Shown: one piece after another, positions 1-64,000 of the stretch
How the letters are laid out: every line of letters starts with the position of its first letter
Position numbering within the stretch: the first letter of the stretch is position 1
DNA from: Acidobacteriota bacterium
GTDB lineage: Bacteria; Acidobacteriota; Holophagae; Acanthopleuribacterales; Acanthopleuribacteraceae
Reading direction: 5' to 3'
DNA length: 64,000 bases
NCBI GenBank assembly: GCA_020439745.1
Contig: JAGQSC010000035.1
Coordinates: 1-64,000, forward strand
Notes under the pieces: model-generated
What the model saw: only the letters and a program-made list of their open reading frames with translations
Database searches by the model: none
What the model was told of the DNA's origin: nothing
Made by a program: the position numbers and the translations under genes

Positions 1-136
1 CGGACACCCATGACAACATTCAACGACGGACTTTCTATCTGTCAGGAGAAAGTACTCGGTTTAAACGACATCTGACACGCCTCTCATCCGAAACGGTAAC
101 TGTCAGATCAGGTCGTGACTAGTACAATTATTGGCT

Positions 137-167
137 GGATCGACGAGAGTGGGTCTCGTTGGGATCC
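137..167. other. imperfect hairpin downstream of the hsd operon
   Basis: The arms 137-141 (GGATC) and 143-148 (ACGAGA) face 154-159 (TCTCGT) and 163-167 (GATCC), with a short internal bulge and a five-base loop. It lies 24 bases past the stop of the last gene of the minus-strand defence operon, where a terminator would be expected, but no T-run follows on the minus strand. It may be a factor-dependent end or a processing stem. Nothing else was recognised in bases 1-190. Confidence 0.3.
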
Positions 168-190
168 GATTTGGGAATTAGTTGTCAAGA

Positions 191-544
191 CTATCGGATT
201 AACCGCTTTTTAGGTTGTAACTCTTTGTCGCGTGCGATCCGCTTTAATCTTGCCTCGAATTCTTCATACTCGCCCAAATGCGCTCGCATCAGGCTCTTCC
301 AGAGCTTGCCGTGATTAGGAACCGAGAAATGCAGCAGCTCGTGGACAATCACGTAATCCCAGAGTTCTTGACTGAGATCAAGTAAGTCTTCGCTGAAATT
401 CAGGTGGCCGCTCAATGAACAAGACGCCCATTTGTTTTGCATGGGCCGGATGCCCAACCAAGTAACCTCCACATCAAGCTTCTCGGCCCACTGCCGAACG
501 CGACCTTTAAATGCTCTTTTCTGGATGCTGGATGCTCTGGTCAT
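191..544 (-). CDS. YgjP-like (DUF45/M48-type) zinc metallopeptidase, short form
   Basis: This 117-residue protein carries a clear zincin motif, HELLH, at about residues 68-72, followed by a conserved NHGKLW stretch. That is the signature of the YgjP/DUF45 (WLM-like) family, in which the two His residues bind zinc and Glu is catalytic. Full YgjP proteins are about 170-230 residues, so this is a compact version holding mainly the C-terminal metal-binding half. Its ATG overlaps the hsdR stop by 4 bases (ATGA), so it is the last gene of the restriction operon and is translationally coupled. Small metallopeptidases of this kind often follow type I hsdR genes; a role in turnover or control of the restriction complex is inference. 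The substrate is unknown. Confidence 0.8.
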   Translation of the reverse strand: MTRASSIQKRAFKGRVRQWAEKLDVEVTWLGIRPMQNKWASCSLSGHLNFSEDLLDLSQELWDYVIVHELLHFSVPNHGKLWKSLMRAHLGEYEEFEARLKRIARDKELQPKKRLIR

Positions 545-3465
545 GACTTGTTTGCCCTAAGTAACAAGTTGAACAGTTTGTCCACAATCGCTGTTACGTG
601 ATCCAGATCATCGGTTTGAGCGCAAACTGCAAAGGTCACTTTATTACGAAGCTCGCGAAGCGAATTCTCGCTTGTCTTCCAGTTGGGAAGATCTCGGAAC
701 GCCTCGCCGATCTGCCGACTCACGTCCTCGGCATGATTGATTTCTGCGTCTAGTAGGCTGCAATAGACAAAATAGGTAATGCCATCAAATGCTTTCGCCG
801 CCTGCTCCTTTTTTCGCAGTTCATTTTTCTCAAGTTCTTGCAGCAGCTCCTCCAACGCTTCGGCGGTACTTTTCTGGCGTCGCTCAAAGCTTTCACGTAC
901 GGCCAAGGCACGTTCGGCCATCGCAATTAGAAAAAGATCGTCGCTACTTTCCTCGGCGAGCTTCTCGATGCTCTTGATCAGGTTAATGACCTTGGTTCCG
1001 TCACCGCCCTGGCGCTTTTTGATTAACTCAATGGTTTCCGAATCGATCGCTACCATATCTTCGACTCGGTCCACGCCGTAAGTGCCCACCTGTTCTTGCA
1101 CCAGAAGGTTGGTCTTCCCCTGAAAATCACGATCCACCATCACCGTTTTGGTGTAAGCCTTGCGGACCACATCGTAGATCGCGCTCAACGTCCCGTAGTC
1201 CGCGAGGAATGGCCTCAGGAATGCGTCGGGCGAAATGATCTCGTAAAGTATCTCGATCTCCTTGTATTCCTTGAAAAACTCTTTGCGCCGTTTGGGATCG
1301 CGGAAGTGTTCGATGAGGGTATCTATATCCTTATCGTTGAAGTTGCGTTCAATGAGGCCGAGGTAGGCCGGAGCTTTGGACTCCATCTTGTTCTTGAAGA
1401 GCACCTTGAGCAGCTTCAGGTCCTTGACGATGGCGTTGACTTCATCGCTGTCGAAGGCCAGCGCCTTTTCGAGCTTGTCGAAGATGCCGACGAAATCGAG
1501 AACGAAGCCGTGGGGCTTTACCATCTCCTGCGCCTCATTCTCGTAGGGGCGATTCACGCGCGCAATGGCCTGTAGCAGGGTGTGATCGCGCATCGGCTTA
1601 TCAAGATACATGGCATAGAGTATGGGCGCGTCGAAACCAGTAAGCAGTTTCTCCGTGACAATGAGGATCTTGGGCTGTTGGTCCAGCTTGCTGAAGCTCT
1701 TTCGAATCTGGCGCTCCTTCTTGGGGTCCAGGTGGAACTGCTTGAGCAGGGCAGAGTCGTTGTTGTTCCCGGTGTAAACGACCTCCGAATACTCGGGCGG
1801 GAGGAACTGATCGAGGGCCTTCTTGTAGTGGGCGCAGGCTTCGCGGTCGACGCCGACGAGGAAGGCCTTGTAGCCGAGCGGCTCGACAGTCTCGCGATAG
1901 TGGCTGGCGACGAACTGCGCCACCTTTTGGATTCGTTCCTTGCCCTTGAGGAAGTTTTTCAGGTTCACCGCCCGTTCGAGGATTTTGTTCAACTCCTCAA
2001 TGTCGGCCACGCCCTCGGCTTCGGCGAGGGAGAGGAACTCCTTGTCCAGCGTCTCATGCGGCACGAGCATTTCGTTGGGGGCTAATTGGTAGTAGAGCGG
2101 CAGCGTGGTGCCGTCCTCGATGCTGTCGGCGATGGAATACTTGTGTAGGTAGCCCTGGTCGTCCTCGCAGCCGAAGGTCTTGAAGGTGCCCTTGCCGTAG
2201 ACGGTCTTGTCCACCGGGGTCCCGGTGAAGCCGAGGTAGGTGGCTTTCGGCAGGCCGGCCATGAGGAAGTTGCCCAGGTCGCAGCCGGTAGTGCGATGCG
2301 CTTCGTCGATCAGGACGTAGATGTTCGAGCGCGTATTGAGATTCGCCGGCATGTCGCGGAACTTGTGGATCATCGTCACGATGATGCCACGGTAATCGTC
2401 GCGCAGAAGTTGGTTGAGCCGGGCGATGCTGCTGGCGTGCTCCAGGTTGCCGAGGCCGAGCGCGGCGAGGTTCTTGAGCATCTGGTCTTCCAGTTCGTTG
2501 CGGTCGATCATCAACAGGACTGTGGGCTTGTCCGCCTCGGGCGCGCGGAAAAGCCGCTCCGCCGCCTTGATCATGGTGAAGGTCTTGCCGCTGCCTTGGG
2601 TGTGCCAGACTAGGCCGCGGGTGCGCTTGGGGTCGAGGGCGCGGATCACGCTGGCGTCCACCGCGCCGGTCTGGTGTTGGCGCAGGATGTATTTGTTCAG
2701 CTCCTCGTCCTTCTCGGCAAAGACGATGTAGTCCTTCAGGAAGGAGAGCACCTGCGGGATGGCGCAGAAGCTCTTCACCTTGGCCTCCAACTTGCCGACC
2801 TTCTCGTGCTTCCAGTTGAAAATGTTCCGCCGCACCGTGTTCCAGGTCACGCCGTAGGAAAAGCCGATGGCATCGGTGGCGGTGAAAAGCTGTTGTGGGA
2901 CGAACAGCTCGGGCGTCTCGCGGTGGTAACGGCGGATCTGGTCCACTCCGAGGGCGATCGCCTCGTCCTTGTTGGCGTTCTTGCACTCGATCACCAGCAC
3001 GGGGATGCCGTTGATGAGAAAGACCACATCCTCCCGCGTGCCGTAGTGGCCGTTGTGAAAGGCCCACTCCTCGGTGACTTCGTAAACGTTGCGGCTCGGG
3101 TCGTCGTAATCGATCAGGATCAGGTCGCGCTCGCGCTTCTCCTCGTAATCGAAGAATTTGCCCCGGTTGCGCAGGTTCTCGACGAACTCCCGGTTGCCGT
3201 AGATGTCGGTGTGCAGATGGCGGAATCCCGCCGCGGCGGGACAACGCCCCCCTTCAGAGTAGCGCGGATTAAACTCCCGCACCTTGGCATCGAGAAGGTC
3301 GTCGAAGAAGAGCGAGCGGTTCCTGGCGCGGTCGGCGGGTGGCACCCCCGGATCAAACCCGCGCCGCTGCTCGGCTTCCTCACGGGACACAAACTTCCAA
3401 CCGATGGCCTCGGCGTAGGCGAGGATCCGGGCTTGGACGGTTTTATGTTCTCCGGGTGTGGGCAC
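541..3465 (-). CDS. hsdR: type I restriction enzyme, HsdR (R) subunit
   Basis: This 974-residue protein is the motor and nuclease subunit of a type I restriction-modification enzyme. An N-terminal PD-(D/E)xK nuclease domain is visible, with a VLVIECKN core near residue 158 and a downstream QIRRY motif. An SF2 translocase follows: Walker A (TQGSGKT) near residue 290, a DEAH box (LIDEAHRT) near 388, FTGTP (motif III) near 415 and a helicase C-terminal half with TGFDAP and QAIARVNR. The C-terminal helical region would contact HsdM. Length is typical for the family (about 950-1100). It cuts unmethylated DNA after ATP-driven translocation. It is separated from hsdS by the Thoeris genes, starts 9 bases after the last thsB stop, and overlaps the metallopeptidase gene by 4 bases. 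By eye its GC content is higher than that of the neighbouring TIR genes. Confidence 0.96.
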   Translation of the reverse strand: MPTPGEHKTVQARILAYAEAIGWKFVSREEAEQRRGFDPGVPPADRARNRSLFFDDLLDAKVREFNPRYSEGGRCPAAAGFRHLHTDIYGNREFVENLRNRGKFFDYEEKRERDLILIDYDDPSRNVYEVTEEWAFHNGHYGTREDVVFLINGIPVLVIECKNANKDEAIALGVDQIRRYHRETPELFVPQQLFTATDAIGFSYGVTWNTVRRNIFNWKHEKVGKLEAKVKSFCAIPQVLSFLKDYIVFAEKDEELNKYILRQHQTGAVDASVIRALDPKRTRGLVWHTQGSGKTFTMIKAAERLFRAPEADKPTVLLMIDRNELEDQMLKNLAALGLGNLEHASSIARLNQLLRDDYRGIIVTMIHKFRDMPANLNTRSNIYVLIDEAHRTTGCDLGNFLMAGLPKATYLGFTGTPVDKTVYGKGTFKTFGCEDDQGYLHKYSIADSIEDGTTLPLYYQLAPNEMLVPHETLDKEFLSLAEAEGVADIEELNKILERAVNLKNFLKGKERIQKVAQFVASHYRETVEPLGYKAFLVGVDREACAHYKKALDQFLPPEYSEVVYTGNNNDSALLKQFHLDPKKERQIRKSFSKLDQQPKILIVTEKLLTGFDAPILYAMYLDKPMRDHTLLQAIARVNRPYENEAQEMVKPHGFVLDFVGIFDKLEKALAFDSDEVNAIVKDLKLLKVLFKNKMESKAPAYLGLIERNFNDKDIDTLIEHFRDPKRRKEFFKEYKEIEILYEIISPDAFLRPFLADYGTLSAIYDVVRKAYTKTVMVDRDFQGKTNLLVQEQVGTYGVDRVEDMVAIDSETIELIKKRQGGDGTKVINLIKSIEKLAEESSDDLFLIAMAERALAVRESFERRQKSTAEALEELLQELEKNELRKKEQAAKAFDGITYFVYCSLLDAEINHAEDVSRQIGEAFRDLPNWKTSENSLRELRNKVTFAVCAQTDDLDHVTAIVDKLFNLLLRANKS

Positions 3466-3474
3466 GGTTTAGAC

Positions 3475-3966
3475 TTAGTATTTCTTTCGAATCTCAATCG
3501 CTGCATCGATCCAATCAGCAATGTTATCGGCAATGTGGTTGTAGACGTAGCTGCTGGTCGTAAAGGGCGGGTCGTAGGTTTTTACGATCGACGAAAGTGA
3601 CGTGCCGTCGATATTGAACGAAGCGAATGGGTTGGCCCCCTTTGAAGACTGCTCGCCGGAGCTGTTCGTGATGTTGTGGATATGGATCCCGAAAAGCCCC
3701 ATTCCCTTTTTCCAACTTTCCACGATCTCGTAGTCAATCCACTTTCTGCCCGCCGTGTTTTGTCCGATCAAAACCACCGCACAAGAGCGGCCGTCCATTT
3801 GATCCTTAATCCACTTTTCGATCGCTGCATCACCTCGGCCCGTGACGGTCTCCCAATCATTGTCGGTGGCAGGTTTGTTTCCTTCGATTGCTCCGATATT
3901 CCGAATCTTTGACGCCCTCCAATTGTCGGCCTTGTAGTGGAAGCTGTAGAATACTCTGCGTGCCAT
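3475..3966 (-). CDS. thsB: Thoeris ThsB, TIR-like (DUF1863) sensor, copy 3
   Basis: This 163-residue MTH538/DUF1863-type TIR protein begins MARRVFYSFHYKAD and has the VVLIGQNTAGRKWIDYEI stretch, with the likely catalytic Glu at residue 80. In Thoeris, ThsB senses infection and converts NAD+ into a cyclic ADP-ribose isomer that activates ThsA. The ATG at 3966 was chosen because an AAAGGAGAC Shine-Dalgarno sequence lies just upstream and the TIR fold begins there. A longer in-frame extension to 4227 would run deep into the preceding TIR gene and is not credible. It resembles copy 1 far more than the middle TIR gene, so copies 1 and 3 look like paralogues. hsdR follows after 9 bases. Confidence 0.88.
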   Translation of the reverse strand: MARRVFYSFHYKADNWRASKIRNIGAIEGNKPATDNDWETVTGRGDAAIEKWIKDQMDGRSCAVVLIGQNTAGRKWIDYEIVESWKKGMGLFGIHIHNITNSSGEQSSKGANPFASFNIDGTSLSSIVKTYDPPFTTSSYVYNHIADNIADWIDAAIEIRKKY

Positions 3967-4022
3967 TGCTGTCTCCTTTGTATTTGTTCTGTTATTGCGG
4001 ATCGGTTTCCGAAAATTGAATC

Positions 4023-4559
4023 CTAACTGCGCAACCATTCCGCTAATCGCGTAAACTTCATCGGGTCGTCCCGCCAGATATACCACTTCTCGCCAACGTA
4101 GTAGATCTTCGGGTAAATCTTCATGTATTCGTTCTGGGTGAAGTCCGATTTCTCGGCAATGGGGAAGGTAGCAATATGATCCATTCCCTTCACGGGGTCC
4201 GCAAACCCTAGCTCCCATGGGACCCATCGAGAGTCCTTTGAGTTCTCAGTGACCATCACCAAGAACTTCTTCTGTTCACGGATCTTGCCTTTAATCTTTT
4301 TTGCAGTTTCGCCAGAAACAACGTCCGGGATCCCCTCATCCATCCAATCAACATAGATGCTCACGCCGTGACTCCGAAGAAAGGCGATCACTGGCTCAAT
4401 AAGATCGCGATCCTTATGGCTGTGGCTGAGAAAAATTGTGGTATCCGCAGAGGCAGCATTAATGGCCGCAGCGCTCTTTTGGGCAGTTGCAACGTATTCG
4501 TTCGCGACTGAAAAACCGCGCTCGTATCGCTCAATCTGGGCTCTTGTGATGAATGCCAT
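4023..4559 (-). CDS. TIR-domain protein of the Thoeris cluster (middle copy, TIR_2 type)
   Basis: This 178-residue protein has an N-terminal helical lead of about 38 residues and then a canonical bacterial TIR domain: IFLSHSHKDRDLIEP at about 42-56, IYVDWMD near 68, and RWVPWELG with the probable catalytic Glu at 116. It belongs to the TIR_2-like branch, unlike the DUF1863-type copies on either side, so the operon carries two TIR classes. By analogy with multi-ThsB Thoeris systems it may be an alternative sensor that recognises a different phage cue and makes the same nucleotide signal; this is inference. It begins 22 bases after the upstream thsB stop on the same strand, and 56 bases separate its stop from the next TIR start. 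Confidence 0.85.
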   Translation of the reverse strand: MAFITRAQIERYERGFSVANEYVATAQKSAAAINAASADTTIFLSHSHKDRDLIEPVIAFLRSHGVSIYVDWMDEGIPDVVSGETAKKIKGKIREQKKFLVMVTENSKDSRWVPWELGFADPVKGMDHIATFPIAEKSDFTQNEYMKIYPKIYYVGEKWYIWRDDPMKFTRLAEWLRS

Positions 4560-4581
4560 TGCTTTCGATTCCGTCCGAGAG

Positions 4582-5154
4582 TCAACCGATCCACTTCTTG
4601 AAATTCAAATTGCCATTGTTGCCCACCCAGTCGTGGGTCGAATGCCAGGTGGAGAGCTTAATGTTCTTCCCTCGGTACTTTTCTGGCTGTTGCTGAATCG
4701 TGAATCCATCAAGTTTTGAGAAGTAATACCACTTGTCCCCGCTCCAAACGATCGGCGCACCCTTTTTCCCATCATCGCTTATCCGCAAGCCACAGTAATC
4801 GAAAGGGTTCGGCCCTTTGCTTTTTGTTTTCTCGTCTTTTCCTTTAATGGAATTTATGTGAATTCCTAAAAGGATGTTTTCGACCTCTATGCTCTTGAAG
4901 ATTTCATATCGAACCCAAGTTCGTGCGTAGGTCTGCGATCCAATGAGCACTGCGGTGACACTCGTGTTTTCGAGCTCCCCGTTGATCAACCGCTTCAGCG
5001 CGAGATCACCCTTCTTCTTGGACTCCTCCCAGATGGAAGCGTCAAAATAGCCGGCTCTCTCCGCGCTTGTCAGCGCGTTGTGCTTCCGAACAACATTTGC
5101 CCGAAAGTCGATGACGTCTTGGTAGTGAAATGCGAAATAAACTCGTTTGGCCAT
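4582..5154 (-). CDS. thsB: Thoeris ThsB, TIR-like (DUF1863) sensor, copy 1
   Basis: This 190-residue protein of the MTH538/DUF1863 TIR-like family starts MAKRVYFAFHYQDV and has VLIGSQTYARTWVRYEIF, with the candidate catalytic Glu at residue 84. It carries the typical GPNPFDY element found after the TIR core. The length matches characterised ThsB proteins (about 190 residues). Known role of the family: on infection it produces a cyclic ADP-ribose-type signal from NAD+, which binds the SLOG domain of ThsA. The gene follows thsA by 2 bases, so the two are surely co-expressed. GC content by eye is lower than in hsdR and hsdM, which suggests that the Thoeris block was inserted into an existing hsd operon. 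Confidence 0.93.
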   Translation of the reverse strand: MAKRVYFAFHYQDVIDFRANVVRKHNALTSAERAGYFDASIWEESKKKGDLALKRLINGELENTSVTAVLIGSQTYARTWVRYEIFKSIEVENILLGIHINSIKGKDEKTKSKGPNPFDYCGLRISDDGKKGAPIVWSGDKWYYFSKLDGFTIQQQPEKYRGKNIKLSTWHSTHDWVGNNGNLNFKKWIG

Positions 5155-5156
5155 GG

Positions 5157-6608
5157 TCAGTCCTTCTGTAAATGATTGATGATTTTTTGGATGTTCTCCT
5201 CCAGTTTTGCCGCTGTAGTTGAAGGCTTGCCGATCGCTGCGAATGATTTTCGAATTGAAGCGGTCGCATTCGGGAAGAAGTGATCAAATCGCTCATCCAC
5301 CTCTTTCCACAGCCTTTCAGCCATATACCCTGTTGCGCCGACAGGAATAGGCACGACGCCTGAAGCGACACATAGGTCAAACTCTTCGCGCATCCCGTTC
5401 GAATCGACGGTCTTGCCGGAAGCGACCTTCTTGTTTCCGAAAACGAAGATCGCGATGCCCGCGTGTTCGATCATGCTTTTTCGATACTTTGTCCAACGCG
5501 ACTTTGCGGCAGGTTTGCCCGATGCAGTATGGGGAAACGGACGCATCATCAGGTGCTCTTCGGAAACTGCTACGCCTGCGTTATCGAGTTGATTCAGTGC
5601 GCCATTGATTATTGCGCCGCCGATTCCAACGCCCGAGCCAGTGATGATCCGATTTCCCGCCGACGAAAGGGCTTGGCCGAGGTCGTAAAGGAATGAGTCG
5701 GCTTCATTCGATTTCCATGCGCCAAATTCGGCTGCGGCACCCGAGATTAAAATCGATGACCGCTTGAACCGCGTGGCAACTTTCTCCAGCAAGAGAGGAA
5801 TGTCGTCGTAGGTGGCGACTTCGACGGTTTGTATATTCTTCCTTTTGAGGTCACGGATAAAATAATCCTGCTTCAGTTGCCGATACTTAAAGTCCTTCTT
5901 CTTCTCATTCGGCCACTTCGTTATCTTCTTCTGGATGCAGTAGTGCTCCCGCTGGTTGTCCTCCAACACCGCCCGAACCCGACTCAGGATGAAGTCGATA
6001 TTCGGGTCCGTGAAGCTGAAGCCGACGAATAGAAAGGTCTTTTCTATGAGGTCGCCTTTGAGAAGCGAAGCGAACTGCCCCATCTTGAATGGATACCGCT
6101 CATAGTCATCCTTGCAGATGACCGCGTTGGTGGCATCACCAACGTCACCGTGCATTTTGTAAACGATGACGTCACGGTCTGGGCGAGTCGTCGAGAGCTG
6201 GTCGAGGGTGTGCTTTACGTCTGGAACCTTCTTGGCCTCTTCAAGGCTCGTTTCGATCAGTTTGTCGTAGTTGGTCGTCCAGAACGTGTGAATCGGGAGG
6301 TTCGCTAGAATCCTGTGGCCCTTGGTTGGCTCCCTTGCGATCCCGATTTTGTGAAGTATTGTCCGGGTCAATCCGTGCTTGTTTCCACCCGCTTTGTTCA
6401 CCGAATACTGCGCCACACTGACGAGGTCGTGTTCCTTTTTCGGGTCGAGACCGAGGTCGGTGATAACGCCTTCCAGAAGTTCCTGCCAGTTGACGTATCC
6501 TGCGGACATCGAGAAACCGGCGCCAATGAATGCCGCGGCGTTGCGGCTATGAAGTTCTTTTGTGAACTCGCGGAGGAATTGCTCTTCTGAAATGGCTTCG
6601 GTGCTCAT
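5157..6608 (-). CDS. thsA: Thoeris ThsA, SIR2-SLOG NADase effector
   Basis: This 483-residue protein has an N-terminal SIR2 domain (about 1-285) and a C-terminal SLOG domain (about 285-480), the type I Thoeris ThsA architecture, at close to the usual 476 residues. Visible SIR2 motifs are IGAGFSM (28-34), TTNYD with Asn113, and KMHGD with His153. These correspond to the NAD-hydrolysing Asn and His of Bacillus cereus ThsA, numbered 112 and 152 there. The SLOG part shows ITGSGVGIGG (about 322-331) and Arg-rich stretches around 356 and 371-376 that could hold the signal nucleotide. Known role: when the ThsB signal binds, ThsA oligomerises and depletes cellular NAD+, stopping phage replication. 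Its ATG overlaps the hsdS stop by 4 bases. Confidence 0.95.
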   Translation of the reverse strand: MSTEAISEEQFLREFTKELHSRNAAAFIGAGFSMSAGYVNWQELLEGVITDLGLDPKKEHDLVSVAQYSVNKAGGNKHGLTRTILHKIGIAREPTKGHRILANLPIHTFWTTNYDKLIETSLEEAKKVPDVKHTLDQLSTTRPDRDVIVYKMHGDVGDATNAVICKDDYERYPFKMGQFASLLKGDLIEKTFLFVGFSFTDPNIDFILSRVRAVLEDNQREHYCIQKKITKWPNEKKKDFKYRQLKQDYFIRDLKRKNIQTVEVATYDDIPLLLEKVATRFKRSSILISGAAAEFGAWKSNEADSFLYDLGQALSSAGNRIITGSGVGIGGAIINGALNQLDNAGVAVSEEHLMMRPFPHTASGKPAAKSRWTKYRKSMIEHAGIAIFVFGNKKVASGKTVDSNGMREEFDLCVASGVVPIPVGATGYMAERLWKEVDERFDHFFPNATASIRKSFAAIGKPSTTAAKLEENIQKIINHLQKD

Positions 6609-7894
6609 GCGGAAAGTTCCAGTTCGTGAACGCGAGTCTTCGCGGTCATCAGTTCGTGAAGGAGGGTGCGGAAGAGGTCTTGGAGTTGATCGCGCTTCCG
6701 ACTGTGAAGAGTGGACTTCTCTTCAGTGGCATCGATTGCTGCGACGATCTCCTCCTGCTCTTCAACAGGAGGCATCGGAAACCAAAGCGGCGCAATGTCC
6801 TTCTTGTTCAGTTGCGGCGTAGGCCCAGGGTCGGTGATCTTTTTCAGGTCGAAGGTGTTGAACCAATGAAAGAGGTAGCGGTGATTCACAGCCTCGGACG
6901 GCAATACGGCGATCAGGTTGGGGTCCAAAACGGTGTAGCCCTTTGTGAGTCGCTTCTTGTTGGTTGCGATTGCCGCCCCTCGCTTGGGAAAAATGATCGA
7001 ATCCGCGGGAACAGTTCGTTTGCGCGCTTCCTTCTCTGTCAGCAGTCGCTCCAGATTCGCCGAACGAAATTCAATCTCGTTACCCGGAAGGTTCATGTCC
7101 GAGACTTTGATGCCGATAACGCGGACTCCGTCCAACACGTTGGAAGCCTTTTCCAATTGCGAGTAGGACATCGCCGAGGCTTTGATGGTGCAGACCGATT
7201 CAACAGTCGGCGTCTCCCAGCCTTCGGGGATGGGGCCGATTTCGGTTTGCTTTTGAGGTTCGTGGCGGAGGCCTTCGGTGAAGAGCTTGTGCATGAGGGC
7301 CTTTTTCAGCTCGGTGGTCGTCTGAATGATCCGCTCCTGCGCTTCGATCGCCCGCTGCACCGTCGAAAGGATGTGCGCGATCTTCTTCTGCTCGGGGAGT
7401 GGGGGGAGTGAGATCGGGACTCCAAGGAAGTCGGCGTTTCGAATGTGAACCTGGGTGGAACCGTGTTTGATCTTCTTCATCAAGCTCCGATAGCCAGGAG
7501 AGTTTGAAAAATAGACAAAGAACTTCGGATCCACTGTCTCGTCGAGTTGAACGATGTATGCGCCCTGTGTTAACAAGGCATCTTCGTTTTCATCGAAAAT
7601 CCCAACCAACCCAAGGAAGTCAGCCTTGGAAGACAGGTCACGGAAGGTGGCTACGAGATCCCCGTTTCGAATGATCTTCTTTGGATGCTTCATAGCATAT
7701 TCGGGAGTCACATAGACGCGGCCTTTATTGAACTCGATCTTTCCCTGCGTCTTGATGTTCCCTTTGTTGAGAACGAGAACTCCCTCATCGAAGTAGTCAG
7801 ATTTCTTGGTCGACGCACCGCCGGTGATGCGTTGGACGAAGTCACCGAATTTGGCAGGTTTCCAGTCGCCGGGAATGTGACCGTTCTCACTCAT
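6605..7894 (-). CDS. hsdS: type I restriction enzyme, HsdS specificity subunit
   Basis: This 429-residue protein has two target-recognition domains separated by conserved coiled-coil spacers. The first TRD spans about 1-165 and ends at ISLPPLPEQKKIA, followed by a helical spacer (170-215). The second spans about 225-385 and ends at FPMPPVEEQEEIV, followed by a second helix. The duplicated PxPPxxEQ boundary motif is typical of HsdS. The two TRDs each read half of a bipartite DNA target; the target itself cannot be inferred from sequence. The gene overlaps hsdM by 4 bases and thsA by 4 bases, so the specificity gene is translationally coupled to the anti-phage effector. Confidence 0.95.
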   Translation of the reverse strand: MSENGHIPGDWKPAKFGDFVQRITGGASTKKSDYFDEGVLVLNKGNIKTQGKIEFNKGRVYVTPEYAMKHPKKIIRNGDLVATFRDLSSKADFLGLVGIFDENEDALLTQGAYIVQLDETVDPKFFVYFSNSPGYRSLMKKIKHGSTQVHIRNADFLGVPISLPPLPEQKKIAHILSTVQRAIEAQERIIQTTTELKKALMHKLFTEGLRHEPQKQTEIGPIPEGWETPTVESVCTIKASAMSYSQLEKASNVLDGVRVIGIKVSDMNLPGNEIEFRSANLERLLTEKEARKRTVPADSIIFPKRGAAIATNKKRLTKGYTVLDPNLIAVLPSEAVNHRYLFHWFNTFDLKKITDPGPTPQLNKKDIAPLWFPMPPVEEQEEIVAAIDATEEKSTLHSRKRDQLQDLFRTLLHELMTAKTRVHELELSA

Positions 7895-9450
7895 ACGCCG
7901 ATCTTCTCTAGAATTTCCTTCAAGGCCCTGTCCGTCTCCCGCGCCTCGGCTTCGATGACTTTCAGTTCCTCGACGATTTCCGCGATGGGCCGGTAGGTTT
8001 CGGCGTCGCTGGTGTGGATGTAGCGGCTGGGGGAAATGTTGTAGTCGTTTTTCTTCAGCTCGGCGTGATCGACGATGCGGCTGAGTTTTTCCTCTTCATT
8101 CCAGCCGATGAGGGTGTCGGCGAGGCGCTGGATGCCGGCGTCGGGGATGAAGTTCTTGGGGTCGCCCTTTTCGAAGACCTGGCTGGCGTTGACCAGGAAG
8201 ACCTTGCCCTGCCGCGTCTTCGGCTTGGTTTTGTTCAGGAACAATACGATTCCGGGGGCGGTGGTGTTATAGAAGAGGTTTTCGGGCAGGTAGAGGACGC
8301 TTTCGATGAGGTCGTGGTCCACGAACCACTGGCGGACTGTCTTTTCCTTGTTGGAGCCTGCATTGCCCGAGCCGCGGGAGGCGGCGCCCGTGTCGAGGAC
8401 GACGGCGGCGCGGCCTTGGTCATTGAGACTAGCGTGCATATGCTGGACCCAGCCCCAGTCGGCGGAGGACTTGCCGGGGAAGCCGGCCCCGGCGGGGAAC
8501 CGGCCGAGTTCGTCGGCGTCGTAATCTGCCTCGGTGAACCAGTTCTGGTTCCACATGGGATTGGCGACGACGCGGTCGAAGGTGCGGAGTTTGCCGCCCC
8601 TGTCCCGGAACTTGGGGTTCTTGAAGGTGTCGCCGATCTCGATCTGGCCCTCCATGTCGTGGATGATCATGTTCATGTTGGCCATGGCCCAGGTCTCGGG
8701 GGTGAATTCCTGACCGAACAGTTTCAGGGGCGCGACAGTGCGCTTCTTACCCTTGGCGCTTTCCTCCATGGCGATCTCGCATTTCACGAGGAGGCCGCCG
8801 GAGCCGCAGCAGGGATCATAGACGGTCATACCCGGCTCGGGAGCGAGCACGCGGGACATGATGGTGCCGACCTCGGGCGGGGTGTAGAACTCGCCGGCGC
8901 TTTGGCCGCCGCCCTCGGCGAACTTGCGAATGAGGTATTCGTAGCTCTTGCCGATGATGTCCGCCTCGACATCAGCGAGCCCGAGGCGCTTGGTGCTGAT
9001 GGCCTCGATGAGGTTGGAGAGGCGGTCGTCGTCAAGGTCGCGCTGGCCGTGGGTGGTGGCGTTGAAGTCGACGCGGTCGATGATGCCTTGCAGGAGCGGG
9101 TTTTCCCGGGCGATGGCCCGCATGTGGGTGGTGACGCCCTCGCCGATCTTGTCGGAAAGCTTGCGGATGACCGACCAGACGGGCTGCTCGGGATCGTCCG
9201 GCACGAGCGGGAGGTAGAAACGGACGAGTTTGTGATCAGCCTTGGCGAGCTGGAAGGCTTTCTTGCGCGATCCTAGCTGCGCAGCAATCCGATTTACCTC
9301 GTCGTCAAAAACATCACAAAGTCGCTTTGTGAAGATCAGAGGAAGAATATAGTCCTTGAACTTGGGTGCGTCCTTTGCTCCACGAATGGAACACGCGGCG
9401 GCCCATATCCAGGATTCAAGTGATTTGTCGTTGCCATTTTTGATTGCCAT
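7891..9450 (-). CDS. hsdM: type I DNA N6-adenine methyltransferase, HsdM subunit
   Basis: This 519-residue protein has an N-terminal HsdM helical domain followed by an N6-adenine methyltransferase. Motif I is visible as YDPCCGSGGLLV (around residues 210-221). Motif IV is VANPMWNQNWF (around 293), an NPMW version of NPPY/F that occurs in HsdM proteins. The TPPEVGTIMSRVL segment before motif I is also characteristic. It methylates host DNA with HsdS and forms the restriction complex with HsdR. It is the first gene of the minus-strand defence operon. A 420-codon open frame on the other strand is only a shadow of this GC-rich gene. Confidence 0.96.
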   Translation of the reverse strand: MAIKNGNDKSLESWIWAAACSIRGAKDAPKFKDYILPLIFTKRLCDVFDDEVNRIAAQLGSRKKAFQLAKADHKLVRFYLPLVPDDPEQPVWSVIRKLSDKIGEGVTTHMRAIARENPLLQGIIDRVDFNATTHGQRDLDDDRLSNLIEAISTKRLGLADVEADIIGKSYEYLIRKFAEGGGQSAGEFYTPPEVGTIMSRVLAPEPGMTVYDPCCGSGGLLVKCEIAMEESAKGKKRTVAPLKLFGQEFTPETWAMANMNMIIHDMEGQIEIGDTFKNPKFRDRGGKLRTFDRVVANPMWNQNWFTEADYDADELGRFPAGAGFPGKSSADWGWVQHMHASLNDQGRAAVVLDTGAASRGSGNAGSNKEKTVRQWFVDHDLIESVLYLPENLFYNTTAPGIVLFLNKTKPKTRQGKVFLVNASQVFEKGDPKNFIPDAGIQRLADTLIGWNEEEKLSRIVDHAELKKNDYNISPSRYIHTSDAETYRPIAEIVEELKVIEAEARETDRALKEILEKIGV

Positions 9451-9941
9451 CAGTGCTCAGCTTTTTTCGAACAACTTTACTTAACGGACCTCGCAATTAG
9501 CCGGTACCAAATGGGTTGCCCCATTATCTTATGTATAGATCGATCAAAATCATGGCGAATTCATTTCCTGTTTCTTAGCCTAGTATACGATATTTTCTGC
9601 CGCAAAGACATTTTGCAAAACCATGATAATTTGAGATAGATGCTGCAAACCGTTGCGCCAATCTGACTTGACATGTGCACGGTGGGAATCTCGCCATGAG
9701 CTAAACGAATCAGACAATAGCGTAGGTCCATTTAGGGTTGAGCGGAACCCTGATGGGATTCGGGTGCATTGTGGTATCGGAACCAGTGGTAGGTCCGCGT
9801 TCCGCGGTCCAACCACTGGCTACACCTGCGCCATCCCGATGGGATTGTAGACCGTGGCGATCAAACTTCATTGAGGGCTTTTGCTGTCGCTCATCTTGAC
9901 AGGTGTCTGCTGATGCCCTTAGGTTGGGGCAGGGAGGCGAG
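9451..9941. other. gene-free stretch between the defence operon and the MetF-like gene
   Basis: About 490 bases separate two divergent genes. Short open frames here have no recognisable content. The left part is AT-rich and should hold the hsdM promoter on the minus strand: TATACT-like and GATAAT-like hexamers are present, but no convincing -35 partner was found. A perfect TTTTGCAAAA palindrome sits at 9611-9620 and could be an operator. The right part holds the long palindrome described separately. No attachment site, integrase or tRNA fragment was recognised at this island edge. Confidence 0.5.
9783..9819. repeat. long extragenic imperfect palindrome
   Basis: Arms 9783-9799 and 9803-9819 pair over 17 positions with two mismatches around a three-base loop (CCAGTGGT...CCGCG, TTC, CGCGG...ACCACTGG). 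Weaker complementarity continues outwards (9752-9775 against 9820-9846). No T-run follows on either strand, so it is unlikely to be a plain terminator. It looks like a REP-type extragenic palindrome or a structured RNA element. A second copy was not found in this window. Confidence 0.5.
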
Positions 9942-11054
9942 ATGCCGCTTCGGCTGGATAGTGACGAACGCCGCGATTGGCAACGGAAAATTGGGCCCTG
10001 GACCCTTTCACTACAGGACTGCTTTGAGCGTCGCAATCCCGTCACCTGCGTGGAGTTCAATCCGCCTGTGGTGAGCTGTAAAGACAAGCAGGGCAGCCAT
10101 TACTGGCGTCACTTGGAACGCGTCGAAGGCGAAGATGTGGGTGTCATCAAACAACTCAAAGCCAAGTATCGCGCCCTCAAATCCAACATTGAACGCGGCC
10201 ATTTCATTTCGATTACCGATTCCGCAGCAAGGCAACAGCGCATCCATAACCTGAGCATGGTCAGACTGCTCACCGATTCCCAGTTCACTAAACGCCATTT
10301 TGAGGGAGAGGCCCTGGTGTTGGACCCCAGCCGGACGGTCCTGCATTTGACACGCAACCACTCCGTCGCTTGGACTGACCGTTTCCTAAGGCACTGTTGC
10401 CGCCACGGATTCTCAAACCTGTTGATTATCACGGGCGACCCACTACCGGACATGAAATTGCCTACCTGCGAGGAAGACGAAGCGGAATTGCTACTCGGAC
10501 GGGAAAGAGAACTGAAACGTCTCAAGAACTCGGTCGCCTTGACGGCATATGTAAAACGAGTTCAGCCTGAATTTTTTGTAGGCGTGGCGCACAACCCCTT
10601 TCGCGGTCCCTTGAATCACTACCAGCGGAAGCTGCAGGCAGGTGCGCAGTTTGCGGTCACCCAACCTGTGGCTTATTACGCAGAGTCCTGGCAGCACATG
10701 GAACGGTTCGAACAGGAGCGGCGCGAGTTGGGCCCGGAAATTCCCGTTGTGGTGGGTGTATTCAATTATTTCGTACCTTGCGATGCTCACGGCTTCAACG
10801 CCAATGATTTCGAGCATCGTCAGGCCTTTTGGAAGAAGCTCTTTGGTTACGTGCCCTCAGGCGTGCGCCAAGATTACGAAAGGGGACTGGACGGCGTAGA
10901 AATCCTGGCTCGTTCCATTCAGAAACTCAAACAAATTGGCTACTTCCATGTCGACGTGATGAATGCAGAGCGATCCGGTCACCAAATCATCGAACAGGCC
11001 AAACGTATCGTTCATGAAGGGGACCGCCTGCAAAGCGGTATCAACGACCCTTAA
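9942..11054 (+). CDS. methylenetetrahydrofolate reductase-like (MetF-fold) protein
   Basis: This 370-residue protein shows the order of motifs expected of the MetF TIM barrel: VEFNPPVVSC (strand 1), HFISITDSAARQQR, LHLTRNHSV, GFSNLLIITGDPLP (the HLTC and GDPP regions of MetF), and VGVAHNPFRGPLNHYQRKLQ followed by GAQFAVTQPVAYY (the lysine and FxxTQ region). MetF enzymes reduce methylenetetrahydrofolate with FAD and NAD(P)H. This one is longer than the usual 290-300 residues and diverges at HLTC and GDPP, so it may be a family member with another substrate. The ATG at 9942 was preferred over 9903 because AGGGAGG lies at the right distance upstream. Its stop overlaps the convergent SixA gene by 4 bases. 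Confidence 0.75.
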   Translation: MPLRLDSDERRDWQRKIGPWTLSLQDCFERRNPVTCVEFNPPVVSCKDKQGSHYWRHLERVEGEDVGVIKQLKAKYRALKSNIERGHFISITDSAARQQRIHNLSMVRLLTDSQFTKRHFEGEALVLDPSRTVLHLTRNHSVAWTDRFLRHCCRHGFSNLLIITGDPLPDMKLPTCEEDEAELLLGRERELKRLKNSVALTAYVKRVQPEFFVGVAHNPFRGPLNHYQRKLQAGAQFAVTQPVAYYAESWQHMERFEQERRELGPEIPVVVGVFNYFVPCDAHGFNANDFEHRQAFWKKLFGYVPSGVRQDYERGLDGVEILARSIQKLKQIGYFHVDVMNAERSGHQIIEQAKRIVHEGDRLQSGINDP

Positions 11055-11500
11055 CTTCGGTGGATGGAGACTACCGGGTTGGTGGCGGCCAGCGCATTGT
11101 TGAGTTGGATCTTCACAATCGTGCCGGGCTGAAAACCAACTTGTCTCCCAGTCAATGCATAGCAGAGGTCGTCCACCAACGGTAAATGGGAAACCAACAA
11201 TGCAGGTAGCTCCATATCCAGCAATGCCGTAATGATTTCATCCACAGAGCCGTCAGGTATGAGTCCATGCATCACTTCGCATGGTGCGGACAGTTTCTCC
11301 GCCATAATTGACGCAGTTTGCGTGGTTCGCGTATAGGGCGAATGGAACACGGACTTGACCGTTTCGTGCGCCTCCGCAAGCATAGCTGCTCGAGCGGCCA
11401 CTCTGGCTCGTCCTTCGTCGGTGAGTGGACGTTGTTCGTCCAACTCGCTTTGCCTGGGCGCAGCTGCCAAACCGTGACGCATGATGTAGAGGTGATTCAT
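11051..11500 (-). CDS. sixA: SixA-type phosphohistidine phosphatase (histidine phosphatase superfamily)
   Basis: This 149-residue protein begins MNHLYIMRHGLAA with the catalytic RHG motif (His9). It has the second conserved Arg in SPYTRTTQTA and the second His in LVSHLPLVDDL. The short length without a cap domain fits SixA, which removes phosphate from histidine phosphotransfer proteins. The window also holds one two-component pair, but nothing links this gene to it. The ATG overlaps the stop of the upstream DUF4340 gene by 4 bases, so it is the last gene of the Gld-type ABC operon. It ends in a 4-base convergent overlap with the MetF-like gene. Confidence 0.87.
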   Translation of the reverse strand: MNHLYIMRHGLAAAPRQSELDEQRPLTDEGRARVAARAAMLAEAHETVKSVFHSPYTRTTQTASIMAEKLSAPCEVMHGLIPDGSVDEIITALLDMELPALLVSHLPLVDDLCYALTGRQVGFQPGTIVKIQLNNALAATNPVVSIHRS

Positions 11501-12300
11501 GGTTTCAAAGCCTTTAACTTGTCAATCGCAGCTTGTGAGAACAAGTAACACACGTCCTGGTAGATCGCCCGTCCTTCCATATCAATGCCCAACTGAATAG
11601 CAACTCCTTCCACATCTATCTGTATGGTGACTTCGCTGTTCTGGACATCGCAAGACTCAAAAGAAACGTCGCTCGCGTGTAGGTCCAACAATTCGCCTGG
11701 GAACTGTTCATGCCATACCCGTTCCTCGGTACCTATTTTCAGTGCTGCCCGGGTCACTCCCGATTCAGGTACCTGCCAAACACTCGTATCGGCCCAAGTA
11801 GCTCGGGAGGTAAGCGGAATCAGGTCCGCGGTGACGAAACGAACCTTTGTTTCATCGCGGAGTCGTACGTAGGTAGAGCGGAAATCGCCTGCGGGCTTGC
11901 CTACATAAAGACGCGTCAATTCGCGTCCCGCTGCGTCGCGGGCAATAATCACCCGTGCGGATGAACCCAACCCGTATTGTTCATGGTCGGCGGCGTTCTC
12001 ACTGACCAAGGTCCCCACACCTGTCTTCAAGAGGGTTTGAAGTAAGACATCCAAGTAGACAGCGTTGGCCCGAACCTTTGGGTGGTGCTTGAACACCCAA
12101 TGTTGTCCGTTGAAGGAAAACGAAACCCTGCCACTGGGCAGTTCCAGGTTCAACTCGGAAATCTCAGAAAGTTCCATGTTGTTGAACAACGTTTCTGTGT
12201 TTCTAACCAGTGATCTCTTCTTTTGAACCTGGTCCCGCCAGACAAGTCCGGCCAAAACGGCAGCTAGTATCAGGACCAAGCCTACAAGCGCGCGATTCAT
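11497..12300 (-). CDS. DUF4340-type membrane-anchored protein of the Gld-like ABC cassette
   Basis: This 267-residue protein has one N-terminal membrane segment (about 4-22, ALVGLVLILAAVLAGLVW) and then a periplasmic alpha/beta region typical of DUF4340, with WVFKHHPKVRANAVYLDVLLQTL and YGLGSS elements. DUF4340 proteins regularly follow GldG-like auxiliary components of ABC-2 transporters; the exact function is unknown. The start at 12300 was chosen because it overlaps the preceding stop as ATGA and begins directly before the membrane helix. A start at 12396 would add 32 residues without such features. Confidence 0.8.
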   Translation of the reverse strand: MNRALVGLVLILAAVLAGLVWRDQVQKKRSLVRNTETLFNNMELSEISELNLELPSGRVSFSFNGQHWVFKHHPKVRANAVYLDVLLQTLLKTGVGTLVSENAADHEQYGLGSSARVIIARDAAGRELTRLYVGKPAGDFRSTYVRLRDETKVRFVTADLIPLTSRATWADTSVWQVPESGVTRAALKIGTEERVWHEQFPGELLDLHASDVSFESCDVQNSEVTIQIDVEGVAIQLGIDMEGRAIYQDVCYLFSQAAIDKLKALKP

Positions 12301-13865
12301 GAACGATACACATCCAGATTGCGTCTTTGGCGGACGATCTGGCGCGAAACCGCCCAAATCATAACCAGAACGGGCCCAAGAAGCACACTGATCCAACGCA
12401 GACGGGTGCGGTGCTTGTCGGTCACATCGTTCAGGGGTCTAAAAGAGCTTTCGCGCCGAGCGATACCTGCAAGGTCTTTGTTTCCCAACATGTCGTTCGC
12501 CACGTTGGAAAGAAAAACGGCCGTGGATGGGTTCTGGTACTGGCCCAACAGGTGGTCGGTACCCACCACCAACCACTGAACATGATCCACGCTTGTGATG
12601 TGTTGCGACACATAAGCCATGCGCGAGGGTGGCAGCAGCTCGGCAGAAAAGAAGCTGGTTGCGGGTCCCGAGTAGGCGATGCCCAGGTCGAAGGTTGCGA
12701 AGGAATGGGGGCCGGGTACGCGTTCAGGGTTCAGTGGAAACTCCTTTTCTAAAGCCCAGGATTGCGCCGAAGAACGGGCAATGATCTGGAAACCTGAGCT
12801 GTCTTTGGCGACGAGCTGTGTCTCCGATGGCCAGGGAAGGAGCAGGTTACTCATGCTGGATGTGGGCGCATAGGTAGGGTCAAAGCCGCCCGAGGCAGCA
12901 GATAGTAAAGGGAATAGTGGATATTGAATGACCACCGGACGATTGTCTTCCGTTCTGCGGATCATCTGGGCCTGGTTATCCGCCACCAGATTTCTGCTTA
13001 TACGCACGCCCAAATGGTCGAGGTAGTCATCAAACCGGGATTGCGGGATTTCCCGTGCCTTGAGTCTGAGTGGGTCCACCGCGACGCCAGGAGCCAAAAA
13101 CACGGCAGGTTTCCCGTGCATGAGATGCTGGTCTATGTCGTAGAGCTGTTCGTCGGAAAACGCATGAACGCCCCACACAATCAGCATGTCTGCGTCGCTC
13201 AGATTAAGAAGGGGTACCTGAGACGTGTCGTGATGGGTCAGGTTGTATTGGGACGACAACACCTCGCCCAGGTGGGCCATGTCCTTGTCGAAGCTGTGGC
13301 CTAAAGACGAGTGTTCGGCCTGGGTGTCCAGGCCGGGTCCTACAAAGAAAATGTGGGGTAGCTCCTGCTGGGCCAGACGGAGTATGGCTGACGTCACGTC
13401 GTATTCAAAGTTTTGGACTTCACCCACCGAAGGGAACACCTTTTTTTGGTCTTTGTAGATTAAGACAAAACCAAACCAGACCTCCGCCAATTCCATGCGG
13501 CCTTTTTCGGTGACATTGGCTTTGACCTTCTCCAATCCCAGCGCGAAGGCTTGGCGGGTCAATTCTTCGTCATTAGCGGGATCTATGTAGTCGATAAGAA
13601 CGAGTTCGCTGGCTTGCTGGTATTCACCAAACATATCGCGCAGGTAACTGACGACAGGTCGAAAGGCGATGGGCATTTGTTCACTGAAATAGACCTTAAT
13701 CGTCAGGGGTGCATCCAGGCGCTTTAAGACTCGCTTGGTGGGGTCACTCAGTGTGAATTGACGAGCTGCCGTCAAATCCAGCCGGAAGTAGGCATAGCGA
13801 CTGATGCCATAGGCCAGGGCCAGTATGATCAACACCAGTGCGAGACGGACAGATTTGCTTTGCAT
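12297..13865 (-). CDS. GldG-like ABC transporter auxiliary protein
   Basis: This 522-residue protein has a membrane helix near each end (about 8-24 and 490-510) enclosing a large periplasmic domain. It matches the GldG/ABC_transp_aux family: the early TLSDPTKRVLKRLDAPLTIKVYFS stretch (split here as TLSDPTKRVL and LTIKVYFSE), a DYIDP element, and a thioredoxin/GATase-like core with DADMLIVWG. In Bacteroidota, GldA, GldF and GldG form a transporter needed for gliding; in other phyla the same cassette occurs without gliding, so motility cannot be claimed. The start overlaps the permease stop by one base. Confidence 0.88.
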   Translation of the reverse strand: MQSKSVRLALVLIILALAYGISRYAYFRLDLTAARQFTLSDPTKRVLKRLDAPLTIKVYFSEQMPIAFRPVVSYLRDMFGEYQQASELVLIDYIDPANDEELTRQAFALGLEKVKANVTEKGRMELAEVWFGFVLIYKDQKKVFPSVGEVQNFEYDVTSAILRLAQQELPHIFFVGPGLDTQAEHSSLGHSFDKDMAHLGEVLSSQYNLTHHDTSQVPLLNLSDADMLIVWGVHAFSDEQLYDIDQHLMHGKPAVFLAPGVAVDPLRLKAREIPQSRFDDYLDHLGVRISRNLVADNQAQMIRRTEDNRPVVIQYPLFPLLSAASGGFDPTYAPTSSMSNLLLPWPSETQLVAKDSSGFQIIARSSAQSWALEKEFPLNPERVPGPHSFATFDLGIAYSGPATSFFSAELLPPSRMAYVSQHITSVDHVQWLVVGTDHLLGQYQNPSTAVFLSNVANDMLGNKDLAGIARRESSFRPLNDVTDKHRTRLRWISVLLGPVLVMIWAVSRQIVRQRRNLDVYRS

Positions 13866-14554
13866 CAGCTTCTCCAGAACTGGCTATCGATGATGCGTAT
13901 GTTAAGCGCCAGAAACCCACACGTGATCACGGCAAAATAGACCAGATCACGGGTGTCGATGAGGCCTCTGGCAATGGAACTGAAACGCCACTGTAGGTTT
14001 CCCTCTGATACGAAGAACAAGCACAAGAAGGCCAGGCAAGCGAAACTGGCAATGAACGCCGCGATTTGATGTTGGGTCAGTGATCCGATGCACATCGAAA
14101 TGGCTAAACAGGCAGCGCTTAGGAACAAGGCGCCGGCATAGCCGCCCCACACCGGTCCCCAATCGGGATCACCGATCTGATCAATGAGTAGGGGCACGAT
14201 CAGCGTGCAAGTTAGCGTGAGCCAAATGGGGATCAGTTGACCGATAAACTTACCCAAAACCAAGTGGCGCGCCGAAAATGGATAGGACAGGAGTAATTCC
14301 AGGGTTCCGAGCCTTCTTTCTTCGGACCAGCAACGCATGGCAATCGCAGGCACAAACACCATGAAGATGTAAGGAAATAGGGACATCATCGGTCGGACGT
14401 CCGCTGATTTGTTGAGGAAAACGTTGGTGGGCGCAAAACTCCAAAATACGGTGTAGGAAACGGAAACCAACATGGCAATCGCAAATACGTACAGCATGAG
14501 CGTATTCATGCCGTGCTGCATTTCCTTGTGCGCGATGACCCAGGTTTTTCGCAT
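13865..14554 (-). CDS. ABC-2 type permease (GldF-like)
   Basis: This 229-residue integral membrane protein has about six hydrophobic segments, including LMLYVFAIAMLVSVSYTVFW and FVVITCG-like helices near the end. The cytoplasmic EERRLGTLELLLSYPF loop is a hallmark of GldF/ABC-2 permeases. It lies between the ATPase gene (1-base overlap) and the GldG-like gene. It should form the membrane channel of the cassette; the cargo is unknown. Confidence 0.9.
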   Translation of the reverse strand: MRKTWVIAHKEMQHGMNTLMLYVFAIAMLVSVSYTVFWSFAPTNVFLNKSADVRPMMSLFPYIFMVFVPAIAMRCWSEERRLGTLELLLSYPFSARHLVLGKFIGQLIPIWLTLTCTLIVPLLIDQIGDPDWGPVWGGYAGALFLSAACLAISMCIGSLTQHQIAAFIASFACLAFLCLFFVSEGNLQWRFSSIARGLIDTRDLVYFAVITCGFLALNIRIIDSQFWRS

Positions 14555-15450
14555 CAGGTGGCTCCCTCAATCAGATGTCGAAAAGCCCGATCGAATGATG
14601 GCGGTAGCGGGACGACCTGTTCAACGGCAGCCCCTGTGGCTTGGAACTTGGCGGTGAGCTGTTCAGCATTTAGCTCGGTGACAACCTCCCATTGATGGGA
14701 ATTGTCGGAGCCAATGGGGGTTAGATCTAAGGCATCCGGCAGATCGGACCGGTGGGCGGGCGTTTGCAACGTAATCAGGAGCCTGCGGGGATCATAGGCG
14801 CCAAACGCCGCGGGTGAACCCTCGAAGCGCAGTTTACCCTGATTGATCACGACCACCTTGTCGCAGATCCGATCCATATGTTGCAAGATGTGTGTTGACA
14901 ACAGAATTGTCTTATCCCTACCCAAATCACGAATCATATTGAGCAATTCATGGACCTGAATGGGATCCAATCCGGTGGTGGGTTCATCCAATACCAGTAT
15001 GGCGGGATCATGAATCAATGCCTGAGCCAGTCCCACTCTTTGTTTGAATCCTTTGGATAGTTGGGCGATGGTTCGATCCAGATGGGTATGGAGCGCGCAT
15101 GCTTTGACCACATGCCGGATACGGGACTTCACATCTCCTACCCCCCGTGCCTTTGCCACGAAGCGCAAGAAATCGATGACGGGCATGTCAGGGTACAGGG
15201 GTGTGTTTTCGGGCAGGTAACCCGTAATACGATTTCGGTCTAATCCTGAAACTGGGCCAGCATCGCCATGCACCTCGACCTGACCGCGGTCAGCGTCCAG
15301 GAATCCGGTAATCATACGCATGGTGGTGGTTTTGCCCGAGCCGTTGGGCCCCAGAAACGCTGTGATTTGTCCGGGGTTCACGGAAAAACTCAATCCAGAT
15401 ACGGCCTGCACGGCTCCAAACGATTTACAGGCTTCGTGCAGGCGAATCAT
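14554..15450 (-). CDS. ABC transporter ATP-binding protein (GldA-like)
   Basis: This 298-residue ATPase has Walker A (GPNGSGKTTTMRM, about 34-46), the signature LSKGFKQRVGLAQAL (about 134), Walker B with LVLDEPTTGLDP, and the H-loop STHIL. The C-terminal 70 residues form the extra domain seen in ABC-2 export ATPases. It is the first gene of the minus-strand operon ATPase-permease-GldG-DUF4340-SixA and shares one base with the permease gene. It is divergent from rsmB. Confidence 0.92.
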   Translation of the reverse strand: MIRLHEACKSFGAVQAVSGLSFSVNPGQITAFLGPNGSGKTTTMRMITGFLDADRGQVEVHGDAGPVSGLDRNRITGYLPENTPLYPDMPVIDFLRFVAKARGVGDVKSRIRHVVKACALHTHLDRTIAQLSKGFKQRVGLAQALIHDPAILVLDEPTTGLDPIQVHELLNMIRDLGRDKTILLSTHILQHMDRICDKVVVINQGKLRFEGSPAAFGAYDPRRLLITLQTPAHRSDLPDALDLTPIGSDNSHQWEVVTELNAEQLTAKFQATGAAVEQVVPLPPSFDRAFRHLIEGAT

Positions 15451-15505
15451 GGTCCAGATACTCCCCTATGCGTGACTGCTCGTGATTCCGTTCATGCCTT
15501 CGGGT

Positions 15506-15514
15506 TGCTATGAT
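15506..15514 (+). promoter_or_regulatory. probable extended -10 promoter for rsmB
   Basis: The sequence TGCTATGAT gives an extended -10 element (TGn plus TATGAT at 15509-15514) 24 bases before the chosen rsmB ATG. The -35 region is weak, which is usual for extended -10 promoters. This predicts a start near 15521 and a leader of about 18 bases. Confidence 0.4.
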
Positions 15515-15538
15515 CAGCATCCTGACGAAAGGGCGAAT

Positions 15539-16738
15539 ATGGAACCTGTAAAGAGCTCACGTGAACTAGCCATTTTATGCTTGTGTGCTGTTGAAGACAA
15601 GCGACTGTTGGTGAACGAGGCCATGGATACATTGCCTCACGCACTTGATACCAAAGCACTTGCCTTTGCCCATGAGATCATTATGGGGACGTGTCGGTTT
15701 AGACCGGGCCTCATGGCGGTGTTGAGGCCTTACATTCGCAATTGGGACAAGCTTCCATCCACGTGCCAATGGTTGTTGCTTTCGGCCACGTATCAAATTC
15801 TGGTCACCAAGTCACCGGACTATGCAGTGCTTAATGAAGCCAATCAACTGACGGGGCGTTTGCGCATCAAGGGACTGAAGCCATTGGTGAATGCGGTGTT
15901 GCGGCGCGTCACCCAGCATGGAAGAGACCCTTGGCACGGAATGTCGAACAAGGATAAGACGATGCCGGTTTGGTTGTCGCAGGCGGTAACTGCACTGCGT
16001 GGGGACGCATTTTGCCAGCGACTGGCCGAGACCTGGTCGGTAAAGCCGAACCTCTACGGATGGTCTGAGCATTCGGGTGATGGGCGTTGGCCGCCAAACG
16101 CTGTCAAAGTGGAAGACGTCACGCATTTCCTGACTCGGGGTTATGTGCAAAACATAAGCTCACAGGCCATTTGTGAATTGGTCATGTCCGTTGAAGGCAC
16201 CTCGCTACTGGATATGTGCGCGGCGCCCGGGGGCAAGTGCTTGTACTTGGCCAGGTTCAGTGAATGGGAAATCACGGCGACGGACATACAGTCCGATCGT
16301 CTCTTGTCCGTGCAAGCAAACGCCTCGCGCTTAGGTTTGGCGGACCGCTTGTCCATTGTGCCGTGGGATCAGGTACACGGCTACTTTGACATGGTTTTGG
16401 TGGACGCACCCTGCAGTGCGGTGGGCATCATTGCGCGGCATCCAGAAATCGTGTTGCACCGCGAGACCTTAGCTGATTCCGTTCTATTGAAACGACAAAG
16501 TGATTTGTTGGAACGAGCTTGGTCGTTTGTTCGTGCGGGGGGCCGTTTGATCTATTCAGTCTGTTCGTGGGATCCGCGGGAGGTGCCAAATGCGCCAACG
16601 GGTTCAAGCACGGCCCCAGAGTTGAACGCATGGGCCGCGCGTGATTCCGCCATTGAGGTTCAAGGTGATCGATTCTCCATTCTCCCAGACACCGATCACG
16701 ATGGATTCTGCGGCGCAATGTGGGAGAAAAGCGACTAG
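15539..16738 (+). CDS. rsmB: 16S rRNA (cytosine-967-C5)-methyltransferase RsmB
   Basis: This 399-residue protein has an N-terminal NusB-like domain (about 1-130, with NAVLRRV at its end) and a C-terminal Rossmann methyltransferase. Motif I is DMCAAPGGK (225-233), motif IV is DAPCSAVG with Cys292, and motif VI is YSVCS with the likely nucleophile Cys342. The last is usually YSTCS, so there is a Thr-to-Val change next to the catalytic Cys. The enzyme would methylate C967 of 16S rRNA. The start at 15539 begins directly before the NusB helix; 15482 would add 19 unrelated residues. The stop overlaps the convergent monooxygenase gene by 4 bases. Confidence 0.9.
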   Translation: MEPVKSSRELAILCLCAVEDKRLLVNEAMDTLPHALDTKALAFAHEIIMGTCRFRPGLMAVLRPYIRNWDKLPSTCQWLLLSATYQILVTKSPDYAVLNEANQLTGRLRIKGLKPLVNAVLRRVTQHGRDPWHGMSNKDKTMPVWLSQAVTALRGDAFCQRLAETWSVKPNLYGWSEHSGDGRWPPNAVKVEDVTHFLTRGYVQNISSQAICELVMSVEGTSLLDMCAAPGGKCLYLARFSEWEITATDIQSDRLLSVQANASRLGLADRLSIVPWDQVHGYFDMVLVDAPCSAVGIIARHPEIVLHRETLADSVLLKRQSDLLERAWSFVRAGGRLIYSVCSWDPREVPNAPTGSSTAPELNAWAARDSAIEVQGDRFSILPDTDHDGFCGAMWEKSD

Positions 16739-17028
16739 GCGTCTACCTTCTCAAAGAAGCGAAACGAGGGTGGGCCGGACAACAATGCTATCAGTTTGTC
16801 AAGATCGCCCCGCTCGGCTCTCCAATTGATATAGGTTTGATAATGCTCGCGGCTGGTCCAACGCTCGGCCAGAACCACGGTATCCGGATTGTCCAGATCG
16901 CAGAGCACATCCACGAAATCGCAGCCTTCGTATGCTCTGGTCTCGGGTAGGATGTCCCGTAACGCATCAATCAGGACGTCTCGGGTGTCTGGCTTGGCTT
17001 GAGCTTCTACGCGCACAACAACACTCAT
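16735..17028 (-). CDS. antibiotic biosynthesis monooxygenase (ABM) fold protein
   Basis: This 97-residue protein has the pattern of the ABM dimeric alpha/beta barrel: a first strand VVVRVEAQAKP, a helix, then YEGCDFVDVLCDLDNPDTVVLAERW and HYQTYINWR. Relatives include small quinol monooxygenases (YgiN-like) and haem-degrading proteins, and many have no known substrate. A GGAG-like site lies before the ATG. The sequence does not show which activity it has. Confidence 0.8.
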   Translation of the reverse strand: MSVVVRVEAQAKPDTRDVLIDALRDILPETRAYEGCDFVDVLCDLDNPDTVVLAERWTSREHYQTYINWRAERGDLDKLIALLSGPPSFRFFEKVDA

Positions 17029-17092
17029 GGGTGTCTCCTTTGAAGGGTGTCCTATATTGTCACTTTAGATGGAGGTCTTGTCGAGCGTCGAA

Positions 17093-18118
17093 TCAGCTAT
17101 TGCGAAGAATGAGGCTGACGATGTAGGTCACATAGGCCATCAACAACAGGAACCCGCCTTTACGACCCAGAATCCCCTTGCGGTAGAGCATGGGAATTAA
17201 GACAGCACTCAATAGGATGCACACGGGCATATCCACCCAAAGCGTGGCCTTTGTGCCGGGCATGGCAAAGGAAATAGGTTGGATCAAGGCGCAGGTACCC
17301 AAGATTAATAACGCATTGAAAATATTCGAACCAAGAATGTTGCCCAGGGTGATTTCCGCTTGATGTTTGAATGCGGCGACAAGGCAGACGGCAAACTCCG
17401 GCAAAGAGGTGCCCCCTGCGACCACGGTCAGGCCCACCACCACATCGGGAACCTGAAGGGCACGTGCCGTAGCCACTGCACCGCAAACCAGGCTATCGGC
17501 ACCAAACACGAGACCCGCCAGCCCCACCGAGACTAAACCGATATCCACGCCAAGCGAGCGTTTATGGAACACAGGTTCTTCGGTCTGGGTGTCCAAGCCA
17601 AGTGCCCTAGTGGTTGCGGCCGTTCGTGTGGCCAGTCGGATCAACGTGCCCATCCACACACCAAAGATGACCAACAACACGAGGCCTTCCACGCGACCCA
17701 AAGTAAGGCCCGTAAAGGCGAAAAGCCAAACCGCCACCATGCAAACGGCACTCAAGAGCAATTCCGTGCGGATGGCTCGGGTTGGAACGATCAGCGGTGT
17801 AATGAGTGCCGTGCCGCCCAAGATCAAGGCTGTGTTGGCAATATTGGATCCCACCACGTTGCCCAGGCACAGTTCAGGTTGGCCCTGGATGGCGGTCAGA
17901 ATGGACACCACCAACTCTGGGGCGGACGTTCCAAACGCCACGATGGTGAGGCCGGTTAGTGCGGCTGACATCCCAAACCGCAGTCCAATGTTGGATGCGC
18001 CATTGACCAGATAGTCTGCGCCATATTTGAGGCAAGCAACGCCTCCAATCACAAATAGCAGGACCGCGGGCCATAAAGTAATCAGGTTCACGATGATGTC
18101 AAACAGGGATTGAGTCAT
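17093..18118 (-). CDS. calcium/sodium antiporter, CaCA family (YrbG-like)
   Basis: This 341-residue membrane protein has about ten hydrophobic segments in two inverted halves. Each half carries the alpha-repeat ion-binding motif: TIVAFGTSAPELVVS (first half) and VVAGGTSLPEFAVC (second half), each followed by a GNVxGSNIxN or GNILGSNIFN element. This is diagnostic for the CaCA superfamily, which exchanges Ca2+ for Na+ or H+ at the inner membrane. The ATG at 18118 was preferred over an upstream TTG at 18157, because the extra residues are polar and lie outside the fold. It stands alone, divergent from the P-loop ATPase gene. Confidence 0.93.
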   Translation of the reverse strand: MTQSLFDIIVNLITLWPAVLLFVIGGVACLKYGADYLVNGASNIGLRFGMSAALTGLTIVAFGTSAPELVVSILTAIQGQPELCLGNVVGSNIANTALILGGTALITPLIVPTRAIRTELLLSAVCMVAVWLFAFTGLTLGRVEGLVLLVIFGVWMGTLIRLATRTAATTRALGLDTQTEEPVFHKRSLGVDIGLVSVGLAGLVFGADSLVCGAVATARALQVPDVVVGLTVVAGGTSLPEFAVCLVAAFKHQAEITLGNILGSNIFNALLILGTCALIQPISFAMPGTKATLWVDMPVCILLSAVLIPMLYRKGILGRKGGFLLLMAYVTYIVSLILRNS

Positions 18119-18288
18119 TGGTTCCGATAGCTCCGGCGCCCATGTTAGGTGGGTCAACGAGGCGGGTCAATCAAAATCCCCAGACTTGTTGCCACAGGGC
18201 CGTTAATGTGGGTTAAGATGGGGTATCCCGCAACCGACCGAACGAGAAAAATAGCGGGAAATCTCTATGCGATGTGAGGTATAGGCCT

Positions 18289-18984
18289 ATGAGCAACGCG
18301 GAGGTTCTTGAAAGTCATCCGTTAAGGGTTTTTGAGCGCAATCCTGACGGCGGACTTCCCGAATCAGAAGTCAGTCTATTTTTAGCCAGATCGGGTGTGG
18401 GCAAAACCACTGCACTCATCAATTTCGCGCTCGACAGCATGCTAGCCGGTAATCGCGTCTTTCATTTCAGCGTAGGCATGATGTCTGACAAGGTTCACGA
18501 GTACTACAAAGAGGTGTTCCAGGAGTACCAACGCGTTTATCGCGAAAACCGCGAAATGGACGGTTGGAAAGCGTTGAACGATTTGTTAATGGTGATTAGT
18601 TATCACAGTGCTGATCGCATGATGGAAGACCTGGAAAACGAAATCCAAACAGTGGAGTCAAGCGCTCATGTGGAACCAGCATTAATTCTGGTGGACGGTT
18701 TGGATTTTGGCAGCAACTCCAATAAACAGCTTGAGACCATGGCTCATTGCGCCAAAAAATACAATGTAAGGATTCTCGCCACCATGCGCATTCACCGCAA
18801 TGCAGATGGATCAGTGGATCTGGACCACCCCCACGAAATATCCCGTAAACACGCACGTCGGGTTTACTATCTCGATCCGCAGCAAGGTCGAATCAAACTG
18901 GAAAGTTTGAGCGAAGACCTGAACAACCCGGTAGAGATGCCGATCTACTTCAACCCAGGCGACTTTCTGTTTTATAAGGCCTGA
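18289..18984 (+). CDS. RecA/KaiC-like P-loop ATPase of unknown role
   Basis: This 231-residue protein has a Walker A motif (ARSGVGKTTALINFAL, about 30-45) and a Walker B-like strand (ALILVDGLDFG, about 144-154). Between them lies a helical insert rich in Glu and Tyr. A Ser-Arg-Lys-His segment (EISRKHARRVYYLD) precedes a final beta strand, as in the sensor region of RecA-fold proteins. It lacks a second KaiC domain and any DNA-binding motif that I can see. It may act as a stand-alone regulator or switch ATPase. The ATG at 18289 is preceded by GAGG; a GTG at 18274 is possible. It is convergent with the PP2C gene, 10 bases apart. Confidence 0.7.
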   Translation: MSNAEVLESHPLRVFERNPDGGLPESEVSLFLARSGVGKTTALINFALDSMLAGNRVFHFSVGMMSDKVHEYYKEVFQEYQRVYRENREMDGWKALNDLLMVISYHSADRMMEDLENEIQTVESSAHVEPALILVDGLDFGSNSNKQLETMAHCAKKYNVRILATMRIHRNADGSVDLDHPHEISRKHARRVYYLDPQQGRIKLESLSEDLNNPVEMPIYFNPGDFLFYKA

Positions 18985-18994
18985 TCGAATCGCG

Positions 18995-21900
18995 TTAACC
19001 GGTTCGTTCCGTGCGGGCCGGTTGGACGCTTACCGCAATGATCGTTGTGTCGTCTGCGGGTGGTGCACCTTGTGTGAACCGATCGAGGGCATTGCAAATC
19101 AAATCGACCACCTCTTTGGCTGAGTGGCCGGCACAGGTCTTAACCAGAGCATTGAGGCGGTCAATGCCAAATAGTTCGTTTTGTTCGTTCATCGCTTCAT
19201 TGACACCGTCAGTGAAGAACACCAGCAAGTCGCCCACTTCAAGGGGCACGGCGAGATCCTCGTAGGTCACGTTTGCCATGACACCCAGCGGCAGTCGAAC
19301 GCCATGTACGTCTAACGTCATCAATTGATCGCCTCGCAATAGGACTGGCCGCAGTTGACCGGCATTGGCTAGCAACATCTTCGGTTGGCCGTCGTGAAAC
19401 AAGCGAGCGAACAAGGCGGTGGTGAACACGTTCTTGCGCGTTTTGAGGTACATGGGTTTGTTGACTCGTGCGAGAAGCTGGGCCGGTGAATGGGTGCGAT
19501 CCGCCTCTCCGTGGAACAAACCACTTGCCATCACCGCAATCATAGCCGCTTCCATGGATTTTCCGCTCACATCAACCAGCGCAATTCCCAAGGTATCGGG
19601 ATCGTGTGAAAAATAGTCAAAATAATCACCGCCCACCTCTCGAGCCGGAACGCAAAGACCCCAAACATCGAAATGCGCATTTACGGGAGGGTCCCGAGGC
19701 ATCAGACTCATCTGGATTTCGTTGGCCGTATTCAGTTCGTTCACCACGCGTTGCTGCTCAAGTCGTTCCAGGAGGCTACGGCGATACGCAAAAAAGCCTA
19801 GGAACCCCAACGCAGTCACGGCTGATATGAGGAACCAGGGCGTCTGCCAAATCGGAGGTAGGATCTCAAAGTCGAACGATGCATATTGCTCACATTCATA
19901 CAGATCGCGGCTGAATGCTTGAACGACGAACCGGTATGGGCCGGGCGCCAGTCGATTCAAATGGACTTTGGTCTCGGATGTGGGGCCGATCCAACCTTGA
20001 TCAGAACCAGCGAGCTTGTAGCGATATTGCATATGCTCAGATCCGGGTGCCAGAGAAATGCCTCTGAAGTGGATGGTCAGATCTGACCGATTGTGTGCCA
20101 ATGAGAGCGGCTTTTTTTGGTCGACCCAACCATCGCTGGTCTCGACGGCATGAATCTCGACGGCTGGTGGGATTTGGCTTTCCTGGTAACTTTGTAGTCC
20201 GCCGCGACTGCGGATCCACAATGTTTGTTGGCTATCAAATGCCAAATCAGTGACTTCACCTCGAAGCAGACCGTCTCGGGTGTCGTAGCTGGTCAACAAA
20301 CCACCATGATATTTGGTGATGCCACCTTGACTCGCGATCCAGTAGGCACCTCGGTGGTCCATCAGGACCTTGGTGGGCTTGTTTCCTGCCAACCCTTGGT
20401 CGATCCCTATCGAGGTGAACGTTTTGCCGTCAAAATGGGTGACGCCCTTTGGCTGGAGTAACCAGGTTTGTTGATTGGGGAAATGCACGAACCCGGTTAC
20501 CGAAAAACGCGCAAAGTCGTAGTCTGTATGGTAGTCAATCGAAACGCCGTCGTAGGTAGCTACCCCAATCGGTTCTGAGGTTCGATTGGATTTTCGAACC
20601 AATGCCAGCCACAGGGTTCCGTGGGGTGCCCGCGATAACTTAACGATCTGCATATCAGAATGCTCAAGCTCGATGATGTTGGTTTGATGTCTTCCACAAG
20701 CCACCAATCCCTGGTTTGTGCCAAGCCACAAGGTGCCATTTCCAGCAGGTAAGACTGCTGTCACAGTGAGTTCTGGACTGATATCTTTGTAAATGAATGA
20801 TTCGATGCCATCTGGCCCGGCGTAAATCATGCGATCACGTGCTCGGAACCAAACATATCCGTCGGGATCGACTTGCATCTCCATCATGGCTATTTCATCA
20901 GTCTGGAAGAAGGCCGCTTGCGACTCTGACATTCCTGGCTTTAGCTGAAAAACCCGCAAATCAGTCCTTAAGAACCAGACCACACCATTGTTGTCACTGA
21001 CCACCTGGGCGATGGGTCTTTGTGTCAAGTTAGCGTCATCCAACACGTCGCAGCCAGAGGCCGTGATCCGCGCGGCGCCTCGGGATGTCACACTCCAAAT
21101 GGCACCCGAACGATCCTCCACCAATCCGTTGACTTCCATGTGTGGTAGGCCATCTTCGGTCGTGTATTCAGTGAGCGCACCATCTTGCACTTTGAAAAGA
21201 CCTTCAAAAGTGGGTATCCAAAGACGTTGAGCCTTGTCTTTGTAGATGTGGTTGATCAGGCTCAAATGCGGCGGAACCGAGTTGCCTTGCCATGTGGCAG
21301 CCGTGACAAACCGATTGATGTCATTGCGAAACAGCCCATTGTGGGTCGCAAACCACAAATTGTTTTGGTGATCTTCATAAATGGCATTGACTGCGGTTTG
21401 AAAGAAGCCCAGTTTTTCGTCGACCACCACAAAACCGTCTCCATCCCATCGGGAAAGACCTTTGGGCGTCCCAGCCCACAGTGTGCCTTGGTGATCTTCA
21501 AATAGTTGAACGTTGATATTGCTGGTAAGCCCGTTGCGCGCATTAAAGGCATCCAAGGACGAACCGTTCCAGCGGAAAAGGCCCGCCAACGAGGTTCGAA
21601 TCCAGAGATTGCTATGTTGATCTTCGACCAGGCCATAAATGATGGGCGAGGTCAATTCCACGGACCAAGGCGGTTGTTGAAACCGATCGCCATCCCAATA
21701 ACACAGGCCTTTGTGCGTGGCGACCCAGATCGTGCCCTCGCGATCTTGTATGACATCGTTGATCAAGCGGACGGGCAAACCGTCATCTTGATGGAAGTGT
21801 TGCCAAGACAAATCCTGGCCCATGAAGAGACCCTCGCCGCGGGTGGCCACCCAGAGGCGGTTCGCATCGTCCTTGAAGACGCAATTCACATCAGCTTCAC

Positions 21901-22348
21901 CCATCGCATCAATCTTGACCGGATCCACATTCACACCACGCCATACCCACAAACCATCGCGGGTGCCCAACCATAATTCATTGTCTATTAACCACGACTG
22001 CTTAATAGAAGAGCCTTCGAACCATTGATTGAATGTCGGAAAAACAAAGTGGTCACCTTGGAAGAGGGCGAGCCCCTTTGGTAGTACGGCGCCTACTTGA
22101 CCGTTCTTTAATTCAAACAGTCCGATGACCACGTTTGTGTCCGTCAGGTGATCCAAATCGTGGTTGTCGAAGCGAACACCATCAAAGCGACTGACCCCAT
22201 TTTGAGTGCCAATCCAGAGAAACCCCTTTTGGTCCTGCATGACGCATTTGACTTGATTGTGCACAAGACCACGCGACGTGGAGAACCCTTCGAAGCGAAG
22301 TTCTTGTGCAGCACTGCAGCAAATGCCGAGGAGGCCACACCATAACAT
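18995..22348 (-). CDS. membrane sensor: two-component-type propeller, Y_Y_Y domain and PP2C/SpoIIE phosphatase
   Basis: This 1117-residue protein has a short signal peptide and repeated two-component-regulator propeller units (FLWIGTQNGVSRFDG, LWLGTRDGL, IWVATHKGLCYWDGD and others, about 20-740). A Y_Y_Y domain (about 760-825) and one membrane helix (about 833-853) follow, then a short coiled coil (NELNTANEIQMSLMP) and a cytoplasmic PP2C/SpoIIE phosphatase (about 885-1110). The metal-binding Asp residues are seen in VGGDYFDYF (near 906), DVSGKS (near 924), FTDGVNE and ADDTTI. Propeller sensors usually end in a histidine kinase; here the output is a Ser/Thr phosphatase, suggesting control of an anti-sigma or STAS switch encoded elsewhere. 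The gene starts 32 bases after the BNR gene stop, so they form an operon. No Shine-Dalgarno is seen, and a non-ATG start a few codons upstream would give a better charged signal peptide. Confidence 0.92.
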   Translation of the reverse strand: MLWCGLLGICCSAAQELRFEGFSTSRGLVHNQVKCVMQDQKGFLWIGTQNGVSRFDGVRFDNHDLDHLTDTNVVIGLFELKNGQVGAVLPKGLALFQGDHFVFPTFNQWFEGSSIKQSWLIDNELWLGTRDGLWVWRGVNVDPVKIDAMGEADVNCVFKDDANRLWVATRGEGLFMGQDLSWQHFHQDDGLPVRLINDVIQDREGTIWVATHKGLCYWDGDRFQQPPWSVELTSPIIYGLVEDQHSNLWIRTSLAGLFRWNGSSLDAFNARNGLTSNINVQLFEDHQGTLWAGTPKGLSRWDGDGFVVVDEKLGFFQTAVNAIYEDHQNNLWFATHNGLFRNDINRFVTAATWQGNSVPPHLSLINHIYKDKAQRLWIPTFEGLFKVQDGALTEYTTEDGLPHMEVNGLVEDRSGAIWSVTSRGAARITASGCDVLDDANLTQRPIAQVVSDNNGVVWFLRTDLRVFQLKPGMSESQAAFFQTDEIAMMEMQVDPDGYVWFRARDRMIYAGPDGIESFIYKDISPELTVTAVLPAGNGTLWLGTNQGLVACGRHQTNIIELEHSDMQIVKLSRAPHGTLWLALVRKSNRTSEPIGVATYDGVSIDYHTDYDFARFSVTGFVHFPNQQTWLLQPKGVTHFDGKTFTSIGIDQGLAGNKPTKVLMDHRGAYWIASQGGITKYHGGLLTSYDTRDGLLRGEVTDLAFDSQQTLWIRSRGGLQSYQESQIPPAVEIHAVETSDGWVDQKKPLSLAHNRSDLTIHFRGISLAPGSEHMQYRYKLAGSDQGWIGPTSETKVHLNRLAPGPYRFVVQAFSRDLYECEQYASFDFEILPPIWQTPWFLISAVTALGFLGFFAYRRSLLERLEQQRVVNELNTANEIQMSLMPRDPPVNAHFDVWGLCVPAREVGGDYFDYFSHDPDTLGIALVDVSGKSMEAAMIAVMASGLFHGEADRTHSPAQLLARVNKPMYLKTRKNVFTTALFARLFHDGQPKMLLANAGQLRPVLLRGDQLMTLDVHGVRLPLGVMANVTYEDLAVPLEVGDLLVFFTDGVNEAMNEQNELFGIDRLNALVKTCAGHSAKEVVDLICNALDRFTQGAPPADDTTIIAVSVQPARTERTG

Positions 22349-22380
22349 CAGGTTTTTTCGACTAAAGGCTTGGATGGGAA

Positions 22381-25197
22381 TCAGTCCTCGTCATGTTTGA
22401 TTTTGAAAGTCTGTTCAGCCTCAAAGCCTTCTGTCTTCAAGGTAACCTTGACCTCACCTTGTTTTACGTACCAATGCGTGTTGCCGCCCTGGCTCACGGT
22501 TAATTTCTTGAGTTGCTTGGGTTTCAGTTCTGGTAGTTGGTAGTTCCAACGGACATGATTGAGGCCAGCCGAAAACTTAGAAGCATGCTTGAATACTTCG
22601 CTGCCCTCAATAGATGCCGTGATTGTGGCGTCTTGTGCCTTTGGCAAGAAGAACGTGATCTTGGTGTGTGGCTCCTCACTGTATTTCCCCCACCATGTGC
22701 CATTGGTGGATCCCCAACTGCTGCTGAAGTCGACATCGTCGATCGTCATCAATTGGCGTTCATCCATGGAAGGTTTGATTTGACGCAAACCGCTAATATC
22801 AGCGACGAAGATAGACCGGCCGTGAGTCGCAACAATGAGATCTGGCTCCGATTTGTGGATCTCCAACGCGTAAACCGGTACTTGAGGTAACCCGCCTGTC
22901 ATCGGTTGCCACGACTCGCCACCGTTGAGGGACACCCACAAACCCACATCTGTGCCTAAATACAGATGGCCTTGCTTTTTGGGATCTTCCCGTATTACGT
23001 TGCAAGCCTCCTCAGGCAGATTCGACTTCAGATTTATCCAGGTCTTTCCGCCATCATGGCTCTTGTAGACGTAAGTTGCGAAGTCGTCATTGCGGTAACC
23101 TGTGAGGGTGATGTACACCGTTTCATCTCCAAAAGGCGAAATCTCCAGGCCGCTGACCCATAAACCTGCAGGTAGGCCGGCACTGATATCCCGCCAATTC
23201 ATGGAGGATCCTTGGGTGGTCCACACCTTCCCGTCGTCCGTGCCGGCGTACAGTGTGCCAAACGTTTTTGTCGACTCGCGCAGGACGGTCATGGTGCCAT
23301 AAGGCACGTCGCCTTGCTCGGGCGATGTCGTCAGGTCGGGACTGATCTCCGTCCATGTCTTGCCACGGTCCATGGAACGCAGCACGTACTGGCAGCCCAT
23401 GTAAAGAATATCGCTATGGTGATGGGACAACTCAATGGGTGTCATCCAATTGAACCGATAGGGTTTTTCTTTCAGTTTGTGGCGAGGATAAATGGTGATG
23501 CGGTCGCCACCACCCAACGTCTTTCTTTGGTAGTGGCCAAATTGATAGCCTAAATAAACGGTTTGGTTGTCGCGAGGATCAACTTCAATAAAGGCACCAT
23601 CGCCTCCGCCGATGGATTCCCATGGGCTACTTGCCGGCGTGAGCCGTTCGGGATAGCCCTGCCAAACACCATTGTCTTGCAGGCCACCATAAATGCGATA
23701 GGAAGGCGCTTGATCATAGGCAACGGTATAGAACTGGCCTGCGGGTACTCGGCCAAGTTCGTGCCAACTCTCTCCGCCATCAAAACTCAGGTCCACGCCG
23801 CCGTCATTGCCATTAATCAGATGGTCAGGGTTTGTGGGGTTGATCCAAACCACATGATGGTCCACATGGACATAGGGTTCGTTGATATTGGTGAAGGTCT
23901 TTCCACCATCCTCGCTCTTAAGTAGCGGAACACCTGTGATGTAGATCGTTTCCGCATCGGTTGGATCCACCGCAACTTCGCCGAAGTAATATCCATACGA
24001 ATAGGCGAAGTCCTCGATTATGGGTTCGTGTGTTTTTTCCCAGGTTCGGCCGGTGTCATCGGAGCGGTACACTTCGACGCCAATCACTTCGCGATCGAAC
24101 AGTGCCTGATTGCCATCGAACATGTAATCCAAAAGATCTTGAATCGTAAGCTCACCGTCTTTCAGTCCCTTACGTACGCTCTCAGCGGTCACATCTGCAT
24201 GAAAATCATTGCCGCGGAGAAATGACTCCAGTTCCTTGTCATCGAATGCCAATAAGGTATCGATGCTCATATCCTTCAATTTGGCCCGAGTAATGGGTGT
24301 GGGGTTGAATCGCGGTTCAGCACGCGTGGCTTGGTTGTCCAGGGTCAAATAGACGCGTCCTTGGCGCGTCGGGGCAAATGCAATGCCGATTCGTCCAGAC
24401 ACATGATCCAGCGGTAAACCTTCGTTTGACTTCGTCCATGTGTTACCACCGTCATCACTGCGATAAACGCCCGTTTCAGGTCCACCTTCTTCAAAATTCC
24501 AGGCGGTTCGTGAACGGTCCCAGGCGGCAGCAAGCAGGTGGTCATGATTGTTCGGGTCCATAGCCAGGTCAATGACGCCTGTTTCGTCGTTGATGTAGAG
24601 CACCTTTTCCCACGATGTACCGCCGTCTTGGCTGCGAAAAACGCCACGTTGCTCGTTTCTCGAATAGAGGTGCCCAATGGCAGCGACGAAAATCACGTCG
24701 GGTTGATCGGGGTGAATGAGCACGCGACTGATGTGGTGCGTGTCGCTGAGGCCAAGGTTGCGCCAATTCTTGCCGCCATCGTCTGATCGATAAATGCCTG
24801 TTCCTGCATAGGAACTGCGACTGGAGTTCTTCTCACCTGTACCTACATAAATGGTGTCGCGATGCTCGGGGTGAATGGCAATGTCACCAATCGTGATGGA
24901 TGGGACGGTGTCGAACAAGGGCGTCCACGATGAACCCATGTTGTCGCTACGCCACAGGCCCCCTGAAGCGTAGGCTGCCCATATCTGCTGGGGTCGGTCG
25001 GCGAAGCACACGATGTCGACCACACGGCCGCCCATTTCTGTGGGACCCACCTGGACCAGTTCGATGTCTTGAACCATGGATTGTGACTCCATGGCTCGCC
25101 TGGCCTCATAGGCTTGCAGCCTTGTGTCAGCAGAGGTAGGCATGGTGGTTTGTTCAGGTACCTGGACCCATAATGACATTGCGAACCACCAAATCAT
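22381..25197 (-). CDS. secreted sortilin-like BNR-repeat beta-propeller protein
   Basis: This 938-residue exported protein has many BNR/Asp-box repeats: GGLWRSDNMGSSWTP, GIYRSDDGGKNWRN, GVFRSQDGGTSWEK, GVYRSDDGGNTWTK, LKSEDGGKTF, YKSHDGGKTWIN and others. They would build one or two sortilin/xyloglucanase-type propellers over about 50-830. The C-terminal ~100 residues form a beta-sandwich (FFLPKAQDATITASIEG). Proteins of this type are often annotated as glycosyl hydrolases, but I see no catalytic Asp pair that proves enzyme activity. The N-terminus (MIWWFAMSLWVQVPEQ) is a very short signal sequence. It lies upstream of the propeller-PP2C gene in the same operon, so it could supply or present a ligand to that sensor; this is inference. 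Confidence 0.85.
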   Translation of the reverse strand: MIWWFAMSLWVQVPEQTTMPTSADTRLQAYEARRAMESQSMVQDIELVQVGPTEMGGRVVDIVCFADRPQQIWAAYASGGLWRSDNMGSSWTPLFDTVPSITIGDIAIHPEHRDTIYVGTGEKNSSRSSYAGTGIYRSDDGGKNWRNLGLSDTHHISRVLIHPDQPDVIFVAAIGHLYSRNEQRGVFRSQDGGTSWEKVLYINDETGVIDLAMDPNNHDHLLAAAWDRSRTAWNFEEGGPETGVYRSDDGGNTWTKSNEGLPLDHVSGRIGIAFAPTRQGRVYLTLDNQATRAEPRFNPTPITRAKLKDMSIDTLLAFDDKELESFLRGNDFHADVTAESVRKGLKDGELTIQDLLDYMFDGNQALFDREVIGVEVYRSDDTGRTWEKTHEPIIEDFAYSYGYYFGEVAVDPTDAETIYITGVPLLKSEDGGKTFTNINEPYVHVDHHVVWINPTNPDHLINGNDGGVDLSFDGGESWHELGRVPAGQFYTVAYDQAPSYRIYGGLQDNGVWQGYPERLTPASSPWESIGGGDGAFIEVDPRDNQTVYLGYQFGHYQRKTLGGGDRITIYPRHKLKEKPYRFNWMTPIELSHHHSDILYMGCQYVLRSMDRGKTWTEISPDLTTSPEQGDVPYGTMTVLRESTKTFGTLYAGTDDGKVWTTQGSSMNWRDISAGLPAGLWVSGLEISPFGDETVYITLTGYRNDDFATYVYKSHDGGKTWINLKSNLPEEACNVIREDPKKQGHLYLGTDVGLWVSLNGGESWQPMTGGLPQVPVYALEIHKSEPDLIVATHGRSIFVADISGLRQIKPSMDERQLMTIDDVDFSSSWGSTNGTWWGKYSEEPHTKITFFLPKAQDATITASIEGSEVFKHASKFSAGLNHVRWNYQLPELKPKQLKKLTVSQGGNTHWYVKQGEVKVTLKTEGFEAEQTFKIKHDED

Positions 25198-25271
25198 GTT
25201 GACCTCACTTGCAAGTTATTGAGACGTATTATTGCGTTGCTGCTTGGGATTGCCAAGGAAAGAAAAGCGAA

Positions 25272-27596
25272 TCAGCTATCCATGTGCATAAAGCGAACCC
25301 ATGCAGTCCCCGCATAAATCAACACGACTGCCCAAGCGGCGACAATGGGTGGGAACAAGCCGGTCCGACCCATTTCGCGCGACAGTTCGAAAAATAGCCA
25401 AAAGGACAAGCCGACAATCAAACCCAGCGCAATGCCATAAAAGGTGCCTCGTCGGCCAAATTGGAATCCAAAGGGTATGGACAACATCACCAGGATGAAG
25501 GGCAGTGTGGGCTGGACCATTTTGGCGAAGTACTCGGTTTGTTCTCGCAAGGGATTCAAGCCGAGTTGCTTAAGGTAGTCGATATAGGTTCCCAATTCGG
25601 CGAGACTGAATTCGATGGGTTTGCGGTCCCGTTGGGAAAGATCCGACCGCTCGACGTTCAGGGACACCACCGTCCCTTCTTGGATACGTTCGGGGACGGG
25701 CATGATCTGCCCATTCTGGTTGTCAAACCGCCAACCGTTGGCTTCAGCCTCCGTGATCCACGTTTCGTCGCCTTGGTAGGCCAACCGTGGGTAGTGGCGT
25801 CGGCTGACAACCCCACCCGAGTTGTAATCGATTTCGTAAACAAAAACGCCATGCAGGCGCAACTCACTTTGATCAAAGTATTCAAAGTTAAGGAAATCAC
25901 CGGTGCTGGTTTTCAGCCATGCGTCGCGTGTGAATTTGGCCACGTTGCGGTTCTTGATGGTGGTGCGCAGATTGGTGGCCACACGACTGATTGAGGGCAA
26001 GAACGTGTTGCTCATATAAAGGCTGCCCAAAGAGGCGATGGCCCCCAAAAACAGCATAGGCATGGCAATCCGCTGCAAAGATCCACCAGCAGCGCGGATG
26101 GCAGTGACCTCTTGGTTCTTAGACATGACTGACAAAACCACCAGCGAGGTCACCAACATGGCAAAAAATAGAGTTTGGTCAAAGGTCTCCGGAAGCTTGT
26201 AGGCCAGGTACCTGAGAATGGTGTCAAGATCGATGCCGTTCTTTTGGGCGATCTTTGATATTTGGGTGTATTCGATCAATGTCACCAGGACGATGATAGA
26301 CCCCTGAATCAGCACAAATGTCGTGATGAACGCTTTGATGATATAGGTGTCTATGAGCCGAGGAAAACTGAAGCTTGGCAGATTGGTCGTCATGCGTTGC
26401 CATTGACTTTCGCGGGATCCTTGTTGCGAAAACTTTGCTTTGAACCGAGAGACGGTTCGCGCCGCGAAAAGTGACAGCCGATCGCGCCAGGGATCAAGGC
26501 CCCGTCGCAGATTGCCGTTTTTGGTGAATTGAAGTAACAGCCCCCAAAAAAGGAACAGTAGATTGGGTAAGGCTGCCCCCAATAAGGGGTCCAAACGGTT
26601 GGACATGATTTGGTCCTTGGCCAGCTTGGCCAAGATAAAGTAAAACGCAATCATGAAGAGGCTAAGTCCGAACCCTGAGCCGCGTCGAAGCCTGGTGTGT
26701 TGAGCTGCAAAGGGGATGGGGAAAAGACTGAAGATGACGCATGCCAAGGGCCCCATAATCCGCATCCACACGTCGTGGAGTACCTTCAGCTTGGCCTCTC
26801 CTTCTAACGTTGCGATGAGTTGAACGGCTTCGGGCGTCACCATGGACTCGTGAGGATCTCCGCGAAATTGTTGTGCAGCTTTGGTGGTTGGGGTTGGAAA
26901 GTCCATGCGCAGCTTGGAAAACTCGGCAATTTTGGGACCCGAAATGCCGCTCAGATCCACGATCTTCTCATTGCCGTTTTCTAACCGAATACGTATCCCT
27001 TTTTGAGTTTCCTTGTAGATCTCGATCTCGGAAGCAAACATCAGGTGTTCCTGGCCGTCGTCTTGATTGATGAAGATCAATTGCGAAGCGCGATCCTCAT
27101 TGACGCTGTCCAGATACATGACGCTGTTTTTGCCCAAGGTGTTGATGACGCCTGCTACAAGATTGGGTCGAGCCATTTCGTCGATGAATTGTTGGTATTT
27201 CTGGAATCGCAGGGCGATCATCCTGGGCTCGAGAAAATTGGCCAGACCCAGAGTGATAAACGTCAGTGCCAAACCGTAGACAAAAATGCCGCGGTTCATT
27301 CGCAAAAAACTCATGCCGGCGGTTTGGGGCGCAATCATCTCGGAATCCGAACTCAACCGAGAGACTGCGGCCAACGCGCCAAACAAGAACGACATGGGAA
27401 TGGTGATGTAGAGAATTTCTGGCACATAGCTCATGAATAAGAGCAGGTAGAGCCAAAAGGGAAAGTCCACGTCACCGGATATGGCTGCCACTTCGGTGAA
27501 TGTTCGGATAAAGAAGATCCCGTTATAGACCAACATGGCCATGGCAAATGGCGAATGGATTTCGCTGATTAGGTAACGGTCCAACCGGTTGAGCAT
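25272..27596 (-). CDS. LptF-LptG fusion permease of the lipopolysaccharide export system
   Basis: This 774-residue protein contains two complete YjgP/YjgQ-family halves. The first (about 1-375) starts LNRLDRYLISEIHSPFAMAM and has the SEMIAPQTAGMS loop. The second (about 410-774) starts FPRLIDTYIIKAFITTFVLI and has the NQEVTAIRAAGGS loop. Each half has about six membrane helices around a periplasmic jellyroll. LptF and LptG are normally separate proteins that pair in the inner membrane with LptB2 and pull lipopolysaccharide towards LptC and LptA. Here both are in one chain joined by a basic linker (about 375-405, DPWRDRLSLFAARTVSRFK). It shares one base with the downstream stop of the NatB-like gene, so it is the third gene of the operon led by the NatA-type ATPase. 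That ATPase is not an obvious LptB. Confidence 0.9.
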   Translation of the reverse strand: MLNRLDRYLISEIHSPFAMAMLVYNGIFFIRTFTEVAAISGDVDFPFWLYLLLFMSYVPEILYITIPMSFLFGALAAVSRLSSDSEMIAPQTAGMSFLRMNRGIFVYGLALTFITLGLANFLEPRMIALRFQKYQQFIDEMARPNLVAGVINTLGKNSVMYLDSVNEDRASQLIFINQDDGQEHLMFASEIEIYKETQKGIRIRLENGNEKIVDLSGISGPKIAEFSKLRMDFPTPTTKAAQQFRGDPHESMVTPEAVQLIATLEGEAKLKVLHDVWMRIMGPLACVIFSLFPIPFAAQHTRLRRGSGFGLSLFMIAFYFILAKLAKDQIMSNRLDPLLGAALPNLLFLFWGLLLQFTKNGNLRRGLDPWRDRLSLFAARTVSRFKAKFSQQGSRESQWQRMTTNLPSFSFPRLIDTYIIKAFITTFVLIQGSIIVLVTLIEYTQISKIAQKNGIDLDTILRYLAYKLPETFDQTLFFAMLVTSLVVLSVMSKNQEVTAIRAAGGSLQRIAMPMLFLGAIASLGSLYMSNTFLPSISRVATNLRTTIKNRNVAKFTRDAWLKTSTGDFLNFEYFDQSELRLHGVFVYEIDYNSGGVVSRRHYPRLAYQGDETWITEAEANGWRFDNQNGQIMPVPERIQEGTVVSLNVERSDLSQRDRKPIEFSLAELGTYIDYLKQLGLNPLREQTEYFAKMVQPTLPFILVMLSIPFGFQFGRRGTFYGIALGLIVGLSFWLFFELSREMGRTGLFPPIVAAWAVVLIYAGTAWVRFMHMDS

Positions 27597-29122
27597 TAGG
27601 GACGTTTCCGTTCAGGTACCGTGCCAACAGGAGCGCGCAACCAGCGCAAAACCTCGGTCATTTTTGGGGGTTTGCCGGTCAACAAGATACCAATGCGAAA
27701 AACCTTGGCGGATGCCCAGAATACGAAAGCTATGGCCACCAGCATGAGTACTGTAGTGGCGACGTATTCCCATAGGGCGGGTGGACCCGCAGCGCGATTC
27801 ATCATGATGAAGGGGGTGAATGGGGGAAAAAAGCTCAATACTTTGGCCAGAGTTCCGTTGGGGTCCTGACCCACCGGAACCATGGCAAACATGGGCACCA
27901 GCAGGATGAGAATGACGGGTGTCATCAAGTTCTGCGCCTCTTTAAGGCTATTACAAACGCTTCCCATGCCCACCAGTAAGGCGGCGTAAAAGAAGTAGCC
28001 AAACATGAAATAGGCGACGAATGAACCCAGGTAACGGAAATCACTCATGATGAAAGAAAGATCAAAGCTTAGCGGCATGCCCATCATGAAAGGCAGCGCT
28101 TTCAGGGCAAAAAAGAAGAACAGAATCCAACTGAGGATGATGGTCAGACCGGTTGCAGCAATGCCCAGTATTTTGCCGGACATCAGTTGAAGCGGTGAGA
28201 CAGACGAAAGCAGGACTTCAATAATCCGGTTCGATTTCTCTTCGACCGTGTTGGTCAGCAGCATCTGAGAAATACTGAAGACAGATATCCATAGCAAGTA
28301 GACAAATGCGATGGGGACCCACTGGTGCAATGTGTCTTTGGTTTCCACATGGGCTTCCTGTCCTTCCGCAGTGATCTTGCGCGCCTCCATGCGAACGGGT
28401 GTCGTTAGAAGTCTGGCGATGGCCGGATCGATCTGGTAGCGGTCCACACGTTTGCGCCGCACTACATCGTTCACTAAGTTGCCATACCAATGCTTCAGGC
28501 TCTCGTCGGTGAAGTTGTTGCACACATAAGTCATGGCAGGATCGGTATCCAAAGGCTCTGCCTGAATGGTGATGTAAGCAAACAGCGTTTCCGCATCAAT
28601 GGCTTCATTCAGAGACGCCACATCATCGCCGTAGGTATCCGTGATTCGATAGTGGGCTGCCATGAGCCAACTGTCGTAGGTGCGAGCTTGGTCCTCGGAC
28701 AGGTTTCGCCACCAATCTGACAATAACTTTGCGGCATCCGACTCTATCAGCGACGTATCTGCCTCGAATGCAATGGCACTGGCTAGCTCGTGGGCATTTT
28801 CATGGGTGACCTTTTCCAAGAAAGGAGCTACGCCTGACGGGAAAGAAGACGGCATGGGATGACCGTTTTTGTGGGCTTCAACCGCTTCCAGTAAGACCGA
28901 GTTGAGGTCCCTCTGCATGGCCAGTTGCATGACTTCGTCATGAAGCCAGCCGGAATGGTCCATGACTGCGAATGTTCGAGCACGTTTTGATTTTTCGAGC
29001 AAGGTGGGTACCACAACCGAAGCCACGAGGATGATGGGGAAGATGAAGATGCCGATCCAAAACGTCTTGGTGCTCAGGTTCTCGACAAATTCGCGCAATG
29101 CCACCAGGATGGTCTTATTCAT
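27596..29122 (-). CDS. ABC-2 type permease (NatB/YhaP-like)
   Basis: This 508-residue membrane protein has an N-terminal helix (about 18-40, FWIGIFIFPIILVASVVV), a large extracytoplasmic region (about 40-270) and a C-terminal set of about five helices (VFLLWISVFSISQMLL onwards). The EEKSNRIIEVLLSSVSPLQLM loop is the hallmark of ABC2_membrane_3 permeases. Relatives export sodium (NatB), lipids or small molecules. The start at 29122 was chosen because the sequence MNKTILVALREF is the usual family start; the longer frame adds 9 residues. It overlaps the ATPase stop by 8 bases. Confidence 0.9.
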   Translation of the reverse strand: MNKTILVALREFVENLSTKTFWIGIFIFPIILVASVVVPTLLEKSKRARTFAVMDHSGWLHDEVMQLAMQRDLNSVLLEAVEAHKNGHPMPSSFPSGVAPFLEKVTHENAHELASAIAFEADTSLIESDAAKLLSDWWRNLSEDQARTYDSWLMAAHYRITDTYGDDVASLNEAIDAETLFAYITIQAEPLDTDPAMTYVCNNFTDESLKHWYGNLVNDVVRRKRVDRYQIDPAIARLLTTPVRMEARKITAEGQEAHVETKDTLHQWVPIAFVYLLWISVFSISQMLLTNTVEEKSNRIIEVLLSSVSPLQLMSGKILGIAATGLTIILSWILFFFFALKALPFMMGMPLSFDLSFIMSDFRYLGSFVAYFMFGYFFYAALLVGMGSVCNSLKEAQNLMTPVILILLVPMFAMVPVGQDPNGTLAKVLSFFPPFTPFIMMNRAAGPPALWEYVATTVLMLVAIAFVFWASAKVFRIGILLTGKPPKMTEVLRWLRAPVGTVPERKRP

Positions 29123-30020
29123 CGCTGGTGCCTCCCACCGCGCGCACAAAAATCTCGTGCAAGGAGGGTTCTCTCAAATCGAATCTCCTTATCTGTAGAC
29201 GCCCGCACAGGTACTGTAGGAGATCTTGAGGATTTGCCGAGTCTTTCAGGTACACCTCTGCCGATTTGCCAGCATCGTTGATGCGGTCGACACCTGGGAA
29301 ATCGCGAATTACCTGACCATCGCCGTCGTAGTCGATCTGGATACCGTGAAGACCGCCGGCTTTGATCTCACTGAGGGGTCCATCTAGAATTTTGTTGCCT
29401 TTATGAATCAGAAAAATGTAGTCGCAGATCTGTTCTGCCTGTTCCATCACGTGGGTGGAGAAGATCACCGTACGACCGTCTCGTTTCATGGACAGGATCA
29501 AGTTGCGCATCACTTCCACGTTAACCGGATCCAGTCCCGAAAACGGCTCGTCCAGTATGACGAGTTCAGGATTGTGAATCAGAGTGCTAAGGATCTGTAC
29601 CTTTTGACCCATACCCTTGGATAGTGCTTCGCATTTTCGGTTTACCCAATCGCCAAGTCCATACTGCACCAAGAGTTCCTTGGCGCGTTTGCGTGCTTCA
29701 CGCAGGGGCAGCCCTTTCAACGTACCGAAATACGCCACAATGTCGGCTGTCTTCATCTTTTTATAGAGACCCTTTTCCTCGGGTAGGTAGCCCAGACGGT
29801 CTTTGATCTCTTCTGAATTAGCATGTCCGAGAATCTGGATCTGGCCTTCGTCGGGATAGAGAATACTCATGATCATGCGAATGGTGGTTGTTTTGCCAGC
29901 TCCATTGGGGCCCAAAAACCCGTATATCGATCCTTTGGGTATGGCCAGCGAGAGGTTGTTCACCGCGACATGGGATCCAAATCGTTTCGTGATACCCGAC
30001 AACTCGAGGGCGGTTTCCAT
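29115..30020 (-). CDS. ABC transporter ATP-binding protein (NatA-like)
   Basis: This 301-residue ATPase has Walker A GPNGAGKTTTIRM (about 36-48), a Q-loop, the signature LSKGMGQKVQIL, Walker B with LVILDEPFSGLDP and the switch FSTHVMEQ. The C-terminal domain of about 80 residues matches NatA-type exporters. It pairs with the downstream NatB-like permease. The ATG at 30020 follows GAAGGA at a good distance, which makes it better than the upstream ATG at 30044. Confidence 0.92.
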   Translation of the reverse strand: METALELSGITKRFGSHVAVNNLSLAIPKGSIYGFLGPNGAGKTTTIRMIMSILYPDEGQIQILGHANSEEIKDRLGYLPEEKGLYKKMKTADIVAYFGTLKGLPLREARKRAKELLVQYGLGDWVNRKCEALSKGMGQKVQILSTLIHNPELVILDEPFSGLDPVNVEVMRNLILSMKRDGRTVIFSTHVMEQAEQICDYIFLIHKGNKILDGPLSEIKAGGLHGIQIDYDGDGQVIRDFPGVDRINDAGKSAEVYLKDSANPQDLLQYLCGRLQIRRFDLREPSLHEIFVRAVGGTSDE

Positions 30021-30088
30021 GTCGTGATCCTTCCCGAAAGGCATTAGGCGGTGATTTTAGCAAAAGCACCCAGTAGAATGACGAAAAT

Positions 30089-30820
30089 ATGGAACGAGAC
30101 GATTACGCGCTTTACGGTGAATCACTATTTGAAACCATGCGTTTGCAGCATGGAACTGCATGGCTTTTGCACGAGCATTTGGATCGGCTGGCGCGGTCGT
30201 GTTCTGATTTTGGCTGGCCATTTGATGTGCGAGAAGCATGGCATCGAATCGCGGCGATACCCCAAGGTGATTGGGTCGTGCGGGTGAGCGTTTATCGGAA
30301 AGGGGGTCGATGGTCGGGGGATCCCGGCGTAGCTCTGGATGTGAGTCATCGACCGTTTGCAGGGCACAGCGGACCCCTGTCCCTGGCGTTGCCCCATGAT
30401 CGCGTGGCGGCCTGTGACCCCATGCGGCGTTATAAGTGTGGATCCCGAATGCACATTCAAGCCATGTGGCGACATGCCCAGGGAGAGGGGTTCGACGATG
30501 CGCTAATCGTGGATCATGACGGTCTGGTCTTGGAAGCCAGCACGGCAAATGTGTTTTTTCTTTGCGCAGGAACATGGGTGACACCGCCATTGGCGCTTTC
30601 CCTTTTGCCAGGATTAGTGCGGGCGTGGGTCTTAGATCATGGGTTGGCCGTGGAAGGGGAGGTCACCGTTGAGGCATTGAGTCGGGTGGAGGCGTGTGTC
30701 GTCACCAATGCGGTTCAGGGAGCGCGTGCCGTGCGTCGGATTTCAACTCGAGAATTGGATATGACATCGAGCCTGGACTGGATCGCCAAGCATCCTGAAA
30801 AATTGTGGCAAAAAGTTTGA
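30089..30820 (+). CDS. class IV aminotransferase (aminodeoxychorismate lyase-like)
   Basis: This 243-residue PLP enzyme of fold type IV has an N-terminal GESLFETMRL element, the PLP-binding Lys116 in RRYKCGSR, Glu149 in LEASTANVFF and the VTNAVQGARAV loop near the C-terminus. The pattern is closest to 4-amino-4-deoxychorismate lyase (PabC), which makes p-aminobenzoate for folate, but branched-chain or D-amino-acid aminotransferases share these motifs. At 243 residues it is slightly short for either. It is divergent from the NatA-type operon, 68 bases away. Confidence 0.8.
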   Translation: MERDDYALYGESLFETMRLQHGTAWLLHEHLDRLARSCSDFGWPFDVREAWHRIAAIPQGDWVVRVSVYRKGGRWSGDPGVALDVSHRPFAGHSGPLSLALPHDRVAACDPMRRYKCGSRMHIQAMWRHAQGEGFDDALIVDHDGLVLEASTANVFFLCAGTWVTPPLALSLLPGLVRAWVLDHGLAVEGEVTVEALSRVEACVVTNAVQGARAVRRISTRELDMTSSLDWIAKHPEKLWQKV

Positions 30821-30827
30821 CTTGCGG

Positions 30828-30856
30828 TGGACGATTCTTTTCTTGGACGCTATACT
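30828..30856 (+). promoter_or_regulatory. sigma-70-like promoter in front of the candidate sRNA
   Basis: A -35 hexamer TGGACG (30828-30833) and a -10 hexamer TATACT (30851-30856) are separated by exactly 17 bases. This predicts transcription from about 30862. No reading frame follows before the strong terminator at 30920-30951. Confidence 0.5.
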
Positions 30857-30861
30857 TAACG

Positions 30862-30951
30862 AGAAGTCACTTTTTTGAATGAAGCCACAGTCGTATTCAA
30901 CAGAATACGACTCCCTCTTGAGGCTCTCCCTCCCCGGAGAGCCTCTTTTTT
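30862..30951 (+). ncRNA. candidate intergenic small RNA, about 90 nt
   Basis: This interval begins just after a promoter-like pair. It contains a perfect 9-bp hairpin with a four-base AACA loop (GTCGTATTC 30890-30898, GAATACGAC 30903-30911). It ends in a 10-bp GC-rich stem followed by six T residues (30920-30951). Before the first hairpin there is a T6 run (30871-30876) that could be an Hfq-type or single-stranded pairing site. There is no start codon with a useful frame. The layout is that of a free-standing trans-acting sRNA. The alternative is a trailer of the aminotransferase mRNA, whose stop is at 30820. Confidence 0.45.
30920..30951 (+). terminator. rho-independent terminator
   Basis: The stem GAGGCTCTCC (30920-30929) pairs perfectly with GGAGAGCCTC (30936-30945) and is followed by TTTTTT (30946-30951). 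The orientation is plus. It ends the candidate sRNA and, if read-through occurs, the aminotransferase transcript. There is no T-run on the minus side, so it is not bidirectional. Confidence 0.92.
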
Positions 30952-31062
30952 GTTGGGTGGTCCGTGCGATTGGTCTTTGTGGACTAATTCGGCCCAATCG
31001 TCGTTCTGTCGCGTAAATCGTCGTAATCTCATCCGACCCCTAACGTTGATTCACACGAGTTC

Positions 31063-32481
31063 CTAAGGAAGTATGGCTGCCTGGCAATCGCAGGGAACGA
31101 ATTGGTTCATCAATATCACATGATCAATCAAATTGAGATAACCATTTCCGTCCTGATCAAAAGGGGCACCCGCGGATGTTGACCATGTGGGTAATTGAGT
31201 CATTAGATCATCCATATCTACGTCCAAGTCGCCATCGAGATTTCCGATACATTCGGTGAGGGGCCAGCGATTCGGACGACGCCGATAACGGACGTTAGCG
31301 CCATCTAACCAGGCAACATGTGTAAATCCAGCGCTTTTTGTTACAAGCGGTGTGTTTGAACCCGTGGTGACGGATACCTCTTCGAGTTCGCACCATTGGA
31401 GACCCCCATTAATTGATTCTTGTAATAGCACCTGTGGGCCACCACTGACGCTGTCGTGCCATGCTAATGGCAAAGTCAACGACCCTGAAGCCGCGTATCC
31501 GTGCGTTGAATCGGTGTTGCCATTGGTGAGTCGCACATTTGGAGACCATGTGTTGCCATCATCACCGGAATAGGTGGCATGAACATCCAAGCCTGTGTTG
31601 CCCGGCTCATCGTAAAAGACATCAAATGGAATAACCACACTTGCAGGTGGGACAAATGCTAAGGAAGGACGCGACGCATATTGGGAGAATCCGGTGGTCA
31701 ACTCTTGATAAGAAAGGGGCCAGGTGAGCCCGCCGTCGTCTGAACGCATATAGGCCGTTCCAGGACATGCTGGAATCAAGGCGCCTGCATCGTTGGCCGC
31801 GCAGTCTCCCAGCCCGAGCCGGGGGGTCATCCAGGCCAGATGGACTTGTTGTCCGTTGCTGGCGATTGCCGGCCTTTCGTATCCGAAGCTGTCGTCACCG
31901 CTCAGCAGCACGAATTCCTGCCAGGGCATTCCTGGTGACCCACGCAAATAATGTACATCCCATGTGCCGAAATTTCCGTCCGGCAGGAATAGGCCGGGCC
32001 TGTGATTCATGAACGCGATATGTACGGTGCCGTCGGCGTCAATATCCATGCCCAGACGATAAGCGCGTGCACCGCTTGTCAGTGGTACTTCACCTTGCCA
32101 GTTCGCGCCTCCATCGTCGGAACGAAGCATGTACAGATCACCAACTTCTCTGGATACGTTGTATCGCGCAAACAAGAAATCCTGAATAACGGCGGTGATT
32201 CTGAAATAGACAACCAAAACTGTATCTGCTTGGCTGTTGATGGGATCTTGGAGATAGAGCGATATGTTGTTGGCGAGGGTGACTTCCGCTGACCATGTGT
32301 TTCCTTCGTCGACGGATCTTTGAAAAATCAAATCGCTTCCACACTGTTTGACCAGATAGACACGATTTCCCGATGAAGAGATCCCCTGCTTTGAACCGCA
32401 GCCCATGTTTTGTATGGGTTCCCATTCTCCGCAAAAAGAGAATCCAGACAGGATTAGAAGCACGAAATTCAGATTTCTCAT
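31063..32481 (-). CDS. secreted BNR-repeat (sialidase-like) protein with dockerin-like C-terminus
   Basis: This 472-residue exported protein has a signal peptide (MRNLNFVLLILSGFSFC). BNR/Asp-box repeats (RSVDEGNTWS, RSDDGGANWQ, RSDDGGLTWP, YSGDDGNTWS, SINGGLQW) form a six-bladed sialidase-type propeller. A C-terminal pair of Ca-binding loops, DLDVDMDDL and DQDGNGYLNLID (about 425-460), looks like a dockerin type I or EF-hand repeat. I see no sialidase FRIP motif, so enzyme activity is unlikely. No cohesin partner is visible in this window. It ends 112 bases from the sRNA terminator on the opposite strand. Confidence 0.85.
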   Translation of the reverse strand: MRNLNFVLLILSGFSFCGEWEPIQNMGCGSKQGISSSGNRVYLVKQCGSDLIFQRSVDEGNTWSAEVTLANNISLYLQDPINSQADTVLVVYFRITAVIQDFLFARYNVSREVGDLYMLRSDDGGANWQGEVPLTSGARAYRLGMDIDADGTVHIAFMNHRPGLFLPDGNFGTWDVHYLRGSPGMPWQEFVLLSGDDSFGYERPAIASNGQQVHLAWMTPRLGLGDCAANDAGALIPACPGTAYMRSDDGGLTWPLSYQELTTGFSQYASRPSLAFVPPASVVIPFDVFYDEPGNTGLDVHATYSGDDGNTWSPNVRLTNGNTDSTHGYAASGSLTLPLAWHDSVSGGPQVLLQESINGGLQWCELEEVSVTTGSNTPLVTKSAGFTHVAWLDGANVRYRRRPNRWPLTECIGNLDGDLDVDMDDLMTQLPTWSTSAGAPFDQDGNGYLNLIDHVILMNQFVPCDCQAAILP

Positions 32482-32795
32482 GTTGACGCTTATTATCTTC
32501 CAATTTTCCGAGCCAAAGACAGTTTGACTTTAAGCTTTGGCATGTTTGGGAACTGGGGTTGATCACGAAAGGGACGCCTTGGGGGGATCGCACGCATCCA
32601 TGGGATTTGACCGCGTAGCTGCCCATTAAGAGCGATTCCACGCGGTCCACGAATGAAAGGGTTGTTAGATTGAGCTCATCGACATGTGAATGCCAGCCAA
32701 TGGTTTGCTACGACTGAACGTTTCAGTAACAGTTGGCGATATTCCAGATCCATCAACTATTATGGTTTCAATCCCTTTGTACACGGAGTTTCTTG
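32482..32795. other. gene-free stretch between divergent genes
   Basis: About 310 bases lie between the start of the BNR protein (minus) and the zinc-ribbon gene (plus). GCCAAAG and CTTTGGC form a 7-bp inverted repeat near 32512-32543, but no T-run follows. No promoter pair, RNA gene or repeat could be supported. Confidence 0.4.
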
Positions 32796-33116
32796 GTGTC
32801 ATTGGTTAAATACACCTGTTTGGCTTGTCGGCGCACGTACAAACGCATTTCGGATAAGGATCAAACACGTACCTGTCCACATTGTGGAGGTATGGCTTGG
32901 CGCATGGACGCCCGATTCCGGCCGCCGAAGAAATCGGACGATCGCCAATGGGCGAAAGTGATCTTTCTTGTGGAACACGGTTTCCGCTTCCAAAAGGTCT
33001 ACGACAAACAGGGCGGCGTTTGGACTCGTGTGCGCTACCCCAGTTCTTTGGAAGATGCGCTTCTGTTTGTGAAGACTTACCGTGACCAGGCTTTCTTGGT
33101 TGCGAACGATGATTAG
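32796..33116 (+). CDS. small zinc-ribbon protein
   Basis: This protein of about 106 residues has an N-terminal zinc ribbon: CLAC at about 8-11 and CPHC at about 27-30, with basic residues between. A C-terminal region of unknown fold ends with DALLFVKTYRDQAF. The proposed GTG start at 32796 follows GGAG by about 9 bases; the longer frame from ATG 32733 adds 21 residues with no family character, and TTG 32793 is also possible. The protein could bind nucleic acid or act as an adaptor; the function is unknown. The C39-like gene follows 71 bases later on the same strand. Confidence 0.65.
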   Translation: MSLVKYTCLACRRTYKRISDKDQTRTCPHCGGMAWRMDARFRPPKKSDDRQWAKVIFLVEHGFRFQKVYDKQGGVWTRVRYPSSLEDALLFVKTYRDQAFLVANDD

Positions 33117-33187
33117 GTGGGTGAACCTATGGTCTGCGCCCGCGTTCGTGGCTTTGTACGTTTGATTTGGCTAGGTTTGAGGCGATG

Positions 33188-33811
33188 ATGAAACGTAAGA
33201 ATTGGACCGTTGTGGCGGGCATCGTGATTCTGGGAATCGGCTCATTGGGATTTGTATGGATTATTCGCCGTATGCCAGCCACACCTATTGCGGCATCGGG
33301 AGGTATGTCTTCTGAAATCCGTTTCGAGGATGCACCTTTTTATCTACAAACAGATGCTCGTTGGGCCCATGACCGATTGGGAAACACGGGGGCGAGTCTT
33401 GCCTCTGAGGGTTGCACCGTTTGCTCGCTGAGTATGGCACTTGCCTATTACGGGGTTGATCTAACACCCAAGGCCTTGAATGTTGCACTGACTGAAAAAG
33501 GAGGGTACACCGATAAAGGATGGTTGATTTGGAAGCGTGTCTCGGAGGTCACGGACGATCAGATCGAGGTCGGTGTGCCGCGCCAAGCGAAACACGCCTT
33601 GATTGACGAAGCGTTGCAAGCTCGCCAACCTGTGCTTGCGAAGGTGATGCTGAATGCGATCGTGCCTCATTGGGTCTTGATTGTGGGTAAGTCAGGAGGA
33701 GACTACCTGATGAAGGATCCCCTCGGAAACGGAATGAGCTTGGAAAAACTGTCCAAATACCAAAGTGACATCTATGCCATTCGCATCGTCCAACCGAAGT
33801 CCAGGCACTGA
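33188..33811 (+). CDS. membrane-anchored C39-like (papain-fold) peptidase
   Basis: This 207-residue protein has one N-terminal membrane helix (about 7-27, VVAGIVILGIGSLGFVWII) and then an extracytoplasmic papain-like domain. Conserved elements of peptidase_C39_2 are visible: WAHDRLGNTGASLASEGC with the likely nucleophile Cys, SLSMALAYYG after it, and VPHWVLIVGK with the catalytic His, followed by the DPLG Asp. Bacteriocin-processing C39 domains are usually fused to ABC transporters; this one stands alone, so it is a general exported peptidase or amidase. The start at 33188 has GAGG 5 bases upstream; ATG 33185 and TTG 33167 are alternatives. Confidence 0.78.
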   Translation: MKRKNWTVVAGIVILGIGSLGFVWIIRRMPATPIAASGGMSSEIRFEDAPFYLQTDARWAHDRLGNTGASLASEGCTVCSLSMALAYYGVDLTPKALNVALTEKGGYTDKGWLIWKRVSEVTDDQIEVGVPRQAKHALIDEALQARQPVLAKVMLNAIVPHWVLIVGKSGGDYLMKDPLGNGMSLEKLSKYQSDIYAIRIVQPKSRH

Positions 33812-33818
33812 CCTTAGG

Positions 33819-36800
33819 CTACTGCAGCGAGTCCCCAAATTCGTTGAGCGGTTCACCTACGGGAGGATGTAAATCTCCAGACCACGGGTTGGTCCGGCCA
33901 AAATCGCCGGTGTGTTGGTAGGAAGTCACACGATAGGTGGGGTTGGGCACCAGAAACTCACCTTTGGGGACGATGAGTGTCATCGTGTTGTTTTGCAGAA
34001 TCACTCGCGCCGCGCTCGAAACCGTGGTGGGATTGTTGTTGCGGGCGTCGGTAACGATCAAGCGCCAACCAAACGCGGGTGAATACTCGACCGAATACCA
34101 GCGGTCGGTATCGCTATATAGATCAAAGGGAAACGATGAACTGGGCTGATAGTTGTTATTGGGGTTGCCATCCATGTCGAAGACAAAGCCAAACTGGTAA
34201 CGATTTTCCTCGTGAGCCAAGGGAATAGGGGCCCTCGTGGCTAGGAACGCAATCACATATTCGCCTTCGGTCATGTCCAGCGGATTAGCTGGGCAAATGG
34301 TCAGGCCACGGGGTCCCAAAACCCCGCACTCATAGGTGTTGATTTTTGGGAAAAGATTATCCAGCAATGTGAGCAGCATGAATTTGGAAAAGGCACCGTG
34401 CTGGGCGATCTCTTCGGGACATGCGGGTACGCGCATATCGCCAAACGAGTTGATCGTGTTGAGCAGGATATCCGCCAGTCGTGTATTTCCTGCCAAGAAC
34501 ATGGAAATGTCTTCATCGGTCTTGTCGGGGCAAAGTAATTTCATAAATGTGAACAGGTCTTGGTTGAAGTTGACTACAGAGGCTATTTGCTGCGAGTGCG
34601 TGCTGGTACCGGGATGATCAGGGTCCAAATTCGTCGCTTGAATGGTAAGTGTATCGATAAATGTACCCAGGCCCAGTTGGTTGTCGGGGTCGCCAAAAGT
34701 TGAAAGGGTCACCTTTTGCGACTGGTTAGGTGCCAAGGTGAATCCAGGCGGGGAAACAAAGGCCCGTTCATCGGCATTGGACACCTGATAGCTGTGGTGA
34801 AACGAGGCACGATTGGTAACGGTGACGCAAGCAACCTGCTGTTCGACACAAAGTCGAGACAACGGAAAAATGGTCTCGTCGCTGAGGCTGATGGGATCGC
34901 CGACCGTAACGGGAGGGGGTTTGCATACAATCACTTTGGCATTCGCAATCGGCGTGTCCAGGCTGGAGTTCACGATGGGGTTGCCATCGTCGTCCAGGGT
35001 ATACGCATTGACGAAATCGCCGTTGTCCATGGTGACGTACTCCACGAAGTCCTGAGTAAATAGGCCGCCTACCTCGGCGATGCCTTCGTTGGTAAGCACC
35101 AGTGCCGCACCCAAAATGGCCGTGATGGAGTACGAGTATTGGTCGGCACATGCAGCTGAAATCAATTCCACGTCCTTTTGTCGACCAGCCTCTGTGGTTT
35201 GTAACGCAGTCTTGATAGATTGGATGGCCTTCTCTGAGAAACAGCTGTCTATGACCACTCTGATCTTGGAAGCTTTTGAATTCTGCAGTTCAAGTCGCGA
35301 ACCGAACCAGATACAGGGACTGTCTTCGTCTTTGAACATCATGTCCCATTGGCCGTCACGGTGGCCATGCGTGGAGAAATAGACCATGAGCGTGGATTCA
35401 CAATCAGGCGGGAGCTGCATGATGCGGTTGTTGTAGGCGCGGAGGTAGTTGTCATAAGTAGTGTTATTACGCGAGCCGGGTGCCGTTTCGTTGGCGGTCC
35501 CAAATGTGATGATCTGATCGGCGGGTACTCCCTGGTCCAACATCCACTGCCGCATTCTGAAACGGTCTTGATCAAAATTAATCCCCTCGGAACCCGAAAA
35601 AAGGATACCGAACACGTTCTCATTTCCTTGACCGTTGCGTTTATGCGCTGGCGGAGAGCCCAAATCGATATCGCCTGGAGATTGCACGATTTCGGGCGAC
35701 CATTCAAGGATCGCATTGGCGGGGAGGGCGTTGATGTTGAACTCGCTGTACAGATCGAGTCCACGCGCCAGCAGACCTTCGCGATCGGTGTCCCAAAAAT
35801 GTTGATGCCCCACCATAACGGTCGATTCGGCTGCGTAATCGGCGCGGCTCCCTGAATTTGCGCCTATGAGCGTCCAACTGACGCCGTGGACCATGACGGC
35901 TTGAGGCATAGGGTCAATAAAGAACAGCCATGAATCTTCTGCGAGTACCACTACATCATCGGGGTGTGGTCCTGTGTCAGAGCTGCCGTATTTGGGATAA
36001 ATTGAAGTGCCTGCAGGAAGGGGTTGCATGCTGGCCATAACAAGTGCGTCATCGGCAACACCTTGCAGTGCGTTGGCTGTGGCTTGCTCTTTGGTCACTG
36101 GGAAGATGGTACCCGTGATTACGGACTGACCCGCAACGGCCGTCACGAATGCTTGGGTGCTGCGCCCCTGGAATTGGCCGCGTAGGTCAATCAGGCCCCC
36201 TTCGAGGTTCGTGATCGAAAACGTGCCGACGGCATCCGCGGTCACTGTGTTCAGGACCCGTTCATCTCGACGCAGCGCCGAAATGGTAGCGCCGTTTGCC
36301 GCAATGAATCCGGACCCGGCTGCTTCAGCGGAAGGGAAGAACATGATCTGGCTGCCATTGTCACCCAACCATCCCGTGATGCTGGCGCCCCTGTCTTCAG
36401 CGCAACTGGAAAAGGGTCGATCGACTGATTCGGTGGCCGTGGCCCAAAGGTAACTGACGGGTGCCCCGGGCTCGGTGCCTCGAAGGGCGGTGACGGCAAT
36501 GCGCCCGGATGATGTCAGTTCGAACGACCCGCCTTGGACAAACCGAGAGCCGCCTGGACCGCCCAACACATAGAGCGCCTTGGCCTGAGGCTGAAGAGCC
36601 TGCGCAATCCAAGCGCAACCCACTTCGACGGAATCCTCATCTAACTGGCGTATGAACACATCGGCCGCATGATCGTCCAGATTGACGATGGCCAGACCAT
36701 CAAAAACTTCATCCCAATTTCCCGATTCGACTTGGAAGAACCAACCCTGATCTGAGACTGAACGCACCACGGCAGGGCTTCCGGAGCCCCCAGCAGAAGC

Positions 36801-37745
36801 ATATTCGGTACTCACGCGAATAGCTGTTGGCGCATCGATTTGCACATGCGAGGCATTGCCAAGCAGTGCCACTGCATCGTGGATCTCGGTACCAAAACCA
36901 GGTAGATCGCGTGTGACCGTATTGAGGGGGGTGCCGTCTTCAGTAAACGGGATCAGGGTGACGGATTTGGGTGAATTGCCGGTATTTTCCAGGATAAGTG
37001 ATGTTGTGAATCCACCTGTCGGCCTGGTCAAGTGAGGCAACATGACCCCACCATCGCCTTGAGGCAGATTTGCAGCGTTTTCCCATAAGTAGCCCACGGG
37101 TGAACCTGGCGTTGTGCCCCGCAGCGCCGTCAATGCGATGTTTTGCGTAGCGACAATTTCAAAATGATCGCCCACTGCGACTGCGAATTCCGAACCACTG
37201 GGGCCGCCGATCACGTACAGGCCTTTTGCCATGGGTGCCAGTTGGTCGATCAGGTCAATTTCGTGGCGAATATTGCCATCGGCGTCAATCTGTCTCAACG
37301 AAACCGCAGCCGACTTTGTGCCCGTGTTGACATAGGCGATTCCGTCGAAAACCACGTCCCAGTTGCCTGCAAAAATTCGCCAATTGCGTTGTTGTGTCGC
37401 TTGTTCCACGACATGAGCGGGGCTACTTCGACCGCTTGCGGCTTCGAATGCGACGGTGACGGTTACATCCATCGCCTCCACGGTGAAGTGACTGACCGGT
37501 TCGTTTCCGAAGAACTCAGTGCTCGGCAAGGCGATGCGCTCGAGCGGAGCTAATGGGGTATCGATTGCAGAAAGTGACTGACCATCGAGCGCGTAAGGCT
37601 GAATACGACAGGTGGATGCTTGGTTGGTATGGCTTTGAAGGATGATTGTGGTGACGAATCCCCCGTTGGGTGCCGTAACGTGTGGAATCATTCGTGTCTG
37701 AGCCCAAAGTTGCAGACACACTAATGCAAACAGGTACCTTCTCAT
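33819..37745 (-). CDS. large exported caspase/legumain-like (clan CD) cysteine protease
   Basis: This 1308-residue protein has a signal peptide (MRRYLFALVCLQLWAQ). Two tandem modules of about 210 residues (about 20-235 and 240-445) share the GGPxGSxF and IALTALRGTxPGxPVxYLW motifs. A carboxypeptidase-like beta domain (about 455-540) and a mixed region lead to a clan CD protease core with MVYFSTHGHRDG (His793) and RVVIDSCFSEKA (Cys835). That is the spacing and context of the caspase/C13/C14 catalytic dyad. A downstream beta-sandwich (about 935-1040) and a C-terminal domain with DMDGNPNNN (about 1220-1300) complete it. The combination is not one I recognise. Cleavage specificity cannot be read from the sequence. 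It is convergent with the C39-like gene, 7 bases apart. Confidence 0.8.
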   Translation of the reverse strand: MRRYLFALVCLQLWAQTRMIPHVTAPNGGFVTTIILQSHTNQASTCRIQPYALDGQSLSAIDTPLAPLERIALPSTEFFGNEPVSHFTVEAMDVTVTVAFEAASGRSSPAHVVEQATQQRNWRIFAGNWDVVFDGIAYVNTGTKSAAVSLRQIDADGNIRHEIDLIDQLAPMAKGLYVIGGPSGSEFAVAVGDHFEIVATQNIALTALRGTTPGSPVGYLWENAANLPQGDGGVMLPHLTRPTGGFTTSLILENTGNSPKSVTLIPFTEDGTPLNTVTRDLPGFGTEIHDAVALLGNASHVQIDAPTAIRVSTEYASAGGSGSPAVVRSVSDQGWFFQVESGNWDEVFDGLAIVNLDDHAADVFIRQLDEDSVEVGCAWIAQALQPQAKALYVLGGPGGSRFVQGGSFELTSSGRIAVTALRGTEPGAPVSYLWATATESVDRPFSSCAEDRGASITGWLGDNGSQIMFFPSAEAAGSGFIAANGATISALRRDERVLNTVTADAVGTFSITNLEGGLIDLRGQFQGRSTQAFVTAVAGQSVITGTIFPVTKEQATANALQGVADDALVMASMQPLPAGTSIYPKYGSSDTGPHPDDVVVLAEDSWLFFIDPMPQAVMVHGVSWTLIGANSGSRADYAAESTVMVGHQHFWDTDREGLLARGLDLYSEFNINALPANAILEWSPEIVQSPGDIDLGSPPAHKRNGQGNENVFGILFSGSEGINFDQDRFRMRQWMLDQGVPADQIITFGTANETAPGSRNNTTYDNYLRAYNNRIMQLPPDCESTLMVYFSTHGHRDGQWDMMFKDEDSPCIWFGSRLELQNSKASKIRVVIDSCFSEKAIQSIKTALQTTEAGRQKDVELISAACADQYSYSITAILGAALVLTNEGIAEVGGLFTQDFVEYVTMDNGDFVNAYTLDDDGNPIVNSSLDTPIANAKVIVCKPPPVTVGDPISLSDETIFPLSRLCVEQQVACVTVTNRASFHHSYQVSNADERAFVSPPGFTLAPNQSQKVTLSTFGDPDNQLGLGTFIDTLTIQATNLDPDHPGTSTHSQQIASVVNFNQDLFTFMKLLCPDKTDEDISMFLAGNTRLADILLNTINSFGDMRVPACPEEIAQHGAFSKFMLLTLLDNLFPKINTYECGVLGPRGLTICPANPLDMTEGEYVIAFLATRAPIPLAHEENRYQFGFVFDMDGNPNNNYQPSSSFPFDLYSDTDRWYSVEYSPAFGWRLIVTDARNNNPTTVSSAARVILQNNTMTLIVPKGEFLVPNPTYRVTSYQHTGDFGRTNPWSGDLHPPVGEPLNEFGDSLQ

Positions 37746-37890
37746 GTCACCCCACTTGGATTTGGCCGTTTTAATTAATCTACGGACCTACCTCTGAGAT
37801 TGCAACCTCGATGAATCCAAAGGATTGGCGCAATGGTGTAGAATCTGAGCCACATTGTGACAGTTTTTTGAGGGCGATCTGAGGAATGAA

Positions 37891-38496
37891 TTGGTTCTTT
37901 ATGTTTTGATCGGTCTGCTTGTGGTTGGTGGACTGTTCGCCATCAGTTTTTACGTCAGCATAAACGCAACGGTGGATGGGCGTTCTGACTGTGAATGCAC
38001 ATGTCGGCTGCATGCTGAGGGTCTTGAGATCACGTTTTCCGGGCACAGTAAAAGGATCACCTTGACATCGATTGCCATTGGCCGGACGTTATTCGAGTCG
38101 GTATCCTGGACAATTCCGGAAGGGTTTGTTGAAAGTGAAGACAAATCGCCCCCATCAGAATATTTTGAACCTGATCTTGAGGAACTGGCTGATTTTCGCG
38201 GTGATTCATTGACTGATGCAGAGATAGACGCAGAAACAGCGATTCAGATAAGGGAATACGAGGAAATGACCAACGAGATGAACCGAGTAGCGAAGTTGTT
38301 TGTAGGAAGAAGAAAGATCCGATTTTCAGACCATCGTGCGTTGATTGTGCTTGGGACAGATCGTGCGCCCCAGGTGGCGGGTGATATCTCATTTACAATG
38401 GAGAAGCGGGCAGGCCTTTTTGGCTTGACCTCAGGTTGTGTTTGCCATTATGTCCCAAATGAATCGCTTCGGGATTCGGTCTCAGCAGAATCATGA
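37891..38496 (+). CDS. single-span membrane protein of unknown function
   Basis: This protein of about 201 residues has one N-terminal membrane helix (about 2-24, LYVLIGLLVVGGLFAISFY). A Cys-rich segment (SDCECTCRLHAEGLEITF) follows at about 32-50, then a beta-rich part, an acidic helical stretch (about 85-130) and a basic FVGRRKIRFSDHRALIVLG region. The proposed TTG start follows GAGGA. No family was recognised. It is a monocistronic plus-strand gene between two minus-strand genes. Confidence 0.6.
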   Translation: MVLYVLIGLLVVGGLFAISFYVSINATVDGRSDCECTCRLHAEGLEITFSGHSKRITLTSIAIGRTLFESVSWTIPEGFVESEDKSPPSEYFEPDLEELADFRGDSLTDAEIDAETAIQIREYEEMTNEMNRVAKLFVGRRKIRFSDHRALIVLGTDRAPQVAGDISFTMEKRAGLFGLTSGCVCHYVPNESLRDSVSAES

Positions 38497-38540
38497 TTTT
38501 TTAGGACGTCAGGCCGTGCATGGGGCGTTGACGTCGGCAG

Positions 38541-38572
38541 AAAAAAGATAGGCCGTTCGATGAAGAACGGCC
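38541..38572 (-). terminator. rho-independent terminator of the 38599-39045 gene
   Basis: The arms GGCCGTTC (38551-38558) and GAACGGCC (38565-38572) form an 8-bp stem, with a T-run on the minus strand (A-rich at 38541-38546 on the plus strand). It lies 27 bases past the stop of the minus-strand gene. On the plus strand there is no T-run, so it serves mainly the minus strand. Confidence 0.85.
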
Positions 38573-38598
38573 TTGGAACCGATCAAGCAGGCTAAAAG

Positions 38599-39045
38599 CT
38601 AATCGCGTTCGAATTTGATGGTGAACTTCAGTTTCTTGGCGGCTTCGATCCCGTACTTTAGGGTGGACAGCGTGACCGTTGCCAGATCATGGTTCTCGGA
38701 TTCGTCTAGATTCTCTTTGTCTCGGTAGCCGTCGATCAATTTGCCCGCACCGTCATACCAACCCAGGTCAATGTGGGCTTCCCAATCTCTGGAGGAGTCA
38801 TTGGAAAACTCAAGTTGGATCTGGATTTCTTGTAGGTTTTCGCTATTGCCCGGTCGGAACAGCTTGGATTTGGTCAAACCTCCCGCGCTGATCTTCTCAA
38901 TACGGATGCGGTGAAGCGTTACCGGGCCGTCTGTCACTTCGAGTTCAATCCACTTATCGAGTTGAAAATTGACGTTCTTGCTGACTTCACCAGCCATGGC
39001 CGTCAAGGAAAAAAGAGCTGCTCCAATCATCAATACACGACGCAT
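38599..39045 (-). CDS. small secreted beta-rich protein, unknown function
   Basis: This 148-residue protein has a classical signal peptide (MRRVLMIGAALFSLTAMA, cut near 18-19). A beta-sandwich-like sequence follows, with alternating hydrophobic residues (QEIQIQLEFSND, EAHIDLGWYDGAGKLIDGY) and a C-terminal amphipathic strand. GGAGG at a good distance before the ATG supports the start. It has its own terminator, so it is probably expressed alone. It resembles FxLYD-type or DUF periplasmic beta proteins in pattern, but no family assignment can be made. Confidence 0.75.
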   Translation of the reverse strand: MRRVLMIGAALFSLTAMAGEVSKNVNFQLDKWIELEVTDGPVTLHRIRIEKISAGGLTKSKLFRPGNSENLQEIQIQLEFSNDSSRDWEAHIDLGWYDGAGKLIDGYRDKENLDESENHDLATVTLSTLKYGIEAAKKLKFTIKFERD

Positions 39046-39120
39046 AGTCCCTCCAAATGATGGTTTTGTGTCACCTTATGATCATCCTGTGTAATTGTCA
39101 ATTGATGCCGTCTTCGGCGC

Positions 39121-40584
39121 TCAGTCGCTTTGCTTGAGGGTGATGATTCCGCCCACTTCTACGTGGGCGACTGACTGGTCGTCGCCAGATGGCCAACGAA
39201 TCGAGATCTCCGTGACTTGTGTGGCTTGGCCCAAGCCGAAATGCAGGCGTAGATTTTGACCACAGTAGCTGTCCTGACCACTGATCTGTCGGGTCTGTGA
39301 GACTTGCCTGCCACCGATCGATGCCTTGACGGTAACGACGGCTCCCAGGGCTGCTGTGTTGCTGCCTTTGGCGACGCAGTTCAATTGTAATGACCTATTT
39401 GCATTGCCTTGATTGCGGTAAAGCGCATTGTTTTCGTCTTTTGAATGCAGCCATTTGGCCACGAAAAGGTCCAGATCGCCGTCGTTGTCGTAGTCGGCAA
39501 AACTACTGCCATACGACCAACCTGTTTCCGTGACAATAGGACCGGAGGTTACTTTCTTAAACCGTAACTGACCGGTTTCCATCCACTGGTTTTCGTAGAG
39601 GAAATTGGTTTGCGGACCTTCACCCCAACCATTGGCCACAAAAAGGTCCAGGTCGCCATCATTGTCGAAATCGCCCCAACTGCTGCCAAACGAATGTCCT
39701 CCTTCGGTTGAAACAACATCCGCGAGTGGTTTAAACGTGCCGCTGTGGTTGATGTAGAGCTGGTTGTCCTGTTCCAAGTTGGCGATAAACACATCGAAGT
39801 CACCATCGTTGTCTATATCGGCCCAACTGGCGCTTATGGAAGACTTCTGAGACGTAACCAGGGGATCGTTTTGGGCGCGCTCAAACTCAGCGCGACCGGT
39901 GGGGTGCAATTGATTGAGAAGGAGCTCATTCGGTGCGTTGTTTTCGTTAACCACAAAAAGGTCCAGATCACGGTCGCCATCCACGTCCACCCAACTACCC
40001 ATGCGACTAGGCTGTGCAGACGCCACAAAGACTTGGTCAGGCACATCGTGAAATGTTAGATTTCCCACATTCAAGAACAGCGCATTGGCCGTAGGCATCG
40101 CACTGCCACTATTGGCCACAAAAAGGTCCAGGTCGCCATCGCCGTCATAGTCGCCCCAAGCACAGGACTCCGAAAAGCCGCGGTACCAGGACAACGGTCC
40201 GTCCAGCGAACGTTTGAATCGGCCGTGGTCGTTGATGTACAACAGGTTTAGATCGTTATACCAATTCGCGACATAGGCGTCCAAGTCGCCATCACCATCG
40301 ATATCCCCCCAACTGGAGCCATCGGATCGGGCACCATCTTCGACCAATGCGCCTTCGCACACTTTTTCAAAACTGCCTTTCCCTTTATTGATGTAGAGGA
40401 AATTGTTTTGACCAGGATTATGGCCGTTGGTCACAAACAGATCCAAGTCACCATCGGAATCCAGGTCGATCCAGTTCACGCTACGAGAGTCGCCACCATC
40501 AGTGGTAACCACTGAGTCAGTAACGGATTCAAAAACCTGGGCGTTCAGGGTCACCACTAAGGCAAAAACAGAAAATAGATTCAT
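39121..40584 (-). CDS. secreted FG-GAP/VCBS-repeat protein with ASPIC/UnbV C-terminus
   Basis: This 487-residue exported protein has a signal peptide (MNLFSVFALVVTLNA). Seven FG-GAP/VCBS blades repeat SWGDIDGDGDLDxFVAN with the DxDxDGDxD calcium-binding signature. An ASPIC/UnbV domain (about 400-485) has the typical GAVVTVKA, SQTRQISGQDSYCGQN and HFGLGQA motifs. This order is that of the CRTAC1-like family, usually a Ca-dependent adhesive or ligand-binding propeller. An AGGAG Shine-Dalgarno sits 7 bases before the ATG. No operon partner. Confidence 0.92.
   Translation of the reverse strand: MNLFSVFALVVTLNAQVFESVTDSVVTTDGGDSRSVNWIDLDSDGDLDLFVTNGHNPGQNNFLYINKGKGSFEKVCEGALVEDGARSDGSSWGDIDGDGDLDAYVANWYNDLNLLYINDHGRFKRSLDGPLSWYRGFSESCAWGDYDGDGDLDLFVANSGSAMPTANALFLNVGNLTFHDVPDQVFVASAQPSRMGSWVDVDGDRDLDLFVVNENNAPNELLLNQLHPTGRAEFERAQNDPLVTSQKSSISASWADIDNDGDFDVFIANLEQDNQLYINHSGTFKPLADVVSTEGGHSFGSSWGDFDNDGDLDLFVANGWGEGPQTNFLYENQWMETGQLRFKKVTSGPIVTETGWSYGSSFADYDNDGDLDLFVAKWLHSKDENNALYRNQGNANRSLQLNCVAKGSNTAALGAVVTVKASIGGRQVSQTRQISGQDSYCGQNLRLHFGLGQATQVTEISIRWPSGDDQSVAHVEVGGIITLKQSD
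39459..40495. repeat. seven imperfect tandem repeats encoding calcium-binding blades
   Basis: A block of about 50 bases (a close variant of CCACAAAAAGGTCCAGGTCG, read on the plus strand) recurs seven times at roughly 39459, 39636, 39784, 39950, 40115, 40268 and 40431, about 150-175 bases apart. These encode the repeated DGDLDLFVAN blade core. The DNA-level similarity (several blades nearly identical) suggests recent duplication or gene conversion inside the gene. Confidence 0.8.
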
Positions 40585-40776
40585 AGCCAGACTCCTGAAA
40601 GTGATTTTACAAAGCTAGGATAAATGCTCTAACGTATTTGATTGGTGTGAGTTTAAGATTTGATCCTGTGGGTTCAAGAGAGGCTCTGATTCTGAAGGTA
40701 CCGCTATACCCGCGGGTCCGTCCAGGTTAAAACACGCTGTGTTAGGATGGCTGGGTTGGAGGCTGTTGTTCAGATC

Positions 40777-41820
40777 ATGAGGGTGGTTCACCTTATCGAT
40801 CATTGGGGTTTGGGTGGCGCGCAACGAATGGTGAACAACCTCATCGGCATGGACCCCGTAAATGACCACCGCGTGATTTCCATTTTCCGTCACGGTGCGC
40901 GAAGCTGGCATGCGGAGCCGATGTTTTTGGTCGATTCGTACTGGCAATTACCGTGGGCATTTTGGCGACTGAGACAAGTCCTTCGTTCTTGGCGGCCGGA
41001 TTTGCTACAGATCCATTTACACGGTTCGAAGTTGGTGGCCTATCTGTCGGGCGTGACAGGTGTTCATCGCTCGGTGTGGTCGGAACATTCCGCACAGGAA
41101 TACTTGGATATCTATCATCCCTTCATCAGTCGCATGATTGGGGGGCTCACGAAGCGTGCGGCTTTGCGTGTGCACACCATCGTTGCGAACTCACCTTCTA
41201 CGGCAGACTACGTGCACCGCGAATGGGGTGTGGCCAAGCACAGAATTGAAACGCTTTCCTTTCCCGTTTGGCCTTCGTCTATCGCGGGATCCAGAACCAA
41301 CCACGTAGCTGACCGCTCGGTGGTCGGGTTTGTGGGTCGTTTGGCGCATCACAAGGATCCCCTCGCATTTGTGCGCATGGCGCAGCTGGTACCTCGTGCG
41401 CAGTTCTGGATTGTGGGAGGTGGGCCACAGACGGAAGCGGTTGTGGAAGCCATCGCTGCAGCGGGCCTAACAGATCGCGTCAAAATGTGGGGTGACCGAC
41501 AAGATGTCTATGATTTGATGAGCCAGATGCATGTCATCGTGATGCCTTCTCGGCTGGAGACCTATGGCTTGGTGGCCCGTGAGGCCTTTGTATTGGGTGT
41601 GCCCGTGGTGGGCTATGCCGTTGATGGTTTGGCCGAACAGCTTACGGATTCGCCCATCGGCTATGCGGTTGAGCCTGGAAATGTCACAGAACTTGCCACA
41701 ATGGTCACCCATGTGCTGGATAATCCCAGCCCTCGATCTCCCATCAAGATGAGTGATCGAGACGACATCGCACCCTGGCTGGACTTCTATGTTCGCATGC
41801 ACGCAGAGCAGGTGTCGTAG
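40777..41820 (+). CDS. family 4 glycosyltransferase
   Basis: This 347-residue GT-B enzyme begins RVVHLIDHWGLGGAQRMV, the usual GT4 N-terminal strand and glycine loop. It has VVGFVGRLAHHKDP at the start of the C-terminal Rossmann domain, FWIVGGGPQ, and the EX7E sugar-nucleotide motif in LETYGLVAREAF. It transfers a sugar from an NDP donor in an exopolysaccharide or cell-surface glycan pathway. The ATG at 40777 was chosen by fit to the family; ATG 40747 would add 10 residues. An AACAC/GTGTT palindrome (40731-40743) sits just before 40747. The asnB gene follows after 2 bases. Confidence 0.88.
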   Translation: MRVVHLIDHWGLGGAQRMVNNLIGMDPVNDHRVISIFRHGARSWHAEPMFLVDSYWQLPWAFWRLRQVLRSWRPDLLQIHLHGSKLVAYLSGVTGVHRSVWSEHSAQEYLDIYHPFISRMIGGLTKRAALRVHTIVANSPSTADYVHREWGVAKHRIETLSFPVWPSSIAGSRTNHVADRSVVGFVGRLAHHKDPLAFVRMAQLVPRAQFWIVGGGPQTEAVVEAIAAAGLTDRVKMWGDRQDVYDLMSQMHVIVMPSRLETYGLVAREAFVLGVPVVGYAVDGLAEQLTDSPIGYAVEPGNVTELATMVTHVLDNPSPRSPIKMSDRDDIAPWLDFYVRMHAEQVS

Positions 41821-41822
41821 TC

Positions 41823-43661
41823 GTGTGTGGCATTGTGGGATTTGCAGGGCCGGGAGATCGTTCGATCTTGGAGGCCATGAATCAGACATTATTCCACCGC
41901 GGTCCGGATGGTTCGGGCACTTGGCATCAGGGCCTTGTGCATTTAGGCATGCGTCGCTTGTCAGTGCTCGATCACGAGGGCGGACAACAGCCCATGCAGG
42001 CTGAACACGCCGTGCTCGTGTTCAACGGCGAGATTTACAATCACGGTGAGATCCGAGCTGAATTGGAACAGCGAGGCAGGCGTTTTCGTTCGGATCACAG
42101 TGATACCGAAACCGTGCTACAAGCCTATCTGGAGTGGGGGATCGATTGCGTTCAACGATTCAATGGTATGTGGGCCCTGGCGATCTTCGATCAGAAGAAC
42201 CAACAAATCTGGTGTAGCCGCGACCGGTTTGGGCAAAAACCCCTGTTCTACACCCAACAAAAAGGACTCTTTGCCTTTGCGTCTGAACTCACGGCGCTTG
42301 GGCGCCATCCCCAGTTGACAAGCTCACTCAGCCAACTTGCGGTCGCCAAGTACTTCGCCTATGGGTATATTCCAGCGCCCCATTCGATCTACGAGGATGT
42401 CTACAAACTGCCAGGCGGGTGTCATCTTCTGTTCGACCTGCGGTCCGGTGAGATTCAAGTCAAACGTTACTGGGTTTTTGAATTGAAACCCGAACGCGGA
42501 CGGACTCTTGAGCAATGGTCGGATGTATTTCTCGAACGCTTCGACCGCGCCGTGGCCATGAGACTGGTGGCCGACGTTCCCGTTGGTGTTTTTCTTTCGG
42601 GTGGCCTTGACTCGAGTATGGTGGCGGCGTCTGCCGTTCGCGTGCATGAGGACCTGCACTCCTTTTCCATGGGCTTTGAAGAGAAGTCCTTCGATGAGTC
42701 CGATTACGCGGCCTATGCCGCAAGCCAACTCGGTACAAATCACCACAGTTCCAAGCTTCAGAACCGTGAAGCGCGCGCACTGGCCGAACCCCTGTCAGAT
42801 CGCCTGGATGAGCCCATGGGCGATGGATCGCTCATACCCACCTATGCGCTGGCCCAACACGCACGAAGACATGTGGTTGTGGCCTTGGGCGGAGACGGCG
42901 CGGATGAATTAATGTGCGGGTATGACCCTTTCCGTGTGCTACGACGGGCCGCCTGGTATGACCGAATGGTGCCGAAGCCCGTACACCATGCGATTTCAGT
43001 GATGGCCGGTTTTTTACCTGTTTCCCATCGCAACTTCAGTTTTGATTTCAAGATCAAGCGCACACTGAGGGGTCTGTCCCATCCGTGGGGGCTACGGTTC
43101 CCTGCCTGGCTGGGTGCACTTGGGCCGAGCGAGTTGCGAGAGTTCTTGGCCTTTGATATTCAACAAGATGAAGTGTACGAAGAGGCCATGAGCCTATGGG
43201 ATGCCTGTCCTGACCAAGATCGTGTCTCCAGGTTGTCGCGGCTTTTTGTGAAGTTATATCTGCAAGACAATATTCTGGTGAAAATCGATCGGGCGAGTAT
43301 GTGGTGTTCTTTGGAACTGCGATCACCGTTCCTCGATAAAGATCTTGTGTCATTGATTGAGGAGATGCCTGTGGACCTCAAGTTTGACGGACGCATCACC
43401 AAGCGGTTGCTCCGGGTGGTGGCATCTCGTCGCTTGCCCGAAAAACTCATCAACCGGTCAAAAAAGGGATTTGGATCGCCTTTAGGCGCATGGTTCAGAC
43501 AAGAATCGCTAGGCATTTCACCCTTACCGGGCATTGCGACCGATGGCGTCATGAAGCGCTTTGGGGAAGAACACAAACGCAATCGACATGATCATCGGGC
43601 CGTTTTGTGGCAGGCATGGGTGTTAGCGCAGTGGATGGCTCGTGAAGGTGTGGCCACATGA
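41823..43661 (+). CDS. asnB: glutamine-hydrolysing asparagine synthase (AsnB type)
   Basis: This 612-residue protein has an N-terminal glutamine amidotransferase domain (class II, about 1-200) starting M-CGIVGF with the nucleophile Cys2, and HRGPDGSG nearby. A C-terminal synthetase domain has the PP-loop VFLSGGLDSSMVA (near residue 257). It starts with GTG and lies 2 bases from the GT4 gene. AsnB-type enzymes inside glycan clusters are often used to amidate sugar or peptide carboxylates rather than to make asparagine, so the free amino acid may not be its product; that is inference from context. Its stop overlaps the GT2 start by 4 bases. Confidence 0.92.
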   Translation: MCGIVGFAGPGDRSILEAMNQTLFHRGPDGSGTWHQGLVHLGMRRLSVLDHEGGQQPMQAEHAVLVFNGEIYNHGEIRAELEQRGRRFRSDHSDTETVLQAYLEWGIDCVQRFNGMWALAIFDQKNQQIWCSRDRFGQKPLFYTQQKGLFAFASELTALGRHPQLTSSLSQLAVAKYFAYGYIPAPHSIYEDVYKLPGGCHLLFDLRSGEIQVKRYWVFELKPERGRTLEQWSDVFLERFDRAVAMRLVADVPVGVFLSGGLDSSMVAASAVRVHEDLHSFSMGFEEKSFDESDYAAYAASQLGTNHHSSKLQNREARALAEPLSDRLDEPMGDGSLIPTYALAQHARRHVVVALGGDGADELMCGYDPFRVLRRAAWYDRMVPKPVHHAISVMAGFLPVSHRNFSFDFKIKRTLRGLSHPWGLRFPAWLGALGPSELREFLAFDIQQDEVYEEAMSLWDACPDQDRVSRLSRLFVKLYLQDNILVKIDRASMWCSLELRSPFLDKDLVSLIEEMPVDLKFDGRITKRLLRVVASRRLPEKLINRSKKGFGSPLGAWFRQESLGISPLPGIATDGVMKRFGEEHKRNRHDHRAVLWQAWVLAQWMAREGVAT

Positions 43662-44605
43662 TCAGCGCGATTGTCGTGTCATACCAAGCGATAGACGTGT
43701 TGAAGCAATGTCTCGATAAATTGATCGCGGCTCTTGGTGCCTGGGACCATCAGATCATTGTGGTCGACAACAGTACCGATGAAAGCGCTTTGCGATTGGG
43801 CCGTCTGTATCCAGACATTGATTGGATCGTGAACCAAGCTAATGTTGGTTTTGCTGTGGCATCCAATCAAGGTGCTGCAAACGCAAGAGGTGAATGGCTC
43901 CTGTTCGTGAATCCTGATCTTATGATCAACGAACATGCAATTAGGTTCATGCTTGAAACTGCGAATGAACATCCAGAGTGTGGATGTTTTGGGCCCAGAA
44001 TTGAGAGCCCGACAGGCCGAATTGAAAAGACTTGTAACCGCCATTTGCCTGGGTTGCGCGCTGCATGGCGGTCACTTTTTGGACTTGGCGCAAGGTCGAT
44101 GTATCGAAGGGACTCTGGGCCGGTCCCTTGTCTGTCTGGTGCATGTTTCCTCGTCAAAAGGGTGACCTTTGAAGAGGTTTCAGGGTTCGACCCATCCCTA
44201 CCTCTATATCTTGATGATATGGATCTGTTTTGGCGGCTAGGCCAGCAAGGTGAACCGCTCCAGTTTGTGAACGAAGCCGTGGTCCAACACGTGGGAGGTG
44301 CATCGGTCTCTCAGCTACCCAACCCCAGAATGACGTCTCTTATGCGCGTGATTGCATTTGATCGAGCTTTCGCAAAAAGACGTCAAGCGGTGCGGCGTTT
44401 TGTCCACCGCGCCTCGCTTGGGCTGTTTGCATGCTTCGCGGTTCTACTAGAGGTTTTGGCATTGTTTCCTGCCACCTGTTTCGGCAGGACGAAATGGGTC
44501 TTAAACTGGTTGCGTCTTCATGCTTCCATGCTGTGTTTGTGTGCGACGGGACGATTTGCCAGTCGACAGTTACCGGCCAATTGGCCACGTCACTTTTTGG
44601 GGTGA
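43658..44605 (+). CDS. family 2 glycosyltransferase (rhamnosyltransferase-like)
   Basis: This 315-residue GT-A enzyme starts ISAIVVSYQAIDVLKQCL, then IIVVDNSTDES, NVGFAVASNQGA and FVNPDLM, the latter carrying the metal-binding Asp. Further on are GACFLVKR and LYLDDMDLFWRLG. These are typical of WbbL/rhamnosyltransferase-like GT2 enzymes. The C-terminal third has hydrophobic segments (about 248-272) that would tether it to the membrane. It overlaps asnB by 4 bases and the convergent Fn3 gene by 16 bases. Confidence 0.9.
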   Translation: MISAIVVSYQAIDVLKQCLDKLIAALGAWDHQIIVVDNSTDESALRLGRLYPDIDWIVNQANVGFAVASNQGAANARGEWLLFVNPDLMINEHAIRFMLETANEHPECGCFGPRIESPTGRIEKTCNRHLPGLRAAWRSLFGLGARSMYRRDSGPVPCLSGACFLVKRVTFEEVSGFDPSLPLYLDDMDLFWRLGQQGEPLQFVNEAVVQHVGGASVSQLPNPRMTSLMRVIAFDRAFAKRRQAVRRFVHRASLGLFACFAVLLEVLALFPATCFGRTKWVLNWLRLHASMLCLCATGRFASRQLPANWPRHFLG

Positions 44606-44937
44606 TCCTCGGAATAGGGTTTCACGCGAAAGGTTGGCGTAAATTTCTCTCGAATTCCTGTCAAAGAGATACTTTCAACATAATAGAAATAAGCCTTGTC
44701 GGGATCGATGGTGTCGTCAACCCACATGTATGATCTGGGTTCGTCAGAGGTTCCTGCGCCGGCGACGGGTTTTGCGTTTAACTTGGTGAATGGACCTTCT
44801 TCCGATTCGCCACGAAACACATCGAAGCCGAAATTGTCGACCTCCGAGGCAGTTTTCCACCTAATCGTGCGTTTGGGTGCGTCCTCATCTTGGACGACGA
44901 CCGGAAAAACTATGAAGAGAATCGCTGCGAGAACCAT
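44590..44937 (-). CDS. small secreted fibronectin type III-like protein
   Basis: This 115-residue protein has an N-terminal hydrophobic signal (MVLAAILFIVFPVVV) and then one Fn3-like domain, with IRWKTASEVDNFGFDVFRG and YFYYVESISLTGIREKFTPTF. The pattern matches repeats often found next to gingipain-type proteases. Its ATG lies 2 bases after the C25 protease stop, so the two form an operon. It could be an adhesin or chaperone-like partner of the protease; this is inference from position. Confidence 0.75.
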   Translation of the reverse strand: MVLAAILFIVFPVVVQDEDAPKRTIRWKTASEVDNFGFDVFRGESEEGPFTKLNAKPVAGAGTSDEPRSYMWVDDTIDPDKAYFYYVESISLTGIREKFTPTFRVKPYSEDHPKK

Positions 44938-44939
44938 GG

Positions 44940-47351
44940 TTACTCCTGAGGCTTATTGATTTGGGCGACTGCGATGTGATCGTCAACGGTGCAAACGATG
45001 CGCAAACTGTCCCATTGAGAAGGGGCTTCGATTTCCAACTTGTCATTTTGTTTGATCATGTCAGTCCGATTCAAGGTATCGCCTTCATACCAAAATAGTC
45101 GAAGGTCTCGCCAACTAGGCTCGGAACGTTGGAGCGTCAGATTTTCGTATTGATGATCAAAAACGTAACCGTCAAAGGGCATAACGCGTAAGGGAACGGC
45201 CGGGTCACCCAGCAAGTTGTAAGTCTCGATTAGCTGACGGCTATTGAGTTTTTGTTTGGACCGGACAAAAGCCTGACCAAGGGTGCCGGGAATGGTGAGC
45301 GCTTCCACAAACTCTTCAGCCATCTGCAACGATGGGGAATTGCGCCACGAAGCGCCAATCACGCCAATGGCGCCCGAGTTGGGTAGACGCAACAGCTTTT
45401 CCCCTAGGGAGTCCGCGGTCGGATGGTCAAAAGGCGAGGTATAACAGGTGAGGCTCAACACAATGGGTAGATGATCGGTGTTCTGCAAATGATCCAAGTC
45501 ACTGAGGGTAAACAGATCGTGGTTCTTTCTGAAATCTGGCGGTCCCGTGCGCCAAATGAAGCGACCACCATGGCCGTAAAAAATGACCAGTCCCGCCTCC
45601 CACGATTCGAGGATCTTTTGCGTGTTTTTTTCGTTGGAAACTTCAGTTGATTCGGGATAGATTTTGACGCTTTTGAGGCCTCGATCTTTTGATTTTTCAG
45701 CCAGTTTATCGGACCGATTTTGGAAAGATCTTTGCTCGTTGGTAATCCACAACAGACGGCTCATCCACTCGTCTACCGGTTGTTCCATATAGCGAATGGT
45801 CTTGTTGACCACAGCGGTCACTTCCTCGGGTGTTACCAACGGAAATCGGCCTAGCGCCACGTCCGGCACAAAGTCATCGCCACTGACCGAGGCAAACCAA
45901 TTGTCCGAAGCGGAATGCCCTTCAAAGGGAAAGTAGTTATAGGTAGGGATAAGGTTGCGGCTGATCTTTTGATTGTATTCGGTGAAGGGGATGGTCGCCC
46001 AGGCATGGTCGTCATCTGCATATCGCGACCAACGCGCAGTATCTACACGGGAATCCCAGCCCGCATCACCCACAAGTAACACGTATTCAAGTTTGGGTTC
46101 CTGCCACTGATCATATGCATGTTCAATAAAGTCGCGAATGGCTCGGGGGTGCGGTTGACCATAGTTGCACTCATCATAAACATCGTTGATATCGATGACA
46201 GCCACTTTCAATCCCTTCTTGCGATGGTAGTCTGCTAAAGGTTGAATGGCGTCCATCAGTTCCGGTGCTGAGATCATGAGGTAGTGGTAGGCTTGGGAAG
46301 ATTGCAGCCAGTGCGTGGGATTGTCTCGGACCAGCGCCTTTGGCGGTCGGTAATGGTCTCCAACGACCGCGTGCCATTTTTGGTCTCGTGAATTTGACCG
46401 GATGACACTTTTACTGTCTGCATTCAGCCATGCCCACCCGCCGTCCGAGCGAAGTAACAAGGTGTCTTCTTTTTGATCGAGGACCGCACGGTCAGAAAAG
46501 CAAGTCCAACTATGTTGCCCGGACTCAAGTACGGGATTTTTGGGGTACGTGAGCTTGATCCAATTCAGGACGGAGACATCCACAATGGCCTGATCTTGAT
46601 CGTTGGTGCGATAAGGGACTGAGACGGTAATCACGTTCTCAGTTGACTGCATCCACTGACGCCTGAACCGTGTTGACCAACGATGGGTACCTTTCCCGTT
46701 CCAGCGAGTATCGCTGATCAAGTTCCCATTGATGTGTACCGTGATCTGGTGGTCGGTTTGATTTTGACTGTGCGCCTGACTGCTCCAACCAAAGGCACTT
46801 GTCTCCAATTCAATGGGTGCCTGTCCTCTGGGATCTAGGTCCTCAAGCGGAATGGTGATCTTAAAGGGTTTTTCATCGGTGCATTTGAGCTCTTTCCAAT
46901 ACCACATTTCGTTGGATTCGTTGGGAAACTCAACAAACCGCATCATTAAGTAGTCTTCCTCGAGAAACCTTTCACCCATCAACATGGAGGGCGTTGCCTT
47001 TTCGGATGCCGGTCGTACCTCTAGGGGCCAGCACTGCTTTGACAGACTGGAATCTAGGGTAAGTAGGTAGGTGTTATTGGGTGTATTCTCGTCGTAGGTT
47101 GATCCCAAGCCCGGCATTCTGGTCCCCACAAACGCGAACCAGTCGTCTCCACTCCAAATGCCATCCCCGCCGTCGTTGACGTATATGTATTGCGGAGAAC
47201 CGCCCATCGACAGAGCCAATGCGTCCGACGGAACATCCTTCCAGCCCATGGGTTCTAAATCTTTTGCGGAGACCTTGTACACGCTTTCGGCGTCCACGGT
47301 GATCTTGATTGAATCCGCAAATAAGAGTACAGATACGACGGTGAGTAACAT
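44940..47351 (-). CDS. gingipain-family (C25) cysteine protease, secreted
   Basis: This 803-residue protein has a short signal sequence (MLLTVVSVLLFADS). A beta-rich N-terminal region (about 20-340) is followed by a C25 catalytic domain (about 345-720). Motifs include LKVAVIDINDVYDE, the PHPRAIRDFIEHAYD helix, YVLLVGDAGWDSRVD, ALGRFP, FYGHGG with His594 and SLTCYTSPFD with Cys636, giving the clan CD His-Cys dyad. The C-terminal ~80 residues form a beta-sandwich (about 720-803). No clear Por-system (type IX) C-terminal signal is seen, so it probably leaves the cell by the general pathway. The Fn3-like gene follows directly. Confidence 0.88.
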   Translation of the reverse strand: MLLTVVSVLLFADSIKITVDAESVYKVSAKDLEPMGWKDVPSDALALSMGGSPQYIYVNDGGDGIWSGDDWFAFVGTRMPGLGSTYDENTPNNTYLLTLDSSLSKQCWPLEVRPASEKATPSMLMGERFLEEDYLMMRFVEFPNESNEMWYWKELKCTDEKPFKITIPLEDLDPRGQAPIELETSAFGWSSQAHSQNQTDHQITVHINGNLISDTRWNGKGTHRWSTRFRRQWMQSTENVITVSVPYRTNDQDQAIVDVSVLNWIKLTYPKNPVLESGQHSWTCFSDRAVLDQKEDTLLLRSDGGWAWLNADSKSVIRSNSRDQKWHAVVGDHYRPPKALVRDNPTHWLQSSQAYHYLMISAPELMDAIQPLADYHRKKGLKVAVIDINDVYDECNYGQPHPRAIRDFIEHAYDQWQEPKLEYVLLVGDAGWDSRVDTARWSRYADDDHAWATIPFTEYNQKISRNLIPTYNYFPFEGHSASDNWFASVSGDDFVPDVALGRFPLVTPEEVTAVVNKTIRYMEQPVDEWMSRLLWITNEQRSFQNRSDKLAEKSKDRGLKSVKIYPESTEVSNEKNTQKILESWEAGLVIFYGHGGRFIWRTGPPDFRKNHDLFTLSDLDHLQNTDHLPIVLSLTCYTSPFDHPTADSLGEKLLRLPNSGAIGVIGASWRNSPSLQMAEEFVEALTIPGTLGQAFVRSKQKLNSRQLIETYNLLGDPAVPLRVMPFDGYVFDHQYENLTLQRSEPSWRDLRLFWYEGDTLNRTDMIKQNDKLEIEAPSQWDSLRIVCTVDDHIAVAQINKPQE

Positions 47352-47416
47352 CAGACAACCTCAAAGCTCCCCATTATACAGAGAAACCTGGGATTGTCTG
47401 GAGGGGTGATTTAGCG

Positions 47417-48202
47417 TTAGTTTGAGAGCATACCTATCCAACTATTGGCGTAGCCTTCAATTGGTGTGGCGTCAGCATGCACATATACGGCGTCGATACA
47501 GAAAGCCAGCCGATCAAAGGGCAGATCCACCGGGCCCTCTTCCGCAGCATTGATATAAAACGTGTATGTAGCGATCGCTCCGTTGGTAAGAATATACGGA
47601 GTCGATTTGTTGGTGATTTCCAGAGACACGCTGCCGTCGATGTAATTGGTGTAATCGGCCGTCAAGGACGTCATGGCGTAGACACCTTCACCCACGCCCT
47701 GAATGGCTGTGGTGTCCAGTTGGCCTGCACCCGGGATCATCCAGGTACCCTCAATGGTCAATCCGTCCACAATCAATCCAGAAGCCTGAAGATTATTGGC
47801 AAAGATGGTCATGGTGAAAGTGGCCCCGCTACTGGAAAGCATGCGGCCCGGACCCATAGGTGTCCCTATTTCTACAATCACACCGTTGCGACGTTCTGCG
47901 TCAAAGTTGACATCAGAAGCTTGGCCGTTGGAAACCGTTACGATTTCGTAGTTACAGCCAGGACTGTCCATGCCGTATCCCAAAGGAGCCTGGGATGAAA
48001 CCAAATAACTGCCGTCAGCCAGACCGGAAAAGGCGTAGTCACCATTTTGGTCGGTGAGTGTTTGCGTTTCGACGCCGTTTGAATTCGTCAGGTAAATCAA
48101 TGCCGATTGCATAGGCGCATCTGTTTCATCAATCAGATTGCCACTTATCTGAGCGGTCGCGATGGCTGTCCAGGAAAGCATGATCATTGCCAAGTGTTTC
48201 AT
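47417..48202 (-). CDS. secreted protein with carboxypeptidase-regulatory-like / Cna_B domain
   Basis: This 261-residue protein has a signal peptide (about 1-17, MKHLAMIMLSWTAIATA). A CarboxypepD_reg/Cna_B-like beta domain follows (about 18-100, SGNLIDETDAPMQSALIYL and GDYAFSGLADGSYLVSS), then a second beta domain (about 110-260) of unknown type. The start at 48202 was preferred because GGGAG lies 6-8 bases upstream; ATG 48208 is only 0-1 bases from it. A perfect 7-3-7 hairpin (48218-48234) stands just before the ribosome site. It could be an adhesin or surface protein; function not recognised. Confidence 0.75.
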   Translation of the reverse strand: MKHLAMIMLSWTAIATAQISGNLIDETDAPMQSALIYLTNSNGVETQTLTDQNGDYAFSGLADGSYLVSSQAPLGYGMDSPGCNYEIVTVSNGQASDVNFDAERRNGVIVEIGTPMGPGRMLSSSGATFTMTIFANNLQASGLIVDGLTIEGTWMIPGAGQLDTTAIQGVGEGVYAMTSLTADYTNYIDGSVSLEITNKSTPYILTNGAIATYTFYINAAEEGPVDLPFDRLAFCIDAVYVHADATPIEGYANSWIGMLSN

Positions 48203-48217
48203 TTCCATCTCCCTTTG

Positions 48218-48234
48218 GATTCCGTCCCGGAATC
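48218..48234 (-). promoter_or_regulatory. perfect hairpin next to the ribosome site of the Cna_B-like gene
   Basis: The arms GATTCCG (48218-48224) and CGGAATC (48228-48234) pair perfectly around a TCC loop. The stem ends 16 bases before the start codon at 48202. Such a position could slow translation or mark an operator. It lies between this gene and the response-regulator stop at 48289, and is not followed by a T-run. Confidence 0.35.
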
Positions 48235-48288
48235 GTTAATAAGGAAAGTATGGATGACAAAAGGCTTAAAATCAGGTGTCCAATGTAA

Positions 48289-48957
48289 CTAATATTCGTG
48301 ACAAAAATCACGCTCGGGTTCTACAAGAATCCCTAACATACGGGCCATTTCGACCGCTTGGAATCGTTGCGACAGTTCGCCGTTCTTGGGGATGTCCAAT
48401 TTGAAGTACAGTTCAGTGACGATATTACGCACGCGTCCGATTGCTTTGTGGCACCGTCTTGAGATCTCTTCGTTGCGAAATGCGAGCAGACCCCATACCA
48501 CCATTTCCGATTCGTTGAGATTTGCGGATGAGACTCGTTTTCGCAGGGCGTTGTAGGCTTCTGAGTATTCGGGATTGATGAAAACACGCTGACCTGTTTC
48601 TACAACGCATTGGAGGGTGGGCAGAAACATCTGGTGTTTATCCTTGGGGACATAACCGTTGGCGCCCGCTTCCTGGGCGGACCGAATGACCCGTTTCTCG
48701 TTGGATAACACGACGATGGCGACTGGACTTTTTTCGGCGCGAAGGGTCTTGATCACTTGGATACCGTCCAGACCTGGTGGCATGCGCACATCCAGTAGAA
48801 GCACATCGGGTTGCTCGGAACGGACGAGCTCAATGGCCTGCGCGCCTTGGCTGGCCTCGCCGACAATCCTAAAGCCTTCCAATTCGTCAATCAGTCGACA
48901 AATGCCTTGCCTTGTGAAGAATTCATCTTCGGCGATTACCACGCGAATATCGCTCAT
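48289..48957 (-). CDS. NarL/FixJ-type response regulator
   Basis: This 222-residue protein has a receiver domain (about 1-122) with the acidic pair Glu10/Asp11, the phospho-accepting Asp56 in VLLLDVRMP, Ser/Thr in IVVLSNEK and Lys in YVPKDK. The C-terminal HTH is LuxR-like but divergent (about 150-215, NESEMVVWGLLAFRNEEISRR...). The receiver gene overlaps the kinase gene by 4 bases, so it is the cognate regulator. Its last codons (Arg-Asp-Phe-Cys-His) carry the CRP-like palindrome at 48297-48312. Confidence 0.87.
   Translation of the reverse strand: MSDIRVVIAEDEFFTRQGICRLIDELEGFRIVGEASQGAQAIELVRSEQPDVLLLDVRMPPGLDGIQVIKTLRAEKSPVAIVVLSNEKRVIRSAQEAGANGYVPKDKHQMFLPTLQCVVETGQRVFINPEYSEAYNALRKRVSSANLNESEMVVWGLLAFRNEEISRRCHKAIGRVRNIVTELYFKLDIPKNGELSQRFQAVEMARMLGILVEPERDFCHEY
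48297..48312. promoter_or_regulatory. CRP-like palindrome, copy 1 (inside the regulator gene)
   Basis: CGTGA-N6-TCACG is palindromic over the outer 5+5 bases and matches the CRP core GTGA-N6-TCAC. It differs by one base (reverse-complement comparison) from the site at 52319-52334. It overlaps the last codons of the response-regulator gene, about 90 bases before the next gene start. Confidence 0.4.
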
Positions 48958-51917
48958 GAGTATGCCCCAGCTCTTATGGGCACCTTGATCGAAATATGTG
49001 TACCGCGTTCTGGTTGGGTTTCAACCATCATGGTTCCTCCTAAGGACGAAACGAAGTAGTGGGCAAGGTACATGCCGTAATGACGATTGGCCTTGAGTTC
49101 GTCCCATGAGGCAGGGACCACAAAACCTTTGCCGTCATCCCTAATGCTCAACATGATGTGTTCAGCATCCGCTGTCAATGACAATACCAGTTTCTTGGCT
49201 TGAGCGTGTTTCGAAACGTTTTTGATCAAAGTGCGAGCAACCCGGAACAAAGCTGATTGAACGTCTGCAGGAAGTTCGGGTTCGTCGACCGTCCAATGTG
49301 TCTCTAACGTGAGTCCGGGTGTTTGTGCCACCACGAGTTCTGCATAACGCTCCATTTCGTCGATTAACCCGTACTTGAGATCCGGCGTGATCAATTCCCC
49401 ACAGAGATTTCGCAGGTGATTGCAAATCTCAGGAATTGCTGACTGGCTTATTTCGTCGAATTCTTCTTTCAGTTGTTCATCATTACTTATTTGACCCCAT
49501 TGCCTTATTTGGTAACCGAGGCCAGTAATGCGCCCCAGCGGCCCATCATGAAGGTCGTTGGCAATTTCGTTGGACAACTGTTCAAGGTACTCCTGCACCA
49601 CTCGGTTGTGTTCTTCTTGAAGTTCTCGTGCCTTAACTTCAACCTGACGTTGATCCTCGGCCAGCTGCGCGCGCTGACGTTCAAATTCGGCTGCTTCGAT
49701 CAGTTTCCTTTGTCGCGCGCGATGTCTCCGATTCGCAATTGCATAGGTGGAAAAAGCAACGGCAGTGAGTGTCATTAGGATCCACAATGGTAACCATCTC
49801 ACCCAAAAAGGTGTGGCCACTTTGATGGGTATGGTGAACTGCTGCCAACGGTAGTAGGTGTCTGCTACCTTGATGCGTAACGTGCCTTCGCCCCCAAACG
49901 GTTTGTATTGGGTGTAACTCACCTGATCTGCAAATACCCAGTCTGCGTCAATGTCAGATCTTTGGTATGCAGAGGGATTCAGCGGTAAGGATCGGAATTC
50001 CAGATTGGTCAGATTGACCGACAAGCTGCGTTCGTCCGCAGATAAGAGAATGGGGGTGCCTGCTGGCAGCAAGTGGTATCGGTCTTGGTTGTTAATCATG
50101 ACGTCTGTTACGAGTAGTTCAGACCTTTTTTCATGACCCAAATCATCTGGGTAAAATCCCACTGCGGCCTGGCTTCCGCCGATCCAGACACGATCGCCGT
50201 GGACGGCCACTGAACCGACTGTGAAACTACCCAACGTCATCCCGTCGTCGTCGCTGTACGCAACAAAAGATTCTGTATTGGGATCAAATCGCACTGCCCC
50301 AGCCGATGTGGATAACCACAAGTGACCGCGATGGTCTTGTGCCAAGGCGACAACAGCATTGTCTGGAAGAAACTCAGGGCTCATGTAACGCCTAAAACTG
50401 TGGTCGGCATTCATCAGATTCAAGCCGCCGCTCAAAGTGGCGATCCATAGGCGGCCTTGCGTGTCGAGCAAAAGATCGAGGATGTTGTCGGCGCTAAGGC
50501 TAGCTGCATTTTGGGGCTCATTTTGGAAGGTCTCAATTTGGGAGCTCGTGACCCGACTCAGCCCACCGCCGAAAGTGCCGACCCAAACGACGCCATCTTC
50601 AGTCGCACACAACGAACTGACCAATCGACTACTCAGCCCGTCATCGGTCGTAATATTGCGTATTTCCTTGTCTGACTGGACAATGACGATACCCTGTTCC
50701 GTGGCCAACCAGATTTCGTCTTGTTGCAAGGCAATATCCCAAACCCGCTGACATTTTGCCAAGACCTGGCTTTCACGGGTGGATAAATCGAACTGAAACA
50801 AACCGCGCTCGGTGCCTACAAGCAAAAGCTGGTCTGAAATCGCGTATAGCGACCTTGCATTTTCTCCTGACATGAAGAGTTCCTGATCGCCAGACTCCAA
50901 TTCCACATGAATAAGACCGGTTTTACTGGCCACCCAAAGTTGTCCGTCTTGTAACTGGATCAAATCATTGGCGCCTCCACTGGAGATGGGTACGACATGG
51001 AACCTCAAGTGGAGCAGATCCAGGGTGTAAAGCCCTGATGCATGGGTTGCCACCCAAACCAGACCCGTTGCGTCTTCGTGTACTAACTGTATCCTCGGGT
51101 CTTCCTGTGGGTCTGGTGACTGGTGAGAAATAACTTCCCTTTTGAGCCCAGCTATTTGGAAAAGCCCTTGCGCGGTACCCACCCAAATATCGCCCTTGAC
51201 GTCGCTTTCGAGACCATTGATCTCGGTAGGACCCAAAGGAAACGGCTTGAATGTTTCCTGCCAAGTCCACAGGCCTTGATCGGGCGTACCCAACCAGATG
51301 GTTCCACGACTATCAGCGACCATTTGGCGTACCCGCAATTCGTGGTTGATTTGGCTGACGTTCCCGTTCACGTCTGCTCGGAAAATGCCAGCCGATTCGG
51401 TGGCAATCCACATGCTTCCATCAACCGATCGCAACAAAGCCGTGGTACCGCTTTGGATTTGGGGCACTTTGACAAACACGCCGCGTTCCAGCACCTCCAA
51501 GCCAAGGTCTGTCCCTACCCAGATCTTTCCATCGTGACTTTCAGCCAAACACCAAATGTTCTGGCTGTGAAGTTGACCATCAGTTCCAGGCTCGAATCGC
51601 TCAACCCAACCGGTCACTCGATCGAGGCGATTCAATCCGCCGCTGGTGCCGATCCAGAAATCCCCATCGGTGGCTTCAAGAATCGACGTGACGGTTCCTG
51701 GCGTCAGCGAATTCTCGTCAGGCAGATGCCGATACCAACGTGCCCTCAGCCCGTCGTAGCGAAGCAGTCCTTCTGCGCTGCCAAACCACATCAGTCCATA
51801 GCTGTCACGGTGCATGCACACAAAATATGCTTGGTCCAATTCACCGGATGCGCCTTCCTGATGCGTCCAGCGCAACGAATGGTCAGCACCCATAAGCAAC
51901 AGGTAAAGCGTAATCAT
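48954..51917 (-). CDS. hybrid-type propeller sensor histidine kinase (HisKA_3)
   Basis: This 987-residue kinase has a short signal sequence (MITLYLLLMGADHS). Periplasmic propeller repeats follow (MWFGSAEGLLRYDGLR, FWIGTSGGLNRLD, IWVGTDLGLEV, VWVGTFGGGLSR, about 20-640), then a Y_Y_Y domain (about 650-690), one membrane helix (about 700-725), a coiled coil and a HisKA_3 domain with His790 in ANDLHDG. The HATPase (about 880-985) has a NVSKHAQAKK N-box and RDDGKGFVVP. There is no receiver domain, so it is a propeller kinase, not a true hybrid. It signals to the adjacent regulator. The start at 51917 is preceded by AGGTG; a start at 52025 would add 36 unlikely residues. Confidence 0.9.
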   Translation of the reverse strand: MITLYLLLMGADHSLRWTHQEGASGELDQAYFVCMHRDSYGLMWFGSAEGLLRYDGLRARWYRHLPDENSLTPGTVTSILEATDGDFWIGTSGGLNRLDRVTGWVERFEPGTDGQLHSQNIWCLAESHDGKIWVGTDLGLEVLERGVFVKVPQIQSGTTALLRSVDGSMWIATESAGIFRADVNGNVSQINHELRVRQMVADSRGTIWLGTPDQGLWTWQETFKPFPLGPTEINGLESDVKGDIWVGTAQGLFQIAGLKREVISHQSPDPQEDPRIQLVHEDATGLVWVATHASGLYTLDLLHLRFHVVPISSGGANDLIQLQDGQLWVASKTGLIHVELESGDQELFMSGENARSLYAISDQLLLVGTERGLFQFDLSTRESQVLAKCQRVWDIALQQDEIWLATEQGIVIVQSDKEIRNITTDDGLSSRLVSSLCATEDGVVWVGTFGGGLSRVTSSQIETFQNEPQNAASLSADNILDLLLDTQGRLWIATLSGGLNLMNADHSFRRYMSPEFLPDNAVVALAQDHRGHLWLSTSAGAVRFDPNTESFVAYSDDDGMTLGSFTVGSVAVHGDRVWIGGSQAAVGFYPDDLGHEKRSELLVTDVMINNQDRYHLLPAGTPILLSADERSLSVNLTNLEFRSLPLNPSAYQRSDIDADWVFADQVSYTQYKPFGGEGTLRIKVADTYYRWQQFTIPIKVATPFWVRWLPLWILMTLTAVAFSTYAIANRRHRARQRKLIEAAEFERQRAQLAEDQRQVEVKARELQEEHNRVVQEYLEQLSNEIANDLHDGPLGRITGLGYQIRQWGQISNDEQLKEEFDEISQSAIPEICNHLRNLCGELITPDLKYGLIDEMERYAELVVAQTPGLTLETHWTVDEPELPADVQSALFRVARTLIKNVSKHAQAKKLVLSLTADAEHIMLSIRDDGKGFVVPASWDELKANRHYGMYLAHYFVSSLGGTMMVETQPERGTHISIKVPIRAGAYS

Positions 51918-52455
51918 GGTCACCTGGCCGTCCTGGCAATGCGACATGGCGCCAGTAGCTGAACCGGGCACCGGCACTATTGGTCCGCCGACCTTTACGC
52001 CATCATTCGCAGAAGCTGCCACCAAATCTAACGGGTTTCGCTATCTGTGTCAAAGTATTGATGTTAGCGATTCGGTTTTTGCCCACAACAAGAGCACAGG
52101 CGATCTGGATGATTCATCAGAACTTTGGGGTAGAAGGTTGCAAAGCTCCCAAAAAAGTCGATCCAGTCGCCTGTGTACTCGTTGGCTGGTGTGATCCAGC
52201 CGATTGGAACGGTCGAGTTGAATCCGTTCCAATTTGGACTCACATGATTCTCCACGATTCAATGATGAATATTAGGATCCGATTGACGACCTGACCAGTG
52301 CCACGGATCACTGAGTTGCGTGACTTTTGTCACGGCCGAAAAGGGCATTTTCACAACTTTCGTGGCTAAAGTACCTATTTTTGCACAATGCTTGATTCCT
52401 CTTTCGAACCGGCAGTAGGTTATTTAATAACAGGTGTTTGGCCGGTGTGTATGTT
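51918..52455. other. gene-free stretch between the kinase and the unknown gene at 52456
   Basis: About 540 bases lie between two divergent genes. It contains the CRP-like palindrome at 52319-52334. Open frames on both strands lack Shine-Dalgarno sites and family character. A -10-like TAAAGT is seen near 52368, but without a -35. No tRNA, terminator or repeat was recognised. Confidence 0.5.
52319..52334. promoter_or_regulatory. CRP-like palindrome, copy 2 (intergenic)
   Basis: CGTGACTTTTGTCACG is a perfect 16-base palindrome of 6+6 bases around TTTT, with the CRP core GTGA-N6-TCAC. It lies about 121 bases before the gene at 52456 and 402 bases upstream of the kinase start. A CRP/FNR-family regulator is the natural candidate; no such gene is in this window. 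Confidence 0.5.
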
Positions 52456-53448
52456 ATGGATTTAGCAGCTTTTCGACAACAGTGTATAAGGCTTCACAAA
52501 GAAATGGCAGATTTTGATCTCCATCCTTTTGTGCAACAAAGTACTCGCGACTCCTATTTTGTACTCTTAGGCCAAGTCGTGGCCGGTCTCGAAAAAGGAA
52601 TTGCGATTGTCGGCCGTTACCCAAGGCTTGTTAAAGATTCGGAGAACTATGCGGACACCGACGAGTTTTTCACTGCGGCAGATCAGGCCATGGTGCAGAA
52701 ACCCGAAAAGCAAATCGAAGACGTGTGTGGCATCGCTGAAGGAATATTTGTCTACAAATTGAAGCAACTTCGCCAATTGAAACCAAGCTTACCCTGGCTT
52801 GATTTTCTCGAAGTCATTTCCAGTGCCAGGCGGTGCGTGATGAAGGCGTCCGTAGCACTTGAGAACAGTCTTGCCGACCTGTTAGGAATCAAAGCAGAAT
52901 TGGACTATCGCACGGAGATACAGAAGGGGCTGATTGTGCGCCGTTTATACGCGGATTTTCGTTATGCAATCGCCCAGTTAGATGGCAATGTTGCTAAAGT
53001 GCACCTGCTCAGGGTGGCACGTCACCACATTGCCATGATGTTGCGATTGGATGCCTACGAATTCATGCGCTTTTCAGATCGGAAGCATTTGGTGGTGCTC
53101 AAACAGCAGTTGTCGCAGGCGTTGGCTGGCCAAGTGAACCACCAGGAAGCGCGTCGTTTGATGGACGAGGTGGTCATGACAGCGGCTTTAATCATGGGCA
53201 TCAACAATCGACAGGAACTGATTGAGCACGATATGGGACGCGTCAAGGCGTGTGTTGAGGCAATAGACAGCGGTAGGTTGGATTTAGTGCCTGCGATGTT
53301 ACATGACCTAATCGGCCGAAGCCAGAAATTGGACCAACTGGTGATCACTACCGTACCCGTGGTGAAAATTCTTCGACAGGTCTTGGTCGAGTTGGACAGT
53401 CAACTTTCCTATACAGCCGGTAGGATGTCGGTCATGGGGATGGGATAA
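52456..53448 (+). CDS. all-alpha protein of unknown function
   Basis: This protein of about 330 residues is almost entirely helical by pattern, with no signal peptide or membrane segment. Heptad-like Leu/Ala spacing and a His/Arg-rich stretch (VHLLRVARHHIAMMLRLDAYEFMRF, split as VHLLRVARHHIAMM and RLDAYEFMRF) are visible near 185-205. The ATG at 52456 is preferred; a TTG at 52438 would add 6 residues. The next gene starts directly at its stop (TAA then ATG), so they are translationally coupled. No family is recognised; helical repeat or scaffold function is possible. Confidence 0.6.
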   Translation: MDLAAFRQQCIRLHKEMADFDLHPFVQQSTRDSYFVLLGQVVAGLEKGIAIVGRYPRLVKDSENYADTDEFFTAADQAMVQKPEKQIEDVCGIAEGIFVYKLKQLRQLKPSLPWLDFLEVISSARRCVMKASVALENSLADLLGIKAELDYRTEIQKGLIVRRLYADFRYAIAQLDGNVAKVHLLRVARHHIAMMLRLDAYEFMRFSDRKHLVVLKQQLSQALAGQVNHQEARRLMDEVVMTAALIMGINNRQELIEHDMGRVKACVEAIDSGRLDLVPAMLHDLIGRSQKLDQLVITTVPVVKILRQVLVELDSQLSYTAGRMSVMGMG

Positions 53449-54321
53449 ATGACGAGTCTGGCGGTTCGCGTCAATGTCAAGCCTGCGTTCACCGTGTTTT
53501 TGCGTGAACTGGCGAGCCATGGGGAAGGCCGGTATCACGTGCAATTCGGGCGTTTTTCACGCCCGCACGTAATCAGCTATTTCAAAACCTTCCAGGCTAA
53601 GCCAACCGAAAGCTATTTACAGTTCATGGACCAAATTGGACCCGGCAAGTTTTTTGGCGGCAAGCTGACCATTTTCCAGCCGGGAAGGGGCATTTTCGGG
53701 TCTCGAGATTTGGTTCCATTTGTCGAGCTGTGGCATACAGGACTCATGCCCGTGGGAAAACTTGGGTTAGGGACTGTGTGCGTCTGCCTGCCGCGGGACG
53801 GCTCCGACCGGGCAATGCTACTGGATATGTCCAATGGTGCCACGTCGGAATTGGGCGATTTTGAATCTTGGATTGAGAATTGTGTCGCTCGCCTATTTGA
53901 ACCCGTTCATTACGAACTGACAAGACCGAGGATGCACGACCATCTGAAAGCCGCTGAATACGAACGTTCGAAATTTGTGGTGAAGCTGGAGTCGTTCGAT
54001 ATTCGTGCCTGTCGCGAGCAAGCCATGAGTCGGTTTCACAAAGCCGTGTTCCGGGTTCAGAAATTGATGCCTTCATTCATGGAACAACTAACCGTAAAGG
54101 TAGTACGTGTAGGCAGTGTTTTGGGAGCGGACAACGCGAATTTTGTGACACTCGATGTCGCGAATTTGACGGAGAAACAATGGTCAGCGATTGAATGTTA
54201 CGTCTTTGATCCTTTTCATCTGCCTTTCGACTCTTTGATTAGCGCTTTCACACCTCGTATTGAATCTGAATTTGTTGGCTTGTACCCTGAGATTCGAGCG
54301 TTTGAACCCATAGCCAGGTAA
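53449..54321 (+). CDS. SUKH (SMI1/KNR4)-like domain protein, tentative
   Basis: This 290-residue protein has a segment (about 50-150) resembling the SUKH fold: YLQFMDQIGPGKFFGGKLTIF, then a conserved LVPFVELW strand, a GLGTVCVCLP stretch and ELGDFESWIENCVARLFE at the end. The C-terminal half (about 155-290) is another alpha/beta domain of unknown type. SUKH proteins often act as immunity or adaptor proteins. Its ATG follows the upstream stop without a gap. It precedes the PrkA operon by 156 bases and has its own end. Confidence 0.5.
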   Translation: MTSLAVRVNVKPAFTVFLRELASHGEGRYHVQFGRFSRPHVISYFKTFQAKPTESYLQFMDQIGPGKFFGGKLTIFQPGRGIFGSRDLVPFVELWHTGLMPVGKLGLGTVCVCLPRDGSDRAMLLDMSNGATSELGDFESWIENCVARLFEPVHYELTRPRMHDHLKAAEYERSKFVVKLESFDIRACREQAMSRFHKAVFRVQKLMPSFMEQLTVKVVRVGSVLGADNANFVTLDVANLTEKQWSAIECYVFDPFHLPFDSLISAFTPRIESEFVGLYPEIRAFEPIAR

Positions 54322-54389
54322 TTGCTATTGGCAGCTATGGCCTTTCTTGTGGCCCTTTTCTTGCTTCTTTTTTAGGGACGCGGCCGGGT

Positions 54390-54418
54390 TTGACTAGGCC
54401 TTGGCCGTGACGCACAAT
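54390..54418 (+). promoter_or_regulatory. sigma-70-like promoter of the prkA operon
   Basis: TTGACT (54390-54395) and CACAAT (54413-54418) are separated by 17 bases. This matches a sigma-70 promoter and predicts a start near 54425, giving a leader of about 50 bases before the prkA ATG. The preceding T-rich stretch may serve as the terminator of the upstream gene. Confidence 0.55.
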
Positions 54419-54477
54419 GAAGGTAGCAATCTGTCAGTAACACATCCAACTCTGCCTGATGAGAAGGAGCGGAAGCA

Positions 54478-56697
54478 ATGAAACTGGACTTTAGCGATCT
54501 CCTGAGCCATGAAGTGTTGAAGACGCCCGACGATGAGGTAATGTCGTTCAACGAATACATGCAGATGGTGCTCCATGAGCCGTGGGTCACCCGAAACCCA
54601 TCGCAACTTTTGCACGACATGGTATTGGCGAGCGGTGTCGAACATTCAATTCTGGCTGGGAAACCCATCAAACATCGCTACCGTTTTTTTGAGGATGGCG
54701 ACCGGGTGGGTCCCTATGTCGTGTTTGGTCAACAGAAAGCGAAAGAGAATCTGGTCGAGAAAATAGACAATGCCAGCCGAGGCGCCGAGGCTTCCAAACG
54801 TCTTTGGATTCTTTTGGGCCCTCCGGGTTCGGCCAAGTCCAGGTCTATGGATGGTATCAAGTTGGGGCTGAACCGATATTCTCAGTCGGACGAAGGTAAG
54901 ACGTTCACATTGCTTTTGCCCACGTTGGACGAGCGGCTAAAGGACCGTGCCTTGTTTTCAGAAAACGGGGTGCACTATTTACAAAGTCCCATTTTTGAAC
55001 GTCCCCTCCAAGTGATCCCAGCACAAGTACGGGATCTTTTTGAAAAAGAAATCAATAGCAAACTCGATCTGGACCAGGTGCGTGGTTTTTTGGCAAGGCA
55101 CGCGCATTACGATAACGAGTTCCGGGTACGAATTGATGGATTGCTTTCGCCGTTCTCAACCTTCGTGCTCCAAGCATTTATGAAGGATAAAGGGTTAGAT
55201 TTTAATGGGTTATTGCCATATTTGAAGGTCAAGCGTCAGGTGTTTGATGCCCGCACCAAGTCAGGTATTGGATCCTACACACCACGCGATGAAAAGAGTC
55301 AGGAAGCTGGTTCGCTGGTCGGCAATATTGACTACAGTTTGTTGCCCAGATTTGGTAGTGAATCGCATCCGCTGGTCCATGACTACAAGGGCGAATTGTG
55401 TGCCGGGGCCAACGGCTTCGTAGAAATCCACGAGATCTTGAAGCTCTCCGATAAATTCCTCTACGAACTCTTATTTGCCACTCAAGACCGTTTCTTCAAA
55501 CCGGAGGGTCAGCCACCTATCCCGTTTAACGGGGTGATCATCGGTCACACCAATTTTCACGAATTCAATATGTTCATGGCCAACGAGACCTTCGAAGCGT
55601 TGAGATCGAGGACCACCTTCATCGAGATGCCTTTGTCGGTGAATTTCAAGGATGAAGAGTTGATCTATGGATTCACCTACGCCAATGATTCGCGCAGTTG
55701 GAACAAACAACGCAAACACATGGCCCATGTGGCACCGCACAGCATCGAGTTTATGAGTTTGGTCGCGTGTATGACTCGACTCTACGAATCGAAACAGAAT
55801 CCCAATCTCAACCTTCTTCAGAAGGCCTTGGTTTATGCCGGTCGAGCCGATAGCGGGGTGGACAACAACATGGCCAAGATGGTGCTGGAGGAGTTTGAGT
55901 TCGTCAAACCCACAGAGGGTACTTTTGGACTCGATCCGCGGTTCTTTCAGAACCTGTTTGAAAACACCGAACATTTTCAAATCAATGAGTACGCGGCAAA
56001 TATGCAGCGCCTACATCGCGAGTCTGAAGACCATGCCATGTTGACGTCAATCGCGTTGGAAAATCCGTGTGTGACGCCCTTGGACCTGTATGTGCGCATG
56101 GAACGCGCGGTTCGCGACCAAATGGCCAACGACAAGGCGCGATTGAATCACTATGTGGAGAAAATCATGCCTCTGGCAAAACGCTGGGTGTTCTCTCAAA
56201 TTGCATCGGACGTCTATTCTGCGATCCTACGTGATGATTCTGTGGTAGAGACGACTTGGAAAAAATACACCGATCACGTCAGGGCATTTGCACATAACAC
56301 CAAAGTGAAACACGACGTAACGCAGGCAGATGTGCAGCCCGACGAGAAGTTCATGCAGACCATTGAAAGTTATCTCGGCATCCCGGAAAAAGATGTCTTT
56401 CGCAAGGAGCTTAGCGATGCCATTGCGTCTGTGAACTATGCGGTCTTGTTGGCTGATGAGCCTTCCTATCAAGACGCGATCAAGAAATTCGTATTTGAGA
56501 ATGAATTCAAGTCCGGTGAGAACATGAAGTTGTTGGGATGGATCAAGAGTGGTACCAGCTCAGCCAACGTGAACTCAAAAGAACAAGAACAACTCAACGA
56601 GACCATTCGCTACCTGATGGAAGCACGGAAATACTGTGGCAAGTGTGCCTTTCAGGCTCTGACAATCACTGCAAACGCATCATCCATATCGGTCTGA
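54478..56697 (+). CDS. prkA: PrkA-type serine protein kinase (AAA/YeaG-like)
   Basis: This 739-residue protein belongs to the PrkA/YeaG family: an AAA ATPase core with Walker A GPPGSAKS (114-121) and the long helical C-terminal domain. Helix-rich segments with NGVIIGHTNFHEFNMFM (about 345-360) and RSRTTFIEMPL are typical. PrkA proteins in Bacillus and Escherichia are involved in stationary-phase or stress responses and carry protein kinase or AAA protease-like activity. The ATG follows AGGAG at a good distance. The DUF444 gene follows 9 bases later, then SpoVR and a second PrkA-like gene. The length is longer than that of the usual 630-650. Confidence 0.93.
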   Translation: MKLDFSDLLSHEVLKTPDDEVMSFNEYMQMVLHEPWVTRNPSQLLHDMVLASGVEHSILAGKPIKHRYRFFEDGDRVGPYVVFGQQKAKENLVEKIDNASRGAEASKRLWILLGPPGSAKSRSMDGIKLGLNRYSQSDEGKTFTLLLPTLDERLKDRALFSENGVHYLQSPIFERPLQVIPAQVRDLFEKEINSKLDLDQVRGFLARHAHYDNEFRVRIDGLLSPFSTFVLQAFMKDKGLDFNGLLPYLKVKRQVFDARTKSGIGSYTPRDEKSQEAGSLVGNIDYSLLPRFGSESHPLVHDYKGELCAGANGFVEIHEILKLSDKFLYELLFATQDRFFKPEGQPPIPFNGVIIGHTNFHEFNMFMANETFEALRSRTTFIEMPLSVNFKDEELIYGFTYANDSRSWNKQRKHMAHVAPHSIEFMSLVACMTRLYESKQNPNLNLLQKALVYAGRADSGVDNNMAKMVLEEFEFVKPTEGTFGLDPRFFQNLFENTEHFQINEYAANMQRLHRESEDHAMLTSIALENPCVTPLDLYVRMERAVRDQMANDKARLNHYVEKIMPLAKRWVFSQIASDVYSAILRDDSVVETTWKKYTDHVRAFAHNTKVKHDVTQADVQPDEKFMQTIESYLGIPEKDVFRKELSDAIASVNYAVLLADEPSYQDAIKKFVFENEFKSGENMKLLGWIKSGTSSANVNSKEQEQLNETIRYLMEARKYCGKCAFQALTITANASSISV

Positions 56698-56706
56698 GGT
56701 GAGTCC

Positions 56707-57786
56707 TTGACGGACGGTTTCATTCGCGGCGACGATCGCATCACTTCTTCAGAATCAGAAGGGGCCTTCAACGAGTTCATTGAAGATCAGCTGGACGAAC
56801 TCATAGAAGGTATCATCACGGATGGAGATCTGAGTGAATTAGGCGAGCGCGGTTCAGACCTGGTAATCGAGATGGACGACATCACGCCACCCACTTTTGT
56901 CTATGGCCAGGATGGCCGTGGTGGCGGTGGCGGTGGCAGCGGACCAGGCTCGGATGGGGGGAAGATGAGGTTCACGCTGGAGTTCCAGCGCTTGATGGAG
57001 TTGGTGGCCCGAAAACTCAAACTGCCCAGATTGATCAAAGAGGGTATGGGTCGCATCAAACAGGTATCCTACGAATACAAGACCTTTGGGCCGATGGGTG
57101 TGATTCTCGACAAGAAGAGAACCTTCAAACGGGCGCTTAAGACAAGTGTCGCAACGGGTATGTATCGCCCTCAAGATGATCAGTTTGACGTGCAGATCAG
57201 GCGACGGGACCGGCGTTACAAGATTCCGCAAAGGGTCGAGAAGCCCAGGTATCGGGCTGTGGTTTTTTATATGGGTGATATTTCCTATTCCACCTATGGC
57301 GAACGGCTTGAACTGGAGAAACGCCTGGTAGCGTTCATCCAAAACTGGCTGGACTTCAACTATGGGCCATCACGCGTGGAACACCGTTTCTTTGTTCACG
57401 ACATGGAAGCTTACGAAGTGATGGCTGACGACTTTTATCGCGTGAGTAACGTGGGCGGCACCAGAGCAGCGATTGTTTTTGATTTGGTAAGCCAAGTGGC
57501 CTTTAACGAGTACGACACGACCAGCACCAATTTCTATGCCTTCTATTTCGGTGACGGTGAGCTGTTTGCTGATGATGCCAAACAGATAGTGGACATCATC
57601 AACAACCACATGGTCGGAATGTTCAACCGCGTCGGTGTCATTGAAGTGCAGCCAAGCCGGGCCAGCCACTTGATTACACAGTTGTCTACCCGCTTCGCAC
57701 GCGACGAAGTGGTCCGCTTGGGTGAGATCAAACATCGCAAGGACACCATTGAGGTGATACGCAGCCTTTTTGGGGACGGCAAATGA
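56707..57786 (+). CDS. YeaH-type DUF444 protein
   Basis: This 359-residue protein has an acidic N-terminus, a Gly-rich linker (about 70-85) and then the DUF444 core. A vWA-like metal-binding motif DISYST (about 193) and a GGTRA stretch are visible. DUF444 proteins accompany PrkA and SpoVR throughout bacteria and some archaea; in E. coli the partner is YeaH. The role is unknown. It starts with TTG after GAGGTGAG, and its stop overlaps the SpoVR start by 4 bases (ATGA). Confidence 0.93.
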   Translation: MTDGFIRGDDRITSSESEGAFNEFIEDQLDELIEGIITDGDLSELGERGSDLVIEMDDITPPTFVYGQDGRGGGGGGSGPGSDGGKMRFTLEFQRLMELVARKLKLPRLIKEGMGRIKQVSYEYKTFGPMGVILDKKRTFKRALKTSVATGMYRPQDDQFDVQIRRRDRRYKIPQRVEKPRYRAVVFYMGDISYSTYGERLELEKRLVAFIQNWLDFNYGPSRVEHRFFVHDMEAYEVMADDFYRVSNVGGTRAAIVFDLVSQVAFNEYDTTSTNFYAFYFGDGELFADDAKQIVDIINNHMVGMFNRVGVIEVQPSRASHLITQLSTRFARDEVVRLGEIKHRKDTIEVIRSLFGDGK

Positions 57787-59408
57787 GACGGGTAGAAGAT
57801 CATGCTCGCTTGGACGAGCTCCGCGATCGGGTGATTTACCACGCCAATGCCTTTGGTCGCACGCTGCCCGAGATCCGATTCTTTGTACTCGATGCCATGG
57901 AGTTTATGTCCCTGCTTGAGAAGAAGGTGTATCCCACCAGTCCCGTCAACATTTGGGAAGGCAAACGCATGGTGACCAAAAAGCATCGCCTTGATCAGGG
58001 ACTCGAATCGGCGCTTTATTACGAAGTGGTTCAGACGGGTGACCCGTCCTATGCCTACCTGAATGCAACCAACAACGACATGATGCAGGCCTCCGTGATG
58101 GCTCATGTGGTAGGCCATTGTGAATTTTCGGAACTAAACGTGTTGCGCGATTCCAACCGCGATCGCACCGAATACGTGATGTACCTGGTTCGGCGCGTTG
58201 AACGAGGCCGGCAACAAATGGGAACCAAGTCGTTTATGCAGTATTGGAATGCGGTGGAGTCTTTGACCCCACTGATTTCACCGAACTCCCAATACAATCT
58301 AGCAGGCTCGGTGGATACGGACCTTCATCTCGATCGAAGGTTCAGCAAAAAGACGCGTTCAGTTGATGGTGATCCAAGCTTGGTCATGCCGTTTTCAGAG
58401 ACGTTGGATCAACTACTACTGAAGAAACCACAGGAGAAGGTGGTGGAGAAGGAACTCAAATCCAAACTCAAGCAGGAAGCATTGAGCCGCAGGGGATTCA
58501 AATTAAGGGCACCCTGTCAGGATGTTTTGGGGTTCATGCGCAATTTCGCACCGTGTAGTCCTGCCGAACGAGATTTACTAGCCTATTTTTACACCGTACA
58601 TGCGCCTCAGGATTTTGTGATTCGTACCCAAATCATGAATGAGGGCTGGGCCATGTATTGGGAAAAGAAGATCATGCTCGAGCTATTTAAGGAGCGGGCG
58701 GTTCCTGGCATCATCGAATACGCCAAGGTGTTTTCGGCTGTATGTTTCCCTCGACCCTACTACCAACGCAACCCTTACCATCTCGGTTTCCATCTGTGGA
58801 ACACGATCGAAGAGGCTTACAAAATGGGCCGCGTGTCGTTGGAGTACCGCGAGGAAGTCGACATGGAAAAAAGGCAGTCTTGGAACAAGGGAAATGGCGT
58901 CGATCCCATGAAATCGATGGAGGGTCTGGTTCGTACGGTGACGGACTACGAGTTCTTGAGACGGTTCCTGACCCCTGACCTGATTCATAAGTTTCACCTG
59001 AACCGCATACCTCAACGGGATGCTGCTCGGTTGGGCATTTCTCGCAAAGACATCATCGACGAGAACAAATCCTGGGTGTGGTTGGATCCGGAACCCATTT
59101 TGGAAGACATGTTGCGTTTCTTCACCCATTATTACCGTCCCAGAATTTATGTGGTGGATACAGACTTTGAAGATGGTGGCTTTTTGCTCTATCACCGCGA
59201 TGACGGCAGGAGACTCAAAGTCGATTGGATCAAACCTACCCTGAAGAATCTGAACCTGGTGTGGAAGGGTTCGGTGCATCTGATTTCACGCGGTACGCTC
59301 TATGGGTTTTCGGGGGGGCGTTATCGCGAAATGCGAATCAACGATTTGAGTTTCGATCAGGTTGTGGACCGCATGCAACAAGGTCGAAAACCTTTGGAAA
59401 TGCAGTAG
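57783..59408 (+). CDS. SpoVR family protein (YcgB-like)
   Basis: This 541-residue protein is a SpoVR/YcgB family member, slightly longer than the usual 470-510. Typical stretches are NATNNDMMQASVMAHVVGHCEF with its His/Cys-rich part, QDVLGFMRNFAP, NEGWAMYWEKKIM and NPYHLGFHLWNTIEE. In Bacillus SpoVR is needed for proper spore cortex; in non-sporulating bacteria the role is unclear. It is coupled to DUF444 and followed, 10 bases later, by the second PrkA-like gene. Confidence 0.94.
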   Translation: MRRVEDHARLDELRDRVIYHANAFGRTLPEIRFFVLDAMEFMSLLEKKVYPTSPVNIWEGKRMVTKKHRLDQGLESALYYEVVQTGDPSYAYLNATNNDMMQASVMAHVVGHCEFSELNVLRDSNRDRTEYVMYLVRRVERGRQQMGTKSFMQYWNAVESLTPLISPNSQYNLAGSVDTDLHLDRRFSKKTRSVDGDPSLVMPFSETLDQLLLKKPQEKVVEKELKSKLKQEALSRRGFKLRAPCQDVLGFMRNFAPCSPAERDLLAYFYTVHAPQDFVIRTQIMNEGWAMYWEKKIMLELFKERAVPGIIEYAKVFSAVCFPRPYYQRNPYHLGFHLWNTIEEAYKMGRVSLEYREEVDMEKRQSWNKGNGVDPMKSMEGLVRTVTDYEFLRRFLTPDLIHKFHLNRIPQRDAARLGISRKDIIDENKSWVWLDPEPILEDMLRFFTHYYRPRIYVVDTDFEDGGFLLYHRDDGRRLKVDWIKPTLKNLNLVWKGSVHLISRGTLYGFSGGRYREMRINDLSFDQVVDRMQQGRKPLEMQ

Positions 59409-59418
59409 GAGTGTAACC

Positions 59419-61926
59419 ATGCGTGAATTTGATTACCGCGAATCGCTGGGCTATACCCGCAAGAACACCTATCGATTTTCCGATTTTGTGGCGTCTTTTT
59501 GTGAACGGCCAGAGCCGCACCTGCACACATCCTCGACCATGATTGCCCAGGCCATTGCCTATTTTGGCTGCCAGATAGTGGTGCGCAGTGGCGAACCCGT
59601 GGTCAGCTACAACATCTTTCACGATATTTTCCGCAACGGGACGAATGCCGTTTTTGGTCAGGAATTCTGTATCAAGTCCATTGTCGATGCCGTAGAAGCT
59701 GCCGGCAAGGAAACGGGTCCCAATCGCGGCCTGGTCTTAGTGGGACCACCTGCCAGTGGCAAGACCAATATTGTCGATCTGGTTGCCTTGGCTTTGGAAG
59801 AATACTCCAAGCAGAACAGCGTGAAGCTGTATTCGTTTTTTTTCCAATTCAAGGATCGCGGTAGCGACCGGGTTCTGGAGATGTGGAGTTCGTTCAGGCA
59901 CAGCCCTTTGTTGCTGTTCCCTACGGTATTACAGCGCGGCGATGAAGCCCGACGTCCCAGGCAGGAGTTGTTCGAACACATCAATTACCAACGCACCCTT
60001 TCCAGCGAAAAGAAAATCGTGTTCCCCACCTACTTCCTCAATGCACAACTGGATAAATGCAGCCTGGACATTCTGGAAGCTCTGGTTCAGAACCCGCGCA
60101 ACCGTGGCAAATCGCTGTACGACATCATCGAAGAGTATGTGCGGGTGGAGGAGATTGTCTTTTCTAACGCCCAAGCCAATGGGCTCTCTAACATCGACGA
60201 TATGGACCAACTACGTGTGAAACTCCATCCCCTGGACTTGGGTCCCGAGGACCGAGCCATTGTGAATGAGCATCTTCCTGGCGCTCGTCTTTATCAATAT
60301 GAAGGCGCCCTGGTTTCCTCGAATAGGGGCCTGCTGCATATACACGATGCATTTGCAGTGAGCGAGTCAGGTCTGCCATCAGAGCATGATTACAAGCCCC
60401 TGTTGATGCTTCTGGGAAGCGGTAAGGTGTCTGTGGATTCCACGCAGACCTCCATCGACAACACGGTGGTCATCACCACCAACCTGGAAGAAATGCATTT
60501 GCTCGAAAAGCAATTGACGTCATCCAAATTGTTGGACCGGATTGAGAAAATCCCCGTCAATTATCTGCTGGATGCCAATGCTGAGATGGATATCCTGCAG
60601 CGTGATATGGCCAACATGAAAGAGAAGTTTGAGGTGGATCCCAATTTGCTTCAAATCGCGGCCTATTTTGCCGTGATGACGCGGCTATTACCGCCCAGTC
60701 GACCCAAGAACGCCGTGAATTGGAGCTCCGAGAAACGTCAATTCTATTCCGGTATCCATGTGGAGCAGAAACTCATGATCTACGCCTATCAGGCAGAGGA
60801 TCCGGTTTCCACCATTCGGGAAATCCCGCACTGGCACCCGTTCCGCAATGAGGCGTTGAAGCTGGGCATCGAGTTGGACAATCCCGCCACTTACGAACAT
60901 CTGATCTCTCGACATCCCCGTTCCATTCCCCTGTCCGAAACGGGACTGTTTTCCGTAGAAGAGTTGCGCATGATCGACGATGAGCTGATGCGCGAATTGT
61001 GGTTGGAACACTATCCCAACGAAGGCAAGAATGGTTTGTCGGTGCGACAATTGCAAAACGTCATGCGCAATACCATCGCGCATTCCGATGGTCGCAAAGT
61101 ACACGTGGGTACCTTTCTGAGTCAGTTGAAGCGTCTGATCTCCGAAGGACCGGCTATTCATCATTGGCTGGCTGTGGACCCCAAGTTCAGAGTGGATCGA
61201 AAAGGTCAGAACAGTCGCAAGATCGGACAGATGCACCTTGCCGGCGGTGAAGGGGAGTATGGCGATTTCGCCGGACTGGTGAAGGTGTTGCAAGGCATTT
61301 ATTTCAATCAGATCCGACGTGAAATCACCGTTTCCACGGTGGATCGTGATCCGGAAGAAATTGAACGCGATTTGCGCAAATATCTGCAGCATGCATTGCT
61401 GGCCAATGCGCTGGAAAACAAAGCCTTTGCCCATGTGATGGTGCCGCGGTACACGTTTGTGGACCCCAAGACCGGGCTAAAGATCGATCAGCCCGATATG
61501 AATTTCATGAGTTCCATGGAGCGTGTGTTGGCGGTGGATATCGATGGCGCGGCCTATCGGCGCATGATGGCCAAGAAATTCCTCGAGCACCAAAACGTGG
61601 GTGAGATTGAGCTGGAGCCCAACAAATCCGTGATCTCATCTAGGAATGATCATTTGTTGACGGCATTTGCTGAGCCTTACCACGCGCTGTTGTCCCATCG
61701 TCGATCTGTGAATGGCGTGAATGTGGAACAACTGCGCGATGCCTTCTTCCAAAAACGGAATAGTCCCGAGGTCTACGAACAGTTTTCGGACGACGTGCGC
61801 AATCTGGTGGAAGCGGTACTCACCAACATGGTGACGAGATACCAATACCCGCCATCAATCGCCTTGGACACGGTGGTCTTCGCGCTGCGCAAGAACATCG
61901 TCAATTTCGAAGACATGATCAGCTGA
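59419..61926 (+). CDS. second, divergent PrkA-like AAA serine kinase
   Basis: This 835-residue protein has the PrkA core in a longer frame: Walker A GPPASGKT (109-116), an Asp-rich Walker B region, DNTVVITTNLEEMHLLEKQL (a sensor I-like strand), and RNTIAHSDGRK near 575. The C-terminal half is helical, as in the first kinase. Sequence similarity to the first kinase is low by eye, so they are old paralogues rather than a recent duplication. The start at 59419 has AGGAG 7 bases upstream; a start at 59362 lies inside spoVR. It closes the PrkA-DUF444-SpoVR operon. A two-kinase version of this cluster is also known in haloarchaea. Confidence 0.88.
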   Translation: MREFDYRESLGYTRKNTYRFSDFVASFCERPEPHLHTSSTMIAQAIAYFGCQIVVRSGEPVVSYNIFHDIFRNGTNAVFGQEFCIKSIVDAVEAAGKETGPNRGLVLVGPPASGKTNIVDLVALALEEYSKQNSVKLYSFFFQFKDRGSDRVLEMWSSFRHSPLLLFPTVLQRGDEARRPRQELFEHINYQRTLSSEKKIVFPTYFLNAQLDKCSLDILEALVQNPRNRGKSLYDIIEEYVRVEEIVFSNAQANGLSNIDDMDQLRVKLHPLDLGPEDRAIVNEHLPGARLYQYEGALVSSNRGLLHIHDAFAVSESGLPSEHDYKPLLMLLGSGKVSVDSTQTSIDNTVVITTNLEEMHLLEKQLTSSKLLDRIEKIPVNYLLDANAEMDILQRDMANMKEKFEVDPNLLQIAAYFAVMTRLLPPSRPKNAVNWSSEKRQFYSGIHVEQKLMIYAYQAEDPVSTIREIPHWHPFRNEALKLGIELDNPATYEHLISRHPRSIPLSETGLFSVEELRMIDDELMRELWLEHYPNEGKNGLSVRQLQNVMRNTIAHSDGRKVHVGTFLSQLKRLISEGPAIHHWLAVDPKFRVDRKGQNSRKIGQMHLAGGEGEYGDFAGLVKVLQGIYFNQIRREITVSTVDRDPEEIERDLRKYLQHALLANALENKAFAHVMVPRYTFVDPKTGLKIDQPDMNFMSSMERVLAVDIDGAAYRRMMAKKFLEHQNVGEIELEPNKSVISSRNDHLLTAFAEPYHALLSHRRSVNGVNVEQLRDAFFQKRNSPEVYEQFSDDVRNLVEAVLTNMVTRYQYPPSIALDTVVFALRKNIVNFEDMIS

Positions 61927-62096
61927 TCCAGCATCCTGCCGCCAGCACTCAGTTTCCAGCGCCCAGTGTCGGTATCGATCGGCATTGGGTCAATGCTGTG
62001 GCACGTAATGCGGACATCAAACTACACGCCTGCACACTTGCCTATTGGGCTTGCTGCTACAGCTGGGTGCTGGAATCTGGAATCTGGCCGCTGTTT

Positions 62097-62630
62097 TCAG
62101 AACCCCTGTTTGCGGTTGAGCCACAGGTCGGTCACCCACTTGGCGAAGATCTCCATATCCACCAGGTAATGCTTAAGATCGTCGTCCCACCACACCCCAT
62201 ACTCTTTGCGCGATTTGGGGTTCTGCCGCACCTGGTGGCGGAACTGGTGCGGTGTGAAGGGAATCTTGCGGCACACGTCGGTCAGGTAAAACAAACCCTT
62301 TTTCGTCAATAGCTCGTTGCCGTCCCACTTATTGTTGACTTTCAAAATCTTAAAGAACTTGTCGCTCTCGAAGTATGGGGCAAAGTTCTTCATGCGAATG
62401 ACCCAAACGCTGAGAATTTTTCGCACACCCATTTCCTGCCAGGCCGATTTTCCTTCCGACAGCATCTCTTTGGCTTTTTTGCGAAGGTCTGCCGAGTCGA
62501 TGCCCAGCTTCTTGCAAACGGGATTCATCAGATAAATGCCGTCCTCTGCCAACAGCTCATCGGGGGTCATATCGTCCGGAACATCGCGGAGTTCCATTTC
62601 GATGGGATCAAAAATCTTGCGTTTTACCAT
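62097..62630 (-). CDS. double HTH-like repeat protein, paralogue 2
   Basis: This 177-residue protein is built of two similar units. Unit 1 (about 22-90) reads DELLAEDGIYLMNPVCKKLGI...RKKAKEM...VWVIRM. Unit 2 (about 105-170) reads NELLTKKGLFYLTDVCRKIPF...RHQVRQ...KHYLVDM. Each has an ELL-x4-G-(I/L)-(Y/F)-x2-x-VC-(K/R)K core resembling the MerR/excisionase-type HTH, then a strand ending in a V-x-M element. Conserved Trp, Cys and Arg positions recur. There is no membrane segment. The ATG at 62630 follows GGAG; the frame beyond it is not needed. It lies 13 bases after its paralogue. The family is not one I recognise. Confidence 0.7.
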   Translation of the reverse strand: MVKRKIFDPIEMELRDVPDDMTPDELLAEDGIYLMNPVCKKLGIDSADLRKKAKEMLSEGKSAWQEMGVRKILSVWVIRMKNFAPYFESDKFFKILKVNNKWDGNELLTKKGLFYLTDVCRKIPFTPHQFRHQVRQNPKSRKEYGVWWDDDLKHYLVDMEIFAKWVTDLWLNRKQGF

Positions 62631-62643
62631 GATCGAAATCTCC

Positions 62644-63207
62644 TCAGGCCTCTTCCTTCCAGATCTTCTCAATCCATTTTGAGAAGGGCTCCATGTCTAC
62701 CAAGTAGGTTTTGTAATCGGGATCTTTCCAGACACCGTATTCTTCCTTGGAACGCTTGTTGCGTCTGACTTGGTATTTGATGTGGTGAGGTGTGATGGGT
62801 AACTTCTCGCAAACCTCGCTGAGGTAGAAGATACCCTTTTGAGCGAGCATCTCGTTGGAATCCCATTCCGTTTCCACCGCATTGAGGCGGGGCAACATGA
62901 ATTTGCGGAAATAAGGTGAGAACTTGGTCATTCGCACGATCCAATGTGACCAGGTCTTTCGAATGCCCATCGATTCCCAGGGGTCATGGCCTTTGGACTC
63001 CATGGTATGGGCTCTGCGTTTGAGATCGTGTGGCGCCAATTCCAAGGCTTTTGCCACATCTTTGAGGTAGTACACGCCTTCTGTATTAAGCAGTTCGTCC
63101 GAAGATAGACCAGGGTCCACCGACCGGAGGCTCATCTCGTCCTTGTCAAACACCTTAGGTATGTTTTTCTTTGTTTTTTCATCTTTCGAGCGATTTCCTG
63201 TAGCCAT
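62644..63207 (-). CDS. double HTH-like repeat protein, paralogue 1
   Basis: This 187-residue protein has a basic N-terminal tail (MATGNRSKDEKTKKN) and the same two repeats: DELLNTEGVYYLKDVAKALEL (about 37-58) and NEMLAQKGIFYLSEVCEKLPI (about 118-138). Each is followed by a basic helix (HDLKRRAH, HHIKYQVRR) and an aromatic strand that ends at VRM or VDM, then FSKWI or FSPYF. It is about 40-50 percent alike to the gene at 62097-62630 by eye. GGGGGAAA stands before the ATG. Both genes run minus, converging on the PrkA operon with a gap of 170 bases. A role in DNA binding is inferred from the repeat pattern only. Confidence 0.7.
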   Translation of the reverse strand: MATGNRSKDEKTKKNIPKVFDKDEMSLRSVDPGLSSDELLNTEGVYYLKDVAKALELAPHDLKRRAHTMESKGHDPWESMGIRKTWSHWIVRMTKFSPYFRKFMLPRLNAVETEWDSNEMLAQKGIFYLSEVCEKLPITPHHIKYQVRRNKRSKEEYGVWKDPDYKTYLVDMEPFSKWIEKIWKEEA

Positions 63208-63332
63208 ACTTTCCCCCGGTGGTTTTCCTAACTTTACACAGGATTAAACCACAAGGCAAGTCAACGTATTTATGGCTAGGACAGCCAACTTGAAGGACAT
63301 CGATAATGCGAAATCAAACTGCATAACATATC

Positions 63333-63356
63333 AAAAAGGGGTTTTGGGTGAAAACC
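63333..63356 (-). terminator. weak rho-independent terminator of smc
   Basis: On the minus strand GGTTTT, a CACCC loop, and AAAACC make a 6-bp stem followed by CC and TTTTT (plus-strand A-run 63333-63337, arms 63340-63345 and 63351-63356). It begins 14 bases past the smc stop. The stem is short, so the call is moderate. Confidence 0.5.
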
Positions 63357-63370
63357 GTTTTTACTAGAAA

Positions 63371-64000
63371 TCAATCAAAACGTACAGATACTAGCTTGGA
63401 ACAACCCGTGTTCTCCATGGTCACCCCAAATAACGAGGAAGCTGCAGCCATGGTGGGTTTCTGGTGGGTGATCACAATGAACTGGGTCTCACCTTTGAGC
63501 TCTTCAATCTTGTGGATGAAACGACTCACATTGGCATCATCAAGGGGTGCGTCCACCTCGTCCAGCAGGCAGAATGGTGAAGGTCTGAATTGGAACACCG
63601 CCAATAAGAGCGCGATCGCGGTCAGCGCCTTTTCACCACCGGACATCAACATCGCATTTTGCAATTTTTTGCCGGGCGGCTGGACCAGCATGTCAATACC
63701 CGTTTCAAGCATGTCGGACTCGTCCAACAGTTCGAGGCGAGCCTCACCACCACCAAACAAATCGACAAATATGGACCCGAAATCACGGTTGATGGCTTCG
63801 AATGCTTTCTTGAATTTTTCCACGGAAACGCGGTTTAGGTTATGAATGGTGGTCCTGATCTCGGCAATGGAGTCGATCAGATCCTTTTGCTGGTCCACCA
63901 GGAACGCATATCGAGTTTCGATTTCATCGAACTCTTCGATCGCCAGTAGGTTGACGGTACCAAGGCTCGATAACTTGCGCGTCAAGTCTTCCAGCTCAAA
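63371..64000 (-). CDS. smc: chromosome segregation protein SMC, C-terminal part (runs off the right edge)
   Basis: About 210 codons of the 3' end are present; the frame stays open to base 64000, so the gene continues outside the window. The C-terminal ATPase half-head is complete: the SMC signature LMSGGEKALTAIALLLAVF, Walker B FCLLDEVDAPLDDANVSRF and the VITHQK switch. The preceding coiled-coil end (YAFLVDQQKDLIDSIAEIRTTI) and NRVSVEKFKKAFEAINRDFGSIFVDLFGGG are typical. SMC organises and separates chromosomes with ScpA and ScpB, neither of which is seen here. Confidence 0.96.
   Translation of the reverse strand, partial: FELEDLTRKLSSLGTVNLLAIEEFDEIETRYAFLVDQQKDLIDSIAEIRTTIHNLNRVSVEKFKKAFEAINRDFGSIFVDLFGGGEARLELLDESDMLETGIDMLVQPPGKKLQNAMLMSGGEKALTAIALLLAVFQFRPSPFCLLDEVDAPLDDANVSRFIHKIEELKGETQFIVITHQKPTMAAASSLFGVTMENTGCSKLVSVRFD

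Follow-up and report, generated by a model that had tools for sequence, protein, structure and literature searches.

Does the gene at positions 33819 to 37745 encode an exported caspase-like peptidase, as the initial annotation proposed, and what is the repeated module at its N terminus? The gene lies in what we call the window, which is the whole 64,000-nucleotide stretch that was analyzed, on contig 16 of a 5.1-Mb genome from the Acanthopleuribacteraceae (Acidobacteriota), a family known from marine animals. Our preferred reading, to which we give a probability of roughly 55%, is that the product acts as a C14B-like cysteine peptidase at the cell surface or outside the cell, where a tetrad of ASRAH-like domains tethers it and it cleaves extracellular substrates.

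The gene, its product, and its neighbors

The open reading frame is intact: it runs from ATG to stop on the minus strand without internal stops and encodes 1,308 residues, with His793 (in STHGHRDG) and Cys835 (in IDSCFSEK) where the initial annotation had placed them. Scans for Rfam families and tRNAs gave no relevant hit at this gene. Its features are as follows.

33819..37745, minus strand: whole gene, 1,308 amino acids; a single-gene unit without a conserved operon (the ortholog's locus, L116, has other neighbors)
37698..37745, minus strand: signal peptide, residues 1-16 (MRRYLFALVCLQLWAQ, followed by TR), read from the sequence; the join AQ/TR(I/M)IPH recurs in paralogs
37077..37694, minus strand: module 1, residues 18-223, a probable dyad of ASRAH-like beta-sandwiches of about 100 amino acids
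36438..37046, minus strand: module 2, residues 234-436, the second dyad
36123..36296, minus strand: carboxypeptidase-regulatory-like beta domain, residues 484-541 (PF13620, below the Pfam cutoff)
35028..35621, minus strand: caspase-like p20 core, residues 709-906 (PF00656 above cutoff, profile tests with controls, predicted strand-helix order)
35565..35567, minus strand: Asp727, aligned with the S1 acid Asp95 of TbMC2; Asn in the ortholog
35367..35369, minus strand: His793, catalytic-type histidine, aligned with the SGHG histidine of C14; kept in the ortholog
35247..35249, minus strand: Asp833, aligned with the S1 acid Asp211 of TbMC2 (the D of D-x-C); Gln in the ortholog
35241..35243, minus strand: Cys835, nucleophile-type cysteine, aligned with D-x-C of C14; kept in the ortholog
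34284..35027, minus strand: residues 907-1154, without a match in a Pfam search
33831..34283, minus strand: conserved C-terminal domain (residues 1155-1305), also present in a paralog that is not a caspase homolog

The N terminus bears out the proposal that the protein is exported. We identified the signal peptide by visual inspection of the sequence and by comparing it with paralogs, many of which show the same join to the module. The initial annotation also considered export to be unusual for a prokaryotic enzyme of this type, and this we reject. Among 671 prokaryotic metacaspases, 98 were assigned to the membrane, 30 were extracellular, and 7 were intracellular, with the rest unassigned; the "membrane" class mostly reflects an N-terminal helix, which may be a signal peptide (PMC3501461). 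Within the bacterial family itself, several C14 proteins likewise begin with signal-like sequences.

We found a single ortholog, which is full length: it is encoded at locus L116 of Holophagae bacterium isolate OFTM365, the only other member of the genus among the genomes searched. (A search of contigs with a single protein as the query found nothing.) The two proteins are 32% identical overall and 25% identical in the core. The C-terminal domain is more similar (58% identity to the ortholog), and it is 48% identical to the corresponding domain of an 839-amino-acid paralog in the genome from which the window comes, which combines it with modules and has no caspase core. This domain had no match in Pfam, and among 396 genomes of the phylum, it was found in this genus only. 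The match to PF13620, upstream of the core, had E = 0.0011 in the whole protein and E = 3.7e-5 when excised (24.4 bits, while 32.3 are required).

The gene at 33167-33811 (plus strand) is a convergent neighbor that ends 8 bases away; its product has an N-terminal hydrophobic segment and weak matches to C39-like peptidases, just under the cutoff. We considered whether this gene forms an operon or a functional pair with the caspase-like gene, but because it is convergent and is absent from the ortholog's locus, we rejected the idea. The gene at 31063-32481 (minus strand) encodes an exported protein with BNR/sialidase-like repeats, whose C terminus resembles a dockerin-type calcium repeat.

The caspase-like core

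The initial annotation assigned the core to clan CD from its histidine and cysteine motifs, and calibrated sequence statistics uphold this, as does the retention of both residues in the one ortholog. In the whole protein, residues 765-906 match Pfam's Peptidase_C14 (PF00656) with E = 5.9e-5 and 23.3 bits, as compared to a curated cutoff of 21.4; the excised core scores 27.4 bits (E = 3.3e-6). We also scored the core with a profile built from 14 C14 domains of this bacterial family. It reached 25.6 bits, while the best of 4,000 shuffled sequences scored 6.0, and a profile-profile comparison to C14 gave a score of 62.4, while the maximum for column-shuffled controls was 19.6. In the alignment with the 14 domains, His793 and the following glycine fall in the SGHG column, and Asp833-Ser-Cys835 falls in the D-x-C column. 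This core is the only match to C14 in the genome, and across the 396 genomes, its profile matches proteins from this genus only. Searches of PDB sequences with the full protein or with the core's profile gave no credible match.

A structural model of the core is compatible with the caspase fold but falls short of proof. The AlphaFold2 model was built from a two-sequence alignment and is of low confidence (pLDDT 47, pTM 0.51); its strands and helices alternate in the order of p20. Foldseek found no match to this model at E <= 0.001. With VIA-align, 27 of the 50 best rows for this low-confidence model were clan CD enzymes: legumains, the peptidase subunit of GPI transamidase, caspases, a clan CD self-processing domain from a toxin, and the metacaspase AtMC4. 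In this comparison, Rossmann-like reductases reached a Z score of 8.4, and the scores were 7.6 for legumain, 6.9 for caspase-6, and 6.6 for AtMC4; Rossmann-like and clan CD rows were about level.

That reductase-like folds top the list for a low-confidence model might suggest that the HG and D-x-C motifs are chance matches within an unrelated alpha/beta domain. However, the core passes the curated cutoff for C14, and the shuffled controls lie far below the real scores; we consider a chance match to be highly improbable. The legumains raise another alternative, namely, that the core belongs to a different family of clan CD, similar to legumain (C13) and with a preference for Asn or Asp at P1. 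They are the best of the clan CD rows, at 15-18% identity, but the excised core matches Pfam's Peptidase_C13 far more weakly (E = 0.11) than it matches C14, and it has D-x-C as well as an aspartate at the S1 position of metacaspases. A C13-like core therefore seems quite improbable.

If the core is a C14 peptidase, its specificity may be suggested by the residues that line the S1 pocket. In metacaspase MC2 of Trypanosoma brucei, the S1 acids are Asp95 and Asp211 (PMC6426788). Asp727 and Asp833 align with these, although the column for Asp727 comes from a low-identity alignment, and this suggests a basic residue at P1. Thus, the core probably prefers Arg or Lys. In the ortholog, the His and Cys are kept, but the HG motif becomes HH, Asp727 becomes Asn, Asp833 becomes Gln, and the core does not match PF00656. 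Because of these differences, the activity or specificity may not be the same in the two orthologs.

The ortholog also bears on whether the protein is an enzyme at all. The caspase fold might have been retained in a pseudo-enzyme or binding scaffold, so that the protein would be a structural or adhesive protein of the cell surface. The ortholog's loss of the glycine of HG and of both S1 acids would fit this, as would the 839-amino-acid paralog that has the C-terminal domain and modules without the core. Furthermore, two C14 proteins from relatives (L043 and L045, in genomes G006 and G005, respectively) bear signal peptides and have SGYG and DAGF in place of the His and Cys columns (H to Y and C to G); with both columns replaced, they look like exported pseudo-caspases. 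On the other hand, His and Cys are retained in two strongly diverged members, the window protein and its ortholog, and the window protein has both HG and D-x-C intact. We consider a pseudo-enzyme to be unlikely; we see in the product an exported, strongly diverged C14-type protein that is probably active as a cysteine peptidase. Caspase homologs have also proliferated in one relative (G004), which has ten C14 matches (L039, L044, and L046-L053), several with signal-like N termini, a lineage expansion.

The repeated module

The N-terminal duplication that was noticed in the initial annotation is present, and it goes further than was described. Modules 1 and 2 are about 205 amino acids each and are 39% identical, and each of them consists of two homologous halves of about 100 amino acids (hhalign probability 94.8%, E = 5e-8). 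Because both modules are internally duplicated, the N terminus is a tetrad. The module was also described as unfamiliar. This stands for a direct search of Pfam, but the module resolves into a probable dyad of domains from the ASRAH/ASRT superfamily that is related to DUF5719.

The ASRAH superfamily was defined by TM1070 and ASRT, and sugar binding by its members is a prediction; its secreted families form dyads and tetrads and have a conserved Asn at the end of strand 2 (PMC2739507). The AlphaFold2 model of the module is all beta (pLDDT 75), and the best structural matches of its first half are TM1070 (Z = 9.9, with a root mean square deviation of 2.7 over 100 aligned residues) and ASRT (Z = 7.7 and 7.4), while the next row has Z = 5.5. 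In its predicted structure, then, the first half is a beta-sandwich like those of TM1070 and ASRT, as is characteristic of ASRAH. The module shares other traits with ASRAH as well, namely, the dyad or tetrad arrangement and an Asn that follows an early strand: across 43 modules, N21 is nearly invariant and N123 is invariant, which gives one conserved Asn per half. With the same model, Foldseek found no match at E <= 0.001, and a search of PDB sequences with the module's profile gave no credible match.

Sequence comparisons give fainter links. Seven of the 43 modules match DUF5719 (PF18986) at E <= 0.01 (the best has E = 4.7e-5), but none of these matches reaches the curated cutoff; just one of the 43 matches ASRT (PF07100), with E = 0.0069. 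When the module was compared to ASRT with hhalign, the first half scored 21.2, as compared to a maximum of 14.5 for shuffled controls, and the second half scored 18.2, which is within the noise. Because the direct profile-profile link to ASRT is weak, membership in ASRAH is probable but short of established. We infer that DUF5719 is the actinobacterial ASRAH family; none of the papers searched mentions DUF5719.

The module is widely used in this genome. A search with its profile found 49 matches to modules or half-modules, and full modules occur in about 22 exported proteins, at the N terminus right behind the signal peptide in about 15 of them and at the C terminus in about 7. The partners include penicillin amidase, GH114, PNGase F, glucose/sorbosone dehydrogenase (GSDH), DM13, YHYH, copper monooxygenase, and leucine-rich repeats; in relatives, the module is joined to beta-lactamase-like, M4 peptidase, and alpha/beta-hydrolase domains. 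Most strong full-length relatives of the module come from this bacterial family and a few from other parts of the phylum, and weaker or half-length matches occur in about one-tenth of the 396 genomes. A search of contigs with a three-row alignment of modules found loci from OFTM365 only. An adjacent pair of genes (L068:2771-5544, minus strand) has a module in each, and one of the two also has a GSDH domain. Two exported proteins are nearly a single module alone: L057:3581-4330 (minus strand, 249 amino acids) and L064:3014-3739 (minus strand, 241 amino acids). These are possibly free-standing binding proteins.

This distribution could be explained another way: the module might be a surface-sorting or anchoring domain for diverse envelope proteins and have nothing to do with sugars. 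It is found on many unrelated exported proteins and always near an end, and in L057 and L064, little else follows the signal peptide. However, a terminal sorting signal would not be expected at either terminus, as the module is, and its predicted fold matches domains that are thought to bind ligands. We view this explanation, which concerns the role of the module only, as somewhat unlikely.

Proposed role and comparison with known systems

A tethered extracellular peptidase might work as follows. The signal peptide would take the protein over the inner membrane, and from there it may be placed beyond the periplasm. The four ASRAH-like beta-sandwiches, as two dyads, would bind a glycan or a similar small molecule that belongs to the cell surface, the matrix, or the substrate. 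Once bound, they would place the caspase-like core at that site, where the core, with His793 and Cys835 as its dyad, could cut extracellular proteins or peptides, probably with Arg or Lys at P1.

More speculatively, the module may be part of a toolkit of the lineage: the Acanthopleuribacteraceae might tag proteases, amidases, glycosidases, and oxidases with one ASRAH-dyad module that takes them to a shared glycan, and the caspase-like pocket might have been respecified between sister species (Asp727 and Asp833 versus Asn and Gln). We offer this tentatively. If our reading is correct, then the ASRAH fold, with its predicted sugar binding, is no longer limited to a handful of secreted families but also serves as a portable module on dozens of exported enzymes of one bacterial family, and an extracellular, glycan-tethered caspase relative is added to the known ones. 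Interest in bacterial caspase homologs has so far focused on regulation and cell death. We see the protease itself as a variation on a type of enzyme that is already known; what is newer, and more interesting, is the module and how broadly it is used.

Among known systems, the core is most readily compared to Peptidase_C14 and to the prokaryotic metacaspases and orthocaspases (C14B), with which it shares the strand-helix order of p20, the HG and D-x-C motifs, and the positions of the S1 acids. It differs in being so diverged (23-27 bits against PF00656, with the ortholog unrecognized), in being embedded in a beta-rich exported protein of 1,308 residues, and in being confined to one genus among 396 genomes. 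Gingipain and clostripain are exported clan CD peptidases of families C25 and C11, respectively. Like them, the window protein has a signal for export and a His/Cys dyad of clan CD, but the family and the architecture are different, and our analysis found no sequence match between the window protein and either of them.

The module compares most closely with ASRAH, that is, with ASRT and TM1070 and with the secreted families that are actinobacterial or linked to amidases. The shared features are a beta-sandwich of about 100 amino acids, with 1nc7 and 2ii7/2ii8 as the best structural matches, the conserved Asn, the arrangement in dyads and tetrads, and the fusion to secreted enzymes. The differences are that the link in sequence is weak, that the module does not have the His/Cys pocket signature of ASRT, and that its enzyme partners are much more varied than those described for ASRAH (PMC2739507).
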